DNA of 64,000 nucleotides from Oscillatoria sp. CS-180 (GTDB lineage Bacteria; Cyanobacteriota; Cyanobacteriia; Phormidesmidales; Phormidesmidaceae), in assembly GCF_028330965.1 (NCBI RefSeq), contig NZ_JAQMUB010000087.1, forward strand, positions 62,001-126,000. The letters run 5' to 3'. Of this stretch, positions 1 to 64,000 are shown in pieces. Position 1 is the first letter of the stretch. Every line of letters begins with the position of its first letter. The notes under the pieces were generated by a model that was not told the origin of the DNA, did not search any database, and saw only the letters and a program-made list of their open reading frames with translations. Both the position numbers and the translations under genes were made by a program.

Positions 1-665
1 AGAAAACACTGGCCGTTTGCCATAACCCGCTCTGCGCCACTCTCAGAAGCCCCGGTCGGCCCAAACCGATACACCAGCGTCATCAACAAAGCAGGCTGTA
101 GCCAGATCTCCCCAAGACTTTTCAGAATAAAGCGTGGAGACAGCGAAACCAGGTCATAGCCTTCGGCCTCAGCAGCGGCAATGAGAGCCGGAACCAGACC
201 GGGTTGAGGTTGGGTATCGGCGTCAATGCCTAGAATCCAGCGGCTTTTGTCTGAGCTATGGGTGTAACCATAATGCAGGGCCCAAGGTCTACCGACCCAG
301 TTGTCAGGCAATGGATCGTCCGTGAGCAATCGCAGTCGGGTATCCGTTTCCTGGGCCTTTTGCACCAGTTCGCGCGTACCATCCTGGGAACGACTGTCAA
401 CCACCAAGATTTCTCTGACCTCATAGGTCTGCTTGGAGAGACCGTCTAGACACGGAGAAAGTCGGGCAACTTCATTGAGGGTCGGCACTACAACGCTCAC
501 AGTCCCTAACTGGTCAGGCTGGGCTCGCTGGGGTTGCAAAGGCGGACGACGTGTTGGCCCCTTTAACAAACGAGACATCAACACCATCACCGCAGGCAGC
601 TGAAGCGCCAGCAAAATCAAAGAAACAGCACTGCTGAGCACCGAGGATGTATCAGTCGTGATCAT
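1..665 (-). CDS. cruG: Family 2 glycosyltransferase, probable carotenoid 2'-O-glycosyltransferase CruG (3' end cut by window)
   Basis: Only the first 221 codons are inside the window; the C-terminus lies beyond base 1. Residues 8-30 form a hydrophobic N-terminal segment. A GT-A domain follows, with the opening strand VSVVVPTLNE near residue 57 and a DAD metal/nucleotide motif at about 148-150. It starts 21 bases after the cruF stop on the same strand, so the two are probably cotranscribed. In Synechococcus PCC 7002 the neighbouring cruF and cruG act in succession to make myxol glycosides (myxoxanthophyll). The glycosyltransferase fold is clear from sequence; the CruG name rests mainly on the cruF neighbour. 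A generic GT2 enzyme is the alternative. Confidence 0.75.
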   Translation of the reverse strand, partial: MITTDTSSVLSSAVSLILLALQLPAVMVLMSRLLKGPTRRPPLQPQRAQPDQLGTVSVVVPTLNEVARLSPCLDGLSKQTYEVREILVVDSRSQDGTRELVQKAQETDTRLRLLTDDPLPDNWVGRPWALHYGYTHSSDKSRWILGIDADTQPQPGLVPALIAAAEAEGYDLVSLSPRFILKSLGEIWLQPALLMTLVYRFGPTGASESGAERVMANGQCF

Positions 666-686
666 TCAAATCGGCCCTATTCAATG

Positions 687-1613
687 CTATTTGGAAGCAG
701 CAGCAGGGGTTGCAGCCATTTCAACGATAGGCACCTTTGCCTGGCTGGCAGTAGCCGTCTCCAAAGATGCATCAGTCTTATCCGGAGCCAGCAACCAGCA
801 CACGATCGCGGGAATTGCGCCAACGATAAGACCTAACAGGATGGGCGTGAAAATGCCGCCTCCCATACTCATGAACATGGCGAAAGCAAAGTTAGCGAGA
901 TACATGACTAACGGCAGCGTCAATCGTCTGCGAGTGAGGCCCTGTACTTGCTCATTGCGGCGCCAGAAAGTAGCTGCAACAGCCATGAAAATCATGCCTG
1001 TGAAAAACCATCCGGCGAAATTCTCATAGGGCATGCCGAAAAAGGCACCCGGCTGATGCCAATACCAAAACGGCATCGCCGTCTGACTCATCGCCGGATC
1101 GAGAACGAAATCCCAGGACATGAGGAGTAGCGCGCCTACCGCGATCGCAGCCCCCTGTCGCCATACAGACGACACCCGGTTCATCAACCCTCCCCGAGCC
1201 AAGAGGTAGGACGAAATGCCGAGATAGAACCACGACAGTGGAATTGTGAAGGGAACCAATCCAGCAATTTTGTAGCCAAGGCCATTCAAATAGGTATAGT
1301 CGCCAAAGGGAAAGCCTGTGCTAGTGCCCGACAACTCGCTCGACAAAGAGATGGCGATCGCTGGAACAAGAAATGTCAATAATGCCTTAAGTCCCAATTC
1401 TCGATACGCATAGAGTGAGACTGCTGTCGCTCCAAGCAAAATGTAAATAACACCGCCGCCCGCCATACTCCAGCGATATAGCACGGGACCTGCGGGCAGA
1501 TACTGCAAAATTTCAGGGTGGGGCATTACCCACAAAAGCCCTGCCAAACCAAATGCCATTGAGAGAACGTGGCCCCAAAGACACCACTTTTCTATACGCA
1601 TCAACCGAGTCAT
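687..1613 (-). CDS. cruF: Carotenoid 1',2'-hydratase CruF
   Basis: A 308-residue polytopic membrane protein with about seven to eight hydrophobic segments. It matches the COG2324/CruF family of carotenoid hydratases in layout, including the polar loop SSELSGTSTGFPFG near residues 90-105 and the FYLGIS and SWDFVLDPAM stretches. The family adds water to the psi end of gamma-carotene derivatives, the step before glycosylation in myxoxanthophyll synthesis. Location would be the cytoplasmic or thylakoid membrane. The adjacent downstream glycosyltransferase gene fits the known cruF-cruG pair. The last 25 residues are an alanine-rich tail of no clear function. Family assignment is by recognition of motif layout, not by alignment. 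Confidence 0.85.
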   Translation of the reverse strand: MTRLMRIEKWCLWGHVLSMAFGLAGLLWVMPHPEILQYLPAGPVLYRWSMAGGGVIYILLGATAVSLYAYRELGLKALLTFLVPAIAISLSSELSGTSTGFPFGDYTYLNGLGYKIAGLVPFTIPLSWFYLGISSYLLARGGLMNRVSSVWRQGAAIAVGALLLMSWDFVLDPAMSQTAMPFWYWHQPGAFFGMPYENFAGWFFTGMIFMAVAATFWRRNEQVQGLTRRRLTLPLVMYLANFAFAMFMSMGGGIFTPILLGLIVGAIPAIVCWLLAPDKTDASLETATASQAKVPIVEMAATPAAASK

Positions 1614-2275
1614 TTAGATAAACCTCAAACCGCATTTCAAGCTGCCGCTAATTTGCCGCCGCAGGAGAGTTGCAACATTTCTTATTGAAATCGTGCCCCA
1701 CTTCTCAGATTTTGTAAAGTTTCCTGAAAATCGCTTTTGGGGTGACACCAAGTCCATCAACGAAGAACGCATTCACGACTCAGTGTATCCATGCAGGCGC
1801 TGCGTAGCCACTTTGTCGCTGCTCCATCAGTCCCAAAGTTCACGAATCGGCCTGCTTTAATTTCCCAAAATCGAGGACCTACAAAACTTTGAGGCCCCAA
1901 GACTTGGGAAGTCAAGGACACAAATCCAGACTCAATGGCCTAAGTCCTGAGTTGACAGTTCTGCCTATCCTCTGCTGTTCCGTACACGAAGTCAAATGAG
2001 TGGGCTGCAAAGTCTCAAAGTGCTCTACGACTCTCTGCTCGCAAAAAGTCGTTTGCCCTGAAACCGATTCATGAGTTGATTACTTTGAATGTGCACTTCT
2101 AAAGGAACTTCCTCCAAATGCTCGCCTGGGAATAATTTCGAGCGTTCTCAGCATAGTTGCTCTAAATTAGCTCTCAAGAAAGGGTGCAAAGTTTTATAGA
2201 CTGACCCTTTAGGCAGGGATTGCCCTTTAAAGCGGATGTCCCTGCGGGTAACGGCAATAGGGATGGCGTAAATTC
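1614..2275. other. Long intergenic gap, 662 bases
   Basis: This gap lies between the divergent cruF and the CofE-like gene. I see no convincing reading frame, tRNA or strong terminator hairpin. It presumably holds the promoters for both flanking genes. Confidence 0.5.
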
Positions 2276-3442
2276 ATGATTCTCGTTTGGTTGCTAGGGG
2301 CGATCGCTCTGTTAGGTCTACTCATCTGGGGCTGGCTGGAATGGCAGTATCGTCAGCGTCCTGGCAATCGGCTAGCTTTTGCAGCGGGTCAGTGGAATCT
2401 AGAACAGTATGATTCTGACCACTACCAAATCTTGGGCACGCCGGAACTCATCAACCGTACACAGGCCCTTGAAATCATGGTGCCAGAACTGACTGCGGAA
2501 ACGACGCTGTTGTCCGGAGACAGCCTAGACGGAATTCAGGTCAACGTCTCCATCGTGCCCAACCATCCTGATGCTGAGGCCCGTTCTGATGGCTACTGGT
2601 TCGCTTATATCGTCAAGCTGCGAAAGCGGACTCAGTTCAAAGTACAGGTGGATATTACCGGACCAGGCTTGCGATCGCTCAAAGCCCTTTGGGTACGCAT
2701 TCACTACATGACCTATGGTCCGGGAGGGCGAATTCCTAAAACAGGGCACGTCATTGTTCCGCTAAAATTCCCTAAATCCGATGCGATTCCGGCCTGGCGA
2801 ACAACGCCTCAGGCCGAGGTTTTGCCCATTCCGACCCACCTGTTAACTCATTTAGATACGTCTGTTGAAGTCATCAAACGCTATGTGGCACCCCATGCCA
2901 AGCCCGGCGATATTGTGACCCTGGGTGAAACCCCCCTAGCGATCATGCAGGGACGCTGGCGACATCCTGCAACGGTCCAACCGGGTTGGCTAGCGCGGCG
3001 CCTGTGCTATTACTTCTTGCCCACCTCTAGCTTGGCAACGGCCTGTGGTCTGCAAACCCTAGTAGATGTCGTCGGTGCCTGGCGAGTATTTTTTGCCTTT
3101 GTCGGGGGCGCTTTTATGAAAGCTGTTCTGCGTCGGGGCGGTGGGTTCTATCAGCTTGCTGGAGAACAAGCCCGCTTGATCGATGATGTGACGGGGACAT
3201 TGCCCCCCTACGATCAGTTCATTGTTTTGGGGCCAGAAGCACCCCAGCTTGTGGTCGATGAAATTGAGAAAGCAACCGGACTCGGGGCTGCGATCGTCGA
3301 TGTCAACGATTTGAAGGCTGTCAAAATTGTGGCCGCTAGCGCTAGCGTGAATGCCCAACTCGTTGCACAGGCTTTGATCGATAATCCTGCGGGCAATGCC
3401 GATGAGCAAACCCCTTTGGTCTTGGTGCGTCCGCTGGCTTGA
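2276..3442 (+). CDS. Membrane-anchored F420-0:gamma-glutamyl ligase-like (CofE-like) protein
   Basis: A 388-residue protein. Residues 1-20 form one strong membrane segment ending in GWLEWQYRQR, which suggests an N-terminal anchor. Residues 170-388 resemble the CofE-like family found in many cyanobacteria, with the KPGDIVTLGETPLAIMQGR block near 218-236 and a C-terminal DVNDLKAVKIVAAS block. True CofE adds glutamate to coenzyme F420. Cyanobacteria are not generally credited with the classical F420 pathway, so the substrate here is unknown. The middle (residues 50-160) is a beta-rich region I do not recognise. It stands alone, followed by a 200-base gap. Family call moderate; function not assigned. 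Confidence 0.6.
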   Translation: MILVWLLGAIALLGLLIWGWLEWQYRQRPGNRLAFAAGQWNLEQYDSDHYQILGTPELINRTQALEIMVPELTAETTLLSGDSLDGIQVNVSIVPNHPDAEARSDGYWFAYIVKLRKRTQFKVQVDITGPGLRSLKALWVRIHYMTYGPGGRIPKTGHVIVPLKFPKSDAIPAWRTTPQAEVLPIPTHLLTHLDTSVEVIKRYVAPHAKPGDIVTLGETPLAIMQGRWRHPATVQPGWLARRLCYYFLPTSSLATACGLQTLVDVVGAWRVFFAFVGGAFMKAVLRRGGGFYQLAGEQARLIDDVTGTLPPYDQFIVLGPEAPQLVVDEIEKATGLGAAIVDVNDLKAVKIVAASASVNAQLVAQALIDNPAGNADEQTPLVLVRPLA

Positions 3443-3650
3443 GGAGCGCGATCGCTCAGTTGTCTCACCAAAACTTTTTTGTACGAAAAAAGCAATTGAC
3501 GCGCTGACGTTGAGACGGTACGAGGCAAGAAGACCTATCTTCACTTAACAGAAGATCTAACCCTTCCTTCTAGCTAGAACAGACTGCCGCGTTATGATGA
3601 CAGCACGAGACTTTTTCCCAGCTCTCGCTGATGCTTGTGGTTAATTCAGC

Positions 3651-4910
3651 ATGACACACCCAGATCTGCAAAATTCGGATTTGCATTTACGTCCTCTTTA
3701 TCCGAGGGATGTTGATGTTTTAGGAAGCTGGCGAGATGCAGGGGTTGCTATTCCAGATTTAACCTCTGAATTTCCCAATCACAGCAATCGGCGTCTAGTT
3801 CACCATCCTCTAGCCGTGATGTGGCAGCGCATGACTGCGGTGGCATTACCCAGTCGCCCCAAATGGTCTGGGTTTGTCGCCACCCTCAATGACAATCTCT
3901 GTGGTGTGATTGAAGTTTCTCCCTTCAACCGGACTCGTAGCACCTGGCAGGTCGATCGCATCGTTGTCAATCCTGCTTCTTTGCCAGCGGACACTAAAGG
4001 ACCATTGGACAGCGTTGGTTCTCAGCTACTACGCCACTGTTTCGACAAGGTCTGGGAAGCCCGCATGTGGCTAGCAGAAGTCGATATTGAACAAAAATCA
4101 GCTCTGGCACTTTACCGTCAGAATGGGTTTCAACCCTTAGCCCAGGTCACCTATTGGGAAATTTCTCCCGATGCTTTGATGGAGCAGGCAAAGCAGGGAG
4201 CTGATTTGCCTAATCTAATGGCGGTGAATAATGCTGATGCGCAACTGCTCTATCAGCTCGACACAGCGGCCATGCCGCCGTTGGTCAGACAGGTGTTCGA
4301 TCAGCAAGTACAGGACTTCAAAGTCGAGCCTGTTAAAGGCATGACTCGAACGGCCCGGCACTGGATGCAGCGAGAAAAGCGGATCCAGAGCTACGTGTTT
4401 GAACCTCAGCGTAAAGCGGCGATTGGGCGCTTTGATTTGACGGCGTGTCGCGGCAAGCATCGCTATCACTCCGCCGAACTTACCGTTCACCCCGCTTATA
4501 CCTGGCTCTATCCGGAGTTACTCAGTCACATGGCGGGGATTCTGCAAGGCTATCCTGCGATGCCGCTGCGAGTCACCTCGCGGGATTATCAGCCTGAGCG
4601 CGAGGAATTCTTGATGCAGATTCAAGCGACACCGGTGGAACGAACACTAATGTTGTCGCGCTCGGTTTGGCACAAGGTGCGGGAGGCTAAGCCGGCGGCA
4701 CTGGAAGGACTACAGCTACCTGAAGTCCTAGCAGGATTACAACCTGCTGGCAAGCCGATTCCTGGCCGCTTGTCATGGCAAAACGATTGGGACGAGACGC
4801 TTTTGAAGCGATCGCCTTCACCCAAGTCCTTTAAGCGCACTGAGAAATCTGACACTTTTGAGCCGCCTCATCGACAAAAACCGGATAATCTGTCAGGCCA
4901 ATCAGGATAG
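3651..4910 (+). CDS. GNAT-family N-acetyltransferase, two-part protein upstream of ruvX
   Basis: A 419-residue protein. The N-terminal half (about residues 12-170) reads as a GNAT fold: LRPLYPRDVDVLGSW at the start, a central VDRIVVNPASL strand, and the LAEVDIEQKSALALYRQNGF block. That last block is the usual acetyl-CoA helix followed by the (Y/L)YxxxGF motif. The second half (190-345) may be a second, degenerate acyltransferase-like unit. The last 60 residues are basic and proline/serine rich, probably disordered. It lies 41 bases before ruvX on the same strand, so it may share that transcript. Its substrate cannot be told from sequence. Confidence 0.7.
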   Translation: MTHPDLQNSDLHLRPLYPRDVDVLGSWRDAGVAIPDLTSEFPNHSNRRLVHHPLAVMWQRMTAVALPSRPKWSGFVATLNDNLCGVIEVSPFNRTRSTWQVDRIVVNPASLPADTKGPLDSVGSQLLRHCFDKVWEARMWLAEVDIEQKSALALYRQNGFQPLAQVTYWEISPDALMEQAKQGADLPNLMAVNNADAQLLYQLDTAAMPPLVRQVFDQQVQDFKVEPVKGMTRTARHWMQREKRIQSYVFEPQRKAAIGRFDLTACRGKHRYHSAELTVHPAYTWLYPELLSHMAGILQGYPAMPLRVTSRDYQPEREEFLMQIQATPVERTLMLSRSVWHKVREAKPAALEGLQLPEVLAGLQPAGKPIPGRLSWQNDWDETLLKRSPSPKSFKRTEKSDTFEPPHRQKPDNLSGQSG

Positions 4911-4951
4911 AGTATTGGCAGAGCGACAGCTAATAGGACGAGGTTTCAAAC

Positions 4952-5434
4952 GTGCCCCAGGAGTATGTCTCTGCACTTGGTCTAGACATCGGTCATAAGC
5001 GCATTGGAGTTGCTGGGTGCGATCGCCTGGGTCTGCTTGTCACCGAATTGACCACTCTGAAACGAACCTCTTTCCGCGCTGTAATTGTTGCCCTGACCCG
5101 CTTGATAGAAGAGCGCCAAGTGACTGTGCTCGTGGTGGGAATGCCTTACACCATGAGTGGCGAGGTAGGGCAGCAGGCCAAGCGAGTAAAATCTTTTGCC
5201 GAACGTCTTTCATCCGTGCTCCAATTACCCGTAGAGTATGTAGATGAGCGGTTGACTTCCTTTCAAGCTGAGCAAATGCTGATTGCCGAAGGAACGTCTC
5301 CCTCTCGAAACAAAGGTTTGATTGATCAAAAGGCAGCGGCTATTATTTTGCAGCAATGGCTAGACCAGCGCTCTGATCGTTTTTCAGACCCACTCGTACC
5401 CTCATTTGAGCCTGTTACAGGAGACCCGGAATGA
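4952..5434 (+). CDS. ruvX: Holliday junction resolvase-like protein RuvX (YqgF)
   Basis: A 160-residue RNase H-fold protein. The opening motif ALGLDIGHKRIGVAGCD carries the first catalytic aspartate. VVVGMPYTMSGEVGQQA, VEYVDERLTSFQAE and a late DQKAAAIILQQWL block complete the YqgF pattern. Family members act in 16S rRNA 5'-end maturation and have been proposed as Holliday junction resolvases. The start codon is GTG; no ATG lies close by in frame. Its TGA overlaps the ATG of the DUF3727 gene by four bases, indicating translational coupling. The ruvX-DUF3727-mltG-yqeG order is a familiar cyanobacterial grouping. Confidence 0.92.
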   Translation: MPQEYVSALGLDIGHKRIGVAGCDRLGLLVTELTTLKRTSFRAVIVALTRLIEERQVTVLVVGMPYTMSGEVGQQAKRVKSFAERLSSVLQLPVEYVDERLTSFQAEQMLIAEGTSPSRNKGLIDQKAAAIILQQWLDQRSDRFSDPLVPSFEPVTGDPE

Positions 5435-6000
5435 CTTCGGATTCTGAATACGTCCAGGATGGTCCCCCTATTTCCCTCAAGGACGATTCGGGAAGGACTT
5501 TAGTGTGTCAAGTTGAGCAAACATTTGAGATCGAAGGAAAACAATATGCCCTATTGCTTCCCTTTGATACGCCTGTCGAGATTTTTTCTTGGGAAGAGGA
5601 TGAGGACAACAACGGTGACTCTTTAGTCGATGTGGATGAACGCGATATTGATCAGCTATTTCCGACTGCGCGAGCTGTTTTAGCCGAACATGATCTCACT
5701 TTGCAACGTAGTGCTGTTACGCTGACGGTGGTTGGTACTATTCCAGAACCTGATGACGAAGAATGTTTCACTCTAGAAATTGGTGAAGTGGATTCTCAAG
5801 GTGAACCAGACACTGAAGAGTTTCAGACCCTTGCGACGTTTTTTCATAAGGACATCGAATATACGGTCTGTACGCCAGTCGATCCGCTCTTGCTCTTTGC
5901 TCAGATTTCGGACGCAGGTGACGCTCGGATGATTCCTCCTGAAGAGTTTGAACGATTGCGTTCAGAAATCGAGTCCACTATCTTCGATGTTTTGGAGTAA
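5431..6000 (+). CDS. DUF3727 domain protein
   Basis: A 189-residue, strongly acidic soluble protein. It contains two repeats of the DUF3727 type. The first (about residues 15-70) runs SLKDDSGRTLVCQVEQ to LLPFDTPVEIFSWEE. The second (about 90-165) runs LTVVGTIPEPDDEECFTLEI to YTVCTPVDPLLLFAQ. The family is confined mostly to cyanobacteria and plastids and has no established biochemical role. It is translationally coupled to ruvX by an ATGA overlap and lies 190 bases upstream of mltG. No signal peptide or membrane segment is visible. Confidence 0.88.
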   Translation: MTSDSEYVQDGPPISLKDDSGRTLVCQVEQTFEIEGKQYALLLPFDTPVEIFSWEEDEDNNGDSLVDVDERDIDQLFPTARAVLAEHDLTLQRSAVTLTVVGTIPEPDDEECFTLEIGEVDSQGEPDTEEFQTLATFFHKDIEYTVCTPVDPLLLFAQISDAGDARMIPPEEFERLRSEIESTIFDVLE

Positions 6001-6193
6001 GCTACCGTCTAGATTGAGCTTAGTTTCGATCAACTGTTGCGAGCAGATCAGGTGTCTGATAGCGATTTATAGCCGTAGCCAATTAGCTGGAGACGGACAA
6101 GCTTACCCAATCCATAGGGATGAGGGATTGATTCTGTTTTCCGCTATAAAATAGCCACGGTTGAATCGTTGCTCTATTTAACTCCTAGGACTG

Positions 6194-7321
6194 ATGGCTT
6201 CTCGTCTACCCAAAATTCTGTTTTTCTTCTTGTTGCTGCCGATCGCTTTAGGTGTGGCAGGCTGGCAAGGATGGACCTGGTGGAGTTGGGCCACATCCCC
6301 AGTCAAAGCAGAGATAAAACCAATAAGTGACAGCCCAGAGGGTGATGCAGCTGAGGTTTCCAACCCCACACCTGCATCGGAAACCGTACAAATTCAAATT
6401 CCTCAAGGGACACCAGGCCAGCAGATTGGACGTGATTTGGAAGCTGCTGGCCTGATTCGATCTCATGTTGCTTGGAATGTGTGGAGTCGCTGGCAAAACC
6501 TGCGTCAAGACGTGGGCTATCAGGCCGGTACCTACGCGCTTTCACCCGCTCAGTCGATGCAGGATATTGCTCAGCAGATTCGTCTTGGAGACGTTTTGGA
6601 AAGCTCTTTCACGATTCCTGAAGGATGGACCCGTGAACAAATGGCGATCGCGTTTGAAGATCGAGGCTTTTTCTCAGCTGCTGCCTTTCTGGAGGTTACG
6701 CAGCAGATCCCTCGCGATCGCTATCCCTGGCTGCCTCAAAATCTGCCTCATTTAGAAGGCTTTCTCTACCCTGACACCTATTCCTTACCTGCCGAAACGG
6801 TCACTCCTGAAGGAATTCGAGACCTCATGTTGAGCCGCTTCGAAACAGTGGCACTCCCTGTATACCAGCAGAACGGCTCCGATTTTTCCCTACTGGAATG
6901 GGTAACACTGTCCAGCATTGTGGAACGGGAAGCCGTTATTCCAGAGGAACGCTCAGAAATTGCAGCAGTTTTCAATCGTCGCCTCGAAGAGGGCATTGCG
7001 CTAGGCGCTGACCCGACTGTGGAATATGGTCTAGGAATAACTCAAACACCAGAGCAGCCTTTGACCTTGAACCAGGTCAACACGCCTTCCCCTTACAACA
7101 CTTACCTTAACCCTGGATTGCCGCCGACACCCATTGCCGCTCCCGGACTTGCCAGCCTAGAGGCCAGCTTGAATCCACCCGACACGATTTATCTCTACTT
7201 TGTAGCCCGCTACGATGGCACCCACGTGTTTAGCCGAACCTTAGCAGAACACGAAGCCGCACAAGCGCGTATTAGAGACGCCATTGATGCCCAAGGAACG
7301 GATAATACGACGGCGGAATAG
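6194..7321 (+). CDS. mltG: Endolytic murein transglycosylase MltG
   Basis: A 375-residue protein with one N-terminal membrane segment (about residues 5-20) and a periplasmic YceG/MltG domain. A LysM-like region (residues 58-130, IQIPQGTPGQQIGRDLEAAG) precedes the catalytic block SSIVEREAVIPEERSEIAAV. In that block the glutamate after SIV matches the catalytic residue of the family, and ADPTVEYGLG and NTYLNPGLPPTPIAAPG follow. MltG cleaves nascent peptidoglycan strands and so sets glycan length. The length is normal for the family. The region just upstream (6001-6193) has no gene. Confidence 0.93.
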   Translation: MASRLPKILFFFLLLPIALGVAGWQGWTWWSWATSPVKAEIKPISDSPEGDAAEVSNPTPASETVQIQIPQGTPGQQIGRDLEAAGLIRSHVAWNVWSRWQNLRQDVGYQAGTYALSPAQSMQDIAQQIRLGDVLESSFTIPEGWTREQMAIAFEDRGFFSAAAFLEVTQQIPRDRYPWLPQNLPHLEGFLYPDTYSLPAETVTPEGIRDLMLSRFETVALPVYQQNGSDFSLLEWVTLSSIVEREAVIPEERSEIAAVFNRRLEEGIALGADPTVEYGLGITQTPEQPLTLNQVNTPSPYNTYLNPGLPPTPIAAPGLASLEASLNPPDTIYLYFVARYDGTHVFSRTLAEHEAAQARIRDAIDAQGTDNTTAE

Positions 7322-7379
7322 TTGAAATTCCTGGAAAACAATCTGCATGTTTCAAAAAGGGGAGGGGTCCTGAGTTCAT

Positions 7380-7898
7380 ATGTGCAACCATAAACTACAG
7401 CCCGATTTGGTTCTAGGTGAACCTGTTTTGGGGATCACACCAGAAATTATTCATCGCTACCGGCTACGAGGCCTGATACTTGACGTTGACGAGACGCTAG
7501 TGCCCTTCCGGGAAATTGAGACAACGTCGGAAGTCATAGCGTGGTTCAATACCTTAAGAGAACAGGTCCCGATTTGGCTGGTCAGCAACAACATGAACGA
7601 GTCTCGTATTCGTCGCATTGCCGAGAGTCTGAAAGCGCCTTACATCATCGCGGCGGGCAAACCCTCTCGGCGCAAACTACGCCAGGCAGCGGAGGCAATG
7701 AAGCTGCCGGTCGAGCAAGTGGCTATGGTCGGCGATCGCCTCTTTACTGACGTTTTGGCCGGCAATCGCTTAGGCATGTTTACGATCCTCGTAGAACCGA
7801 TGGTTTATCCCATGGGCAAACCTGGAAAGTATCTTTTGAGGTCAGTCGAGGTTTGGATATCTCAGGTTTTGGGCGTTTCTCTCCATTCCGCACAGTGA
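7380..7898 (+). CDS. YqeG-family HAD phosphatase
   Basis: A 172-residue HAD IIIA-type phosphatase. Motif I is LILDVDETLVPF with the two aspartates of DxDxT, motif II is WLVSNN, and motif III/IV is AGKPSRRKLRQA followed by AMVGDRLFTDVLAGN. Members of the YqeG group dephosphorylate small phosphate esters; a plant/cyanobacterial relative acts on phosphatidylglycerophosphate, but the substrate here is inferred only. A purine-rich AGGGGAGGGG ribosome-binding stretch sits just upstream of the ATG. The gene lies 58 bases after mltG and probably ends the operon. Confidence 0.87.
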   Translation: MCNHKLQPDLVLGEPVLGITPEIIHRYRLRGLILDVDETLVPFREIETTSEVIAWFNTLREQVPIWLVSNNMNESRIRRIAESLKAPYIIAAGKPSRRKLRQAAEAMKLPVEQVAMVGDRLFTDVLAGNRLGMFTILVEPMVYPMGKPGKYLLRSVEVWISQVLGVSLHSAQ

Positions 7899-8060
7899 TT
7901 ATCTTGTTACAAGAGAAAACTAGTTTTCACAAAACGCAAGGAAGATGAAAACTAAAGAAAAGATTATGAAACTTTTAGTTAAGTTCCAAAGTCGGCGACC
8001 ATAAGAGTAATTACATGGGGTCAAGCTTAATAAAGACCCTAGTTTATAAGAACGCCTGTT

Positions 8061-8100
8061 AGGGCATTGTTTCCGTTGAGGGCAATGCCCTTAGTTTTTG
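8061..8100 (+). terminator. Probable rho-independent terminator
   Basis: Arms AGGGCATTG (8061-8069) and CAATGCCCT (8083-8091) pair perfectly and are followed by TTTTT at 8095-8099. It lies 160 bases downstream of the yqeG-like gene. A smaller inverted repeat GGGTC/GACCC sits upstream at 8018-8039. The rest of the 7899-8263 gap holds one dispersed repeat and nothing else I can support; a small RNA ending at this hairpin is possible. Confidence 0.65.
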
Positions 8101-8153
8101 CCGTTTCAATTCCTTTCTTCTAGCCGGTGATCTGCCTCTAGCCCTCTTGCCTT

Positions 8154-8237
8154 GTGTACACCCAATAGCATTTAAGTATCTAGCCCATAGCCAAATGGCT
8201 CGCCGCTGGTCCTAACGGAACTGGCGACGGCCATATC
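8154..8237 (+). repeat. Dispersed intergenic repeat family 1, copy A
   Basis: This copy shares with the other copies the blocks AATAGCAT near its left end and CTAACGGAACTGGCGACGG near its right end. Related copies occur at 22437-22627, 27954-28036, 54551-54640, and in inverse orientation at 49425-49491 and 60326-60430. It ends 26 bases before proB. Confidence 0.6.
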
Positions 8238-8263
8238 ACTTCACAAAACGCTACTAGCTGTCT

Positions 8264-9418
8264 ATGATGACTGCTGGAATGGGCATAGGTGAGAGCGTGG
8301 CACACCCACAGACCGTTGTGGTCAAGATTGGAACGTCGAGTTTAACAAAACCCAATGGGCATCTGGCGATCGCCGTCATTGCTAGTCTGGTGGAAACACT
8401 CTGCGCACTTCAAGCATCAGGCCATCAAATCATTCTGGTTTCCTCAGGAGCGGTTGGGGTCGGCTGTGCTCGTCTGAATTTGTCAGAGCGACCCAAAACC
8501 ATATCTATGAAGCAAGCCGTTGCCGCCGTCGGACAGGGACGACTGATGCGGGTTTACGACGACTTTTTTACGACGTTGGGACAGCCTATCGCTCAGGTCT
8601 TGCTAACCCGTAGTGACCTAGTGCAGCGATCGCGTTACGTCAATAGCTATCGAACGTTTTGTCAGCTACTACAGTTGGGCGTCATCCCCATCGTCAACGA
8701 AAACGACACCGTAGCAATTGAAGAACTCAAGTTTGGAGACAACGATACGCTGTCCGCACAAGTTGCTAGCTTGGTTGGAGCTGACTGGCTCTTTCTACTC
8801 ACAGACGTTGATCGGCTTTATTCTGCGGACCCCCGCTATCATCCTGAAGCCCAACCCATTCATATTGTCGAGCGCATCGAGCAGCTAGAAGACTTGCAGG
8901 TGAGTATTGGCGATCGCGGTAGTCAATGGGGAACTGGAGGCATGTTGACCAAAATTGAAGCAGCCCGGATTGCCGCAAACGCCGGTGTCCGCACGGTAAT
9001 TACTGATGGTCAGCATCCAGAAAACTTATCCAAAATCCTGAATGGCGAATCCCTCGGTACGCAGTTCTCACCCAAGTCAACGGTTGCTAATGCCCGTAAG
9101 CGCTGGATTGCCCAGAGCCTCATTCCAGCTGGCAAGCTCTATTTAGACGATGGTGCCGTCAAAGCAATTCAAACGGGTGGAAAATCGTTGTTACCCGCTG
9201 GCATTACCGAAGTTGAGGGGGAATTCGAGCCGCGATCTGCTGTACAGATCTGTGATGCTCAAGGACAAGAGATTGCGCGGGGAATCGTCAACTATAGCCA
9301 CACTGAGCTGACTAAAATTTTAGGGCATCAGTCAGAGGATATTGCGAAAATTCTAGGCTACGTCGGTGTAGACACGGCTGTTCATCGAGACAACATGGTC
9401 ATCTCCGCTTCGTCCTAA
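8264..9418 (+). CDS. proB: Glutamate 5-kinase
   Basis: A 384-residue amino-acid kinase with a C-terminal PUA domain. The kinase part shows [10 protein letters not shown], the VSSGAVGVG glycine loop, IVNENDTVA, and [20 protein letters not shown]. The [14 protein letters not shown] block then leads to the PUA domain (about residues 285-365). It catalyses the first step of proline synthesis, ATP-dependent phosphorylation of glutamate. Three in-frame ATGs (8264, 8267, 8279) compete as start; all lie before the conserved core. proA is not in the window, so the pathway genes are dispersed, as usual in cyanobacteria. Confidence 0.95.
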
Positions 9419-9702
9419 CCGTATCGTCAACAATGCTGGAAATTCGCATTAATGAGTCGGAATTTGCAGACTAGGCTTGAACAAGCTGATGTGTGCGAGC
9501 GTCCTCTCCAATGAAGGGATGATGAACTTACCCAGATCTACGGATCATTCTGCATAGCTCTGCCTCACGTTGGGAATAATTTTGCCAAATAGTATTCTTG
9601 GCATAGCCTGCTGAACTGCGAGTTTCTCGATAAGCCAACACTCTGCTTCAAGAACAATAGCGTGCATTCTATTCCAACGATTTGGAGAAGGAGAACCCCA
9701 CA

Positions 9703-10710
9703 ATGTCCGCAGAAAAACCGACAATTCTGGTGACTGGCGGTGCCGGTTACATTGGCTCTCATGCAGTTCTGGCACTGGAAGCCGCTGGTTATCCGGTCAT
9801 TATTCTGGACAGCTTGGAGTATGGTCATAAGGAGCTAGTCGAGCAATCTCTCAAAGCGAAGCTGATTGAAGGCAAAACGACCGATCGCGCTTTACTCGAT
9901 CACATCTTCCAAACCCACAATATCGGCGCAGTGATGCACTTCGCAGCTTATATCGCTGTAGGAGAATCGGTACAAGAACCTGCAAAGTACTATTACAACA
10001 ATGTTGTCGGGACGCTGACGCTATTAGAAGCGATGCTGGCTGCTGACATCAAGCAGTTCGTCTTCTCCTCAACCTGTGCCATTTACGGACCGCCTAAGAC
10101 AGTCCCCATCCCAGAAGATCATCCCAAAAATCCCATCAGTCCTTACGCCTCTAGCAAGCTGATGGTTGAAGAGATGCTGAAGGACTTTACAAAATCCTAT
10201 GGCTTGAACGCAGTTGTTTTCCGATACTTCAATGCGGCAGGTGCCGATCCACAGGGTCGATTAGGAGAAGATCATCAGCCTGAAACCCACTTGATTCCTC
10301 TCGTTCTACAGGCAGCCTTAGGACGTCGAGAGAACATCGCCATGTTTGGGACCGACTACGATACGCCTGATGGCACCTGTATCCGCGACTATATTCACGT
10401 AGCGGATCTCGCTTCTGCCCATGTCTTAGGGGTCGAGTATCTCAACAAAGGCGGCGAAACAGCCTTTATCAATCTAGGCAACGGCAACGGCTTTTCTGTC
10501 CGAGAGGTCATCGAGACAGCTCGTCAGGTCACAGGAGAAGCGATTTCGGCTGTGGAGCGCGATCGCCGCCCCGGAGATCCACCCCGTCTCATTGGTAGCA
10601 GCGAACAAGCCCGTCGAATTCTCGGCTGGCAACCTCAATATGCTGATCTAGAGTCCATCATTGCCCACGCCTGGCAATGGCACCTACACCGTCACGGTCG
10701 CGCCTCATAA
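9703..10710 (+). CDS. galE: UDP-glucose 4-epimerase
   Basis: A 335-residue short-chain dehydrogenase of the extended type. It has the NAD-binding motif TGGAGYIGSH at the N-terminus, SSTCAIYGPP with the catalytic serine/threonine, YASSKLMVE with the YxxxK pair, and RYFNAAGADP. CIRDYIHVADLASAHV follows, as in GalE. It interconverts UDP-glucose and UDP-galactose for polysaccharide synthesis. An in-frame TTG exists upstream, but the ATG at 9703 is preceded by GGAGAAGGAG at good spacing and leads directly into the conserved domain. The upstream gap (9419-9702) has no gene. Confidence 0.95.
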   Translation: MSAEKPTILVTGGAGYIGSHAVLALEAAGYPVIILDSLEYGHKELVEQSLKAKLIEGKTTDRALLDHIFQTHNIGAVMHFAAYIAVGESVQEPAKYYYNNVVGTLTLLEAMLAADIKQFVFSSTCAIYGPPKTVPIPEDHPKNPISPYASSKLMVEEMLKDFTKSYGLNAVVFRYFNAAGADPQGRLGEDHQPETHLIPLVLQAALGRRENIAMFGTDYDTPDGTCIRDYIHVADLASAHVLGVEYLNKGGETAFINLGNGNGFSVREVIETARQVTGEAISAVERDRRPGDPPRLIGSSEQARRILGWQPQYADLESIIAHAWQWHLHRHGRAS

Positions 10711-10725
10711 CCCCAAAAATCTATG

Positions 10726-10789
10726 TAGGGTGGGGTCCTCAACCCATATCTCCAAAGCGTTCCACCAAACTATGGAACGCTCCACCCTA
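10726..10789. repeat. Inverted-repeat element downstream of galE
   Basis: The outer arms TAGGGTGG (10726-10733) and CCACCCTA (10782-10789) are perfect inverted repeats. An inner pair GCGTTCCA/TGGAACGC encloses an 8-base loop. The structure could be a small MITE-like repeat or a fold-back terminator for galE. A related GTAGGATGG stretch follows near 10870. Confidence 0.6.
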
Positions 10790-10908
10790 TCCAGATCTAT
10801 CGCATTCCTTATTCATCCTTACGAACGTCCTACACAAAGTAGGAAACATCGCCCTATGAGATCCTCAATGTAGGATGGAGCCATCTCGACAACTAGAAAC
10901 ACAGTTCC

Positions 10909-11166
10909 ATGACGGTCATCAACCTGGTCAAAATCCCTATCGAGACCATCGACCTATCACCAGGGAGTCACTTGCTCATTCCCAACGTGACTTGGCAGCA
11001 ATATGAATTACTGCTCAGCGAGCTGGGGGAGGATCGCCATATTCCCCGGATCAATTACTGCAACGGTATTCTGGAACTTATGGCTCCTCTCCCAGCTCAT
11101 GAACGTCCGCAGTTTTCCTATACGGTTGCCCTGGGGGATCAAATGAATTATCATCACCAACCATAG
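10909..11166 (+). pseudogene. Uma2-family endonuclease, N-terminal fragment
   Basis: An 85-codon frame whose start resembles the Uma2/DUF820 N-terminus. LSPGSHLLIPNVTWQQYELL is followed by a YCNGILELMAPLPAHERPQ block, the usual G-x-LElMsPl-HE signature. The frame then stops, with no catalytic D...ExK core of the PD-(D/E)XK fold. Full Uma2 proteins are about 190-240 residues, so this is a truncated relic. Uma2 genes are common in multiple copies in cyanobacteria, and a full-length one lies at 35834-36562. The 205 bases that follow hold no clear gene. Confidence 0.7.
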
Positions 11167-11371
11167 CTGCCTCCGTGCAGCTTGCTTCCCCGAAAATTTG
11201 GTCGGCGGCACTGGCAAGTGATGGCAACACAAACCAGCGCCTAACCCATAGACAGTCCACGCCTGTCGTACGGGCTTTGCCTATTTTAGGTCGCCCTACC
11301 GAAGCGCTCCGTCTAAGGGCGACTGAATCTTCGGGGATTCCAACCCAATCCAATTCTTTGGAGGAATCCTC

Positions 11372-11656
11372 GTGATTACCATTCAATATTTTCTGCCGTC
11401 TCATCACACCGAGGCGGCACCGCCGTCGTTGCCGAGTAACCCTGCTCATCCCCAGCGACGACACAAACGCCTGCGCCTCTATCTCGTCGGCACCGAAGCC
11501 GATACCCAAAGCGCGATCGACCTCTTCCACCTGCGGAACTGCATCGAGCGCATCGAGTGGAGTCCGAAGATCGACGTGCCGGAAAACGGCGTGCTGATTC
11601 GCCAGGATCCCGGCGATGTGTTGCGGTACTTGCAGCGCGATCGCTTGTTTGAGTAA
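11372..11656 (+). CDS. Small hypothetical protein
   Basis: A 94-residue protein starting at GTG, with GGAGG at ideal spacing upstream. The first 30 residues are proline/histidine rich. Residues 33-94 look like a folded alpha/beta unit (RLRLYLVGTEADTQSAIDLF, then a VLIRQDPGDVLRYLQRD helix). I have an impression of similar small proteins in other cyanobacteria but can name no family or function. It sits between the Uma2 relic and the integrase relic. A longer frame on the opposite strand (11078-11785) overlaps it; I prefer this one because of its ribosome-binding site and more protein-like composition. Confidence 0.45.
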   Translation: MITIQYFLPSHHTEAAPPSLPSNPAHPQRRHKRLRLYLVGTEADTQSAIDLFHLRNCIERIEWSPKIDVPENGVLIRQDPGDVLRYLQRDRLFE

Positions 11657-11741
11657 CGACTGATTGAGGAGTGCTAAGGGGGAAGGGGCGATCGTGGCTC
11701 TTTTTGGAAGGAGGCGATCGCTCCGGCCCAGTAGAGATCTT

Positions 11742-12183
11742 TCACTTACCCTCAGCCATCCAGCGGACTTCGCACCCTTCACCACCCTGACTCAAAACAT
11801 AGGTATCAATCATCAGGGTCTTGACATCTTTATGACCAAGTAACTCTTGCACTGTACGGATGTTATAGCCATCTTCTATATAGATGAGCCGCAAAACTGT
11901 GACGCCAGGTATGGCAACCGCCATGTTTGTGAATACTCGCAGTTTGTACAGCCTTTCTAACGACTCTCTGGATTGATTGTTCATAGACATGATGCCGTCG
12001 GATCTGCTGACTGCGAGGATCAACAGATCGCTTCCATGCGGGGAATACAAGTTGCCAGTTCCATTCCCTTTCAGCATTCGGATACTGGCAGGCAAGGGCA
12101 TAAGGGAGTTCTACCAAACCATATTTCATCGACTCCCATTTCGCTAGGATGGCGCTTTTGGTGGAACAAGATGAAATCTTGAA
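11742..12183 (-). pseudogene. Integron-type tyrosine recombinase (IntI-like), C-terminal remnant with frameshift
   Basis: Two overlapping minus-strand frames together give the C-terminal half of an IntI/XerC-like integrase. The first carries [32 protein letters not shown] and [17 protein letters not shown], then [11 protein letters not shown] with the HxxR pair. The second resumes with [19 protein letters not shown]. The break between them (about 11876-11884) looks like a one-base insertion. The region after LLGHKDVK normally reads IYTHVL with the catalytic tyrosine; here it is IDTYVL, so the nucleophile position is aspartate. The N-terminal half is missing. The gene is therefore dead. Its block around YPNAEREW is characteristic of IntI rather than XerC/D. 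Confidence 0.8.
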
Positions 12184-12385
12184 TCTAATAGATGTAGGAT
12201 TTCTCCGTTTTTGAGCTGAAATGCCGCAGCCGTGTGGACTGACGTACTGGGTCAAGCCAGCGAGGCTTCTGAGATTGTGTCATGGAGATCAGAAGTGCTG
12301 GATAACACCCTACATTCCCAGAGTTAACTATCAGATTTGCTATCTAACACCCCGAAAGGATGGAGTTAGAACGTGAAGTGGCCAT

Positions 12386-12466
12386 ATAACGCCCAAGAAA
12401 TTGGGTGTTATCCGGCAGATCTGAGATATAACTGCGGGCATGTGGGGGATTATCTGGCAGATCTGA
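12386..12466. repeat. Inverted and direct repeats upstream of the alpha/beta hydrolase
   Basis: ATAACGCCCAA (12386-12396) and TTGGGTGTTAT (12401-12411) form a hairpin with one mismatch. A 17-base direct repeat, TTATCYGGCAGATCTGA, occurs at 12408-12424 and 12450-12466 with one difference. These lie between the divergent integrase relic and the hydrolase gene, where an integron attI site and cassette promoter would sit. No role is shown by the sequence itself. Confidence 0.5.
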
Positions 12467-12482
12467 CGTTGATTATATAGAT

Positions 12483-13322
12483 ATGCAAGCAAGCAGACGA
12501 ACAATTGGTGACCTTGGCATGATCGAGTTCGGTTTCTCAAGTAGCGGGACCAGGGTGATCTTCCTTCATGGCGGGCCTGGCCTTTACGGATACATGCAGA
12601 CTTTTTGCGAAGGATTCGCCAAACACTGCAGTGCGGTCTACTACGAACAAAGAGGTTCGAAACAAGGAGACATGGGTATTGGAATTCACCATCACCTCCA
12701 AGACTTAGAACGAATTGTGGATTATTATTCCGGCGAATCTAAACCTATAATAGCTGGGCATTCATGGGGTGCCATGTTGGCCATTCTTTTTGCTGGCCGC
12801 TATCCGAAGTCAATTCAGAAAGCAATTCTGACCAGTTGCGGCCCATTGAATCAAGTCCAAGGCGATGAATTTCAAAAAGTGATTAATGTTCGATTTGGCG
12901 ATCGTAAAGAATACTACGATAATCTTTGGAATGCTATTGATAAGGAAAAGGACGAGACGAAGCAGCAGAAACTGGCAGACCACTATATCGATAATATTAT
13001 GGAAATCTACCAAATGGATTCCATTTCTGGTTCAAAAATCCAACCACGCTATTGGGACTACAAAGGTGCACATAAAACGATGTGTGAATCTGACGAGTAT
13101 ATATTCAAAGGTGAGTATGAGAGTGCTTTATCCAAAATCCACACTCCATTGACAGTTATTCATGGAACATACGACATCATGAGTCCTGATTCTATTTTTA
13201 GCTTGGTTCGGAAGCATGTTCCACATGCGAGAACATTTGAGCTAGCGAGAGCCGGTCATTACCCATGGGCTGGACCTCGCCGCGAGGAATATCTTGAAAT
13301 CCTAAAGCAGGAAGTGAAATAG
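12483..13322 (+). CDS. Alpha/beta hydrolase (proline iminopeptidase-like)
   Basis: A 279-residue alpha/beta hydrolase. The oxyanion motif is LHGGPG near residue 30. The nucleophile elbow is GHSWG near residue 95, the acid is the aspartate of HGTYDIMSPD, and the base is the histidine of RAGHYPW near the C-terminus, so a full Ser-Asp-His triad is present. The HGGPG...GHSWG pattern resembles prolyl aminopeptidases and related small-molecule hydrolases; the substrate is unknown. Base composition is visibly more AT-rich than flanking core genes. It is the first rightward gene after the integrase relic and could be a captured integron cassette, though no attC is seen right after it. Confidence 0.8.
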   Translation: MQASRRTIGDLGMIEFGFSSSGTRVIFLHGGPGLYGYMQTFCEGFAKHCSAVYYEQRGSKQGDMGIGIHHHLQDLERIVDYYSGESKPIIAGHSWGAMLAILFAGRYPKSIQKAILTSCGPLNQVQGDEFQKVINVRFGDRKEYYDNLWNAIDKEKDETKQQKLADHYIDNIMEIYQMDSISGSKIQPRYWDYKGAHKTMCESDEYIFKGEYESALSKIHTPLTVIHGTYDIMSPDSIFSLVRKHVPHARTFELARAGHYPWAGPRREEYLEILKQEVK

Positions 13323-13518
13323 CATATCAAGTCGGTCGTCACAACTCTGGCATCGCTCCGCGCTACCTCCGCGTCTTATCCCTTATTACGAACAGATGCT
13401 TGATGCACTCGTCCTCACTCTTCCGTTTAAGCAATCTCATCCTATTGATGTAATTGACCTAGGATGCATATTACAAACCGCAATCCACAATCCTCTGAAG
13501 ACAGGAGCCGAGGCGACG

Positions 13519-13692
13519 ATGGATTTGATGAAGATCGGGGATTTAGCCAAGCAGACAGGGCTTTCGATTAGAACGTTGCACGACGACGACGAAATCAGGT
13601 TGCTGTCGTCCTCCCATCGTACCGAAGCTGGACATCGACTGTATGACAGTCGGGATATTATGCGCCTACAACAAATTTTATCGCTGCGTTAA
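13519..13692 (+). pseudogene. MerR-family regulator, N-terminal fragment
   Basis: Residues MKIGDLAKQTGLSIRTLHDD onward match the MerR helix-turn-helix and wing (followed by RTEAGHRLYDSRDIMRLQQI). The frame ends at LSLR after about 57 residues, before the effector-binding part and dimerisation coiled coil. The usual LHYYDEIGLL is altered to LHDDDEIRLL. This is a decayed N-terminal remnant. The reading frame also extends upstream to 13396, but that part shows no homology I can see. Confidence 0.75.
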
Positions 13693-13889
13693 CTGAGTAA
13701 CTCAGGAATTGGGCTAAGGCGATCCTAGCTACATTTAAGTACGCATAATGCTATCTGATACTTTCAGACAATAGACAGATAACGGCCAGATAGGGGTGCC
13801 TGTCTACAACACTGTTTGCCCCAATACATAACTCACACTTCACATAGTTGTATTGACGTTGTAAATACGTCTTGCTTAAAATACACAAT

Positions 13890-14186
13890 ATGGACGTGTA
13901 TTTTGTACTCAACGGTATTACGTTTGTCTGGAACGATAAAAAGGCGCAAATTAACCCCCAAAAGCATGATGGCGTAACGTTTCAGCAAGCTGCTGAAGCT
14001 TTCTTTGATCCGCTTCTGGTAGTTGTTGATGCAAATCGCAATGACGAAGCACGGGATGCCATTATCGGTCTCGATAGGCGTTGGAATCTCTTGTACGTCG
14101 TTTTTATTGAGCGCGAAGACGACATGATTCGCATCATTTCAGCCCGTCAAGCCACACGAAAGGAACGTGAATACTATGAAAACTGA
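13890..14186 (+). CDS. brnT: BrnT-family ribonuclease toxin
   Basis: A 98-residue protein. The opening FVWNDKKAQINPQKHDGVTF and the closing IRIISARQATRKEREYYE are the hallmark blocks of BrnT toxins of type II toxin-antitoxin systems; BrnT is a RelE-like-fold RNase. The ATG at 13890 is preferred over an upstream TTG because the homology starts there. The antitoxin gene begins inside its last codons (11-base overlap), as in TA operons. Unlike brnTA in many hosts, nothing obvious is missing, so it is probably active or recently so. The pair is followed within 27 bases by an attC-like site, which marks it as a likely integron cassette. Confidence 0.88.
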   Translation: MDVYFVLNGITFVWNDKKAQINPQKHDGVTFQQAAEAFFDPLLVVVDANRNDEARDAIIGLDRRWNLLYVVFIEREDDMIRIISARQATRKEREYYEN

Positions 14187-14460
14187 TGCATTGAAAAAGC
14201 GGTTAGATAGAAACCGCCCAATGACAACGATTACAATTCGGATGCCCGAAGATGTTATCGAAGATTTGAAAAGAATTGCACCCTTGCTTGGGTTTTCGGG
14301 GTATCAACCCCTGGCTCGTGCCTATATTGGGCAAGGTCTTCGGGCTGACTTAGAACGCTTAGAAGGAGATACCGTCTCTGCATTAATTGCCAGTCTAAAG
14401 CGCCATGGTGTCAGCGATGAAATTCTGCAAGAAGCTCTCGGCGAAGTGACTCAAAAATAG
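14176..14460 (+). CDS. BrnA/CopG-type antitoxin
   Basis: A 94-residue protein. The ITIRMPEDVIEDLKRIAPLL block gives a ribbon-helix-helix type DNA-binding start, followed by GFSGYQPLARAYIGQGLR, as in antitoxins paired with BrnT. The ATG at 14176 lies inside the end of brnT; a GTG at 14167 is an alternative start. The antitoxin is expected to bind BrnT and repress the shared promoter upstream of 13890. The toxin-first gene order agrees with brnT-brnA loci. Confidence 0.82.
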   Translation: MKTDALKKRLDRNRPMTTITIRMPEDVIEDLKRIAPLLGFSGYQPLARAYIGQGLRADLERLEGDTVSALIASLKRHGVSDEILQEALGEVTQK

Positions 14461-14486
14461 CCAAGTTTAGCTGTTTTGGCTGAGTC

Positions 14487-14571
14487 TCCTAACAATACGT
14501 CAGTGCGGGCGGAGCAAAAGCTATCGACTAAAGTCAAAGTTGCCGACCGCCGCACAATTTAGCCGTTAGCT
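14487..14571 (+). other. Integron attC-like recombination site
   Basis: This is an 85-base imperfect palindrome directly after the BrnT/antitoxin pair. The outer boxes are TCCTAAC (14487-14493) and GTTAGCT (14565-14571); five bases pair as CTAAC/GTTAG. Inside, GTGCGGGCGG (14503-14512) pairs with CCGCCGCAC (14547-14555), leaving one extra unpaired G. That extrahelical base plus two unequal internal spacers and a 34-base terminal loop is the recognised architecture of attC sites. GTTAGCT fits the GTTRRRY core at six of seven positions. Seen in sequence; function not tested. Confidence 0.75.
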
Positions 14572-14822
14572 TGCAAAGCCTGGTTAGAACCCACATCCTA
14601 TTTTTAAGCAGCAGTTTGGAGCTATCCATAGTGTGTAAAAAATCTCATAGCGAGCGTGTGAGGGGATGATTTGGTGTAATAAGTTAGTTGGATAGTGCTG
14701 AGTCTAAAGGGGTTTTTGCACTAGTGATTCTTGCCCAACACTGCTAAAAGTTTTCTTTGTATGCTGAGCATCTATTTATTAATTCTCTGCGCGAAAAGAT
14801 GAGCAATCTAACGTATAATTCA

Positions 14823-15629
14823 ATGTCTAAAACTGTCACTTTTGCTATGTGTATAAGTTTGATGGCTCTTGCAGCATGTTTTGAGGATCAAGAAACTACA
14901 CAGTCAAGACAGGCAGCAGACCAAACGATGCAATCGGCTCCACCTCTAGAGTGTCCAGAAGTTACTCAAGGAATGTTCTACGAAGAGTTTCGGAGTAAAT
15001 TAATAGACTGTCAGTGGATCGCAGACACAACTAATCCTACGAGCATATCTGAAGACAGAGAAAGAAGACTTGCTGAAACTAAAGGCTGGAGCGAAGTACA
15101 ATCTTGCGTGCCGACAGGCTTGGGCGGTTGTAAATTTAAGTTCCATAGAAATACTGGAGAACAGTTGCTTGTAACAACAGTAGGCGAAGGACATGAGGTT
15201 GATGATTGGGAAACCTCATGGGGGACTGATTCCTCGCAAGAGACAACACCGACTTTAAGCGATGAGAGTATCGAGAGTCTGTTAGATGGAAGATACTTTT
15301 ATGGAGAAGCTGCGAGTCCAGACGAGCAAGGTGCTAACTACGCTGTGTTCGAGAAAGCAGAGAATGTAGTCACTGGACTTTTGTACATTAATATTAACAG
15401 TGGAGATTTTGCTTGTTTTAAGGGAGAGATTGAGGTCGATACTGTGTCTATATACTTCTGGCTAGGCCCAGACGAAGCGATAAGGTTGGCAGATCCAAAC
15501 GTAAGTTCTATCGATTTAGGTGGCTACACAAATTTTCCATTTGAATCTTTCGAAGAGCTCAATGATATGCTTCAAAGAACTCTGGAGTATTGCATTCAGG
15601 GTTTAGAGAACGAACAACTTCCTCTATAA
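14823..15629 (+). CDS. Putative lipoprotein of unknown function
   Basis: From the ATG at 14823 the protein is 268 residues, opening with a short signal peptide (MSKTVTFAMCISLMALAAC) whose LAAC fits a lipobox, so cysteine 19 would be lipidated. In-frame alternatives at 14799 (ATG) and 14757 (TTG) would lengthen the signal. The mature protein is acidic, with cysteines at ECPEV, DCQWIA, SCVPTGLGGCKFKF, and ACFKGE. An internal DGRYFYGEA...ANYAVFEKA block looks like a beta-rich extracellular domain. I do not recognise the family. It follows the attC-like site and may be the next cassette; its stop is directly followed by a weak attC-like structure. Confidence 0.65.
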   Translation: MSKTVTFAMCISLMALAACFEDQETTQSRQAADQTMQSAPPLECPEVTQGMFYEEFRSKLIDCQWIADTTNPTSISEDRERRLAETKGWSEVQSCVPTGLGGCKFKFHRNTGEQLLVTTVGEGHEVDDWETSWGTDSSQETTPTLSDESIESLLDGRYFYGEAASPDEQGANYAVFEKAENVVTGLLYININSGDFACFKGEIEVDTVSIYFWLGPDEAIRLADPNVSSIDLGGYTNFPFESFEELNDMLQRTLEYCIQGLENEQLPL

Positions 15630-15980
15630 ATTTAACGGCTTCCTTCACGATATAGATGCTTACAATTGAGATCAATATTTCACTATTTGGTGTAATTGCT
15701 GCTTTGGAAGTTGGGTTTACACAAGGGAATTCAGTGTGAGTCGTTGTGTGGATTTGAGCAAGTAATTATGTCCTCGTGCGCTTTTGTGAAATTGTGGATG
15801 GAAAGTTGCTTTCGAGTTTTTTCTATGAAGACAATACGGTACTTGGTTAATAACAATTGAACCAGTGACCACTGGTCACGCAACGATCATTCCAAGGTGC
15901 ATGTAGTGTGTTTAATGGACATGGACTAAGAAACAGGCAGACTCTGTTTCAATAGTTTTGACCGTCTAAGCAGCGTGCAA
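15630..15980. other. Intergenic gap with weak attC-like ends and a palindrome
   Basis: ATTTAAC (15630-15636) and GTTGGGT (15710-15716) fit the RYYYAAC and GTTRRRY core patterns and are 87 bases end to end. The inner stem is only CTTCC/GGAAG, so this is a weak candidate. A perfect palindrome GTGACCACTGGTCAC lies at 15865-15879. No gene is seen. Confidence 0.35.
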
Positions 15981-16886
15981 TCAGTACTGAATGCGATCGC
16001 GGTCCTTATTAGGTCCAGCATTTTTTTCGATGTAGTCAATAATCTTTCCAGCAACATCAATACTGGTGTATTTTTCAATGCCCTCTAGCCCTGGTGAAGA
16101 GTTGACCTCCATGACGACAGGACCGTGGTTAGAACGCAGCAAATCAACCCCGGCTACTCTCAGTCCCATCGCTTTGGCAGCCCGGGTTGCAGTGCTACGC
16201 TCCTCAGGCGTTAGTCTAATTTTTTCGGCAGAACCGCCCCGATGAAGATTAGAGCGGAATTCGCCCGGTGCCCCTTGACGCTTCATGGCCGCAATCACCT
16301 TATCGCCGATGACGAAACAGCGCAGGTCAGCTCCTTGGGCTTCTTTAATAAATTCCTGGACCAGAATATTGGCATCCAATCCTCGGAAAGCTTCGATCAC
16401 AGATTTGGCGGCCTGATAGGTTTCTGCCAAGACAACACCAATGCCCTGAGTGCCCTCTAGCAGCTTGATGACGAGAGGAGCACCCCCCACCAGATCAATG
16501 AGACCGTCGATGTCTTGGGTTGAGTGGGCAAATCCGGTGACGGGCAGACCAATGCCGCGACGGGCCAGAATTTGCATACTGCGGAGTTTGTCGCGCGATC
16601 GCGAAATGCTTTGGGATGTGTTTGCGGTGAACACGCCCATAATTTCAAACTGACGGACAACCGCTGTTCCATAGAACGTATTAGACGCACCAATGCGGGG
16701 AATGATGGCATCGACTGATTCTAAAGGCTTGCCCTGATAGAGCACCTTTGGACTATGGGAAGTGATGTCCATATAGCAGCGCATATGGTCAATCACTCGC
16801 ATCTCATGCCCTTGTGCTTCTCCCGCTTCTTTGAGTCGTCGAGTGGAATACAGGGTACTGTCACGAGACAAAATGACAATTTTCAT
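15981..16886 (-). CDS. rimK: RimK-family ATP-grasp glutamate ligase
   Basis: A 301-residue ATP-grasp enzyme. It has [18 protein letters not shown], the AIIPRIGAS block, the nucleotide-binding [13 protein letters not shown] loop, [14 protein letters not shown], and the metal-binding [15 protein letters not shown] near the C-terminus. These match RimK, which adds glutamates to the C-terminus of ribosomal protein S6; some RimK relatives make poly-glutamate. Its ATG overlaps the end of the retropepsin-like gene by four bases, so the two are coupled. The RimK with zinc-protease/RimB-like pairing is widespread. Confidence 0.93.
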
Positions 16887-17392
16887 AGCACATTAAACTC
16901 ATCAATTTCTTCGTCGGCGGATTCTGAAGCAGGAGCAGCACTAAGCAGGTAAGAGCTTCCTGGATTGACCAAAAACCGTCGTCGCACCGCTTCTCGACCC
17001 AGCAACATGCGAAACCCCATGACATCTCGGTTTGTCAGCGTCAGTTCAATAGGCCACACCTGCGTCCCCAAGGCAACAGATGTTTGAATCACAGGTCGCT
17101 CTTGAGCCTGTCCGCCAGAATTCCGAACTTGTCTCTTCTCAAGCACGGATGCAGTCACAGGAATAGAGAGCTTAGTATCCCGCTGTAGAGGATGCACTTT
17201 GAAATGCACCATCAAACAGCCATTTTCTTCAAAATAATCGACATCAAATGCATGGATGGCAGAGGTTCGTGCTCCAGTATCAACTTTAGCTTTGATTTGG
17301 TGAATGCCTAATTGAGGTAGGGTCACCCATTCGCGCCATCCGATGACGCTTAAATTGTCTGAAGAACCTACAGAATCAGAGGTTGTTTCCAC
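16883..17392 (-). CDS. Retropepsin-like RimB / 'ATP-dependent zinc protease' family protein
   Basis: A 169-residue protein. The [12 protein letters not shown] motif near residue 37 is the catalytic DTGA of single-domain retropepsin-like aspartic proteases, and [14 protein letters not shown] is the family's later block. This COG4067 group was once annotated as a zinc protease. The Pseudomonas relative RimB works with RimK and RimA to control S6 modification. Here it is the first gene of a two-gene unit with rimK. The start is GTG; no ATG lies before the domain in frame. Confidence 0.88.
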
Positions 17393-17652
17393 TAACGAAA
17401 TTATTTCAACTCTCCAATTTTACTCAGTCAGTCGAGTTTACAGATCATTCCTGTGATAGAGCCTGATATCTTGAGCGATCGCCCGTTTTTTCGACGAGCG
17501 AGACAGGTCTATTATTTTTCTCTCAAGATTCCAAAATCGAAGACACACTAAGGGATAGAAGCGTGCGTTACAATTGTTAAGATTGGCTACTGTTTGGGGA
17601 CATCCCTTTACGCGATCTCAACTTTCTAAATACAACAGGCTTTCGAAGAATC

Positions 17653-19443
17653 ATGACTCTTCCCATTCGCAACGTCGCTATCATTGCTCACGTTGATCAC
17701 GGTAAAACGACGCTCGTAGACGCGCTTCTAAAACAGTCCGGTATTTTCCGTGAGGGGGAAGATGTTCCAGACTGCGTGATGGACTCTAACGACATTGAGC
17801 GGGAACGCGGTATCACGATCCTGTCGAAAAATACGGCTGTCCGCTATCAAGATACGCTGATCAATATTGTCGATACTCCGGGTCACGCCGACTTTGGTGG
17901 CGAAGTGGAGCGCGTGTTAGGGATGGTAGACGGCTGCATTCTAATTGTGGATGCCAACGAAGGTCCCATGCCGCAAACTCGCTTTGTGCTCAAAAAGGCC
18001 CTTGAGAAAGGACTGCGTCCCATCGTGGTCTTGAACAAAATTGACCGTCCTCAAGCTGATCCTTACAACGCGATCGACAAAGTTTTAGATCTGTTCATCG
18101 AGCTAGGAGCCGATGACGATCAGTGTGAGTTTCCTTACCTCTATGCATCCGGCCTAAGTGGATTTGCTAAAAAAGAATTGGACGATGAGGGTAAAGACAT
18201 GCAGCCCCTCTTTGAGTCAATTCTTGACAATGTTCCCCCTCCTGTCGGCGATCCTGAAAAGCCGTTCCAAATTCAGGTGACAACCCTGGACTACTCTGAG
18301 TATCTAGGTCGCATCGTTATTGGCAAAATTCACAACGGCACTATTTCAACCGGACAGCAGGCTGTATTAATCAACCGAGACGGTTCTCAAACCAAGTCGA
18401 AGGTGAGCAAGCTACTGGGCTTTGAAGGTCTACAGCGGATTGAAATTGAAAAAGCCAGTGCTGGGGAAATTGTTGCGATCGCAGGCTTCTCCGACGCCAA
18501 TATTGGTGAAACGATCGCGTGTCCAGACAATCCCGAAGCGCTTCCTTTGATCAGTGTTGATGAGCCTACACTCAGCATGACCTTCGCTGTAAACGACTCG
18601 CCGTTTGCCGGTCGGGAAGGTAAGTTTGTCACCTCTCGTCAACTGCGCGATCGTCTGATGCGCGAACTGGAGACCAATGTCGCTCTGCGAGTCGAAGAAA
18701 CAGACTCTCCAGACCGCTTTTCAGTCGCCGGTCGTGGTGAACTTCACCTCGGCATCCTGATTGAGAACATGCGTCGAGAAGGCTACGAGTTCCAGGTATC
18801 TCAACCTCAGGTCATTTTCCGAGAAGTTAACGGCAAACCCTGTGAGCCTTACGAATTGCTAGTTGTAGACGTGCCTGAAGATGCTGTGGGTGGCTGTATG
18901 GAGCGTCTAGGTCAGCGGCGCGGTGAAATGCAAGATATGCGAGTCACCGGCAACGGCCGCTCCACCCTAGAATTTGTGGTTCCAGCACGTGGACTGATTG
19001 GTTTTCGTGGTGAGTTTATGCGGATCTCTCGGGGTGAAGGTCTGATGAACCACAGCTTTCTGGAATATCGTCCCATGAGCGGTGATGTTGAAACTCGCCG
19101 CAACGGCGTTTTGATTGCCTTTGAGGAAGGAACCGCCACCTTCTATGCGCTCAAGAATGCTGAAGATCGAGGCGTCTTCTTCATCACTCCTGGCACCAAA
19201 GTCTACAAAGGGATGATCATTGGTGAAAATAATCGCCCACAAGACCTAGAGCTGAACGTTTGCAAGACTAAGCAATTGACTAACCACCGCTCAGCGACTG
19301 GCGATGAATTGGTTCAGCTTCAGACCCCAATGGAGATGAGCTTGGAACGTGGTCTGGAGTACATTGCATCTGATGAGATGGTAGAAGTTACTCCGGAGTC
19401 TATTCGCTTACGGAAGCTGTCCAAAAAACTCGTCAAGCGATAA
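17653..19443 (+). CDS. typA: Translational GTPase TypA/BipA
   Basis: A 596-residue GTPase with G1 [12 protein letters not shown], switch I RERGITI, G3 [12 protein letters not shown], and G4 LNKIDRP. Domain II (about 205-300) follows, then two EF-G-like domains with [15 protein letters not shown] and [14 protein letters not shown], and the TypA-specific C-terminal domain ending in [14 protein letters not shown]. TypA binds the ribosome and helps 50S assembly and stress/low-temperature growth. Full length, monocistronic, followed by a strong terminator. The 260-base upstream gap holds the promoter shared back-to-back with the retropepsin-like gene. Confidence 0.96.
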
Positions 19444-19461
19444 AAAGACGCCTTGCAAAAA

Positions 19462-19499
19462 AACGCCTTCTCAGTCCATCGAGATTGAGAAGGCGTTTT
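19462..19499 (+). terminator. Rho-independent terminator of typA
   Basis: AACGCCTTCTCA (19462-19473) pairs perfectly with TGAGAAGGCGTT (19486-19497), 12 base pairs with a 12-base loop. It begins 19 bases after the typA stop; the T-run is short (TTTT). Confidence 0.85.
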
Positions 19500-19553
19500 C
19501 CGTAAGGTCCATCAATCATCAGGACACAGCACAATCATTCCTATCAACATTGT

Positions 19554-19581
19554 GTAGGGACGCGATGTATCGCGTCCCTAC
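19554..19581. repeat. Palindromic repeat GTAGGGACGCGAT
   Basis: GTAGGGACGCGAT (19554-19566) and ATCGCGTCCCTAC (19569-19581) are perfect 13-base arms with a 2-base centre. Repeats of this shape occur widely in cyanobacterial genomes. It sits between typA and the convergent UPF0182 gene and may help terminate that gene. Confidence 0.8.
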
Positions 19582-19584
19582 CCT

Positions 19585-22383
19585 CTACAGCTCCTCACTC
19601 AGCTGATTCAAAATGGATTCTAGTTCCTGTTGTGCTGCGCCATAAGCTTCCCAGTTTCCGTCTTGGAGTGCCTGTTGCCCCGCTTCGTAAGCATTTAGGG
19701 CCTCTTGGATGCGGCTGGCTTGATCAGCAGAGAGGTTGGGCACCTCTGCCGACACTGTATCAGAAGCGGGTGTGACGGCTGCTTCTGAAGGAGAAGGGCG
19801 ATCGCCAAAAATAGCGGAGAGACCTTCCTCCAACGTCTCCTGCATCACCACATCATTGTCATAAGCCACAATAACCCGCCTTAGTTCCGGGAGTTCTCCC
19901 TGCTCTGCTCGCAAATAGACCGGTTCGACATACAGCAGAGACTGTTCGATGGGGATGACCAATAAATCGCCTCGAATCACCCGCGATCCCTGTTGGCTCC
20001 AGAGCGTTAGCTGCTGAGAAATTTCTGGCGTTTGGTCAATGCGCGCTTCAATCTGGCTCGGACCATAGACCAACTGCTGCTTGGGGAATTCGTATAGCTG
20101 TAGCCTGCCATAGTTATCGCCATCCGAGCGCCCAGCCATCCACGACACCATATTGTCTTTATTAATGGGCGTGAACGGCAGAATGAGCATAAATTCCTCC
20201 CGCTCAGCATCGGGCAGGCGCATGATCAAGTAATACGGCTCCATGCGAATTTGGTCTTCTTCATAGACCTGGGTGGGGAACCGCCAAACGTCCTCTCGGT
20301 TATAAAAGACCTCTGGATCGCCCATGTGATAGGTGCGATACATGTGCGCTTGTAGCGTGAATAGGTCGTGAGGATAGCGAAAATGTTGCCGAACCATGTC
20401 CGGCGTTTCATTAGCTGGCTGAAATAGGTCAGGAAAAATCTTGCGATAAGTTGCCAGAATCGGATCGGCTTCATCCACAACATAATAGTTCAGGGTGCCA
20501 TCATAAGCATCGATAACGACTTTGGCGGCATCTCGTACGTAGTTGTTACCACCTTGTGCTAAGTCGTTGATAGTGTTGTTGCTTTGTAGCGCACCGATAT
20601 CGTTGCTGCGAATAAGGGGCTGGGAATAGGGATAGCGATCGCTCGCCGTATAGGCATCAATAATCCACTTCAGCCGCCCATCAATGACAGCAATATAGGG
20701 ATCGCTGTCATAGGTTAGGAAAGGGGCAATCTGCCGCGCACGCTCCAGAACCGTGCGGTGGTAATGTACGCGAGACTCTTCTGTAATGTAGTTAGAGATC
20801 AGCACCTTGAGACTACCCATGTCGTAGGCGTAAGCCAGACGCCGCAAAAAAGAACTTAGCGGTACGCCTCCAGTCCCGTCATATCGATAAGGGGCGTTCG
20901 TGTCGCCTTGGGGATAATCGAACTCGTCCGTCGTGGTTCCCGTAAAGACATAGGAATCAGTGGCCTCACCGTAATAGATACGAGGCTGCTCGATTTCCAA
21001 ATCAACCGTGTAAACAGGCGGCACATTCTGAATCATCAACTCCGGCAGCCCTTCAGGCGTAACGCGATTCACCGGACTCATCACAATGCCGTAGCCGTGG
21101 GTAAATTTCAGTCGCTGATTGACCCAGGTCTGGGCTTCAGGAGGCGCTTCGGTATAGTCTAATTCCCTCGCTGAAAGCATAACCTGACGATAGTCGTCAT
21201 TCAAGACATAGCGATCCACATCGACATCTTTGAAACGGTAGTAAAGGCGAATCTCCTGGAGCTGTCGATAGGTGCTCAGCAGAGGACGATAGTCCCAAAG
21301 GCGAATGTTATCAACCGTCGAGGCATTATTAGAAAGGGATTCTCGGTCCAAAGCCTCCTCCGCTGGAAACGGTTCGGACCGAACCTGATCGAGGTCGTAG
21401 GCTTCGTTGGTAAAGGCAATGCTGTGTTCGATGTATGGTTTTTCCCGGGCAAGTTCATTCGGCTCCACCAAAAACCGCTGCTGAAACCAGGGATACACCC
21501 CCCCAACAAGAATGAACACCAAAAGGTAAAGGCTGATTCCGACCGTGGGCCAGACAAAGCCGCTGCGCCATAGGGACAGAATGAAAAGAACCGCGATCGC
21601 CAGCGTGACGAACGCCATTGTCCACTGGGCATGAAGTCTGGCGTGAACATCCGTATAGCCGGCACCAAAAACAACACCATCGGGGGAAAACAGCAGGTCA
21701 TATCGTCTGAAGAAAAATCCGACCGAGACCGCGATCGCCATTGCAGCTAGCAAAATACACAAATGGCCTTTGACATTTCCCGTAAGGAAGTATTTCCAGC
21801 CGCGTTCAGGTCGAATTTCTCCCTTCAATAGGTAAATGCCCGACACCAGCACTAGTGTGCTAATAAGAAGATCGACAATCGCGGACAGCAACCCCTCATA
21901 AATCGGCAATCGAAAAACGTAAAAGCTAATGTCCTGTTGAAACAGCGGATCAACGTCATTAAAGGGAGTGAAGTTAAAAAACTGGAGGATATTATCCCAG
22001 GCTGCTGCACTTCCCGTTGCCGCATTAAAGGAAACCAAAACAACAAAGGCGATCGCGAGGTAGCGAGGGAGATAGTCCGCTAGAGCATCCAGGTTATATT
22101 GCTCCAGCATTCGCCACGAAGATTCCCGAGTTAGCCAGAGCGCCAGCCGATAATTGACGTATAGAAACGCGCCATAGCTCAACAATGCCAGCACCCAAAT
22201 TAGAATCTGCCATCGCAGGCGCGTCCAAAAAACGTTGTCGTACCCAGTTGCCGCAAACCACCAAGACTCCGTAACCAAATGAACGATGGCTCCTGATAAA
22301 GCCAGGATGAGGAGCAAGGCGACCGCCCCCAACAGGACCAACGGAGGGCGACGACCGAAGTCAGGTAAATTAGCGCGTTTCAC
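19585..22383 (-). CDS. UPF0182 family integral membrane protein
   Basis: A 932-residue protein of the UPF0182/COG1615 family. About seven membrane segments lie within residues 15-300 (for example LVLLGAVALLLILALSGAIV, and IYLLKGEIRPERGW after a helix). They are followed by a large extracytoplasmic region with VRSEPFPAEEALDRESLSNN, INRVTPEGLPELMIQN-type blocks and PYLIMRLPDAEREEFMLILP. A short acidic alanine/glutamine-rich tail ends the protein. The family is common in cyanobacteria and actinobacteria and has no established function. The start is GTG. Length is typical. Stands alone between typA (convergent) and a lipase gene on the same strand. Confidence 0.93.
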   Translation of the reverse strand: MKRANLPDFGRRPPLVLLGAVALLLILALSGAIVHLVTESWWFAATGYDNVFWTRLRWQILIWVLALLSYGAFLYVNYRLALWLTRESSWRMLEQYNLDALADYLPRYLAIAFVVLVSFNAATGSAAAWDNILQFFNFTPFNDVDPLFQQDISFYVFRLPIYEGLLSAIVDLLISTLVLVSGIYLLKGEIRPERGWKYFLTGNVKGHLCILLAAMAIAVSVGFFFRRYDLLFSPDGVVFGAGYTDVHARLHAQWTMAFVTLAIAVLFILSLWRSGFVWPTVGISLYLLVFILVGGVYPWFQQRFLVEPNELAREKPYIEHSIAFTNEAYDLDQVRSEPFPAEEALDRESLSNNASTVDNIRLWDYRPLLSTYRQLQEIRLYYRFKDVDVDRYVLNDDYRQVMLSARELDYTEAPPEAQTWVNQRLKFTHGYGIVMSPVNRVTPEGLPELMIQNVPPVYTVDLEIEQPRIYYGEATDSYVFTGTTTDEFDYPQGDTNAPYRYDGTGGVPLSSFLRRLAYAYDMGSLKVLISNYITEESRVHYHRTVLERARQIAPFLTYDSDPYIAVIDGRLKWIIDAYTASDRYPYSQPLIRSNDIGALQSNNTINDLAQGGNNYVRDAAKVVIDAYDGTLNYYVVDEADPILATYRKIFPDLFQPANETPDMVRQHFRYPHDLFTLQAHMYRTYHMGDPEVFYNREDVWRFPTQVYEEDQIRMEPYYLIMRLPDAEREEFMLILPFTPINKDNMVSWMAGRSDGDNYGRLQLYEFPKQQLVYGPSQIEARIDQTPEISQQLTLWSQQGSRVIRGDLLVIPIEQSLLYVEPVYLRAEQGELPELRRVIVAYDNDVVMQETLEEGLSAIFGDRPSPSEAAVTPASDTVSAEVPNLSADQASRIQEALNAYEAGQQALQDGNWEAYGAAQQELESILNQLSEEL

Positions 22384-22436
22384 AATCGATCTTTATCTAC
22401 ACAGTACTGAGTTATTCATAGCCTTAGCTATCTAGA

Positions 22437-22627
22437 CTAGTACACCTAATAGCATCTAGGTGCTTAGCGCCTAGCACTTAACGGCGGAAGTATATGCATC
22501 ATTCCAAATGCTCAAAAGTTTCACTATGAGGCAGTTTTGCATTTGAATTTTGCATTTTGAATCCGGGTAGCGGTACTAGCCCGATGGCTTGCCATCTTGT
22601 CCTGACGGAACTGGCAACGGCTATCTC
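22437..22627. repeat. Dispersed repeat family 1, copy B, interrupted by a family 2-like insert
   Basis: The left part (CTAGTACACCTAATAGCATC, then TAGGTGCTTAGCGC) and right part (ATGGCTTGCCATCTTGTCC, then GGAACTGGCAACGGCTAT) match family 1. Between them, about 22490-22580, lies a segment ending ATTTTGAATCCGGGTAGCGG. Its reverse complement matches the start of family 2 (26797 and 49493). This fills the 248-base gap between the UPF0182 and lipase genes. Confidence 0.65.
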
Positions 22628-22631
22628 TAGC

Positions 22632-24491
22632 CTAGCGAGCTTTATTCATTTCTAGAATTTCTCTGGCTTCTAAAGCATCTTCTCGTTTGGCTTTGAGGCG
22701 ATCTTTTTCAATGTCCAACTCTTTTTGCAGATACCGCACGTAGAATTCCATCTTGTGGTCAGCGACGATATCGGCTCCCGGCTGGCCTAGCCCGGCAATG
22801 AATCCTAGCAAACGGTCAAGCCAGCGCTGGCTTAGATAGGAGTTGTCGTGCAGTTTGCCCCGTCGATCAAAGTACCGAAAGATTCCCATGTGACCGTACA
22901 GGCGGCCTGGATTTAGAGGATTGACCTGGGGGGGAATGAGCGGCACAACGTCGTTATTGTTGACATAGCGGAACATGCGATCGCCCATGTGAGTATTCAC
23001 CTGTCGAGTAAAGCTCCAGTCACCGACTCTCGGTTGCCCAAAGGTATAAAGTCCTGCTATTGGAAATCCTTGATATTCCAAAGAGGTCGCAGCAAGGGCT
23101 GCCAACGCGCCGCCCAAACTGTGACCTGTAATCCAAAATTGGGTTTCGGGTGTCCACCATTTCTTTAAGCGATACAGCACACGCTTCTCAACGCTTTGCC
23201 AAGCATCCTGAAATCCGCGATGAACCTCTCCGGTAGGAATAGCATCATCCTGCTGGGCATACGTAATGGCAAACTGCTTCATGCGAAACTTGAAATTGGT
23301 CCCCCAATCTGCTGATTGCTGGCTTCCCCTGAAAACAAGAACAATGTGCTGATTTTTCCGAAAGATAAAGGCCTGAGTATCGGTGACACGATTCAGCAAA
23401 TACTTATAGCTGTCACTAATATCAATGTTGCGTCTGCTGTCGCCTTCTTTAAGCCAGTGTTTAATCACATCAATCGCGTAATCGGCTGGATTTTGCTTCA
23501 TCCACCGGTTGTCACTATCATCACTGAGCCAGAGACGAACAATATCTTCGACATACTCTTGGTCTTCATAAACGAGGTGAGCCGCTTTTGCCATGCAGAG
23601 CGCTCTGAAGGCATCCATCACAGAATTGTCGCGATCAATATTGACGAAATCATGGGTGGAGTAGGGAGGCGGCAGAATCTTGTAGCCGTACCGTTCGAAT
23701 AAGCTTTGGACACCCGTATATCCGGCCCAATAAATATAGTGAAAAAGCTGATCGTAGAATCCAGAGCCCCCATCGCGACGAAACCGGCGATCGCTAATAA
23801 CCTGGACCCAATAATAAATAAATGGCTTTAAATCTTCAGCGGTCACAATGCCTGCAACAATTGCATTCTCACAGGCTTCCAATGCGCCGAGGAACTCATC
23901 GAACCAATCCCGCAGTGTCAGTTCAAGAACAAATTCTTCATCCCGATATTTCTCTAAAACACGCACCGTGTTTTCGTCCATTTTCCCGGGCTGCTCGGCC
24001 ATCTGCGTGAGAATATTCAGCCCGCGTCGCGTTTTCACCATTTGGTCGTGGGAGCGCAATGCCCGCTGGAGCCGCTCATCCGTTGCCTCGAAGCGAATTA
24101 GGCGATCGTCCTCTGGCAGACGGGTTTCAAACAGCCGGTATTCTTCAAAATCCAGAATGTCGGCAACGTTGCGGATTGCCTTTCTGCGGGTAAAGTCTTC
24201 AACAACGCTGCGAGCCAGTTCGCGTCTTTTCCACTGCTTGTCTTTGAGATAGCGATCAATACCGGCTACGGCTGCGATCGCCGCCATCAGCAAAGCAAAA
24301 GCCGCCATCCATTGAGCACCTAATTGCGACTGAATCAACACCTCTTCAAATGTCGGTGCGCTTTGCGCTAAAACCGCCGATCCCAAAGACGTCTCTGCGG
24401 CTGCTACGAGGGGAATAGTGAGACTTATAAGAGAAAACGCTAATAGTGCAAATGCAGTGGATGCTAGTTTAATACCCATAAATTCTGTCAT
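22632..24491 (-). CDS. Class 3 lipase family protein, exported or membrane-anchored
   Basis: A 619-residue protein. Residues 1-32 look like a signal peptide (after MGIKLAS..., cleavage near VAAAET), and another hydrophobic segment lies at about 60-78. Residues 85-330 are an alpha-helical region I do not recognise. Residues 350-530 are a Lipase_3 (PF01764) domain: VLVFRGSQQSADW, the nucleophile elbow TGHSLGGALAAL, YTFGQPRVGDWSF, RYVNNNDVVPLIPP and a later YGHMG histidine. It is expected to hydrolyse acylglycerols outside the cytoplasm. The C-terminal 50 residues are a charged coiled coil. Confidence 0.85.
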   Translation of the reverse strand: MTEFMGIKLASTAFALLAFSLISLTIPLVAAAETSLGSAVLAQSAPTFEEVLIQSQLGAQWMAAFALLMAAIAAVAGIDRYLKDKQWKRRELARSVVEDFTRRKAIRNVADILDFEEYRLFETRLPEDDRLIRFEATDERLQRALRSHDQMVKTRRGLNILTQMAEQPGKMDENTVRVLEKYRDEEFVLELTLRDWFDEFLGALEACENAIVAGIVTAEDLKPFIYYWVQVISDRRFRRDGGSGFYDQLFHYIYWAGYTGVQSLFERYGYKILPPPYSTHDFVNIDRDNSVMDAFRALCMAKAAHLVYEDQEYVEDIVRLWLSDDSDNRWMKQNPADYAIDVIKHWLKEGDSRRNIDISDSYKYLLNRVTDTQAFIFRKNQHIVLVFRGSQQSADWGTNFKFRMKQFAITYAQQDDAIPTGEVHRGFQDAWQSVEKRVLYRLKKWWTPETQFWITGHSLGGALAALAATSLEYQGFPIAGLYTFGQPRVGDWSFTRQVNTHMGDRMFRYVNNNDVVPLIPPQVNPLNPGRLYGHMGIFRYFDRRGKLHDNSYLSQRWLDRLLGFIAGLGQPGADIVADHKMEFYVRYLQKELDIEKDRLKAKREDALEAREILEMNKAR

Positions 24492-24692
24492 TCTGGTGGA
24501 GTTTAGATGCCTCTGATGCTACCCAAAAAACAGACAATAGCATCCACTCCTAATTCTAGGACTCGTGTAGAAACCATTGTTAATAGGCCTTACGCATCGC
24601 CCTAGCATCCTTCAAAATCTGAGGCCGCCGGGGGGCAATGCGTAAGACCTGAAAGTAATTGACCGTAGCTAGTTCGCGATTGCCACAAGCTC

Positions 24693-26759
24693 TCACTCAG
24701 CTGATGTTCTCCAGAGAGTACTCTGAAAAATTCGCTCGGCTATGGGTGGAGCCTCGGTTGGGATTAGCCTAAGCGGACCAACTTCCTCAGGGGGGCTGGT
24801 CAAAGGCTCATAGGCAATGGTGATAGGAAAACCCCGCTGCTCAAAACGGGTGAGCAGTTCTTCACGAGTTTTATCAGCTGGATCGAGAAAGGTGCGGTCA
24901 TAGTCAAAGTACGCTTGGGTGTCGCCCGCCACTTCTATTTCGGGAGTCCGCAAATCTTCTTCGTAAGTCAAGGTGTAGTTGATGAAATCAGGCCGCCGTT
25001 CACCGACTTGAATGCGATCGCGAATAACGATTCGGTTCCTCACTATCAAGCTATAGCGACTTTTCGCACCATCATCATCCCCCAAGTAGAGTCTTTTGAG
25101 ATCCTCTCGGGCTGCCATAGTGACTCGTTTGCCCGCAGGGAGTCTCAAGTTACTCATTTCAAATTCAGAGCTTTTGGCGACCTGACGCTCGGTAAAGGAG
25201 AACGTATCGGCAGTGGAGGAGTCAAACGTAGAGGTCGAACTGTCGTCGTTGAGGTGAATGGAAAGCAGGGGGAGCTCAGTCGCCTGGTTGCTGACAAAGG
25301 TCAGAGCTGGACCAGTCGGATTTAGCTCAGCATAAAGCTTTAGCGTCTCATCAGCAGCGAGCGGAATAGTCGAAAAATTAGCGGTGTAGCCAGGACCCGT
25401 AAGTTGCAAGGTCACTAACTGCGTAGCCAACCCCGCTTTGCCACTGAGGGTAATTTGCAAGGGTTCGTTTAAGAAAGCAGCAGGCAAATGATAGCTAGGC
25501 GGCACATCTTGATTAAGCCCACCTTTAAAGGGAACAACCGTCACGGGTTCTGAAACGTCAACACTGTCATTCGCGCTGCCATAGGGAACAACCGTCAGCG
25601 TGCCTTCACCTATGAGGCTAATTTCGATCGTCGGTTCAACTGAGTCGGAGGTTTCGGCATTGCAAAATGGGCAGGTAAAAGGACCTCTGTAGGGTGGATC
25701 ATCCTGCTTTTCAATCTGTCGCCACGAGAGCTGAGTCAGGTCAATGTTCTTGCTAGTAGCGTCACCTTTGAATTCAGGACTGTCAGAGGTGGGTTGATAA
25801 CGCCAAGTGTCTGCGTTCGTGTCAAACTCTACGTACAGATTGGACGGGGTATCGGTTCTGCCAACCGGATAGTTACTGTCGTAAACATAGACCCAGTACT
25901 GTCCATCGCCTTTGTTCTCAACTTGGTAGGGCAGTAGCGCGTGACCTTCCATCAAGCCGCCTCTAACAATGTGATAGATACCCATCGTGAAGGGATTCAA
26001 CGAGCCCGTCGCAAAGATATCCAGAATGGTGAACAAGATCTCTGTGGGCGTAAAGGTTTCTCGGATGTCTTGAGTTGGCTGAAACACTTCCGACACCCCC
26101 TGCATTAAAAACAAATTGGCGATGAATGTTTGCAGTTCAAAGAGCGATCGCGCTAACCCAAACACGACTCGCCCCACTAAGAGGTTGATCAGTCGCTGCC
26201 ACCAAGGAATAGCTTGCGGGGGATTTTGCTGCCATAGCGATAGGGCCGCCGCTGCCATGCCCTCGCCAATGCCCAAATCAATCCGTTCCAGCTGAGTTTG
26301 GAGCCAGTCCTTAGCCGCCGAGGTCAGCACACAGGCTCTCACTTCACTACCAATGCAGACCTGAGTGCCAAAGAGCTGTTCCAGTTGTTCGGTTAGGACT
26401 GCTTCCCAAGCTGCCGCATCACGCTGCAAGTTAATTGCGTTCACTAGTTCTGAATTGGAAAACTGAAACGTGTTTTCGCTGAGATCGAAGTTGGGCAGGG
26501 AGACAGTGCCATTAGGCTGAGCTTGAATTTGAGCCAGCAATGCTTGTCGGCGTTCAGAACTCATGGCACGGGTAGTAGAAAACACAGGCGAAGAACCTTG
26601 AACGGCTGACACTCTCGGCGGAGCTTTGGCAAGCGCCACATAAGGGGAAAACCATACGGCCAGGAAAGTGGTCAGGAGAACGATTGCGACCCAACGCCCT
26701 TTCATGAACATCTTGCGTAGTCCCATAGGAGACTTAGTCCTAGTAGTACTGGATGGCAT
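24693..26759 (-). CDS. Large secreted protein of unknown function with a GHALLPY...YDSNYP motif
   Basis: About 688 residues from the ATG at 26759 (a GTG at 26771 is an alternative start). A hydrophobic stretch (WVAIVLLTTFLAVWF) ending in YVALAKAPP looks like a signal peptide or anchor. Residues 130-230 are helical. Around residue 270 is GGLMEGHALLPYQVE followed by YWVYVYDSNYPVG. That His-then-Asp-x-Asn spacing recalls the later part of papain-like peptidase or transglutaminase-like domains, but I cannot place a catalytic cysteine before it. A CPFC pair lies near 363. The C-terminal half looks like beta-sandwich repeats. No family is recognised with confidence. Confidence 0.6.
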   Translation of the reverse strand: MPSSTTRTKSPMGLRKMFMKGRWVAIVLLTTFLAVWFSPYVALAKAPPRVSAVQGSSPVFSTTRAMSSERRQALLAQIQAQPNGTVSLPNFDLSENTFQFSNSELVNAINLQRDAAAWEAVLTEQLEQLFGTQVCIGSEVRACVLTSAAKDWLQTQLERIDLGIGEGMAAAALSLWQQNPPQAIPWWQRLINLLVGRVVFGLARSLFELQTFIANLFLMQGVSEVFQPTQDIRETFTPTEILFTILDIFATGSLNPFTMGIYHIVRGGLMEGHALLPYQVENKGDGQYWVYVYDSNYPVGRTDTPSNLYVEFDTNADTWRYQPTSDSPEFKGDATSKNIDLTQLSWRQIEKQDDPPYRGPFTCPFCNAETSDSVEPTIEISLIGEGTLTVVPYGSANDSVDVSEPVTVVPFKGGLNQDVPPSYHLPAAFLNEPLQITLSGKAGLATQLVTLQLTGPGYTANFSTIPLAADETLKLYAELNPTGPALTFVSNQATELPLLSIHLNDDSSTSTFDSSTADTFSFTERQVAKSSEFEMSNLRLPAGKRVTMAAREDLKRLYLGDDDGAKSRYSLIVRNRIVIRDRIQVGERRPDFINYTLTYEEDLRTPEIEVAGDTQAYFDYDRTFLDPADKTREELLTRFEQRGFPITIAYEPLTSPPEEVGPLRLIPTEAPPIAERIFQSTLWRTSAE

Positions 26760-26796
26760 AAGTTTTGGCACTGTTACCGAGAGTAGGGGAGCAGAG

Positions 26797-26926
26797 GAGC
26801 AAGTACCGCTACGCGGAATTCAAAATTCAGAATACTCTGCAAGAAGAGCAAAGCTCTATAAAACTAAGGCAGATAAGCTTTCCGAGCGTTTTAAAGGGTG
26901 AGCCTATGTCTGCCGTAGTGTACTAG
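26797..26926 (+). repeat. Dispersed repeat family 2, copy 1
   Basis: It starts GAGCAAGTACCGCTACGCGG and ends TCTGCCGTAGTGTACTAG, 130 bases. A second copy lies at 49493-49618 in the same orientation, with the same ends and a variable middle. The ends form an imperfect inverted repeat (AGTAC...GCGG against its complement), as in MITEs. The remainder of the 26772-27135 gap has no gene that I can support. Confidence 0.7.
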
Positions 26927-27135
26927 ACGCTGGATTAGTCACTATACCTCTGCCGTCGAGGACTAGGCTCGATCAAACGGGTCAAGGTATAGTTAACCTG
27001 GCTTACGGAGAGCAGTTAGCAAGAGACCAGACGAGTGATAGGGACTTTCGCTCTAGCTACTCATACCGACTTCGAAATGCCTCTCTCTCCTCATTGTGCA
27101 CCAGTCTTCAATTCTGGATTGATAACGTTGTTCCG

Positions 27136-27867
27136 ATGGATTTTGTTTATCCCACTGCCTGGCCTGAGACGGCTGCTGAGGCGATCGCACTCCAAAATGA
27201 ATTGCGATCGCAAATCTCATTGCAAGATGAGTTACCAGAGTCGATTGAGCTAGTTGCAGGGGTCGATGCTGGGTTCGAGGAAGGTGGCAACGTGACTCGT
27301 GCCGCTGTTGTCGTGCTGGAATTCCCATCGCTACAGCTGGTTGACTATGCCCTTAAAAAGCGTCCGACTTCGTTTCCCTATGTTCCAGGACTGCTGTCTT
27401 TCCGCGAAATCCCAACTGTTTTGGATGCGCTTTCAGCTCTGAAACTCACGCCCGATCTGATTCTTTGCGACGGGCAAGGTTTAGCTCATCCTCGTCGTTT
27501 TGGTATCGCTTGTCATTTGGGGCTAATTGTTGATTGTCCCACCATTGGTGTTGCCAAATCGCGATTAGTAGGAACTCACGCAGACGTGCCATCAGATAAA
27601 GGGACTTGGGTACCGCTATTAGATAAAACGGAAACGATTGGTGCAGTGCTTCGCAGTCGAACCAACACGAACCCCCTCTATATTTCACTAGGCCATCGCA
27701 TCAGCTTGTCTACGGCGCTGGAATATGTGCTGCGCTGCACGCCTAAGTATCGTCTACCCGAAACAACCCGACTAGCGGACAGATTAGCCTCAGATCGCGG
27801 CAAACTGCCACCGATTAACTCTGGTCAGGGGAATGCCGATGAGGGCGAGCAGATGACGCTGTTATGA
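27136..27867 (+). CDS. nfi: Endonuclease V
   Basis: About 243 residues from the ATG at 27136; an upstream TTG at 27094 is less likely. The family motifs are present: LVAGVDAGF with the catalytic aspartate, [38 protein letters not shown] with the second acidic residue and histidine, [10 protein letters not shown], and [14 protein letters not shown]. Endonuclease V cuts DNA next to deaminated adenine (hypoxanthine) and starts alternative repair. Length is normal. Monocistronic. Confidence 0.93.
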
Positions 27868-27953
27868 CAATGACTGGTAGATAGGGGGACTGTGTGATGG
27901 GGAACTGTGTGATGGGAAAAGGGGCCTGGAAGATAGAGCTTTAGCCATTCAAG

Positions 27954-28036
27954 CTAGTGCACCAACGAGCATCCGGGTGCTTCGCGATCGCCAGATAGCC
28001 CGTCGTCTTGTCTCAACAAAACTGGCACTGGCTATA
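27954..28036 (+). repeat. Dispersed repeat family 1, copy C
   Basis: It contains CTAGTGCACC and GAGCATCCGGGTGCTT on the left, and ACTGGCACTGGCTAT on the right. A HIP1 octamer lies inside. Just upstream, GGGAACTGTGTGATGGG is tandemly repeated (about 27885-27918). Nothing else is seen in the 27868-28283 gap, which must also hold the gnd promoter. Confidence 0.6.
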
Positions 28037-28283
28037 ACAGAATGCTCCGGGCGATTTTGATGAAGTATTGACAAACTACATCAATAGATAGATATTTCTC
28101 GCTGCATTCCAAAGAAAACCTTTGAGTTAATTCCGCCGCCGAAAAAGTTGTTTACCCTAAACACAATCGCTGTGATGCGTTGCCCTGGGATGTGGATGTG
28201 CGCACCCCATTAAAGTACCGTTTGAGGGCAAGCCTGCTATCAGCATCCATATTGTTCGCTTAGGCAAGTTAGAGAGACTTTTT

Positions 28284-29708
28284 ATGGCACAGAGTTTTGG
28301 TGTAATCGGCCTAGCGGTCATGGGTGAAAACCTGGCCTTAAACGTAGAACGCAACGGCTTTCCCGTTGCGGTGTACAACCGATCGCGCGAAAAGACCGAC
28401 CGATTTATGGCTGAGCGGGCTGGCGGTAAGAACGTCAAGGCTGCTTTTACTTTAGAAGAATTTGTCGCTTCCCTTGAGCGTCCTCGTCGCATTTTGGTGA
28501 TGGTGAAGGCGGGTGGCCCAGTTGATATTGTCATCGATCAGCTCAAGCCTTTACTTGAGGAAGGTGACATGATTATTGATGGTGGTAACTCCCTCTACGA
28601 AGACACTGAGCGTCGGGTAAAAGAGTTGGAACCAACGGGCTTGGGCTTCATTGGTATGGGTGTCAGTGGTGGAGAAGAAGGTGCTCTGAATGGTCCCAGC
28701 TTAATGCCTGGAGGAACTCGCGCCGCTTACGCAGAAATTGAGCATATCGTCACCAAAATTGCGGCTCAAGTCGATGACGGTCCCTGTGTAACCTACATTG
28801 GTCCCGGTGGTGCAGGTCACTACGTCAAAATGGTGCACAACGGGATTGAGTACGGCGACATGCAGCTCATTGCCGAAGCCTATGACTTAATGAGAAACGT
28901 TTTAGGTCTAGGTCAAGATGATCTGTATGAGGTGTTTGCTGACTGGAACGAGACGGAAGAGTTGAATTCGTTTCTGATTGAAATTACAGCTGATATCTTC
29001 ACCAACTCAGACCAAGACGGTAATCCCCTCGCTGACATGATTGTGGATGCTGCCGGACAAAAGGGAACGGGACGATGGACCGTCATCAGTGCCCTTGAAA
29101 TGGGAGTCGCGATCCCCACTATCACTGCGGCTGTAAACGCCCGGATTATGTCTTCCATCAAGCAGGAACGTGTGGCAGCTTCCAAGGAACTGAGTGGACC
29201 TAGCACTAAGTTTCAAGGCGATATCAAAGCCACCGTCAACAAAATTCGGGATGCGCTCTACTGCTCAAAGATTTGCTCCTATGCCCAGGGCATGGCGCTC
29301 ATTGGCAAAGCCTCTCAAACCTACGACTACGGTATCGATTTGGGTGAAACAGCTCGGATCTGGAAAGGCGGCTGCATCATTCGGGCGGGTTTCTTAAACA
29401 AGATTAAGCACGCTTATGATGAAAATCCTGCGCTTGCCAACCTGCTGTTAGCGCCTGAATTTAAGCAAACGATTCTAGATCGTCAGAATGCTTGGCGTGA
29501 AGTCGTTTCGATGGCGGCTGAGTTGGGTATTCCGGTACCCGCTTTCAGCGCCTCGTTGGATTATTTCGATAGCTATCGCCGCGATCGCCTACCTCAAAAT
29601 TTGACTCAGGCTCAGCGCGATTATTTCGGTGCCCACACTTACGAACGGGTAGACAAGGAAGGCACGTTCCACACGGAGTGGATTAAGGCCCCAGCTAGAG
29701 TCAAGTAA
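28284..29708 (+). CDS. gnd: 6-phosphogluconate dehydrogenase (decarboxylating)
   Basis: A 474-residue enzyme. The NADP-binding start is GVIGLAVMGENLALNVERNG, with YNRSREKTDR after it. The signature IIDGGNSLYEDTERR, GMGVSGGEEGA with catalytic residues, GGAGHYVKMVHNGIEYGDMQ and a C-terminal RDYFGAHTYERVDK are all present. It oxidises 6-phosphogluconate to ribulose 5-phosphate, supplying NADPH by the oxidative pentose phosphate pathway, central to cyanobacterial night metabolism. Full length. The DUF3288 gene follows about 105 bases later. Confidence 0.96.
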   Translation: MAQSFGVIGLAVMGENLALNVERNGFPVAVYNRSREKTDRFMAERAGGKNVKAAFTLEEFVASLERPRRILVMVKAGGPVDIVIDQLKPLLEEGDMIIDGGNSLYEDTERRVKELEPTGLGFIGMGVSGGEEGALNGPSLMPGGTRAAYAEIEHIVTKIAAQVDDGPCVTYIGPGGAGHYVKMVHNGIEYGDMQLIAEAYDLMRNVLGLGQDDLYEVFADWNETEELNSFLIEITADIFTNSDQDGNPLADMIVDAAGQKGTGRWTVISALEMGVAIPTITAAVNARIMSSIKQERVAASKELSGPSTKFQGDIKATVNKIRDALYCSKICSYAQGMALIGKASQTYDYGIDLGETARIWKGGCIIRAGFLNKIKHAYDENPALANLLLAPEFKQTILDRQNAWREVVSMAAELGIPVPAFSASLDYFDSYRRDRLPQNLTQAQRDYFGAHTYERVDKEGTFHTEWIKAPARVK

Positions 29709-29813
29709 GTGATGACATGCTTGGGTGACAGGGGCATAGGATAACGGTATGGTTGTTCCTACGCTGCCTGTTGCCCAAGGCTGTTGGCTGCTTGAATTGT
29801 CTTTTTCTGCGCA

Positions 29814-30098
29814 ATGACTGATAAAACTGACCAGGATCATCCTCAGTATCGAAGCGATCGCGCGATCGTGAATCAGCTGCTGGCTGAGGAACTCACTAAC
29901 TATAATCTGGCGGAGCTGGGTCGATTGATCATTCGCTACCGAGGGTTTCCAGGTGCACGGGATATTCAGCGAGATCTCAAAAAGGCGCTGGATAAATCTG
30001 GCATGACTGAAGACGAACTGTACGAGAAGACCCGAGTTTTGCATGCCCAAGGGGGACTGTACCAAAATTTGGGACGCAACCGCGAAGACTGGAGTTAA
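29814..30098 (+). CDS. DUF3288 family protein
   Basis: A 94-residue soluble protein rich in charged residues. DQDHPQYRSDRAIVNQLLAE, NLAELGRLIIRYRGFPGARD and the C-terminal LYEKTRVLHAQGGLYQNLG match the cyanobacterial DUF3288 family, of unknown function. The protein is predicted to be mostly helical. It follows gnd by about 105 bases on the same strand and may be read through from it. Length is typical for the family. Confidence 0.85.
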   Translation: MTDKTDQDHPQYRSDRAIVNQLLAEELTNYNLAELGRLIIRYRGFPGARDIQRDLKKALDKSGMTEDELYEKTRVLHAQGGLYQNLGRNREDWS

Positions 30099-30952
30099 CT
30101 AATGGTCGGAAATAAGAAAGACAGCATCAGCACGATAGCCGCGATCGCGATCGCCCCATCTTCTCACCAATAACCTTTGTGCCATTCGCCTCAACGTCGT
30201 GTTTAGGCGGCGCTGCTACATAATTTCAAAGCTTCTTCAAGTCAAGAGTTTTGATCTGAAAGGCTCCTTTCCTAGCCTGAAGGAAGGGTATTAGATAGCC
30301 AATTGTGTTTTACCCTTTATTGGCTATAACTCCTTTGTTTGAGAGATGTCTGTCATTCCCAAACTAAAGCCCTTAACTTTTCTATCTTGAAGACAAGAAT
30401 CTCTTGCTCTGGAATCAGAAATGTCCAGTAATCAGCCTGTGGACTTCATCCCCATCCTGGAAATTGCTCCTTGTCATTGGAATAGTCTCAAATGACAAGG
30501 TTGCCGGTTCACTTGGCAGCTATATCAAATTTGTACTCAACTGTAATGACTGAACCCTCTGAGTGAGTAACTGCTCGGTCTACCTCTGATTGCTGATACT
30601 TCAGTCTTCGGAAACATCCAGCACCTTATAGTCAGGAGATAACTATTATGGCACAAAAAGACCATTATGTAATTTTTGATACTTTAGCCACTGAATCCTC
30701 CTTAAAAACTATGGAGCTAAAATGAAAGAAGCTACTAGAGCAAGTCTGTGAGATCGGATGAGAGTAGATGTGGTCTTGGCTGTAGCCCTGGAGATTAGCC
30801 ATCACCGTTCTTAGATGAGTGCTCCAATCAGGGCAGCGCTGATATCACCGCCAGCCTCTTTATAAATGCGCACTGCCTCTCATAGCCATTCTTCGTCGTA
30901 GGTGAAGGCTTCCCTATCAAGGGGCATGATGATTTCCTCTGAGGCTTCCTAA
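30099..30952. other. Gene-poor stretch, 854 bases, with decayed coding remnants
   Basis: No intact gene is seen. On the minus strand near 30937-30790, a frame beginning MPLDREAFTYDEEWL continues after stop codons as EAVRIYKEAGGDISAALIG. This looks like a small gene broken by in-frame stops. An 8-base perfect hairpin TAGCCAAT/ATTGGCTA lies at 30296-30326. A 25-codon frame at about 30648 has a Shine-Dalgarno-like AGGAG but is too short to call. Confidence 0.45.
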
Positions 30953-31594
30953 TTAAGCTTCCTTGGGTGCTGGAGTGCCGGAGCCGTGCAAGTTGCGATC
31001 GCACAAGTTAAAGAACATCCGCAACAGTCCCAGCAAGATCGACATTTCACCAATGCCATACAGCAATGATTCAGACACTTCCCCCTGCCGAGTTAGCTGA
31101 TAGAACTTCCAGCCCTCACCATTGGTAACGATGCCATAAGTGTCCATGTCTTGCCCTATCTGGCGGTTTGCCCACTGGCAAGCGTGCATCTCAACCAGGC
31201 ACTGGGCTGCCCCTTGCTCGAAGTCATCTTTCTTGGCTTCAATGATGCAGCCAAACGGTGCTTCTAAATAGGCTCGCCGCTCTGCAATCAAGTATTCCAC
31301 ATTGCCGCAAACAGTTTCTCCCTCTAGGTAAGCTCCCTTCCATACCTTCAATCTTTCATATCCCTCCAATCCCTCTTCACAGATAGCATCAATCAGTAGT
31401 GTTTTAGAGACTTCCAGACTTTCAAGGTCAAACCACTGCAGCCGCTCTAATCGCTGGCGAAAAAAATCACTGATGGGAACGGGTTCTGCCGAGAGTTCCC
31501 ATCGCTTGAGCTCGGTGATGCCTAGATGCTTGAAGGCTTGCCGATAGGTAAAACTGGAAAAGGGTTTCTTTCTTTGCTGAATGGCTTGGGTCAT
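30953..31594 (-). CDS. Hypothetical protein with PD-(D/E)XK nuclease-like motif
   Basis: A 213-residue protein. The centre (about 95-150) reads VCGNVEYLIAERRAYLEAP, then FGCIIEAKKDDFEQGAAQ and LVEM. This gives an acidic residue, a later E-A-K (ExK) and a Q, as in PD-(D/E)XK restriction-type nucleases and related type I restriction R-subunit domains. The N-terminal 60 residues are helical. No signal peptide. It is divergent from the XRE regulator gene at 31697, with about 100 bases between, suggesting common control. A nuclease is inferred from motif shape only. Confidence 0.55.
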   Translation of the reverse strand: MTQAIQQRKKPFSSFTYRQAFKHLGITELKRWELSAEPVPISDFFRQRLERLQWFDLESLEVSKTLLIDAICEEGLEGYERLKVWKGAYLEGETVCGNVEYLIAERRAYLEAPFGCIIEAKKDDFEQGAAQCLVEMHACQWANRQIGQDMDTYGIVTNGEGWKFYQLTRQGEVSESLLYGIGEMSILLGLLRMFFNLCDRNLHGSGTPAPKEA

Positions 31595-31696
31595 GGATCA
31601 ATGGAGCAGGGAAGAAACGTTTGATGATGAGGTAATTAAACGGAAGAAAGCTACCCTCACTTTACTCTTAACCATTCTCTCTGACACGATCAGAGC

Positions 31697-31927
31697 ATGG
31701 GAAAGGCAAGCCAAGCACTGAAGCAAGTTTTAGACACTTACAGCATCAGCCAAAATCGGCTGGTTGTAGAAATGGGAATTAGCCGTGCCAATGTAGGGCG
31801 CTGGTATCACGGTTTAGATCCCAGTGCTGAAAATATTGCTCAGATTACTCAGGCGCTTAAGGTGCTTAATCCAATAGCGGCTAAGGAGTTTGTGCGATTG
31901 TATCTAGGGGTGATTGTGGATGAATAA
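31697..31927 (+). CDS. Small XRE-type helix-turn-helix regulator
   Basis: A 76-residue protein made almost wholly of one Cro/CI-type helix-turn-helix. ALKQVLDTYSISQNRLVVEM is followed by the recognition helix GISRANVGRWYHGLDPSAEN and a final amphipathic helix (FVRLYLG). Such small regulators often control a neighbouring effector. It lies between the divergent PD-(D/E)XK-like gene and the HEPN-containing gene 118 bases downstream, and could regulate either. The middle of the usual HTH is intact, so DNA binding is plausible. Confidence 0.8.
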   Translation: MGKASQALKQVLDTYSISQNRLVVEMGISRANVGRWYHGLDPSAENIAQITQALKVLNPIAAKEFVRLYLGVIVDE

Positions 31928-32045
31928 CCCGCGTTCTCTCATTCTCACCAAGATTGCCCTTAATCTCTCATCGCCTAATATCCGCTCCTCAACATCAACT
32001 TTCACTTATAATGACAATCATTTACTGCATCAAATTCAAGAATAA

Positions 32046-33596
32046 ATGATTTTCCGCCATCAAAATTTCCCTGGAAAATTCAATTTTCGTGAAGAAGCAA
32101 GCATTTGTGCAAAGGATTTTTCATTTAGAGTAGATGTAGATATTGCAATTGACTTTCATGACAAAATAAGTGTTTCAACCAAAGTCTTCAAGAGAACAGC
32201 TTCCAGGAAAATAGAAAAAGGATCACATGAAACTCTCGGCTTTATAAATCAGTTCAAGAATGAAACTAAAATTATAATTCCTGGGAAGTTGATTATTTTC
32301 GGTTTTTTTACTTCTATTCAAACCAAGCTCGACAGTTCAAGAAATTGTGTAGAAAGCGGAATTTTTGCAGCATACGAAATCATCTCCTTGGAGTTTCCTG
32401 GATACGTTCGTTATCAAGAAGATGAAATGAAGCATTTCTTGCTTGACAGAAATAATGAACAACCAAACTCTATTAGATTGAAAGTATATCTGTCTGATGA
32501 GTTTTCGTTTAAGGACAAATATAATATTTCTGAAAGCTTGAACGTTGACAATAACGTAGTTTTACCTGAAGTCTTCTGTCTTCTTAAGTCAGGATACTTA
32601 TTCAGGTGTGGAAAATCAAGGAAGAGCTTTTCCTCTGTCGAAACCGTAAGTATTGATCAACAAATCATTTATAAATTTTCTTTTTTTGATCTCAAGTTAG
32701 AAAAGCAAAACTTAATGGGCGAAATTAAGGTTGACGGTGAAGAGACCAATAACTTTAATGGCTGTGCAGATGTCCTGAAACAGTTAGAACTGATTAGCAT
32801 GAAACTGTGCGATTATATTTCGATCATTGCTGGTCGAGTAATCGAACCTATCTACTACGAATATGAAGTTTCAATTTCAGGAAGATCTATAAATGGTCTT
32901 ATGTTACCTGTTTTTGAACATATTCGGTTAAATACAAATGCAACTCACTGGCCTACTCAAAACTCAAGCAGTTCAGATCTAAGCTCAATGCTTGAAGCTT
33001 TTCTAGAGTGTTGTCCTCTTGAAGAAAGGATGGAGAGAGGTTTATTCAACTTAAAGTCTTCACTCTCTAAAGACTATTCTTCCGGTTTGCAGATCCTGGC
33101 TATCTGCTCATCAATTGAATACTTTTTTGCTCATTGGTTTTGGGGCTTGAGTGGGTATAGTTTTCTAATGAATCATCCTGATGTCGCACAAAGAAAGAAG
33201 AGGTCTATGGAGAAAAATCACGCAGATGGAAAGACTCCTGCTCTATCCACTTACCTTAAAGTATTCTTAGAAAAAATAGAAGTGATATACAACCACGAAG
33301 AAACTCTAAAACTACTCGAATATAGGCATAAGATACTTCACGGTGGCTTATTCTCTGAAACATCAGAATTTTTGTTGACCATTCAAACGGGCAGAAGTTT
33401 ATCTGCTCAAATTATGAACTCCATCCTAAAATCCATATCAAAATCTGACAACACTGATGTTTATGAGCAGATTGTAGCTGCCCCACTAATTTCCTCGTAC
33501 CTAAATTCTTCTCATTGGCTCGATGTTGAAAGTGCCAGGAATGAATTGGTCAATTTTGAGTCTTCCGAAATTCTTGGAAAATACTGGTCAATCTAG
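32046..33596 (+). CDS. AT-rich hypothetical protein with C-terminal HEPN-like (ApeA-type) domain
   Basis: A 516-residue protein with visibly AT-rich codon use unlike neighbouring genes, suggesting recent transfer. Residues 1-300 are beta-rich with no motif I know. Residues 340-480 are helical (ILAICSSIEYFFAHWFWG) and contain LLEYRHKILHGG near residue 430. That stretch has the R-x4-H pattern of HEPN RNases and resembles the Apea-like HEPN group, in which the same motif is followed by G. ApeA proteins act in abortive infection against phage. The N-terminal half differs from what I recall of ApeA, so the assignment is to HEPN only. No catalytic test is possible here. Confidence 0.55.
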   Translation: MIFRHQNFPGKFNFREEASICAKDFSFRVDVDIAIDFHDKISVSTKVFKRTASRKIEKGSHETLGFINQFKNETKIIIPGKLIIFGFFTSIQTKLDSSRNCVESGIFAAYEIISLEFPGYVRYQEDEMKHFLLDRNNEQPNSIRLKVYLSDEFSFKDKYNISESLNVDNNVVLPEVFCLLKSGYLFRCGKSRKSFSSVETVSIDQQIIYKFSFFDLKLEKQNLMGEIKVDGEETNNFNGCADVLKQLELISMKLCDYISIIAGRVIEPIYYEYEVSISGRSINGLMLPVFEHIRLNTNATHWPTQNSSSSDLSSMLEAFLECCPLEERMERGLFNLKSSLSKDYSSGLQILAICSSIEYFFAHWFWGLSGYSFLMNHPDVAQRKKRSMEKNHADGKTPALSTYLKVFLEKIEVIYNHEETLKLLEYRHKILHGGLFSETSEFLLTIQTGRSLSAQIMNSILKSISKSDNTDVYEQIVAAPLISSYLNSSHWLDVESARNELVNFESSEILGKYWSI

Positions 33597-33605
33597 ATTC
33601 TGTAA

Positions 33606-33953
33606 TCACATAGAAGCTGAAAGTTTTGAAGAACTTCCTCTTAAGAAAAACGAGCGCCTCATCACTGAGATGATCGCTCCGATCGCTACCCCGTAAGCTT
33701 TGCTCATCTCGCGGTGGAAGTTCCTCACTGTTTCGCCAAAGCTGCTGCTGCAGGAACCTTTGGTGGTCAGCATCAGCGGCGATTCGTGCATTAACTGCTT
33801 ATCCTTGGTGATTAAGTAGGCACGATAGGACTGCTTCAGGATGTGGATGACGCAGTCGTAGACGGATTTCTGGTAATAGCCGATAAACTCACCAATGTCG
33901 CAGTGATACATCATCAGCTTGGACTTGCCCAGAATCATTGGTCTAGCCAGCAA
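33606..33953 (-). CDS. Unrecognised protein or N-terminal gene fragment, next to Dnd remnant
   Basis: A 115-codon frame. It begins with an in-frame TTG/ATG pair (MLARPMILGKSKLMMYHC) about 20 bases after the stop of the phosphorothioation-associated remnant on the same strand, so it was likely in one operon. It contains VYDCVIHILKQSYRAYL, SPLMLTTKGSCSSSF and NFHREMSKAYGVAIGA, which look like a genuine conserved protein start. The final 20 residues (VMRRSFFLRGSSSK) look non-homologous, and the frame ends 10 bases from the HEPN gene end. It may be the truncated front of a larger Dnd-associated gene. Function not assigned. Confidence 0.4.
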   Translation of the reverse strand: MLARPMILGKSKLMMYHCDIGEFIGYYQKSVYDCVIHILKQSYRAYLITKDKQLMHESPLMLTTKGSCSSSFGETVRNFHREMSKAYGVAIGAIISVMRRSFFLRGSSSKLSASM

Positions 33954-33971
33954 GGAGCAATCGCCTTAGCG

Positions 33972-34423
33972 CTATAAAAAACGAGATAGGTCAAACTCCT
34001 GATCGCCCCGCCCTGTCTCTTTCTGCATCTTCAGCATCAGCAATAGCTGCTCCGCATAATCCACGTGCCGCTGAGTTCTGCCGACAGAATTTCCAAACCC
34101 CCGTTCACATATTCCTGAAAAATTTCGACGCGGCGGCGATCGCACTCATCGTCATCGCGCAAAATAGCTGGGGCTTGAGTATCTGCCAGCGCTATCAAAC
34201 CAATGTTATTGGCATTGCGGAACTGCTCTTGGGGCACTGGGTCAGGCTCCTTGCGGGAGTAGCTATCTAGCGGCACCTTCCGCGATCCGTTAAAGCCCAC
34301 CACCGCAGCAAACGATACAACATCGGCATAGGTGCGAAACGGCCCCGTATTGCCCTGTGCTGACCGCAAGTTTCTGACTAGCTCGGCTTTATCTTCTGAA
34401 ACGTAAACCCGCGCGATCGCCAT
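33972..34423 (-). pseudogene. DNA phosphorothioation-associated protein 4, frameshifted
   Basis: The first frame (stop at 34037) gives about 115 good residues: VYVSEDKAELVRNLRSAQG, GPFRTYADVVSFAAVVGF, VPLDSYSRKEPDPVPQEQF, DDECDRRRVEIFQEYVNGGL, EILSAELSG. These match the dnd_assoc_4 family found beside dnd/dpt phosphorothioation genes. It then breaks to TWIMRSSYC. A one-base shift near 34070 restores VDYAEQLLLMLKMQKETG and LSRFL, ending at 33972. So the gene has one deletion near its 3' end. No dndBCDE or dptFGH genes are seen, so it is a stranded relic. Confidence 0.75.
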
Positions 34424-34467
34424 CCTTCAAATCCGTGAAAGTTGTCCTTTATCTTACAAATGGAATT

Positions 34468-34557
34468 TCAGATTTGCTCGTTTACGTCACGGCCATCCCG
34501 CAGCGATCGCACCCGTTCCGCCTTATCCTTCGCAATCCGAATCCGACTATCTGCCAT
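34468..34557 (-). pseudogene. Second phosphorothioation-associated protein 4 start, 29-residue relic
   Basis: A short frame with ATG at 34557 reads MADSRIRIAKDKAERVRSLR and then stops. This is very close to the usual N-terminus of the same family as the neighbouring remnant, whose own start reads MAIARVYVSEDKAELVRNLR. The two therefore look like tandem or recombined copies, one cut to its first 25 residues. It is too short to function. Confidence 0.6.
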
Positions 34558-34594
34558 ATTATCTCAGTTACTTTCTAGTGGCTTCAGCTTTAAT

Positions 34595-34987
34595 CTAGGA
34601 GCGTCCTTCAACAACCTTCTGCACTAATGAGTACAACGCTTGTACTTGCATAAGTGTCGATGCTCTTTCAATCACAAAACTCTCCTCTAACAAGACTTGA
34701 TACCTAAGCTGAACGGCAAAGGCGTTGTATTTCAAGAGATCCCAGAAAGCAGCAACATCGCATTGGTGTTGCTCTAAAAAGCTCAGCAAAACTCCCAAAT
34801 CATGGGTGTAAGGATACACTTCATCTAATGCCGCAATCCAAGCTTTGAGGCATTTTTCGATCGCCTGCTGCACATGAAATCCAAAGATTTCGTCAGCAAA
34901 CACAGTTTCATTCTGCATCCCCTCCAGTGCTCGCAAGTCCCTTGCCGCTACCTCTAGCAGCAGTTTGGCCTGATCGAGGTCGTTCAT
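34595..34987 (-). CDS. HEPN domain protein, toxin of an MNT/HEPN pair
   Basis: A 130-residue helical protein from the ATG at 34987 (MNDLDQAKLLLEVAARDL). The motifs FHVQQAIEKCLKAWIAAL and YPYTHDLGVLLSFLEQH match the HEPN (PF05168) family that pairs with minimal nucleotidyltransferases. The HEPN partner is usually an RNase toxin. It is coupled to and overlapped by the nucleotidyltransferase gene upstream. The product looks complete. In this TA class the MNT partner neutralises the toxin by AMPylation. Confidence 0.8.
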   Translation of the reverse strand: MNDLDQAKLLLEVAARDLRALEGMQNETVFADEIFGFHVQQAIEKCLKAWIAALDEVYPYTHDLGVLLSFLEQHQCDVAAFWDLLKYNAFAVQLRYQVLLEESFVIERASTLMQVQALYSLVQKVVEGRS

Positions 34988-35318
34988 ATAGCACTTGCCC
35001 GTCCTGCAAAGCTCGCGTTGTGACATGATTTCGGCTGCCTTGCCAGGTGTCTACTTCGTTCCGGCTATACAGCACGATGTCAGTCGGCACACCAAATTTA
35101 GCCAAAGAACGCCAAATCTTGGTCATTTCTGTAATGCGGCTACGGTGAGGCCCAAATGGTTCTGATTGGATGATCAATAAATCAACATCAGAATGATGAC
35201 CCGCTTCCCTTCTAGCCTGAGAGCCAAACAAAATTACTTGCTCAGGTGCAACCGTTTGCACGATCGCTTGCACCATCCTTTGAATTAGCTCATCGGTAAC
35301 TGTCGCTATTTCACCCAT
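34908..35318 (-). CDS. Minimal nucleotidyltransferase (MNT) antitoxin
   Basis: About 136 residues from the ATG at 35318. The nucleotidyltransferase motif ILFGSQARREAGHHSDVDLL gives GS-x10-DxD. A third acidic residue lies in PTDIVLYSRNEVD. The typical end is near TRALQDGQVLYER. Here the frame runs on for about 24 more residues (SGQTAARGSGKG...) into the next gene, overlapping it by 80 bases. The MNT stop has probably been lost or shifted. It otherwise fits the MNT-HEPN toxin-antitoxin layout. The upstream gene remnant ends across its ATG. Confidence 0.8.
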   Translation of the reverse strand: MGEIATVTDELIQRMVQAIVQTVAPEQVILFGSQARREAGHHSDVDLLIIQSEPFGPHRSRITEMTKIWRSLAKFGVPTDIVLYSRNEVDTWQGSRNHVTTRALQDGQVLYERPRSGQTAARGSGKGLASTGGDAE

Positions 35319-35475
35319 GTCGCTGCACCTCCACGATTTCGGTGAACTCAAACTCATCGGGGCTTCGGCGAATCAGCGGGTAGGTCTCGCCGCCAATGTG
35401 CATCGAGTCCGCCTGCACGGCATTCTTGGACGAATTGTAGACCAGCACATATTCCCGTCCGATGCGATCGCGCAA
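35311..35475 (-). pseudogene. C-terminal remnant of an unknown gene
   Basis: An open frame with no start reads YVLVYNSSKNAVQADSMHIG, then ETYPLIRRSPDEFEF and TEIVEVQRHG, and stops eight bases into the MNT gene. The composition looks like a real protein tail. The overlap implies it once was cotranscribed with the MNT/HEPN pair. The family is not recognised. It is stopped upstream by a TGA near 35476. Confidence 0.45.
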
Positions 35476-35502
35476 TCATCGTTCACTAGGTAATAACACC
35501 TC

Positions 35503-35724
35503 TCAAGTTCTATCATCAGCTGTTGATATCTGGTCTGTCAGCCAAGCGGCATCGTCTGCTACTAAAGGCGGCGCAAGCGGTTGTTCATAGTCAATCGCCA
35601 GATAGTATCGCCCTTTTTTATAAATTCGCAGCAGCAGCGGTTGAAGCTGCCAAATCAACCATCGCATTCGTAGTCCCAAACGTGCTAACGATGTTCTTAT
35701 GGTAAAGGTTGTCTTAATGGGCAA
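35503..35724 (-). pseudogene. DUF4058-like C-terminal fragment
   Basis: A 73-codon frame. From about residue 27 it reads LQPLLLRIYKKGRYYLAIDY, then EQPLAPPLVADDAAWL. This matches the conserved end of DUF4058 proteins, common in cyanobacteria. The first 25 residues (MPIKTTFTIRTS...) do not match, and the rest of the protein (over 200 residues) is absent. It is a relic. Confidence 0.6.
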
Positions 35725-35833
35725 ATGTTATGAATCGCTGGACTTGGGGATAAAAGGGAGGATTGCGATCGCAGGATCAACTTGCAGGCGTTAGCGTAGA
35801 ATAAGTTCATCCGAGAGCGTACATGTGTTCGCT

Positions 35834-36562
35834 ATGGTTACTACTCAAGACAGTCAAGCCACAGTCACCTCCACACCAGCTGAGGTGAACCCCGAACCAG
35901 CCGAAGAGATTGTTGTGCCTCCCGGCGATCTTTACAGCGACGAACCCCAATTGGAAAGCGACTTACACCTGCGACAAATTGTGGCCTTGCTGACTAGCCT
36001 GGAATGGCTCTGGCAAGATCGACAAGACTTTTTCGCCTCTGGCAACCTGACCATCTACTTCAGCCCCAAACAAATCAAGTCTCAAGATTTTCGGGGACCG
36101 GATTTCTTTGTGGTGCTTGATACTGAGCGCCGCACTCGTAAAAGCTGGGTGGTTTGGGAAGAGGGTGGCAAGTATCCCAACGTCATTATCGAGGTTTTGT
36201 CGGACTCAACCGCGAAGGCCGACAAAACCTCGAAAAAGCAGGTCTATCAAGACATCTTTCGAACACCAGAATATTTTTGGGTTGATCCCGTAACCTTAGC
36301 GTTCGAAGGATTTGTGTTGATGGCAGGAGAGTACCAGGCAATTGAGCCGAATGCTCACGGTCATCTACACAGCCGTCAGCTTGATCTGTATCTGGGGATT
36401 CACGAGTCTCAACTGCGGTTCTTTACCTCTGACGGGATGCCGGTGCCGACCCCCTCAGAAGCGGCTAAATCCGCAGAGCAGCAGGCTGAACAAGCCCAGC
36501 AACGAGCTGATCGATTAGCTGCACGGCTGAGAGAGATGGGACTTGACCCTGACTCAGAATGA
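35834..36562 (+). CDS. Uma2-family putative restriction endonuclease
   Basis: About 242 residues from the ATG at 35834; a GTG three codons earlier is possible. Motifs: FSPKQIKSQDFRGPDFFVVL with the first acid, YPNVIIEVLSDSTAKADKTS, the second acid and lysine region (I-E-V-L-S), KKQVYQDIFRTPEYFWVDP. These are the Uma2/DUF820 PD-(D/E)XK signature. The C-terminal 40 residues form a coiled coil rich in Q, A, and E (SAEQQAEQAQQRADRLAARL), typical of one Uma2 subtype. The biological role of Uma2 proteins is not settled. Appears intact, in contrast to the relic at 10909. Confidence 0.85.
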   Translation: MVTTQDSQATVTSTPAEVNPEPAEEIVVPPGDLYSDEPQLESDLHLRQIVALLTSLEWLWQDRQDFFASGNLTIYFSPKQIKSQDFRGPDFFVVLDTERRTRKSWVVWEEGGKYPNVIIEVLSDSTAKADKTSKKQVYQDIFRTPEYFWVDPVTLAFEGFVLMAGEYQAIEPNAHGHLHSRQLDLYLGIHESQLRFFTSDGMPVPTPSEAAKSAEQQAEQAQQRADRLAARLREMGLDPDSE

Positions 36563-36573
36563 ATTTTGCAAGC

Positions 36574-36732
36574 TCACATATCCATCAGGTCATAGCGCTT
36601 TTGCAAGTCGAGGAGTTGAACGCGAGCCTCGCCCGCGTTGTCTGCTAGATCCGCAAATTCTAGAAAGCGTCGCAGTTCCTTGCGGAGGAGCGATCGCACG
36701 ATCAGAGTGGCAGTATCAGTCACAGTTGCCAT
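36574..36732 (-). CDS. Small hypothetical protein, 52 residues
   Basis: The reading frame starts MATVTDTATLIVRSLLRKEL and continues with RRFLEFADLADNAGEARVQ, ending at TGA. It is helical and amphipathic, with a coiled-coil look. Ribosome-binding signals are weak. It lies between the convergent Uma2 gene and the Ycf46-like gene, on the same strand as the latter. It may be real, but evidence is limited to its protein-like sequence. Confidence 0.35.
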   Translation of the reverse strand: MATVTDTATLIVRSLLRKELRRFLEFADLADNAGEARVQLLDLQKRYDLMDM

Positions 36733-36823
36733 ACCGGTTATAGGAGATGCTACTGATATCCTATCTAGCTTAATGTGCAGTCATCGTCAGGCTTCATTAG
36801 CCTCCATCCGAGAAAGCGCATTT

Positions 36824-38377
36824 CTACCTGACGCTGACGAATCTTTCTTGGGCAACGACTCGGAGCTTATGCAGGTCTTCGCGGCGGCTGACGGATAGCG
36901 GTACGGTTGCTTTGACTTCTTCGACAATCAGCTCTGTGTTAACGGGGCGTCTTTCGTGGATGGCTTTGTAGAGGGAGGTGATAATGACTTGTTCGATTTC
37001 AGCGCCGCTGAAGCCGTCTGTGGCCTGGACTAATTCTGTAAGTTTGAAGCGTCTGGGGTCTTGTTTGCGGCGAATGAGATGGATTTGCAAGATGGCAGCG
37101 CGTTCGGTTTCGTCAGGGAGATCGACGAAGAAGATTTCGTCGAAGCGGCCTTTTCGCAATAGCTCTGAAGGGATGCGGGATAAGTTATTCGCGGTTGCTA
37201 CAACAAAGACATCTTCTGACTTTTCCTGAAGCCAGGTCAGAAAGTAGCCAAAGAGTCGGCGGCTGAGTCCGCCATCGGTGTCGCTCTCGGACTGTCCCAT
37301 GCTCTTTTCAATCTCGTCAATCCAGAGGACGGCGGGCGACATAGTTTCGGCTAATGTCACAGCTCGACGAAAGTTCTTTTCGGATTCGCCAATAAATTTG
37401 TCGTAAAGTCTGCCTGCATCTAGCTTTAGCAAAGGCATTTGCCATTCGCGGGCGATCGTCTTGGCTGCCAAAGACTTGCCGCACCCCTGAATACCGACAA
37501 TTAAGATGCCGCGAGGAGCAGGAAGATTCAAGGATTTTGCCTGGGCGCTAAATCCCACCCGAGCGCGTTTCAACCACTGCTTCAAACCGCTGAAGCCACC
37601 GAGTTGAGCGGGATTCATTTCGGGTGGAATATACTCTAGCAGACCCTCTTCGTGGAGCACTTGCACTTTGCGCTGCAGGACTCGCTTGACGTCGTCTTGA
37701 GTCAGCTTGCCGTCATCAAGGGCGGCAAAGGCGATAACCTGACGGGCCTGTTGTAGAGTCATGCCGCGCATGGCTTGGACCAGTGCTCTCATGCCCTCGG
37801 GAGCAATTTGGACTGAGATGCGGCCTTTGAGCGATCGCACCACCTCTGCGATCGCCTGATGCAGTTCGTCGGGTTCAGGCAGCTTGAGGTCAAAGTACAC
37901 CACGGCTTGGGCGATGTCGGGTGGCAGCGTGATGTTGTGTCCGGTAATGACCAGTGTTGATCGATTGTGAGCAAACTGTTGAATCACCTCACGCAGCTGT
38001 CGGCCAATCACCTCATCTTTCAGGTGCGGCCCCAAGTCTTTCATCCAGTAGATGGCCTGAAACTGGATATCTTCAATGTGTTTCAGCGCATCTACCGGAT
38101 CGCTGGTGCGCTCTAAAGCTTGGGGCTTTTGAGCGCCGGGTGGAGCGTATTCATTGGTCCAGCGGTTATGAATGTTACCCTGCGATCGCGTCAATCCTTG
38201 CGCCACACTCCACTCAAAAACGGCCATCTGCAAATCGTTAATCGCAGTGTTGATAAGTGTACGGACTCGCTCCTCCTCGACCGTTTCGATCACAATGGCG
38301 GAATGAAAAGACATCACCAAAGTCTGAAACAGACGGACGCTATTGGAGAAGGTCATAGGTCTAGGGGTGAAGAACAT
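36824..38377 (-). CDS. ycf46: Ycf46-like AAA+ ATPase
   Basis: A 517-residue protein. The N-terminal region (about residues 8-200) has the conserved FHSAIVIETVEEERV start and a divergent ATPase-like domain. The C-terminal half is an AAA domain: Walker A GIQGCGKSLAAKTI, Walker B VLWIDEIEK, sensor VVATANNLSRIPSELLRKGR and the arginine-finger region. Ycf46 proteins occur in cyanobacteria and red-lineage plastids; the Synechocystis homologue is reported to affect CO2 utilisation. An ATG at residue 8 (38356) is an alternative start. Stands alone on the minus strand. Confidence 0.88.
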   Translation of the reverse strand: MFFTPRPMTFSNSVRLFQTLVMSFHSAIVIETVEEERVRTLINTAINDLQMAVFEWSVAQGLTRSQGNIHNRWTNEYAPPGAQKPQALERTSDPVDALKHIEDIQFQAIYWMKDLGPHLKDEVIGRQLREVIQQFAHNRSTLVITGHNITLPPDIAQAVVYFDLKLPEPDELHQAIAEVVRSLKGRISVQIAPEGMRALVQAMRGMTLQQARQVIAFAALDDGKLTQDDVKRVLQRKVQVLHEEGLLEYIPPEMNPAQLGGFSGLKQWLKRARVGFSAQAKSLNLPAPRGILIVGIQGCGKSLAAKTIAREWQMPLLKLDAGRLYDKFIGESEKNFRRAVTLAETMSPAVLWIDEIEKSMGQSESDTDGGLSRRLFGYFLTWLQEKSEDVFVVATANNLSRIPSELLRKGRFDEIFFVDLPDETERAAILQIHLIRRKQDPRRFKLTELVQATDGFSGAEIEQVIITSLYKAIHERRPVNTELIVEEVKATVPLSVSRREDLHKLRVVAQERFVSVR

Positions 38378-38801
38378 CTGAGACTAGAATGCCCGCATGA
38401 GTGTGGCTATTCGTAACCGGATGCGCCCGTGGAGAAAGGCAGACGGTAGACCTTAGACGGCAAAATGGAATGCCTGCTGTGTAGGATGTGGCAACTGTTG
38501 CCTTAAACAAACTACTTGCTATGACCCTTGTTAGAGGACTACAAGTCGTCCTGGTGGATTCCAAAAATTTTCTCAGAACGGTCTACGCTGGGTCTTGGCT
38601 CTTAAGAAGATTTCTAAACATAACAATACCCAGCTGTGGTGCATTGCGCTGTGCTAATGGCGCCCTCCCAGCGGTAAATTCTTTCCTGGAGATCCTCTAA
38701 GCTTTTTCCGTAGATTTCCCAACGATTTTTCAAAGAAGGTGTTGATTTGCCAGTGAAAATGTCAGTCTATTAAAAACCTATGACTGCTGTTGGATGTTTT
38801 T
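38378..38801. other. Intergenic gap, 424 bases
   Basis: It lies between the divergent Ycf46-like and ATP-grasp genes. I see no clear gene or RNA; short unconvincing frames exist on both strands. It presumably holds two promoters. Confidence 0.4.
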
Positions 38802-40343
38802 ATGATGATCGACACCCTCTCTGCCCCTACCCAGCCATCCATGCAGTTTCAAGATCTTCAAACGCGGCTCAAGTCTCTCTGGCGATCGCCTGACGAATTT
38901 GATGTTGGCAATTGTCAGGTTTTAGTGGTGCCGTCTCTGAGTCTTGATCAGTCAGAACTGCAAAAGATTGAAGGATCCCATTATTACGAAGAAAGGCTGC
39001 TCTTCTCACTGGCTCGGTTGCGGAATCCCCACACGCGATTGATGTATGTGACTTCTCAGCCGCTACATCCCAGCGTCGTAGATTACTACCTAGAATTGCT
39101 GCCGGGGATTCCCAGTTCCCACGCCCGCGATCGCCTCGATCTATTCGCGACTTACGATGCGTCCCACAAGCCACTGACCCAAAAACTGCTAGAGCGCCCG
39201 CGACTGCTGGAGAAAATCCGTCGGCGTCTGCATCCTGAATATGCCTACATGGTGTGCTACAACTCTACGCCTTTAGAACGTGAACTCGCGCTGAAGTTGG
39301 AGATTCCGCTGCTAGCGCTTGATCCAGATTTGCTGTACTGGGGGACCAAGAGCGGTAGCCGTCAAATTTTTGCTGAGTGCGGCGTGCCTCATCCTGATGG
39401 CAGTGACCTGGTAGAAACTGCTGATGATCTAGCTGAGGTGACAGCAGATTTATGGGAACGACAGCCTCATCTAAAACGTATTGTCATTAAGCTCAACGAA
39501 GGATTTTCAGGAGAAGGTAACGCGCTCTTGCAGCTTCAGCCCCTCATCGAAGCGGATATCCTTGCGTCGAGCCGAGGCGAGCGGGTCCAAGCTTTGCGTA
39601 AAGCCCTAGGGGACTTGCGCTTTCAATGCAAAACAGAAACTTGGGAGCACTTTGAGAGAAAGATTCATGACCTGGGTGTGATTGCAGAAGCCTTTGTCGA
39701 AGGTGGTGAAAAGCGATCGCCCAGCGTGCAGGGACTCATCAATCCTTTAGGCTTGGTTGAAATGCTTTCGACCCATGACCAAGTTTTAGGCGGACCAGAT
39801 GGACAAATCTTCCTAGGCTGCTCTTTTCCGGCCAATGTGGAATATCGGCTGCGGATTCAGGCGATGGGCGAAGCCATTGGCAAAAATTTGGCGCAAAAAG
39901 GCGCCCTTGAACGCTACGGCGTGGACTTTATCGCGGTTCACAAACCAGAGCAAATTCCTGAATGGGAACTGCAAGCTATCGAGATCAACCTGCGAAAAGG
40001 CGGCACTACCCATCCCTTCATGGCCCTCAAGCTGCTGACGGATGGTCGATACAACAAGCAGGATGGTTTGTTCTATACTCGCCAGGGACAGCCTAAGTTC
40101 TACCGAGCTTCCGACAACCTGCAGAAGCCGGACTATCGCGGACTGTTGCCCAGCGATTTGATGGACATCATCATGAGCGATCGCCTCCATTTCAACAGCA
40201 TTGAAGGGGTCGGCGCTGCCTTTCATCTCATGGGCTGTCTCTCTGAATATGGCAAGCTTGGACTAACCAGCATCGGCAACTCTCCAGAACAAGCTGACGA
40301 AATCTACGACTCGGTTGTAGATTCTCTTGATCGCGCAACCTGA
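38802..40343 (+). CDS. ATP-grasp protein related to peptide ligase PGM1
   Basis: About 513 residues from the ATG at 38802 (a second ATG follows at once). Residues 10-200 form an N-terminal alpha/beta region with VVPSLSLDQSELQKIEGSHY, which binds the pattern of this family. Residues 210-460 are an ATP-grasp fold: RIVIKLNEGFSGEGNALLQL, EAFVEGGEKRSPSVQ and ELQAIEINLRKGGTTHPFMAL, the last giving the metal-binding E-x-N. The best match I recall is the 'peptide ligase PGM1-related' group of actinobacteria and cyanobacteria, which join an amino-acid or acid to a carboxylate. No partner genes lie beside it, so the product is unknown. Confidence 0.75.
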   Translation: MMIDTLSAPTQPSMQFQDLQTRLKSLWRSPDEFDVGNCQVLVVPSLSLDQSELQKIEGSHYYEERLLFSLARLRNPHTRLMYVTSQPLHPSVVDYYLELLPGIPSSHARDRLDLFATYDASHKPLTQKLLERPRLLEKIRRRLHPEYAYMVCYNSTPLERELALKLEIPLLALDPDLLYWGTKSGSRQIFAECGVPHPDGSDLVETADDLAEVTADLWERQPHLKRIVIKLNEGFSGEGNALLQLQPLIEADILASSRGERVQALRKALGDLRFQCKTETWEHFERKIHDLGVIAEAFVEGGEKRSPSVQGLINPLGLVEMLSTHDQVLGGPDGQIFLGCSFPANVEYRLRIQAMGEAIGKNLAQKGALERYGVDFIAVHKPEQIPEWELQAIEINLRKGGTTHPFMALKLLTDGRYNKQDGLFYTRQGQPKFYRASDNLQKPDYRGLLPSDLMDIIMSDRLHFNSIEGVGAAFHLMGCLSEYGKLGLTSIGNSPEQADEIYDSVVDSLDRAT

Positions 40344-40410
40344 ATAGAGTGAATAGGCTGTGAAACAGCAGACGATGCTGCTGTTTCTGAGAATGAACTG
40401 GTCCAATATC

Positions 40411-41226
40411 TCAACCCGAGCCAGTCGAGAAAAACTGTCGAAAATCCTCATCCGCATCGCTGAGTTGGGCTGCCTTCGCCCCTAAAGCGGTTAGTTTTTC
40501 AACTAAATGTGCACAAGCAGGACGTTCCGTAGCGTAGTGCCCAGCATCAATGAGGATAAGACCGCGATCGCGAGCCTCTTGAAACTGGTGAAACTTACAG
40601 TCTGACGTGAGATAGACTTGTGCTCCAGTCTTCACGACATCGTCTATAAAGCTAGCCCCCGATCCACCTAGCACAGCCACTCGATCAATGTGCTGATGCA
40701 AATTCGCGTCAGGTGAATAGATGAGATCCGGTGGAGACAACTGCGTTTGAATCATCGCAAGCAACTGCTGAAGCGTCATAGCATTAGATAGATGACCCAC
40801 ACGACCGTATCCAACTTCCGGCTGAGTGGGGACAACTGGCTCGACGGCCTGTAGCTGAAGCATCTGAGCCAGCACGTCGGCGGTACCATCCGCCACCTGA
40901 TCGAAATTGGTATGAGCGCTGTAAATCCCAATTTTGTGAGTGATGCTGAGCTGCACCATCGCCCCAATGCCATCCTTCTTTTGCACGGACTTTAGGGGAC
41001 TGAAAATCAAGGGATGGTGGGCAAAGATGAGATTGATAGGAATGCCAGACTGTTGTAAGGCGATCGCCTCATTCATGACCGATAGCGTTGGCGTCAGACA
41101 CACCAAAGCATAGGCCGGAGCATCTAGAATCCCCGGTTCCACCTGCCAGCCGCAGTTATCCCACTTCTCTTGCCAGGAGGGAGGTGCCCAGGCTTCAAAG
41201 GCTTGAATAAGTTGTGCGATCGTCAT
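40411..41226 (-). CDS. Nif3-like dinuclear metal center protein
   Basis: A 271-residue protein. The start MTIAQLIQAFEAWAPPSWQE, the NCGWQVEP motif, the FAHHPLIFSPLKSV metal-binding histidine pair, YSAHTNFDQVADG and the C-terminal LILIDAGHYATERPA block match the Nif3/YbgI family. These form hexameric toroids with two metal ions. Some are annotated as GTP cyclohydrolase 1 type 2, without firm function. It is preceded on the same strand by ddl, 57 bases apart, so they may share a transcript. Confidence 0.92.
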   Translation of the reverse strand: MTIAQLIQAFEAWAPPSWQEKWDNCGWQVEPGILDAPAYALVCLTPTLSVMNEAIALQQSGIPINLIFAHHPLIFSPLKSVQKKDGIGAMVQLSITHKIGIYSAHTNFDQVADGTADVLAQMLQLQAVEPVVPTQPEVGYGRVGHLSNAMTLQQLLAMIQTQLSPPDLIYSPDANLHQHIDRVAVLGGSGASFIDDVVKTGAQVYLTSDCKFHQFQEARDRGLILIDAGHYATERPACAHLVEKLTALGAKAAQLSDADEDFRQFFSTGSG

Positions 41227-41283
41227 AGCGATGATTCTGAAACGAAGAGCAAACTGTAGATACGCTAGCAGCTTCCCGCTAGG

Positions 41284-42363
41284 TTAGGAGTCCTCAGGGT
41301 CAACATTGCCCGTGCGCTCAAAGCCCAGCTGTACAAGTCGATCAACTAATTCCTCGAAGCTGACGCCACTAGCCTGCCACAGCATAGGATACATGCTGGT
41401 TTGTGTGAAGCCAGGCAGCGTATTGATTTCGTTAATGAAAACTTCGCCCGAGGATTCCACATAGAAGAAATCAACCCGTGAAATGCCAGCCGCATCGACT
41501 GCTTGAAACGCCTGGACAGCCATTTCCTGAATCCGGCGGCTAACCGTCTCAGGAAGATTAGCCGGAATTGTTAGATCAGCCTGCCCTGCCGTATATTTTG
41601 TGTCGTAATCATAGAAGTCACTGCTGAAGCTGATTTCACCTACAACTGAAGCTTTGGGCATATCATTGCCCAGCACCGCGCATTCGACTTCACGCGCCTC
41701 AACTCCCGCTTCCACAATTAAGCGACGGTCGTAGCTAGCGGCACTGTCCAGAGCCGCTTCCAACTCCTGACGCGATCGCACCTTTGCGATCCCTACAGAT
41801 GACCCCAGATTGGCAGGTTTAACAAACGCAGGATAGCCCAATGCTTCCTCAATGCGATCGCACAACTTTGGAAACACACAGGGATTCGACCATACCTCTG
41901 CCCGCGATACCGCAACATATTTGACCTGGGGCAAACCCGCCTGAGCAAATGCCGTCTTCATCGCCAGCTTATCCATGCCTACAGCGGACCCCAGCACCCC
42001 CGACCCGACAAACGGCTTTTTAAGCAGCGTCAGCAGTCCTTGAATTGTGCCATCCTCGCCATTGGGACCATGCAGCACAGGAAACCAGATATCGATGTTT
42101 GCCAATTCCGCTCCACCCGGCAGGCGGTTAGCGGCATCATCATCGACCTCAACCGTCATCGGTTGCCCCACTTGCAAAACCTTTGCCGCCTCAGTGCCAA
42201 ACATCCAGGCCCCCGCCTTGGTGATATAGACCGGGAGGACCGTGTAGACATCGCGATTTTGTCCCCGTGAGAGCGCATTCGCGATTGCCTGGGCCGAGCG
42301 AATAGACACCTCATGCTCCCCAGAGCAACCGCCAAACAATACCCCCACTTGACACTTCGCCAT
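41284..42363 (-). CDS. ddl: D-alanine--D-alanine ligase
   Basis: About 359 residues from the ATG at 42363, which has a GGGGAGACAG ribosome-binding stretch; longer upstream frames lack support. Motifs: [18 protein letters not shown] at the N-terminus, [41 protein letters not shown], and the metal-binding [19 protein letters not shown]. It joins two D-alanines for peptidoglycan precursors, in the cytoplasm. Gap to the Nif3 gene is 57 bases. Confidence 0.95.
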
Positions 42364-42521
42364 ATCTGTCTCCCCTCCTCGGCTCATTGATTCAATCAGT
42401 ATAGGGGTGAAAGGCTGAAGGATGCGGTTCGCTACCGCGAAGTAGTGGGGTGGAACGACACCTAAGAGAAACAAAATCAGGTGTATAACTAGCTTGCTGG
42501 ATAGCCGTAAAAAAGCTTGGC

Positions 42522-42558
42522 AAAAAAAGACCCCAAGCCTCGCAAAGAAGCTCAGGGT
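42522..42558 (-). terminator. Probable terminator downstream of the EF-hand mini gene
   Basis: Read on the minus strand, CCCTGAGCTTC and GAGGCTTGGGG form a stem with mismatches, followed by a run of seven Ts (42522-42528 as A on the plus strand). It lies about 235 bases past the EF-hand gene. Otherwise the 42364-42794 gap shows no gene. Confidence 0.5.
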
Positions 42559-42794
42559 GCGACAATCAGGGTGCATCTACCACTACACCTTTCGATGTAG
42601 AACCCACCCGTCCGGAGAGAAACGAAGGTTTACGCAAACTTTCTGAAGTGTTTATCGTGACACCCTCAGCGATCGCTGCTCGCCATCAGATCCGAAAAAC
42701 AGTGTAGGGCGATCGCAATTGATAACAATGAAGGGACCTGCAGAAATCCCTAGCAGAGACACCAAGGCTTTACACCAGTGTAGAACTACCCAAA

Positions 42795-42968
42795 CTAATT
42801 TCGCCGTTGATCACGGTTGTACCGTCTTAGCTCTGCTAGAGTCACTTCGCCATCGCCATTCAAATCAGCAGCGGCATTGCTCAGAGAAACCTGCTCTGCA
42901 TTAGCGATCGCGGCAAACGTTCCAGTGCTGATGAACATTATCAAAGTAGACAATAAAAGCCGTCTCAT
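42795..42968 (-). CDS. Small secreted EF-hand protein, 57 residues
   Basis: The ATG at 42968 opens MRRLLLSTLIMFISTGTFAA, a clean signal peptide, with cleavage probable at IANA|EQ. The mature part of about 33 residues contains one canonical EF-hand loop, DLNGDGEVTLAE. Ligands D, N, D, G at positions 1, 3, 5, 6, hydrophobic V at 8, and E at 12 are all present. It ends LRRYNRDQRRN. It could bind Ca2+ in the periplasm or outside. An upstream GAGG lies at suitable spacing. I know no named family. It lies between ddl and kaiC. Confidence 0.7.
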   Translation of the reverse strand: MRRLLLSTLIMFISTGTFAAIANAEQVSLSNAAADLNGDGEVTLAELRRYNRDQRRN

Positions 42969-43143
42969 TGTAGAAACCTCAATTCAACAAAAGTCAAAAC
43001 CGCTATGCGATACGGGTTTACTTGCTTGGTTTCTAGTGTGAAAGGCGTAGCTGAGACGGCAATCAGCAGCAGTTGAGTGCTGATTAAAAGACGACTGAGA
43101 TTCCGATAAATTTCATCCTAAGGGATGATGGATCGCTTTTTTC

Positions 43144-44697
43144 CTAAAGGTTGTCTTGTTGGACGCCCTGGACAATACGAGAAAGCTCCGTTTTCTCATC
43201 GACGCTGATGCGAGTGGGTGAACCACTGATGATGCGCTCTAGATTGCGGAAAGAGTCCTTAATTTCTGGTCCTTGATCCGTGATGGTGTATTCGCGAATG
43301 CCTTTATCATGCCAAGACCCTCTCATCTTGAAGACGTTGATGGCCCGTGACATTTCGCCCCGGACTTCAACGTATTGGAGCATGAGAATCGTGTCGGTAA
43401 TGGTCGAGATGTGGGACTCGGTAATGGAATGTAGCCCCATGAACTGCTCGGTGGTGTTAGTAAAAAAGCCTGTGATTTCTTCTTGCTTGGCATAGCCCGT
43501 GACACCAATAACGAACTGCCGGAAAGAACTGTTGCTGACGCCACGATCAAGAGCTGAGAGCGAGTCGATCGCAATGCGAGCAGGCTTGAACTGAGAAATT
43601 TGGGACTTAATAATCTGTAGATGATCCTCTAGTCCAGCTGATTCAGGATAGGCACAGAGAATTTTCAAGAGGCCCTGCTGCTCTAAATCTTCAAAATCAA
43701 TTCCCCAAGATGTCGCATTACGTAAGAGTTGTGCCCTGGATTCTTCGTATGCAAAGAGAATAGCCCGTTCTCCACTCAAGCAACCCGTTTGTAGAAACTT
43801 ACTGACCAAGAGCGTTTTGCCTGTTCCCGTTGCCCCCGTCGCCAGAATGATTGAATCGCGGAAAAAGCCGCCGCCGCACATTTCGTCTAAGGTTTCCACG
43901 CCGGAGGATACACGAACGTTAGAAGACCGTTGAGTCAAGCGCATCGCTCCCAATGGGAAGATATTGATGCCGTCATTCACAATTGTGAAGGGATATTCTC
44001 CCTTCATATGAGTCGTGCCACGCAGTTTTAAAATCTCAATCGTGCGACGGCGACGCTCCCCCTCCAGCACATTACGGACAATGACGACGTTGTCTGAAAC
44101 AAATTCCTCGACGCCATAGCGAGCCACAGGCCCGTATTCATCAACTCGCTCCGTGGTCATGATGGTCGTCACTCCCATTTGCTTCAGACGGGCCGCTAGC
44201 CTAAAAATTTCCCGTCTGACCACAGACGCAGCGTCGTACTGCTGAAAAACAGCCGTGACTGAATCAATCGAAACCCGCTGAGCCTTATATTTGCGAATCG
44301 CGTACTGAATCCGTTCGATTAATGCCGATAAATCAAAGCTGCCGACAACATCCTGGCCTTCAGGATCTGGAGAAGCATCCAGAATAAACATTTTTCCTTC
44401 ATCGATCAGCTTTTGTAAATCCCAGCCAAAACTCTTAGCATTTTTGATAATGTCAGAGGGAGACTCTTCGAAGGTCACGAAAACGCCAGGTTCTTCAAAA
44501 TGAATGATGCCTAAGTAGAGAAACTGGACTGCCATCAAAGTTTTGCCCGTGCCCGAAGTGCCGCTTACAAGCGTTGTTCGACCAACCGGTAAGCCTCCAT
44601 GACTAATATCGTCAAACCCTTCGATCAGGGTACGAATCTTAGCAATGCTATCGGAACGATTAATCGAGTAAGTATCGTTCTGGGAAAGTTGACTCAT
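43144..44697 (-). CDS. kaiC: Circadian clock ATPase/kinase KaiC
   Basis: A 517-residue protein with duplicated RecA-like domains CI and CII. CI has Walker A GTSGTGKT (46-53) and the catalytic glutamates in FVTFEESP (about 77-78). CII has Walker A GATGTGKT. The phosphosites S-T in ESHISTITD fall at about residues 431-432, matching Ser431/Thr432 of Synechococcus. ATPase, autokinase and autophosphatase activities drive the clock, with output to transcription through SasA and CikA. No residue expected for function is missing. It is last in the kaiA-kaiB-kaiC unit, 162 bases after kaiB. Confidence 0.98.
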   Translation of the reverse strand: MSQLSQNDTYSINRSDSIAKIRTLIEGFDDISHGGLPVGRTTLVSGTSGTGKTLMAVQFLYLGIIHFEEPGVFVTFEESPSDIIKNAKSFGWDLQKLIDEGKMFILDASPDPEGQDVVGSFDLSALIERIQYAIRKYKAQRVSIDSVTAVFQQYDAASVVRREIFRLAARLKQMGVTTIMTTERVDEYGPVARYGVEEFVSDNVVIVRNVLEGERRRRTIEILKLRGTTHMKGEYPFTIVNDGINIFPLGAMRLTQRSSNVRVSSGVETLDEMCGGGFFRDSIILATGATGTGKTLLVSKFLQTGCLSGERAILFAYEESRAQLLRNATSWGIDFEDLEQQGLLKILCAYPESAGLEDHLQIIKSQISQFKPARIAIDSLSALDRGVSNSSFRQFVIGVTGYAKQEEITGFFTNTTEQFMGLHSITESHISTITDTILMLQYVEVRGEMSRAINVFKMRGSWHDKGIREYTITDQGPEIKDSFRNLERIISGSPTRISVDEKTELSRIVQGVQQDNL

Positions 44698-44859
44698 AAG
44701 AACTTGTAAAACAGCTGGGCTGAACTGTCGAGCTAATTCCTGGCTTTAAACTCAGCCTTTAAGGTTAGCGCGATCGCGGCGTATTGTGAAATCTTGATGC
44801 GGATGATGGACAACCAGGTCAGTTTGAGGCCCTAATTATCCTTAGTCACCTAACTATCC

Positions 44860-45174
44860 TTAGTCATTTGAGTCGTCTTCACGCAACTCCTCGTACAGCA
44901 GATCCAGCCCAATGAGAACCCTTTCCCGATCAGACAAGTCACCAATGATTTTACGAACGGGGGGCGGTAAGATTTTCGCCAAAGTCGGTGTTGCCAAGAT
45001 TTTGTCCTCTTCAGCTAATTGGGGATTTTTGAGCACATCAATGACCTTCAGCGCATAGACCCCCTGAAATTCTTCTTCTAATATCTGGTTTAGCGTTTTC
45101 AAAGCCCGTACCGAGTTCGGTGTATTACCCGCTACGTATAGCTTCAACACATAGGTCTTTTTTAACGTGCTCAT
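44860..45174 (-). CDS. kaiB: Circadian clock protein KaiB
   Basis: A 104-residue protein. [40 protein letters not shown] and [20 protein letters not shown] match KaiB closely. KaiB switches fold and binds KaiC CI in the night phase, sequestering KaiA. Length agrees with standard KaiB. It lies 86 bases downstream of kaiA; a separate kaiBC promoter is possible in that interval. Confidence 0.98.
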
Positions 45175-45260
45175 GGCTCAATCATTTAAAGGGTCAGAAA
45201 ACAGGGCACACGGTGCAGCAGCTTAATGCAGCCGTCTTTTGGAATGATACATAGAGAAGA

Positions 45261-46151
45261 TTAAGCCTCACGGGGAATAGAGCGGCGGTACATTTCGCAC
45301 AAATGAGCAATGACATCGATTAACGTTAGACGATAGTCCAGTAAAATCTCTTCGCTGCGACCTTCTAACTTCAACTGTTTCGAAAAGTTGTCCATCAGCT
45401 CCATGTGAACTTCCACGAGCTTGGAAACAGAAATATCTGCAAAGAACACGGTGTTCACAAAATTGTCTATTTTCTGATTCAGGGCTTCATCTTTAGCAAA
45501 GTAGCTGAGAATGATGTTTCGATAGTCAAGCCGTAGTTTTTCTAAAACTTCAGATCGCTCGGCTGGCGTTAAATGACGCAGAAAATTGTCAGGGTTTCTT
45601 TTGTAATAGACTCCGAGATATCCCAGTCGTTCTTGTAGCTTTTCAGATAGCCGCTGCTGCTGCAAACTTAACAAAAAACGGCGTGTGTCCTCCAAAGAGG
45701 GAATATTTTCTTCGCTTGAGAGCTGATTGAAAGGCAGATTGAGAAACTGACTGATCGCTCGATGGATATGGTGTTCAAGCTGAGATAAGTCAGAGCGATC
45801 TATACATATTGTTTCCTGATGATACTGGGCTAGTAGTTCATGGGTGGCATTGGGACTGAAGCGATCGCTGGCCTGAGTCTCCCCTTGAGCAGATGCATCA
45901 GACAGATCAATCACAAGCATTGGCAATAAAATGTCTTGTGATCTCAGGGTTGTCAGCAGCGCAGAAAGGGGGAGTGACAGCTCAATGACTAAGCAGTCTA
46001 CTCGATGGCGATTTTGCTCAATCCAGTGCAGAAAGGAGTCCTGGGCTTCCCCGAGGTGAACGTGGTGGGTTTGCGTATCCAGTTCAGCTGTTAGGACTTG
46101 GCTTAGCTCACGCGACTCAGCAAAACCTCCAATCAGAAATTGTGAATGCAA
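45261..46151 (-). CDS. kaiA: Circadian clock protein KaiA
   Basis: A 296-residue full-length KaiA. Residues 1-130 are the pseudo-receiver domain (FLIGGFAESRELSQVLTAEL, no phosphoacceptor aspartate expected). Residues 155-290 are the four-helix C-terminal domain (RRFLLSLQQQRLSEKLQERL, YLGVYYKRNPDNFLRHL, VSKLVEVHMELMDNFSKQLK) which binds KaiC and promotes phosphorylation. Some filamentous cyanobacteria have a shortened KaiA lacking the N-terminal domain; this one is full length. It is first in the kai cluster and divergent from the kinase-like gene. Confidence 0.97.
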   Translation of the reverse strand: MHSQFLIGGFAESRELSQVLTAELDTQTHHVHLGEAQDSFLHWIEQNRHRVDCLVIELSLPLSALLTTLRSQDILLPMLVIDLSDASAQGETQASDRFSPNATHELLAQYHQETICIDRSDLSQLEHHIHRAISQFLNLPFNQLSSEENIPSLEDTRRFLLSLQQQRLSEKLQERLGYLGVYYKRNPDNFLRHLTPAERSEVLEKLRLDYRNIILSYFAKDEALNQKIDNFVNTVFFADISVSKLVEVHMELMDNFSKQLKLEGRSEEILLDYRLTLIDVIAHLCEMYRRSIPREA

Positions 46152-46488
46152 GGGTTCAAACTCTCTAAAGAATCATAGATACGTTGCTTTTTCTGTATCC
46201 AAAAATCTCTATAACTGTTGCCATAGATAGCGTTAAAGCAACCAGCGGTAAGCGTTTCATATTGTTTCATTCTACTGCATGCGTCCTTGAGTAGAACATG
46301 GCAGCCATAACGGAGGAAGGACAGGTCTTAATTTCGGACAATTTTATACCTTAATGATTATCTATATAGATTACAGTCTGGGGATAAAGCGTTATCTTAA
46401 GCTGTGTAGACAATCTTTTGTCAATACTCAGCGCTTAGTTTTAGCCGATTGAGTCCTATAGCACCCACTCACTGAGGCGGTACAGGGT
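46152..46488. promoter_or_regulatory. Divergent promoter region between kaiA and a kinase-like gene
   Basis: A 337-base gap with no gene. It must hold the kaiA promoter on the minus strand and that of the kinase-like gene on the plus strand, and could allow co-regulation. I do not see a recognised operator. Confidence 0.4.
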
Positions 46489-48468
46489 ATGTCTTTCCCA
46501 CCGCTTTCTAGATTCATTCACTATGTCCCTGCCAGTTTGGCTTCCGATGATCCGAGTCGATGGCTAGAAAATTGCCTTACAGAAGGCCTGGATCGCCTTG
46601 TCTTAGTCAATGAGGAGCAGGCCCCTGTCAGAGTACTAACTCTGCATCAACTGTTTGATGTGGTTGATTTTTCAGTGTCTTTTTCACCGACAGCAGGAGG
46701 CTCTGAACCGGGTCGTAATCCTGTTAAGTCCATCCCTCAAAACTTGATGGAGGCGTCTACGATCAGTCTTCAAATCGTAGATATTACGGCATCTACGATC
46801 GATGTGGCCGAAAGAGTTGCCCTAGATCCGGATCTTTGCTGGGTGGTAGTTGACAAACACCAGCAGTACTTGGGCTTGCTCAATAAAACTCGTCTATTAG
46901 CAATCGTCTTTAGGGAGTTGGGGCTAGAGGATAGCAGCCGTCGTGGCAACTTGGAGACGAGCGCATCGGAAAGCAATACGGCTTTGCTCACTTATCTTGG
47001 CCATGAACTTAAAACACCATTAACGTCATTATTGGGCCTCTCAAGTCTTCTTAGGACAGGCGGTTTGGGAGAGCTTAATCCTCGACAAAACCGCTATGTC
47101 AGTTTGATTCAGCAGCATTGTCGTCGATTGGCAGCTTGGGTTAATACTCTGATCGATCTAGGCCGCATTGAGGGGGGCACCTTACGGTTAGTGCCGCAAA
47201 TGGTTGATCTGTCAAAGGTGTGGCAGGAGGCCTATCGTCAAGCGGCTTTGAGAACAGGACAAGAAAACACCTCTGCTCCATCCCTGCCTGAGATTTTGGA
47301 TTCCACCGGAGATGCGATCGCACTGGTAGCCGATCCTGCTCGGCTGCAGCAAATGTTGAGCTGTTTGATGCAAACCGTCTTAGCAATTCAATCAACGGCT
47401 CAACATTCGGCTTTGTCACTTGAGATCGATGTGCGGAAAGGTTGGATTGGATTCACGATCTCAGGGCTAGATGATTGGCTTCCGGCTGAGCAACTGTCTC
47501 AAACAACGTTGGCCTTGCCTTTTCCAGTGACGTCTGAAACATCGACATCAATTCCAGCAGAGATGGGTCATTGGCTGGAATGGCTGTTAGTTCGTAAGTT
47601 GGCCCAACAGCACCAAGGAGAATTTGTCTTATCTGTTCATCAGGATGGAAAAATCTGCCCGTCTTTAATTCTGCCAATGTCGCCGGGGTTAGCCCTAAAC
47701 ACAAATAGCCGATTTCTTTTGGTTGTTGCGCCCCCTGATAAGGATTTTCTCAAGGTTCTGTGGCAGCAAACCGACCATCTCGACTATCGTCTTTTAACAA
47801 CTCATGACCTCAAAGATGCTGTTGAAATCGCGTCTCGCTTGCCTATCAATGCGCTCTTGGTCCTAATCCACTCTCGCCAAACCATTAAAGAATTGAGATT
47901 GATGAAAACGAGTTTGAAGAAGATTGAAGGGCTGACGGTTGCTCTGGTTCCAACTCATTATTCATCTATGCTGGGCGAATTGCCTGTAGATCGAGAGAGT
48001 ATCTGGCCTACAGATAGTTTGGGAAGTATTTTGCTACAGCCGGCTACTGCTGTGCCGCCTACTAGCCGCCTCACAATTCTATATATCAAAACTTCTGAAC
48101 AGGTTGATACTAGTGACCAGCGATTTCCTCAAATCTTTCATACCTTTGGTTGCCGCGTTCTAGAAGTTGATGATTTGGAACAGGCCAGCTTGTTGCGTCG
48201 GGTCTGGCAACCTAATGTCGCTGTTTTGGATCCGGCGATCGCAAGTCCTGCCAGTTATCTTGAACGGTTGGGACAATCACCTGAATTATCTTCCCTGCCG
48301 CTAATTACATTGACCATGGCAGCGACGCAAGCGGCCCATGCGATCAACTCGCTCACTGTGTTTCCCTGTCTTGTTGCTGAATCCGCTTGGAATACCCCTG
48401 AAGCAACCGAGCGATTGACCGCCTGGCTCATTCAAGCCCTACAGCTGGCAGCAACTGACAAGAAATAG
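46489..48468 (+). CDS. Histidine kinase-like protein with degenerate ATP-binding domain and C-terminal receiver-like regions
   Basis: A 659-residue protein. Residues 85-145 resemble a CBS-like sensory unit. HisKA is clear: LLTYLGHELKTPLTSLLGLS with the phospho-histidine at residue 172, and a dimerisation helix to about 235. The next 150 residues should be HATPase_c, but the N-box reads DPARLQQMLSCLMQTVLAI without the usual asparagine. The G-box (normally DxGxG) reads ISGLDDWLPAEQL. Residues 410-650 look like two receiver-like folds without clear phosphoacceptor pockets. It may be a pseudokinase or phosphotransfer protein. Divergent from kaiA, it could be linked to clock output. Confidence 0.7.
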   Translation: MSFPPLSRFIHYVPASLASDDPSRWLENCLTEGLDRLVLVNEEQAPVRVLTLHQLFDVVDFSVSFSPTAGGSEPGRNPVKSIPQNLMEASTISLQIVDITASTIDVAERVALDPDLCWVVVDKHQQYLGLLNKTRLLAIVFRELGLEDSSRRGNLETSASESNTALLTYLGHELKTPLTSLLGLSSLLRTGGLGELNPRQNRYVSLIQQHCRRLAAWVNTLIDLGRIEGGTLRLVPQMVDLSKVWQEAYRQAALRTGQENTSAPSLPEILDSTGDAIALVADPARLQQMLSCLMQTVLAIQSTAQHSALSLEIDVRKGWIGFTISGLDDWLPAEQLSQTTLALPFPVTSETSTSIPAEMGHWLEWLLVRKLAQQHQGEFVLSVHQDGKICPSLILPMSPGLALNTNSRFLLVVAPPDKDFLKVLWQQTDHLDYRLLTTHDLKDAVEIASRLPINALLVLIHSRQTIKELRLMKTSLKKIEGLTVALVPTHYSSMLGELPVDRESIWPTDSLGSILLQPATAVPPTSRLTILYIKTSEQVDTSDQRFPQIFHTFGCRVLEVDDLEQASLLRRVWQPNVAVLDPAIASPASYLERLGQSPELSSLPLITLTMAATQAAHAINSLTVFPCLVAESAWNTPEATERLTAWLIQALQLAATDKK

Positions 48469-48539
48469 GAAAGGCTACTAACCCTCATTGACGTGGCTTC
48501 TGTCGAGATCAATACTCAAAGAGATTACAGTCCCCTTGT

Positions 48540-49004
48540 TTAGACTCTAACAGGAAGATAGAGACCAATCAATTTTTCAATGTCGCGTAAGAGATAAGGC
48601 TTGCTGACATATTGATTGAAACCAGATTGAAATATGGATAGCTTGTCCGAAAGGCTAGCCATAGCAGTGACTGCAATGATAGGAATCAAAGCAGTGGCTT
48701 CGTCTGCCCTCAGGGTACGAACAATATCTAATCCACTAATTCCAGGCAGCCGAACATCTAGCATCATTAGATCTGGCTTAAGATTGAGAGCTCTTTCGAG
48801 AGCAACTTTGCCATCCGTTTCACAGAAAAGCGAGCAGGGAAACGGCTCTAATATATAGCTGAGCAAAACAAGGTTATCGACATCATCGTCAGCAACAACA
48901 ACAACAGGCAAATCCGCATCTGCTGTTGCTGCACGGCTTCCAGAAGATTCTCCGTCAACGGCTGGTAAATTCAACATTTTCAAGAGTTCTAGAGAGCTAG
49001 ACAT
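48540..49004 (-). CDS. Stand-alone response regulator receiver protein
   Basis: A 154-residue protein with only a receiver domain after a 30-residue serine/alanine linker. Motifs: VVVVADDDVDNL (acid pocket), MMLDVRLPGISGLDIV with the phosphoacceptor aspartate, IIAVTAMA with the threonine, and YVSKPYLL with the lysine. No output domain follows. It is convergent with the kinase-like gene and is a natural candidate partner in phosphorelay. The C-terminal segment (LIGLYLPVRV) matches the final helix only. Confidence 0.88.
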   Translation of the reverse strand: MSSSLELLKMLNLPAVDGESSGSRAATADADLPVVVVADDDVDNLVLLSYILEPFPCSLFCETDGKVALERALNLKPDLMMLDVRLPGISGLDIVRTLRADEATALIPIIAVTAMASLSDKLSIFQSGFNQYVSKPYLLRDIEKLIGLYLPVRV

Positions 49005-49424
49005 TAAGCGACTTAACCAAAGAGTGTTTCGAGAGGCACTCCCAAAAGTGGTTTAACAGCACTTAAATGGATTGGCTCAGAGCTATGACCGAATCTTACT
49101 TACGAAATCTTAAACAAATTGAAGAAGTTCCACTGCTACGCAGATTACAAACCTTCCCTTAATACCGTTGCCTTAGAAGCAGCCTTGAAGTACCTCTAAA
49201 GGCAGAGCCATAGACAAGTAACCAGATAGATTACTCATACAACAGTATCATCCTATCTCGCTTTCTGAGACTCTAATATGGGAACAACGGTATTTCTTCT
49301 CTAACACTCTTCTACACAACCGTTTCTGGACAAAGCATTCAGCAATTTGTCTGGACAAGTTTTACTGACACAAAACTATAGCCAAAGGCAGAGGACAAGA
49401 GGAAAGTTAATCTCCGGCTTAACG

Positions 49425-49491
49425 AGAGCTGTTGCCAATTCTATTAGGACAAAATGGTAGGCTATCTGTCTATGCGCTAGGTCTTTGAACA
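49425..49491 (-). repeat. Dispersed repeat family 1, copy F (inverse), truncated
   Basis: On the plus strand it reads AGCTGTTGCCAATTCTATTA then GGACAAAATGGTAGGCTATC, the reverse of family 1. It ends at TTTGAACAC and runs straight into family 2 at 49493, suggesting family 2 inserted here or replaced the end. The 49005-49747 gap has no gene. Confidence 0.55.
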
Positions 49492-49492
49492 C

Positions 49493-49618
49493 GAGTACCG
49501 CTACGCGGAATTCAAAATACCCTTTGGGAAGGGCAAAGCCCTACAAAATTCAAAGCCAAGGTAGATAAGCTCTCTCAGTGTTTTGAATGGTGAGCCTATT
49601 TCTGCCGCAGTGTACTAG
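49493..49618 (+). repeat. Dispersed repeat family 2, copy 2
   Basis: It starts GAGTACCGCTACGCGGAATT and ends TCTGCCGCAGTGTACTAG, 126 bases. It matches 26797-26926 at both ends and in the GATAAGCT and GGTGAGCCTAT blocks. Lies head to tail with the family 1 fragment. Confidence 0.7.
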
Positions 49619-49705
49619 TAAGTAAATTAGCCCAGATAGCTCAAGCTTAAAGTCCAATATACCGATTATTTTAGGCCAAGTGGCGGCGCTATAAAAGCAA
49701 AAAAA

Positions 49706-49724
49706 AAGCCCCAGTTTGGGGCTT
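49706..49724 (-). terminator. Rho-independent terminator of the small secreted protein gene
   Basis: AAGCCCCA and TGGGGCTT are perfect arms with a 3-base loop. On the minus strand the stem is followed by a T-run (poly-A at 49700-49707 on the plus strand). It ends the gene at 49748-50098. Confidence 0.8.
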
Positions 49725-49747
49725 AGCAACTTGTCAGCCTGTGAGGC

Positions 49748-50098
49748 TTAGTTGCCAGGAGTAATACTTTCAAGCAAATCCTCAGCTTGATCGCGCACGG
49801 TCCTAGCTTCTTGGGAATTAGCAGGGTTGTTCATCTTCTCAAGATTAGCGGCCCCTTGAACTCCATTAGGACCTCTGTTTGCTTTACGCTGGATCTCCTC
49901 AGGATTGCGAGGCTCTTCCTTGACAGACTGCCTTGAAGTTTCCACCATGTCATTCATCTGAGGAACCCCTTCTCTAGGGCTGCTTGTGTCGCTACCAAAA
50001 GCAAAGGCGGGAGACGCTACGCCAAGCAGCATAACAGCACAAACCAATGCGGCGATTGCAGCACTGATGGTACGACGAAGATTATTGAAAAAACGCAT
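49748..50098 (-). CDS. Small secreted protein of unknown function
   Basis: A 116-residue protein. Residues 1-33 are a signal peptide (RRTISAAIAALVCAVMLLGV, cleavage after AFA). The mature part is polar and low complexity (VKEEPRNPEEIQRKANRGPN, NLEKMNNPANSQEARTVRDQ), probably disordered or helical. The family is not known to me. It has its own terminator and is followed upstream on the same strand by a CsbD-like gene 150 bases away. The two may be coexpressed. Stress function is inferred only by the neighbour. Confidence 0.65.
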   Translation of the reverse strand: MRFFNNLRRTISAAIAALVCAVMLLGVASPAFAFGSDTSSPREGVPQMNDMVETSRQSVKEEPRNPEEIQRKANRGPNGVQGAANLEKMNNPANSQEARTVRDQAEDLLESITPGN

Positions 50099-50248
50099 TT
50101 TTTAATGCTCCTGAACTTACAACAAAATTTGATACAGCCTACGAACTTTGCTAGCTAACGCTCCTACTACCTTCAAGTCTTTAAGGTTGACTCAGATCGA
50201 AGATCAGGATCAGGTGTAAGTGCATCAGCTTCGCTTAGAAGGCAGCGC

Positions 50249-50650
50249 TTAGTTTCCAAAAAAGTCTTTGACAGATTCGACCAAGCCTTCTGCTGAATCC
50301 TTAGCAGAGTCAGCTGCGCTCTCTGCTGCCGATTGGGTTCGCCCAACGCCTTGCTTGGCTTTTCCACTAACTTGCTTAGCGATACCTTCAGCTTCGTTCT
50401 CTGCTCCACCAACCTGGCGCTGTAAGCTACCAATACCTTCCTGTACCTTGCCTTTTACCTGCTCGGTTGTTCCTGCGCCAGCCATGCGGTCAACTTCTCG
50501 TTCAGCTCTGTTTTGAACAATCTGACCCGCTTCATTCATGGCTTCGGCAGTTGGGCTCCAACCTAGTATCAGGCTCGTGAAAATTGCCAAGGACGCTAGT
50601 CCTAAACAAACTGCGCGTCGAATCCTCGATGCGATCGCTTCAATAGTCAT
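50249..50650 (-). CDS. Secreted CsbD-like stress protein
   Basis: A 133-residue protein. Residues 1-37 are a signal peptide (GLASLAIFTSLILGW, cleavage near AEA). The remainder has CsbD-like repeats: EQVKGKVQEGIGSLQRQVGG, then GIAKQVSGKAKQGVGRTQ, and a final SAADSAKDSAEGLVESVKDF. CsbD family proteins rise under general stress in many bacteria. Most are cytoplasmic, so an exported version is unusual. Likely helical and flexible. A second frame over this region (50173-50433) has no support. Confidence 0.7.
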   Translation of the reverse strand: MTIEAIASRIRRAVCLGLASLAIFTSLILGWSPTAEAMNEAGQIVQNRAEREVDRMAGAGTTEQVKGKVQEGIGSLQRQVGGAENEAEGIAKQVSGKAKQGVGRTQSAAESAADSAKDSAEGLVESVKDFFGN

Positions 50651-50922
50651 AATTAATCTCCTAAATGCAGTGACACTTGCGCGATTTGCACGAGTATCAA
50701 CACTCCCAATATGTAAACCAAAAAACGGAGAGGCATATCACCCGAACGGCATATTTTGAGCTTTGCGAGCGAGGTATATCTAGGAAAAGTAGACGACAAG
50801 TTCCGTGTCAAAAATATGGAGTCCTTGCATGTATAGTCAACGTACTGTCACACTATTCCGCCAATATTTTTCTATTCATCAGCGAATGAAAAATTGAACC
50901 TACAGGAATTGACTGTCAACCT

Positions 50923-50964
50923 AAAAAAAGTCCCAAATCCAGCTTTTAGATAGCTGAATTTGGG
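50923..50964 (-). terminator. Probable terminator of the Pmp3-like gene
   Basis: CCCAAATCCAGC (50932-50943) and GCTGAATTTGGG (50953-50964) pair with one mismatch. On the minus strand a run of seven Ts follows. It lies about 210 bases past the Pmp3-like gene. The remaining 50651-51172 gap shows no gene. Confidence 0.65.
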
Positions 50965-51172
50965 TGGTTTGTAGTTCTTAAACAAGTCTTAGCTAAATGT
51001 TCCGTAACTCAAGCTTCCGTTGAAGAGCTTCACAGTTACATTCCCCTACTTTAGGGAAAAGAGGCATTCTATCTCAGGTCATATGTGTCCCCTATTTCCA
51101 AAGAGACGGTGACAGTAGGGGGAACCAATCAGACTCTTGAATGGAGTTTCCAAGAACAAAGCTTGAAGGACT

Positions 51173-51331
51173 CTATCGCTTCAGAATGATCCAAACTGCA
51201 TGAATGATCCCAGGAACATATCCCAGCAAAGTGAGCAGAACGTTGAGCCAGAACTGTGGCTTTAATCCAACTTGAAGAAAAACGCCTAAAGGGGGTAGAA
51301 ATATTGCTAAAATCAGTCTCAGGATGTCCAT
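51173..51331 (-). CDS. Pmp3/YqaE-family small membrane protein
   Basis: A 52-residue protein from the ATG at 51331 (GAGGTAACC upstream); a longer frame to 51385 adds an unsupported start. Two membrane helices: LRLILAIFLPPLGVFLQVG and FWLNVLLTLLGYVPGIIHAV. This is the Pmp3/UPF0057 pattern, small proteins linked to salt and cold tolerance and membrane potential. Located in the cytoplasmic membrane. Lies beside CsbD-like and holin-like genes. Confidence 0.9.
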   Translation of the reverse strand: MDILRLILAIFLPPLGVFLQVGLKPQFWLNVLLTLLGYVPGIIHAVWIILKR

Positions 51332-51554
51332 TAAGGTTACCTCATTGTTTAGCTCTATACTGCACTGAAGTTTCAGAATGGACATCCGTCTTAGGCATGT
51401 ACTACGTTCTATCTACAGAATGAATGTCGAAATTTAATTTAGAGGAACGTGGGTTTATAGGGTTTCCCAAAAATATCTCTAAGGACGGTTACATCATTCT
51501 TAAGAAGCCAATTAGACCTTAATAAGTGAACGAACTGCATGTTTAATCAGTACC

Positions 51555-52577
51555 TTGGAAGCTTGCTCTAAAGAACTTGCTCAAAAGTCTGGACTACGCT
51601 ACGTAACAGACAAAATACCTGGAATTCGCCGACAGAAGGTGGGAAGAGGTTTCAGCTATCTCACCCCTGATGGTGAGCGAATTCAAGATCGTGGAAAGCG
51701 CGATCGCTTCAAGCAATTAGCCATTCCCCCCTCTTGGGAAGACGTATGGATTTGTCCTTTCGAAGAGGGTCACTTGCAAGCCACTGGAAGGGATGCAAAA
51801 GGGCGAAAGCAATATCGCTATCATCCCAAATGGCGAGAGATTCGCGATCGCATCAAGTTTAATCGGATGGTTGATTTTGGCGAGGCGCTGAGTGACATTC
51901 GTCAACAGACAAATGCTCATCTCAAGCTCAAAGGTCTTCCTAGAGAAAAAGTTTTAGCGCTAGTTGTGCAGCTATTAGAAACGACATTGATTCGAGTTGG
52001 TAATACCTCCTATGCCCGCTCTAATAAGTCCTATGGTCTGACAACGTTACGCACACGACATGTAGAAATTGAAGGGCATCAGGTAGAGTTTGAATTCACA
52101 GGGAAAAGTGGTGTTGAACATCACATCGAACTCACTGATAAGCGACTAGTGAATATCATTAAAAAATGCTATGAAATCCCTGGGTATACGGTTTTTCAGT
52201 ATTTAGATGATGATGGCGTGCGCCAGAGTATAGATTCAGGTGATGTCAATGATTACTTGCAGCAGCTAACAGGAGAAGACTTTACCGCTAAGGAGTTTCG
52301 AACTTGGGCTGGTACGGTCCTTACCGCTCAAGAACTCAGCAAAACAGGCACAGAAGCGATTGAAAACCTTTCTAAACGTGACGTTACTCATGCTATTAAA
52401 TTAGTTGCAAAGCAGTTGGGGAATCGTCCTGCAACCTGTCAAAAGTATTATGTCCATCCCAAGATTCCTGAATCTTACCTGTCAGGAATCTTGATCCCTA
52501 AAATGAAGTCTGCATGTCAAACAATTCAGCATTTAAAGCCCTATGAATGTGCTGTTCTAGACGTTCTTACTTCATGA
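51555..52577 (+). CDS. DNA topoisomerase IB
   Basis: A 340-residue eukaryote/poxvirus-type topoisomerase. Motifs: RGFSYLTPDGERIQDRGKRD, LAIPPSWEDVWICPFEEGHL, ATGRDAKGRKQYRYHPKW, RVGNTSYARSNKSYGLTTL, with LSKRDVTHAIKLVAKQLGN, and the catalytic tyrosine in CQKYYVHPKI. It relaxes supercoils without ATP by a covalent 3'-phosphotyrosine step. Only a TTG start is available before the domain. Found in some bacteria sporadically. Unlinked to other replication genes here. Confidence 0.9.
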   Translation: MEACSKELAQKSGLRYVTDKIPGIRRQKVGRGFSYLTPDGERIQDRGKRDRFKQLAIPPSWEDVWICPFEEGHLQATGRDAKGRKQYRYHPKWREIRDRIKFNRMVDFGEALSDIRQQTNAHLKLKGLPREKVLALVVQLLETTLIRVGNTSYARSNKSYGLTTLRTRHVEIEGHQVEFEFTGKSGVEHHIELTDKRLVNIIKKCYEIPGYTVFQYLDDDGVRQSIDSGDVNDYLQQLTGEDFTAKEFRTWAGTVLTAQELSKTGTEAIENLSKRDVTHAIKLVAKQLGNRPATCQKYYVHPKIPESYLSGILIPKMKSACQTIQHLKPYECAVLDVLTS

Positions 52578-52705
52578 AGAAGTCTACTTGAATCACATGA
52601 TGGAGGCAAAATATCTCTTGTAGCAGATGCTTTATCCGTACATCAATCCTATTGTTGTTTACAGCACAAATTTCAGATACTGAAATATTTTTTCAAGGAG
52701 AGAAT

Positions 52706-53173
52706 ATGGTTTCTATTCTTTTGTCCGGGCTTGTAACGGCCTTAAGTCTGCTTGTTGTTGATCTAATTGTTCCAGGTGTACAGCTAGATACAATTACTGC
52801 AACTGCAATCGCGGCGGCCTCTGTAGGCGTTGTGAATGCTTTTATTAAGCCTGCCATCAGCACCCTTGCTATACCCGTTAACTTGTTGTCCTTTGGCCTG
52901 TTCTCTTACATTGTGAATGGTCTTTGTTTCTGGCTAGCATCATTGGCTGTTCCGGGCTTCAGAGTTTCCGGCATTTTAGGTTTTCTGTTAGGACCTGTTG
53001 TCCTGTCTTTTGTCAGCACTTTCCTCAGCAAGTATTTGGCTGATAAGTACCCTCAGATGATGGAAGGCGTACCCAACAGCAATCGAGAAATTGCCGGTAC
53101 CTCTAATCCAGAGATGAGCAATTTGTCGTCTTCTGAAATGGCTTCTTCTGATCTATCTACGACTGAAAGCTAG
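52706..53173 (+). CDS. Phage holin family 4 superfamily IV-like membrane protein
   Basis: A 155-residue protein from the ATG at 52706, which has AAGGAGAG upstream; an earlier start at 52652 lacks it. Four membrane segments in the first 115 residues (SILLSGLVTALSLLVVDLIV, AFIKPAISTLAIPVNLL, FSYIVNGLCFWLASLAVPGF, GFLLGPVVLSFVSTFL). These match the PF04020 family (YvlD-like), often chromosomal and not phage derived. The C-terminal 40 residues are serine-rich and acidic. Function is unknown, maybe envelope stress. Followed by a terminator. Confidence 0.85.
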   Translation: MVSILLSGLVTALSLLVVDLIVPGVQLDTITATAIAAASVGVVNAFIKPAISTLAIPVNLLSFGLFSYIVNGLCFWLASLAVPGFRVSGILGFLLGPVVLSFVSTFLSKYLADKYPQMMEGVPNSNREIAGTSNPEMSNLSSSEMASSDLSTTES

Positions 53174-53200
53174 ATAGAGTTTTCATCCAATGAATCAGGG

Positions 53201-53238
53201 CTATAGGCACATGGAGTAAAGATGCCTATGGCCTTTTT
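53201..53238 (+). terminator. Rho-independent terminator
   Basis: CTATAGGCA (53201-53209) pairs with TGCCTATGG (53223-53231) with one G-T pair, followed by TTTTT at 53234-53238. It ends the holin-like gene, 27 bases after its stop. Confidence 0.7.
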
Positions 53239-53352
53239 GCGTGCATTGCAATACTTCGTTTGAGGTAAACATTAGCTGAGTGCAGGATGGCACTCCTGTT
53301 GCTTTCGGTTCTTTGACTATTATGCTGTCCCCATAACGGGTTGACCATCGTT

Positions 53353-54480
53353 TTACCCTGTAATGGGGTGAAAATAAAAGGCGAGACCCAAGATGACGTA
53401 GGTTGCCAGCAGCAGTGTTCCCTCCAGCCAGTTTGAGCGACCATCCGAACTAATGGAGTTGGTAATCAAAACCGCTACTACGACTGCGACCAGTTCCAGC
53501 GCTTCAAAGCTAAGATCCATAGGTTGTCCCAAAACCCACCCCGCAAGTACCAAGATGGGAGCAACGAACAGAGCGATTTGCATACTGGACCCAACTGCTA
53601 CTGAAACAGAGAGATCCATTTTGTTCTTCATGGCAACGGTGACGGCAGTGGCATGTTCAGCCGCATTGCCGATAACGGGCAATACAATCACACCGGTAAA
53701 CAGCGGCGATAATCCCAACGCTTCAGTTGCAGGTTCCAATGCGTTGACGAGTAGTTCAGATTCAACCGCAACTGCCAGGGTCGCCACTACAAGTACTGAG
53801 ATCCAAAGTATGAGGTTGGGAGCTTCTTCAGGCTGGGATACTTTGGCAGGATCGCTGCTGGCGATCGCTGGATCTACAGTTTCGTTATCTTCAAATTCCG
53901 CAGTTCCAGCATCGTAGAGATAAGTGTGGGTCTTCATGGAAAATAGCAACGTCAATCCGTAAACCCCAATTAGCACGACTGCGACAGCATCGGATAGCTT
54001 CTGTAAAGTGACTTCAGGAACGACTTCTGAAGTGAAGCCTACAGCGCTAGGAAGCAGGATAGCAATTACCGCCAAGTTCATTGCTGAGGCATTCACCCGA
54101 GCGATGACCGGCTGAAAACTTTGCTCTCGATATTTGACACCGCCTAGCAACATCGAAAATCCCAATACGAGTAAGAGGTTGCTGATGATAGAACCGACAA
54201 TACTGGATTTGACAACGTCAACAAGACCTTCCTCCAGCGCAATCAGAGCAATGATCAACTCTGTGGCGTTACCAAATGTGGCATTGAGTAAACCTCCCCA
54301 AGACGGACCCAGCACAATCGCAATCTCTTCGGTCGCTGCTCCCATCCATCCGGCTAAAGGAACAATCGCTAGACCTGCTGTAATGAAAATGATAGGTTCA
54401 CTCCAACCAAGATATCGAGCGGCGATTGAGATAGGAATGAAGATGAGCAGGCCATAAAAGATGAGATTTTTGATCAACAT
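53353..54480 (-). CDS. cax: Calcium/proton exchanger (CAX family)
   Basis: About 375 residues from the ATG at 54480; a 40-residue longer frame runs back into repeat DNA and is not supported. Two CAX repeats: GPSWGGLLNATFGNATELII with the conserved glutamate in the first, and VIVLPVIGNAAEHATAVTVA with a glutamate in the second. An acidic cytoplasmic loop (ASSDPAKVSQPEEAPN) lies between. Eleven or so membrane helices. It exports Ca2+ in exchange for protons, with role in salt or alkaline stress. Location: cytoplasmic or thylakoid membrane. Confidence 0.92.
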   Translation of the reverse strand: MLIKNLIFYGLLIFIPISIAARYLGWSEPIIFITAGLAIVPLAGWMGAATEEIAIVLGPSWGGLLNATFGNATELIIALIALEEGLVDVVKSSIVGSIISNLLLVLGFSMLLGGVKYREQSFQPVIARVNASAMNLAVIAILLPSAVGFTSEVVPEVTLQKLSDAVAVVLIGVYGLTLLFSMKTHTYLYDAGTAEFEDNETVDPAIASSDPAKVSQPEEAPNLILWISVLVVATLAVAVESELLVNALEPATEALGLSPLFTGVIVLPVIGNAAEHATAVTVAMKNKMDLSVSVAVGSSMQIALFVAPILVLAGWVLGQPMDLSFEALELVAVVVAVLITNSISSDGRSNWLEGTLLLATYVILGLAFYFHPITG

Positions 54481-54550
54481 AAGTGCTGTATGAAAAGGTT
54501 GGTAGGAATAGTTCAGGCTGAAAGGCTTACCAACGCTAGCGCATAGTATA

Positions 54551-54640
54551 GCTTTAGCCATTGAAGCCGTTGCACCGACTAGCATTCGGGTGCTCAGCAC
54601 AGCTCACTGTGTTGCCCCAGCGGAACTGGCGACGATAGCA
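54551..54640 (+). repeat. Dispersed repeat family 1, copy D
   Basis: It has GCTTTAGCCATTGAAGCCG at the left and AGCATTCGGGTGCT, then GCGGAACTGGCGACG at the right. TAGCCATTGAAG at one end resembles the complement of the other end (TAGCCGTTGCCAG in inverse copies), an imperfect terminal inverted repeat. The rest of 54481-54926 shows no gene. Confidence 0.6.
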
Positions 54641-54926
54641 ACTCGGCGTGACTCCCTCATTTCTGGTCCTAGGAGACCTCAAGTCATACCTCCCTGGTGG
54701 AGGGAAGCCAATGCTCCCGCCGATTAGCAATACCAACACCGAATGCCATAAAGCATTAGCCTTTATCTCTCAGTTTTACGGGCTTTTTAGAGACCTTTCG
54801 GTGAGGCTTGGACTAAGGTTATTGCAGTCTTCATTTTTCGGCCCTTCGGCTAGGCGTTTGTTCTGCCTACAATCCGGCGGCAGCAGTCGCATTCTTCGTT
54901 CCTTCTGCAAAGAATTGGATCTCCTT

Positions 54927-55496
54927 TTAGGTCGTAGCTTCAGTCTCTTTCTGCTCAACCCCAAATCCGGCTAGCAAAACAGTTTCAAGGGGTGAGTGGT
55001 CTACAGGAGGTCGCTGATAATTCAAAATGCGGCGAATTCGTAAGGTGGGATTCACCAGTGTAATTGAGTCAACTGAAACAACTTTTGTGTAGCGAGTGGT
55101 CATTAAGAGTTCTCGCGTATTTAACCCATAGCGGAAGTGGGAAATAATGGGCCGGCTTTCTTCGTAAGCCTGATCCCGTAGGTAGTCTCCTTCTAGAAAA
55201 TCATCCCGCTCTACCTTAGGGACAAAAAGCATTCGCAACTCCTGACTGACTTCTTCTCCCGTTTCGGAGACGGTATGAAATCCCAGCCGAAAACCTGGCA
55301 AATCAGCCAGCTCTGCCACATCGCCATATTGATTATCAGTCAGAACCTTTTGCTTGAGATCCTGCGTGATGGGAGCTACAGCGAATTCTGTGCGCGATCG
55401 CTCCACGTCCTGATGCGTCAGATAGTGATAGGTTCGTTCAGTTGTCCACTGACCGATGCAGCAGTCAAAAAAGTCGTGAAAGGCCCGAATATTCAT
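54927..55496 (-). CDS. CpcS/CpeS-family phycobiliprotein lyase
   Basis: A 189-residue protein from the ATG at 55496. The start MNIRAFHDFFDCCIGQWTTE, RTYHYLTHQDVERSRTEF, and later PGFRLGFHTVSETGEE and STLRIRRIL-like blocks give the ten-stranded lipocalin-like fold of CpcS/CpeS lyases. These attach phycocyanobilin or related bilins to cysteines of phycobiliproteins. The exact subtype (CpcS, CpcU or CpeS) cannot be settled. No phycobilisome genes are close. The upstream 70 bases are short of promoter features that I can name. Confidence 0.75.
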   Translation of the reverse strand: MNIRAFHDFFDCCIGQWTTERTYHYLTHQDVERSRTEFAVAPITQDLKQKVLTDNQYGDVAELADLPGFRLGFHTVSETGEEVSQELRMLFVPKVERDDFLEGDYLRDQAYEESRPIISHFRYGLNTRELLMTTRYTKVVSVDSITLVNPTLRIRRILNYQRPPVDHSPLETVLLAGFGVEQKETEATT

Positions 55497-55766
55497 GATC
55501 GCGATCGCTCCTTTAATCCGCGGAGACTCTACTGTTATGCATGGTAGGGCATTTAAAGAGTCCCTCATCAATACCTGCCGCTGAATCTATAGCCCTGTGC
55601 AGCTGAGTTAACTTCATTTCAGTGTCTTAAGGGAGTAGGAAGAGGGGAATGGGGTGTGCTCTCGTCAAACTACGTTTTTCCTAAGGGCGATCCGATTCTT
55701 CTAGACTAGATAGCTACAGCGTTTTATCTCTGCGGTAGAAGATCTCTTAAGGAGGCGGATAGTCTC

Positions 55767-56273
55767 ATGATACGAAAGACGACAGCTGAAGACTTCGAAG
55801 CAATTTTTAATATTATTAACGATGCCGCGATCGCTTACAAAGATGTTATTCCTGCAGATCGATGGCATGATCCCTATATGTCTCGAAAAGAACTTCAGGC
55901 ACAAATTGAAGATGGCGTTGGATTTTCATGTTATGCCGATGGTGATGAGCTTATTGGCGTTATGGGCATTCAAGATAAAGGAGATGTAGCGTTAATTCGG
56001 CATGCCTATGTCAGAACACAGCAAAGAAATCAGGGCGTTGGAACACGTTTACTGCGGGCATTGATCAAAGGTTCGACAAAACCCATTTTAGTGGGGACCT
56101 GGAAAGCAGCGAGTTGGGCTGTTCGGTTCTATAAAAAGAATGGTTTTTCTCTCGTTAACGAAGCAGAGAAGAATCGATTATTAAAACAATATTGGTCAAT
56201 TCCAGATCGACAAGTTGAGACTTCAGTTGTTTTAGTAGATGAAAAGTATTGGCGCGATTCCTCACCGTCTTAG
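55767..56273 (+). CDS. GNAT-family N-acetyltransferase
   Basis: A 168-residue single GNAT domain. MIRKTTAEDFEAIFNIINDA opens it. ALIRHAYVRTQQRNQGVGTR with the Q-x-x-G-x-G/A acetyl-CoA loop, then WKAASWAVRFYKKNGFSLVN complete it. AGGAGGCGG lies upstream as a strong ribosome-binding site. Substrate unknown. Stands alone, divergent from the bilin lyase. The last residues (SVVLVDEKYW) form the closing strand. Confidence 0.88.
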   Translation: MIRKTTAEDFEAIFNIINDAAIAYKDVIPADRWHDPYMSRKELQAQIEDGVGFSCYADGDELIGVMGIQDKGDVALIRHAYVRTQQRNQGVGTRLLRALIKGSTKPILVGTWKAASWAVRFYKKNGFSLVNEAEKNRLLKQYWSIPDRQVETSVVLVDEKYWRDSSPS

Positions 56274-56393
56274 ATTAAGACTAATGCTACAGTTTGACAG
56301 AGAGCTTACCTTCCATATCCATTGATTTCTATAGCAACAGGTTTCTACTATCAATGGTTTTTTAGGTTAATCAGATACTAAGCACTTTGGCTT

Positions 56394-57026
56394 ATGACAT
56401 CCCTGCAAAAGTTGGGTGGTATTGCAGCTTTTCTTAATGCCATTGTGGCAATCGCGACGCTGGCTATTGTGGTGTTTTTGATTCGACTTTCAGCGATCGC
56501 GGATCCAACTAAACTCAATGAGTTGGCGATTCATAACCCTCTTCCACTGCTGGTTCAAGATGGTCTGAAGTTGTTCTCCGCAGCTCTCTCAACTGTGCTG
56601 GTTCTAGCACTAGCAAGCTATTTGCGGCGGCATGATTCTGCTAACAATTCAGCAACTTTAGTTGCATCTAGCTTGGGCATACTCTCTGCTTTATGTTTGG
56701 CAGGAAATGCTGCTGTTAGTTTGTATGGCATTACTCAGGCGACAACGCTTGATGATCTCACAGAATTTAATGGGGATCAACTCAACAATTGGATTCGTTT
56801 TTTAGCGTTAGCAGCCATTGGGTTGGATGGTTTGTGGCTTTTTTGGATCAGTTGGCTCGCTCTCAAACATCGTCGACTACCTGTTTATTTGTGCTATTTT
56901 GGCTTAGTCATGGGGATGTTCAGCTTAATTCCTCCCTTAGGTCTTATTGTGCTGATCTTAGGTATATTTTGGTCGATTTGGATAGGAAACGTACTCCTTC
57001 AAGACGCCCTGACAAACGAGATATGA
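56394..57026 (+). CDS. Hypothetical integral membrane protein (DUF4386-like)
   Basis: A 210-residue protein with six hydrophobic segments: GGIAAFLNAIVAIATLAIVV, LFSAALSTVLVLALASYL, LVASSLGILSALCLAGNAA, FLALAAIGLDGLWLFWISWL, YLCYFGLVMGMFSLIPPLG and IVLILGIFWSIWIGN. The layout and short polar loops resemble DUF4386-type proteins; this is a weak resemblance. No function is proposed. It follows the GNAT gene by 120 bases on the same strand. Confidence 0.6.
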   Translation: MTSLQKLGGIAAFLNAIVAIATLAIVVFLIRLSAIADPTKLNELAIHNPLPLLVQDGLKLFSAALSTVLVLALASYLRRHDSANNSATLVASSLGILSALCLAGNAAVSLYGITQATTLDDLTEFNGDQLNNWIRFLALAAIGLDGLWLFWISWLALKHRRLPVYLCYFGLVMGMFSLIPPLGLIVLILGIFWSIWIGNVLLQDALTNEI

Positions 57027-57459
57027 GAGCGAAAACCCATCAAATTTATTCAGTTTAACTAGCACTTTATTTCATCTCTCAATTTAAAGAAAAGTTGTCG
57101 AGTCATTGATTGGCCTCTAGCCTTGATGAAGGATTCTTTTTGCACTTGGGAAAGCGTTCATGGTGCAGATTGATTCAACAAATGATACGGTTTATAGAAT
57201 GAATTTGACTACGATCTCAGTCTGCTGGCTTTGGAATCTAACTGTGCAGTTGACTGACGCAACTTCAAGTCTCGATAGTTAAACCTTAATATTAGGTTGG
57301 TGCAAAATTGAGTGATGTACCTTTGTCTACTGTTTTCATTAATAAAAGTGATACTCCGTTTCTTGGATCTTCGAGTAAATAAAGCGATCGCTTCTTCACT
57401 CGAATTAATGATTAGAAATCTGAAAATGCCTTTCAGAATTTATTAGCAACTTTAGACTC
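57027..57459. other. Intergenic gap, 433 bases
   Basis: No gene, hairpin or known RNA that I can support. The region is AT-rich and leads to the P-type ATPase, whose promoter it should contain. Confidence 0.4.
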
Positions 57460-60180
57460 ATGGAAACAGCAGAATCTCATCCCTTTCTATGCCATCATCT
57501 GTCTACGCAGGAGGTTCTGGGATACTTCACAAGTGATGCGGAAGCCGGGCTATCTGCAGAAGATGTGGCCAATCGCTATGAAAAGTACGGCTTGAATGAG
57601 TTAACTTTCAAGCCCGGAAAACCTGCGTGGCTAAGATTTCTGTTGCAGTTCAACCAGCCTTTGCTCTATATTTTGCTATTTGCGGGGGCGGTCAAGGCGT
57701 TACTAGGCTCTTGGACCAATGCTGGGGTGATTTGGGGCGTCACGGTTATCAACGCTGTGATTGGCTACATCCAAGAGGCTAAAGCAGAAGGGGCGATCGC
57801 GTCTCTGTCCAAAGCGGTCACGACGGAAGCTAGCGTCTTGAGGGATGGGCAACCGCTGCGGATCCCCTCACAGGAACTTGTGCCCGGAGACGTCGTGCTG
57901 CTAGCTTCTGGGGATAAGGTACCAGCCGATTTGAGACTGCTCAAAGTCCGTAACTTACAGGTAGATGAGTCAGCATTAACTGGAGAAGCCGTCCCAGTTG
58001 AGAAGTCGGTTCAGCCTTTACCACCAGACACGCCTTTAGCTGAACGCCATAATATGGCTTACGCTGGCAGTTTCGTGACCTTTGGTCAGGGCACAGGGCT
58101 GGTCGTGGCTACTGCCAATGCCACTGAAATGGGACAAATCTCCCAGTCAATGGAGCGTCAAGTGCCCCTCATGACGCCACTGACTCGAAAGTTTGCCAAA
58201 TTTAGCCGCATTTTGCTTTATGCCATCTTGACGCTGGCTACTCTGACGTTCGTGGTGGGCTTGGGTCAGGGCGGGGAGTTGCTTTACATGTTTGAAGCGG
58301 CGATCGCTCTAGCAGTCAGTGCTATTCCAGAAGGGCTGCCAGCCGTTGTCACTGTTACGCTCGCGATCGGCGTCAACCGCATGGCTAGCCGTCATGCCAT
58401 TATTCGCAAATTGCCCGCTGTGGAGGCTTTGGGTAGCGCAACTGTTATCTGTTCTGACAAGACCGGAACGCTGACCGAAAACCAAATGACGGTGCAGGCG
58501 ATTTATGCGGGCGAGCAACACTACACGGTCAGCGGTGGCGGCTACAGTGCCAAGGGTGAAATCCGGTTAGGGACTGACACTCCGTCTAGCGATTTGGTTG
58601 AGTATGACTGGCCGCCTGCGTTACGAGACTGCCTAGTGGCCGGTATGCTCTGCAACGATTCTCAATTGAAGCAAACGGGAGAGGATTGGTCGGTTGTCGG
58701 CGATCCGACTGAGGGCGCACTGATTACCTCAGCAGCGAAGGCGGGCTTTAGTCAGGCTGGACTGGCCGCGACTCAGCCTCGCCTAGACGCCATTCCCTTT
58801 GAGTCCGAGTATCAGTACATGGCGACACTGCACGATGGCAGCCCTCGCACCATCTATATCAAGGGATCTGTTGAGGCACTGCTCCAGCGCTGCTCACAGA
58901 TGATTGATCAAGGGGGCCAGGCGATCGCGATTCAACCTGAGGCCATTGAAAAAACAGTAGACAGCATGGCGGCTCAAGGTCTGCGGGTGCTGGCATTTGC
59001 CAAGAAGGAGGTCGGCTCCCATCAGCATTCGGTTGACCATGATGATATTGAAGCAGGGCTGATTTTTCTGGGTTTGCAGGGCATGATTGATCCGCCTCGC
59101 CCCGAAGCGATCGCGGCGGTTCATGCCTGTCAGGCGGCGGGCATTCGGGTGAAGATGATCACGGGTGATCATATTGCTACGGCGCAGGCGATCGCTCAGC
59201 GCATGGGGATTCAAGCCTCTTCAGACGTCACGGCTTTTGAAGGACGGCAGCTTGCGCAGATGGAGTCTCGTCAGTTGGCTCAAGCGACCGAAGACGGGGC
59301 GGTTTTCGCTAGGGTCGCTCCGGCCCAAAAGCTTCAGCTAGTGGAAGCGTTGCAGTCTAAGGGCGATATTGTGGCGATGACGGGGGACGGCGTGAACGAC
59401 GCTCCGGCCCTCAAGCAGGCCGACATTGGGATTGCGATGGGCAAAGGCGGCACCGAGGTTGCTCGGGAATCAGCAGACATGCTACTCACCGATGATAATT
59501 TTGCCTCGATTGAAGCTGCTGTCGAGGAGGGGCGCACAGTTTATCAAAACTTGCGGAAGGCGATTGCCTTCCTGTTGCCTGTCAATGGTGGCGAATCCAT
59601 GACCATCTTCATCAGTGCTTTGCTGGCGCGGGAGTTGCCGATTCTCTCGCTACAGGTGCTGTGGCTGAACATGATCAACTCCATCACAATGACTGTGCCC
59701 CTTGCGTTTGAGGCCAAGTCTCCGGGCATCATGCAGACTGCGCCCCGCAATCCGAACGAACCCCTGATTACCAAAACGCTCTTGCGGCGGATTTTGGCGG
59801 TGTCGCTGTTTAACTGGATTCTGATTTTTGGCATTTTCGAGTGGGCTAAATTCACGACAGGCGATATTCCCACTGCTCGTACGATGGCTATTCAGGCGCT
59901 GGTGGCTGCCCGTGTGGTTTACCTGCTCAGCATTAGTCAGTTGGGACGAAGTCTGGTAGCTTACCTGCTGGGACGAACAAGCCGCATTACGAATGCACCC
60001 TACATAGTGCTGGGTATTGTCGTGGCGATGATCTTACAGATCCTGTTCAGTCAGTGGGGCCTGATGAACATCCTGTTTGAAACTGCTCCTTTGACTTGGA
60101 ATCAGTGGCTCGTTTGTTTGATTCCCATGCTGCCTATGGTGCCGTGGGCGATTTTCGCCAACCGCATCGATCCGTCCTAA
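57460..60180 (+). CDS. P-type cation-transporting ATPase (P2A/P2B-like)
   Basis: A 906-residue protein with cation ATPase N-domain (HLSTQEVLGYFTSDAEAGLS, YGLNELTFKPGKP) and actuator DESALTGEAVPVEK. Transmembrane 4 reads AVSAIPEGLPAVVTV; the phosphorylation motif is CSDKTGTLTENQMTV, and MTGDGVNDAPALKQADIGIA follows. The C-terminal membrane part is typical. TM6 reads LNMINSITMTVPLAFE, where Ca2+ pumps such as SERCA or PMR1 have an acidic residue (N-x-x-D). So the ion may not be Ca2+. It could be Na+ or another cation. Monocistronic. Confidence 0.9.
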   Translation: METAESHPFLCHHLSTQEVLGYFTSDAEAGLSAEDVANRYEKYGLNELTFKPGKPAWLRFLLQFNQPLLYILLFAGAVKALLGSWTNAGVIWGVTVINAVIGYIQEAKAEGAIASLSKAVTTEASVLRDGQPLRIPSQELVPGDVVLLASGDKVPADLRLLKVRNLQVDESALTGEAVPVEKSVQPLPPDTPLAERHNMAYAGSFVTFGQGTGLVVATANATEMGQISQSMERQVPLMTPLTRKFAKFSRILLYAILTLATLTFVVGLGQGGELLYMFEAAIALAVSAIPEGLPAVVTVTLAIGVNRMASRHAIIRKLPAVEALGSATVICSDKTGTLTENQMTVQAIYAGEQHYTVSGGGYSAKGEIRLGTDTPSSDLVEYDWPPALRDCLVAGMLCNDSQLKQTGEDWSVVGDPTEGALITSAAKAGFSQAGLAATQPRLDAIPFESEYQYMATLHDGSPRTIYIKGSVEALLQRCSQMIDQGGQAIAIQPEAIEKTVDSMAAQGLRVLAFAKKEVGSHQHSVDHDDIEAGLIFLGLQGMIDPPRPEAIAAVHACQAAGIRVKMITGDHIATAQAIAQRMGIQASSDVTAFEGRQLAQMESRQLAQATEDGAVFARVAPAQKLQLVEALQSKGDIVAMTGDGVNDAPALKQADIGIAMGKGGTEVARESADMLLTDDNFASIEAAVEEGRTVYQNLRKAIAFLLPVNGGESMTIFISALLARELPILSLQVLWLNMINSITMTVPLAFEAKSPGIMQTAPRNPNEPLITKTLLRRILAVSLFNWILIFGIFEWAKFTTGDIPTARTMAIQALVAARVVYLLSISQLGRSLVAYLLGRTSRITNAPYIVLGIVVAMILQILFSQWGLMNILFETAPLTWNQWLVCLIPMLPMVPWAIFANRIDPS

Positions 60181-60325
60181 ACGTCTTTGAACACACAGCC
60201 TGATTTGTGTTGCTTTGAGGTGGTCGGAGTGGGAAAGTGGAAAGGTGGAATGGAGAATGGGGAGTGGGGAACAGGGTGTCCTTGATTTTGGTTAGGTGCA
60301 CACTGCTCTAGATGACTTAAAAAAG

Positions 60326-60430
60326 GATAGCCGTTGCTAGTTCTGTGAGGACAAGACGGTGAGCCATCTAGCTATGGGCTAAGTACTTGGTTGCTATTAG
60401 GTGCACAAGCCTAGTGCTTTGCCAAAGCTA
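60326..60430 (-). repeat. Dispersed repeat family 1, copy E (inverse)
   Basis: On the plus strand it reads GATAGCCGTTGCTAGTTCTG, then GAGCCATCTAGCTATGGGCT, and finally TATTAGGTGCACAAGCC. It is the least interrupted inverse copy and defines the family well. The 60181-60606 gap otherwise has only G-rich simple sequence near 60220-60290 and no gene. Confidence 0.65.
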
Positions 60431-60606
60431 AAAATGGGAGTGGATGTAGGTTAGGCAGAACAAAGTTGGCGGAGCCTTTCCGAAGGAATAACCTAGCGCT
60501 GCCAACGGTTTTGTCGGGTTTGCTAGACGTTAACCCAACCTGGAAGAACAAGCCACAGTCCACTAGATGGCTAAAGCTATCTTTCAGGACATTGTCTCAA
60601 TGCAAA

Positions 60607-61524
60607 TCAATTGCGGTGGTTGTTGTCGTAGCGAATCCGGGCACCGGCCCAAAGCAGTTTGCTGCGTAAGGTCCGATAATAAGAATATTCCTCTGACAGG
60701 ATGATGAACTGTGCCCAGAAGGGAGCGACTCTGATATCCACTCGCTGTCCGGGCCAAATGGACGCTGCCATGACGCCATCCATCCACAGTTTCGTCGCGT
60801 GGTCGGGGTCAGCCAAGGGCCAGACGCTCACCACGCAGCCAGGGGGGAGGACAAGCGGACGGCTTGACAGGCTCATGGGGCAGATGGGGGTGACAATCAG
60901 CGCGTCCATGCCGGGATGTACGATGGGACCGTTTGCTGCCACGGTGTATCCTGTTGATCCGGTCGGCGTACTCACAAGCAGGCCGTCACCTTGGTATTGA
61001 TCCACCACCTCATTATCAATTTCCATTTCTAAGATGGAGGTGATCATACGGTCGGGTGAGGCAGGCTTCACGCACATTTCGTTGAGCGCAAAGTAGGGAT
61101 TAGTGACTGGCTCTAAATAAATTCGACTACCTTCGAAGATCTGAGCCTGTAACATCATGCGGCGCTGCACGGCGAAGCGATCGCCCATCAGCCGTTCCCA
61201 AATGTGCTCAAAGTCGGTTTCTTCAGGCGACTCGGTCAGAAAGCCTAGGTGCCCCCCGATGTTGATAGCAAGGATTGGAATGTGGTCGGCGGATAGATTA
61301 CGAGCTGCTGCTAGTGCAGTCCCGTCTCCTCCCAGAACAATAGCCAAATCAATTTTGTGTTCTGCAGACTCCAGAAAAACAGGGTAGGGGTTGTCTTTAG
61401 GGCCACTGGGACCAACAAAAGCATGACACCCAATCTTTTCCAGTTGCTCAGCACAAGCTTCTGCACGGGTCTTGCTTAAGCGGTTTCCGGCTTTGTAGGT
61501 AATGATGACCTGTTTTAGCTGCAC
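60607..61524 (-). CDS. nadK: NAD(+) kinase
   Basis: A 305-residue enzyme. LAIVLGGDGTALAAARNLS gives the GGDGT motif. NIGGHLGFLTESPEE, the GDGLLVSTPTGSTGYTVAAN catalytic block and SSRPLVLPPGCVVSV follow. It phosphorylates NAD to NADP. Start is GTG. It lies downstream of the ndh genes on the same strand, 71 bases past ndhE, and might share their transcript; both supply NADP(H)-linked metabolism. Cyanobacteria usually have two NAD kinases. Confidence 0.93.
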   Translation of the reverse strand: MQLKQVIITYKAGNRLSKTRAEACAEQLEKIGCHAFVGPSGPKDNPYPVFLESAEHKIDLAIVLGGDGTALAAARNLSADHIPILAINIGGHLGFLTESPEETDFEHIWERLMGDRFAVQRRMMLQAQIFEGSRIYLEPVTNPYFALNEMCVKPASPDRMITSILEMEIDNEVVDQYQGDGLLVSTPTGSTGYTVAANGPIVHPGMDALIVTPICPMSLSSRPLVLPPGCVVSVWPLADPDHATKLWMDGVMAASIWPGQRVDIRVAPFWAQFIILSEEYSYYRTLRSKLLWAGARIRYDNNHRN

Positions 61525-61595
61525 AGTCGTGCGATCGCTCCTGCGGAATGAATGCCTCTGAAGGACGAAGGTTCACTACCATCAAAGCGCAGAGA

Positions 61596-61904
61596 TTACC
61601 ATTTCAGCAAGTTAAATTCTTCCATATCGACAGTGTCGCGGTTTCGATAAATAGCCAGCACGATCGCTAGACCGACGGCTGACTCAGCGGCAGCAATCGC
61701 GATGACAAACACTGTAAACACCTGACCCGTTGCCGTGGCCGGATCAAGGTAGTTTGAGAAGGCCATCAAGTTCAGGCAAACAGCGTTCAAAAGCAGCTCG
61801 ATGGACATCAGTACTCGGATGACGTTGCGGCTAGTCACCAAGCCATAGATCCCGATGCAAAACAATGCTGCTGCCAACAAAAGAAAGTACTCTAGCTGAA
61901 TCAT
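61596..61904 (-). CDS. ndhE: NDH-1 subunit NdhE (NuoK)
   Basis: A 102-residue protein with three membrane helices. Conserved blocks are [38 protein letters not shown] with the conserved glutamate in helix 2, and [18 protein letters not shown] with another glutamate. NuoK subunits sit in the proton-pumping membrane arm of complex I. It is the last ndh gene in the unit here, 127 bases after ndhG. Length is normal. Confidence 0.95.
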
Positions 61905-62031
61905 GCTCTAAACAACTCCCCTACCCATCTCGTCATCAACCCTTGTCAAAAGTCCCTCAAGCAAAGCTACGCTCTGAGCTATACAAACCAGTTTCCGCCT
62001 ATCTCAAACTAACGGAATCAGCGTTACCCTT

Positions 62032-62646
62032 TCACTCTTCCGAACTGGATTCTCGCCCTGCAGGAACTAGCTCACGCGGACGTTCAGGGAGTTTCAGAGC
62101 ATCAGAAACAGAATCTGCTGGGCGCTCGTCTGCAATGAATTCTCGGCGAGCCAAAATAATGGCCCCAACTAATGCCATCAGCAGCAAAACAGAGGCCAGC
62201 TCAAAAGGCAACAAAAAATCAGAGAAGAAATGCTTGCCAATTAAGATAGTTGCTTCGTCACCGATAGGAATATCGGTGGAAAACTGCCAGGGCGTTCCCA
62301 GAATAACCGTCGAAAGCAGCGCAAAGAGTCCAAAACAGACTCCACTCGTAGCAGCTAAGCGAATCCAACCTCGACGCACGGGCACAAAGTCTTCTCGTTT
62401 GTTAACTAGCATGATCCCGAACAGGATCAGAATGTTGACCGCACCGACATAAATTAATATTTGAGCCGCAGCCACAAATCCAGCATTCAGGAGCACATAG
62501 AGGCCCGAAATGCTGATGAAGACGCCTCCTAACAAGAACGCTGAATAAACAATATTAGAGAGCAGGACTACTCCAAGGGCAGACCCAATCACTAAAACGG
62601 CCAACAGACCAAACGAAACGAGTTGAACTCCTTCAGCAAGTGTCAC
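62032..62646 (-). CDS. ndhG: NDH-1 subunit NdhG (NuoJ)
   Basis: A 204-residue protein with five membrane helices; TLAEGVQLVSFGLLAVLVIG, YSAFLLGGVFISISGLYVLL, ILIYVGAVNILILFGIMLVN, and a later LLPFELASVLLLMALVGAII. The acidic pair and the YVGAVNIL block are typical NuoJ features. The last 40 residues are polar and acidic. Starts with GTG. It belongs to the NDH-1 membrane arm, used in respiration and cyclic electron flow in thylakoids. Confidence 0.94.
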   Translation of the reverse strand: MTLAEGVQLVSFGLLAVLVIGSALGVVLLSNIVYSAFLLGGVFISISGLYVLLNAGFVAAAQILIYVGAVNILILFGIMLVNKREDFVPVRRGWIRLAATSGVCFGLFALLSTVILGTPWQFSTDIPIGDEATILIGKHFFSDFLLPFELASVLLLMALVGAIILARREFIADERPADSVSDALKLPERPRELVPAGRESSSEE

Positions 62647-62713
62647 AGTGGTGACTCCATATCGACAGCAGGCTCAGACATCACTATACGATGTCTAATT
62701 CATCAAAATTCGG

Positions 62714-63319
62714 TTAATTTACCGATTCTTCTTTGGCTGGCTCAGCTTCTTCCAAGATTTCTTGAGGAAGCTTTCCAGCCCGACGAGATCCTTCAGGCAA
62801 CTCGTGAGGAGACATAACGCCTTTCGGTAGGTAAGCCAGTTCTCGTAAAGGCGTAACCATAGGATCCTGAGTTACCTTGTACGGCAAGCGTCCCATCGCT
62901 ACGTTGTCATAGTTGAGTTCGTGGCGATCGTACGATGCCATCTCGTACTCTTCAGTCATTGATAGGCAATTCGTGGGGCAATATTCCACGCAGTTGCCGC
63001 AGAAGATGCAAACGCCGAAGTCAATACTGTAATGATTGAGTGTTTTCTTCTTCGTTGCCTTGTCGAATTCCCAATCGACCACTGGCAAGTTGATAGGGCA
63101 CACCCGCACACAAACCTCGCAGGAGATACACTTGTCAAACTCAAAGTGAATTCGTCCCCGATACCGCTCAGAGGGGATGAGCTTTTCGTAAGGGTATTGA
63201 ACTGTGACTGGTCGCCGCCGCATATGGTCGAAAGTCACAGACAATCCCTGACCAATAAACTTGGCAGCTTGTACGCTTTCTTTTGCGTAATCGCCAACCT
63301 GCTTTAAAAAGTTCAGCAT
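62714..63319 (-). CDS. ndhI: NDH-1 subunit NdhI (NuoI), 8Fe-8S ferredoxin-type
   Basis: A 201-residue peripheral arm subunit. Two CxxCxxCxxxCP cluster motifs are complete: [17 protein letters not shown] and [36 protein letters not shown] and HFEFDKC precede them. It carries two 4Fe-4S clusters linking the ferredoxin-docking and quinone parts of the complex. Sits between ndhA and ndhG in the usual order. Acidic C-terminal tail ([12 protein letters not shown]). Confidence 0.96.
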
Positions 63320-63382
63320 GGATCTTATCTAACGTTAATGACTACAGATGACTACAAACGAATCGTGAATTGCTAACCCTGT

Positions 63383-64000
63383 TCATCCCCCAAAGGCTAC
63401 AGGGAAGGTGATTTTCAAAGCAGCCGTTAACAGCAAGTTGACCAATGAAACGGGCAACAAAAACTTCCACCCCAAATCTAGAAGCTGGTCAATCCGAACT
63501 CTTGGAACTGTCCAGCGCAGTAAAACTGCTAGAAAGACTAGGAAATAGGCTTTGACAACCGTCATCATAATGCCGATCGCTGCCGTGATGACTTGCAACC
63601 AAGGAGTTGTCTCACTCACACCCAACAGATTGGCAAGCCATTCTACAGAAACCGGGAACTCCCAGCCGCCTAAATAAAGAACAGAAAAAATCAGCGCTGA
63701 CAGTACCAAGTTCACATATGAACCGACGTAGAAGAGGCCAAACTTCATGCCCGTGTATTCAGTCTGATAGCCTGCAACCAGCTCTTCCTCAGCTTCCGGC
63801 AAGTCGAAAGGCAGACGCTCACATTCGGCTAGAGCCGCCACCCAAAAAATTAGAAAGCCAACGGGCTGTCGCCAAACATTCCAGCCCAAAATGCCGTAGC
63901 CCGATTGCTGCTGCACGATATCAATAGTGCTAAGGCTGTTGGACATCATCACGATCGCTAACACCGACAGGGCTAGAGGCACCTCATAGCTGATGGATTG
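63383..64000 (-). CDS. ndhA: NDH-1 subunit NdhA (NuoH), 5' end cut by window
   Basis: Only the C-terminal 205 codons are in view; the gene continues past base 64000. Conserved blocks: [56 protein letters not shown] and the final [18 protein letters not shown]. These are the quinone-site glutamate-rich loops of NuoH. It forms the link between membrane and peripheral arms. First visible gene of the ndhA-I-G-E unit, 63 bases before ndhI. Confidence 0.95.

Follow-up and report, generated by a model that had tools for sequence, protein, structure and literature searches.

A predicted pseudo-histidine-kinase encoded divergently from kaiA in Oscillatoria sp. CS-180

The 659-aa protein encoded next to kaiA, on the opposite strand, in the window (the whole 64-kb stretch of the Oscillatoria sp. 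CS-180 genome analyzed here) is, judging from its sequence and a predicted structure, a pseudo-histidine-kinase, in which the fold appears to be kept and the catalytic motifs lost, with selection detected in genus mates. By both core homology and position, it is a member of a kaiA-divergent kinase family. Sequence comparison suggests that this is an old family of hybrid kinases, often paired divergently with kaiA, in which most of the members compared carry HisKA and HATPase_c motifs; most also carry receiver-like domains, the first of which has no acceptor Asp. The loss of the ATP-binding motifs seems to be limited to some lineages, most of the orthologues compared being intact. Our preferred reading as a whole, put forward tentatively and with a little less than even confidence, is that of a pseudo-histidine-kinase acting via its dimerization and histidine phosphotransfer (DHp) region and its pseudo-receivers, and tied to the clock by an old linkage.

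The gene next to kaiA and its family

The starts of the gene and of kaiA are 337 bases apart, and the 3 kai genes are all on the minus strand, with kaiB and kaiC behind kaiA (Table 1), confirming the divergent arrangement described in the first-pass annotation. No conserved motif was seen in the intergenic region when 10 homologous stretches were compared. Farther along, 2 small neighboring frames on the minus strand (49748-50098 and 50249-50650) have starts that resemble signal peptides by eye.

Table 1. Features of the kai locus of Oscillatoria sp. CS-180, in coordinates of the 64-kb window
Feature	Position	Strand	Evidence or remark
Predicted pseudo-histidine-kinase gene, 659 aa	46489..48468	+	ORF divergent from kaiA
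kaiA	45261..46151	-	Pfam KaiA, E 1.7e-63
kaiB	44860..45174	-	Pfam KaiB, E 2e-30
kaiC	43144..44697	-	Pfam KaiC ATPase, E 4.8e-126
kaiA / 659-aa gene intergenic region	46152..46488	.	337 bases
N-terminal CBS-like region, residues 1-145	46489..46923	+	Weak CBS matches in homologues
HisKA (DHp), residues 164-230	46978..47178	+	Pfam PF00512, E 1.3e-14
His172 codon, H-box HELKT	47002..47004	+	H, kinase E and phosphatase T all present
Degenerate catalytic/ATP-binding (CA) domain, residues 233-400	47185..47688	+	CA-like fold predicted; without Pfam HATPase_c
Former N-box (RLQQMLSCLMQTVLAI)	47341..47388	+	Asn lost vs intact orthologues
Former D/G1 box (WIGFTISGLDDWLP)	47443..47484	+	DxGxG lost vs intact orthologues
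Former G2 box, inside IPAEMGHWLEWLLVRK	47551..47598	+	GxG lost; all 9 sequences compared have L363 and E364
Pseudo-receiver 1, residues 406-520	47704..48048	+	Without acceptor Asp
Pseudo-receiver 2, residues 524-659	48058..48465	+	D581 present; by eye, strand 1 is not followed by an acidic pair
Lone receiver gene, 154 aa	48540..49004	-	Response_reg, E 6.4e-19

A search with the 659-aa protein recovers full-length homologues from its genus and from several family mates; at greater distance, the homologues are partial and longer. Pfam scans of 9 homologues recovered strong HATPase_c matches in 4 long ones (E 4e-21 to 2e-28), weak CBS matches in 3 (E 5e-5, 2e-4, and 0.004, the first of these barely reaching the cut-off), PAS in one, below the cut-off, and Response_reg in 5, 2 of them below the cut-off. 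The N-terminal region of the 659-aa protein itself has no Pfam match, and its predicted structure is partly of low confidence.

When 40 loci were fetched around kaiA alone, chosen for family spread and regardless of any homologue of the 659-aa protein, a divergent homologue stood beside kaiA in 21 and was missing from 19, one of the latter lying on a 3-kb contig. In the other direction, kaiA adjoined the gene in 29 of 37 named loci found by an H-box pattern, and 4 of the remaining 8 have less than 700 bases upstream; L126 and L133, in which the upstream sequence exceeds 6 kb, gave no match to KaiA above 45 bits. A profile search detected the family at E ≤ 1e-70 in at least 158 of 291 genomes and found none at that cut-off in 133, the count being a lower bound because the cut-off misses some members, those of G016 and G052 among them; KaiA was found in 260 of the 291. 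Among the matches listed, which are the best-scoring ones rather than a random draw, 94 genomes had both genes placed, and the gene was the divergent neighbor of kaiA in 83 of these, spanning 16 family codes (read from tables), and elsewhere in 11. Two of the 11 cannot be judged (G050, on a 3,055-base contig, and G032, where the contig ends 659 bases from the gene), but in G025, G031, and G201 the member lies away from kaiA on contigs long enough to show that the pair can be separated.

We compared the proteins of 36 loci whose divergent frame exceeds 450 aa (after leaving out L090, where the gene is unrelated, and short or duplicate loci); all 36 formed one cluster, partly by construction, since 14 of the loci had been fetched by homology. 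The 2 genes beyond the homologue recur in at most 4 of the 36 loci. None of the 20 listed KaiA-less genomes is among the 158 with a family match at E ≤ 1e-70, and the gene is present with no KaiA match in 3 genomes, G204, G269, and G287 (87, 78, and 69% complete). Several family mates of Oscillatoria sp. CS-180 have no copy (G006, G007, G017, G019, and G149), nor was a match at E ≤ 1e-70 obtained in the S. elongatus-type genome G034, whose best match is CikA. Absence from many KaiA-bearing genomes indicates that a KaiABC clock can work without this gene. Thus, the proposed linkage to kai in other genomes held for 83 of the 94 placed genomes among the matches listed and for 21 of the 40 kaiA loci, but does not extend to the many KaiA-bearing genomes in which the gene is missing. 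In a separate observation, 17 loci, mostly of Nostocales (L134, L136-L139, L141-L148, L152-L154, and L159), have a short KaiA match of about 100-170 residues with the long kinase still as divergent neighbor. In 3 genomes (G030:C23, i.e., L046; G248:C371; and G281:C29), the gene frame looks split or carries a stop, either through a fault in the assembly or because the gene has really been lost.

Loss of the ATP site and retention of the histidine

HisKA is the sole Pfam domain recognized in the 659-aa protein; HATPase_c was not found at E ≤ 1, so that the ATPase domain described as degenerate at the outset is not one that had merely been overlooked. The H-box reads LGHELKTP and includes His172, as first annotated. 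By contrast, the N-box, LLSNAL in intact orthologues, has become CLMQTV, the D-box has changed from VWDTGIG to ISGLDDW and the G2 box from GTGLGL to GHWLEW, bearing out the reported lack of the N-box asparagine and of DxGxG. These losses are common to 8 close homologues, which, along with the purifying selection seen in genus mates (below), makes chance an unlikely cause. We scored 72 family members for motif features, counting those with at least 3 of 4 as intact and those with 2 or fewer as degenerate: 55 retain the ATP-binding motifs and 17, including the 659-aa protein, have lost some or all of them, although Pfam still places HATPase_c above its cut-off of 26.4 bits in 2 degenerate members, L100 (31.5) and L042 (35.6). 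The Nostocales have the intact form and the lineage of Oscillatoria sp. CS-180 the pseudo-kinase form. On a quick tree with the CA columns left out and several long branches, motif loss needs 2 state changes, which are also forced by the well-supported branches, one in the family of Oscillatoria sp. CS-180 and the other in 2 members of a different family (f26). Since L100, one of these 2 members, still matches HATPase_c, the second loss is one of motif residues rather than of the domain.

The H-box histidine is retained in all 72 members compared and hence in all 17 degenerate ones; 32 of the 72 had been found via a pattern containing the H-box, and the other 40, including all 17 degenerate members, had not. 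Thr or Asn at H+4 is kept in 15 of the 17 degenerate members, with Ser in L035 and L042, and Glu at H+1 in 13, with Ala in L043, L044, and L086 and Ser in L120; all 4 members without this Glu retain the H+4 Thr. According to the available part of the work of Willett and Kirby, kinase activity requires the acidic residue and phosphatase activity does not, the reverse being true of the Thr/Asn (PMC3510030). In the accessible portion of a recent review, the histidine is described as contributing to, but not essential for, the phosphatase activity of HisKA proteins, and phosphatase activity is argued not to be a general function of pseudo-histidine-kinases (PMC12632262).

Conservation is not restricted to the histidine. 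Across 9 sequences, including the 659-aa protein, 38 of 73 positions of the HisKA region (160-232) are invariant, and the corresponding figures over 9 sequences are 29 of 168 for the CA-like domain and 45 of 136 for pseudo-receiver 2. In the pair L005/L050, dN/dS is 0.068 for the degenerate CA domain (at a dS of 1.4, near saturation), 0.071 for HisKA, 0.065 for pseudo-receiver 2, and 0.26 for the CBS-like N-terminal part, the fastest-evolving part of the gene. The CA ratio is 0.13 in L049/L050 and lies at 0.19-0.20 within the L043 group; dS was saturated, and gave no ratio, for L005/L049 and for the 659-aa gene against L002 and L031. The degenerate CA domain is thus under purifying selection in the genus mates (dN/dS about 0.07-0.13, measured there and not on the 659-aa gene). 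In the lineage of Oscillatoria sp. CS-180, the protein is shorter on both sides of the core, with DHp, His172, and pseudo-receiver 2 strongly conserved.

AlphaFold2 modeled the 659-aa protein with a mean pLDDT of 68 and a pTM of 0.51 from a 32-row alignment, with low confidence at residues 56-104 and in other linkers. The region annotated as degenerate was predicted to form a histidine-kinase CA-like fold and 2 receiver-like domains: DHp helices (149-189 and 198-229) are followed by a CA-like alpha/beta layer (234-400) and by the latter 2 domains. Residues 155-403 of the full model match the histidine kinases GacS (Z 15.0), DivL (13.9), HK853 (13.8), ThkA CA (13.8), and RetS (13.3-13.5), bearing in mind that intact orthologues in the alignment may favor a standard CA fold. 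Inactivity of the C-terminal receivers, proposed at first sight of the sequence, is supported by an acceptor column without Asp in pseudo-receiver 1 and by the residues of pseudo-receiver 2 (Table 1). Modeled alone, the latter reached a pLDDT of 91.5 and a pTM of 0.86 and matched mainly receivers (CheB at Z 14.2, KdpE at 12.2, and many at 11-12), as well as cobalamin-binding domains of a related fold (4r3u at 12.6 and 2yxb at 11.9); the best Foldseek E value was 8.8e-5. Pfam found no domain in pseudo-receiver 2 of the 659-aa protein; of 32 members, 6 had a Response_reg match. Its profile comparisons with the KaiA N-terminal domain (1.0%) and the CikA pseudo-receiver (29%) were weak, and neither structure is among the fold matches listed for it, which says nothing against such a relation. 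Of the family members longer than 1000 aa, many have an extra C-terminal receiver-like domain, which matches pseudo-receiver 1 in profile comparison (80.8%). In L112, L142, L099, and other long orthologues, this domain (approximately 185 aa) also gave a weak profile match to the KaiA N-terminal pseudo-receiver (58.5%).

Possible roles and partners

A phosphotransfer or scaffold role, as first suggested, is compatible with these features. In the reading that we prefer, the 659-aa protein would not autophosphorylate. Its dimeric DHp would instead act on a partner receiver, either as a phosphatase, the HELKT motif being complete, or by taking its phosphoryl groups. Docking and control would fall to surfaces of the pseudo-receivers and of the empty CA domain, and input to the N-terminal CBS-like part. 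The linkage to kaiA suggests that the protein may take part in the input or the output of the clock. Several points weigh against this reading: the retained histidine could also mean phosphorylation in trans, 2 degenerate members have Ser at H+4, 2 still match HATPase_c, the DHp specificity positions match neither CikA nor SasA of the genome, and the gene is missing from many KaiA-bearing genomes, lies away from kaiA in 11 of the 94 placed, and occurs with no KaiA match in 3.

A pure scaffold or heterodimer modulator like Caulobacter DivL, in which DHp only dimerizes, possibly with another kinase, and no histidine chemistry takes place, seems to us rather doubtful, though not far-fetched. DHp is strongly conserved, the predicted CA-like fold has no catalytic motifs, and DivL and RetS are among its matches; DivL itself has been reported, in the part of the source available, to function without its ATPase domain or its phosphorylation residue (PMC9491836). 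Against this, the degenerate members keep the histidine without exception and the H+4 Thr/Asn in 15 of 17, and DivL is not known to have a histidine at the phosphorylation position.

We consider it unlikely that the gene is a neighbor of kaiA without clock function, kept in place by common regulation or because genome order is slow to change. Its location elsewhere in 11 of the 94 genomes among the matches listed, its absence from many KaiA-bearing genomes, the 3 genomes in which it occurs with no KaiA match, and the failure to find a shared promoter motif in 10 stretches would all fit such a view. However, the pairing recurs in 16 family codes while the genes just beyond are not retained, and none of the 20 listed KaiA-less genomes is among the 158 with the gene.

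Less probable still is a phosphorelay intermediate, in which His172 would receive a phosphate in trans and hand it on, the donor being an intact kinase or, in reverse, a receiver that is already phosphorylated. The Oscillatoria sp. CS-180 genome has many other histidine kinases: 73 of its stretches match the SasA-type kinase model, a large two-component repertoire, and L239, the nearest own-genome paralogue tested in the kinase-core tree, is a complete hybrid kinase with a receiver (PAS-PAS-HisKA-HATPase-REC). The retained histidine also fits, but no conserved partner gene lies alongside and Pfam finds no Hpt domain. The neighboring lone receiver does have the intact pocket ascribed to it, with the DD, D, and K present by eye. 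No counterpart over 35 bits was found in L031 or in the 14-kb loci of the genus mates L049 and L050, and the weak matches seen elsewhere, of 59 bits at most, are to receivers that are unrelated or internal; the loci of other genus mates are too short to tell. Given its absence from L049 and L050, the lone receiver is not supported as a conserved partner of the 659-aa protein. RpaA is likewise not supported by the DHp positions that we presume to set specificity, which read TSGLL in the 659-aa protein vs TCGMT in CikA and TAIAT in SasA of the same genome.

Continued kinase activity, through an ATP pocket so unusual that the motif comparison misses it, is highly improbable. A CA-like fold is predicted, kinase Glu173 is retained in the clade of the 659-aa protein, and Pfam recognizes HATPase_c in 2 other degenerate members, but all ATP-binding boxes of the 659-aa protein are lost together, the kinase Glu is also gone from 4 degenerate members, and the alignment behind the model contained intact orthologues. 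A decaying pseudogene, which the motif loss and the broken-looking frames in a few other genomes might suggest, is barely credible given the intact 659-codon frame and the invariance of 29 of 168 CA-like positions across 9 sequences, and is largely refuted for the lineage by the CA dN/dS of 0.07-0.13 in genus mates of the 659-aa gene.

A wider proposal, which we regard as a possibility short of our preferred reading of a pseudo-histidine-kinase, is that of a third clock-associated kinase family beside SasA and CikA. This family, which faces kaiA head-to-head in roughly half of the sampled kaiA loci and is absent from the S. elongatus type, would usually be an active hybrid kinase. On 2 or more occasions it would have become a pseudo-kinase that acts solely as a phosphatase or solely as an acceptor and couples a CBS-sensed signal to the Kai oscillator or its output. 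The clock kinases described in cyanobacteria are SasA and CikA, largely from work on S. elongatus, and a family absent from the S. elongatus-type genome could not have been discovered by genetics there. Accordingly, the 659-aa protein may be a so far unstudied clock part, its relatives being apparently absent from the main clock model, and the family allows a direct test in other strains, in the Nostocales for the intact form and in the Oscillatoria sp. CS-180 lineage for the pseudo-kinase form. Loss of the kinase residues with retention of the phosphatase residues would be a natural experiment in turning a bifunctional histidine kinase into a one-way enzyme.

In the literature on clock kinases and pseudo-kinases, we found no published description of a kinase divergent from kaiA, and the available parts of a 2017 survey of clock factors name other factors but not this one (PMC5520375). 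Nostoc punctiforme has 12 cikA-like genes according to the accessible text of a 2025 paper (PMC12691664), one of which could belong to the family. Anabaena kaiA is alr2884 in the excerpt available (PMC8064755), and all2883 appears in the part seen of a 2009 table of predicted CRP sites (PMC2633013); from its number next to kaiA, our guess is that all2883 is the Anabaena orthologue. Pseudo-histidine-kinases and pseudo-receivers are known, and the kaiA-paired family is apparently undescribed in the literature searched.

Relation to known kinases

The analogy with CikA drawn in the first-pass annotation stands in outline: CikA is likewise a cyanobacterial protein with HisKA and a C-terminal pseudo-receiver, and the latter aligns over 115 columns with pseudo-receiver 1 of the long orthologues (hhalign 98.7%, or 86% for the clade of the 659-aa protein, without a generic-receiver control). 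Unlike in the 659-aa protein, the CA motifs of CikA are intact, and Pfam found no GAF domain in the 659-aa protein or the 9 homologues scanned. Identity with CikA does not hold, as the family forms a separate clade and the genome has its own CikA elsewhere (772 aa; G000:C92:42656-44572). In a quick kinase-core tree, 11 family rows formed one clade and 9 CikA rows, 2 of them identical, another; intact members were used in place of the 659-aa protein, 11 of 12 members passed the motif cut, and so did 10 of 20 own-genome stretches, including CikA and SasA. The best match in G034, a 753-aa protein, matches PDB 2j48 at 3.5e-58, an entry which we take to be the CikA pseudo-receiver; with this protein as query, 38 of 39 relatives gave a match at E ≤ 1e-60, of which the low-ranking ones may be other kinases. 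SasA is likewise a HisKA kinase tied to the Kai clock, but the 659-aa protein scores 22.2 bits against its model, NF006800 (cut-off, 342), and SasA of Oscillatoria sp. CS-180 is encoded elsewhere (G000:C32).

The best NCBIfam match of the 659-aa protein and of 2 long orthologues is to the HrmK-type hybrid kinases (NF038297), which is also the best match of L239 (422 bits, below the cut-off). At 65.5 bits against a cut-off of 725, the 659-aa protein is not HrmK, from which it differs by its pseudo-receiver architecture. DivL and a ChrS variant still signal despite lost or unusual catalysis, according to the available portion of the source (PMC9491836). Together with RetS, they share with the 659-aa protein a histidine-kinase fold with lost or unusual catalysis, but the kinship is confined to the kinase core, in other organisms and pathways, and the 659-aa protein has retained its histidine.
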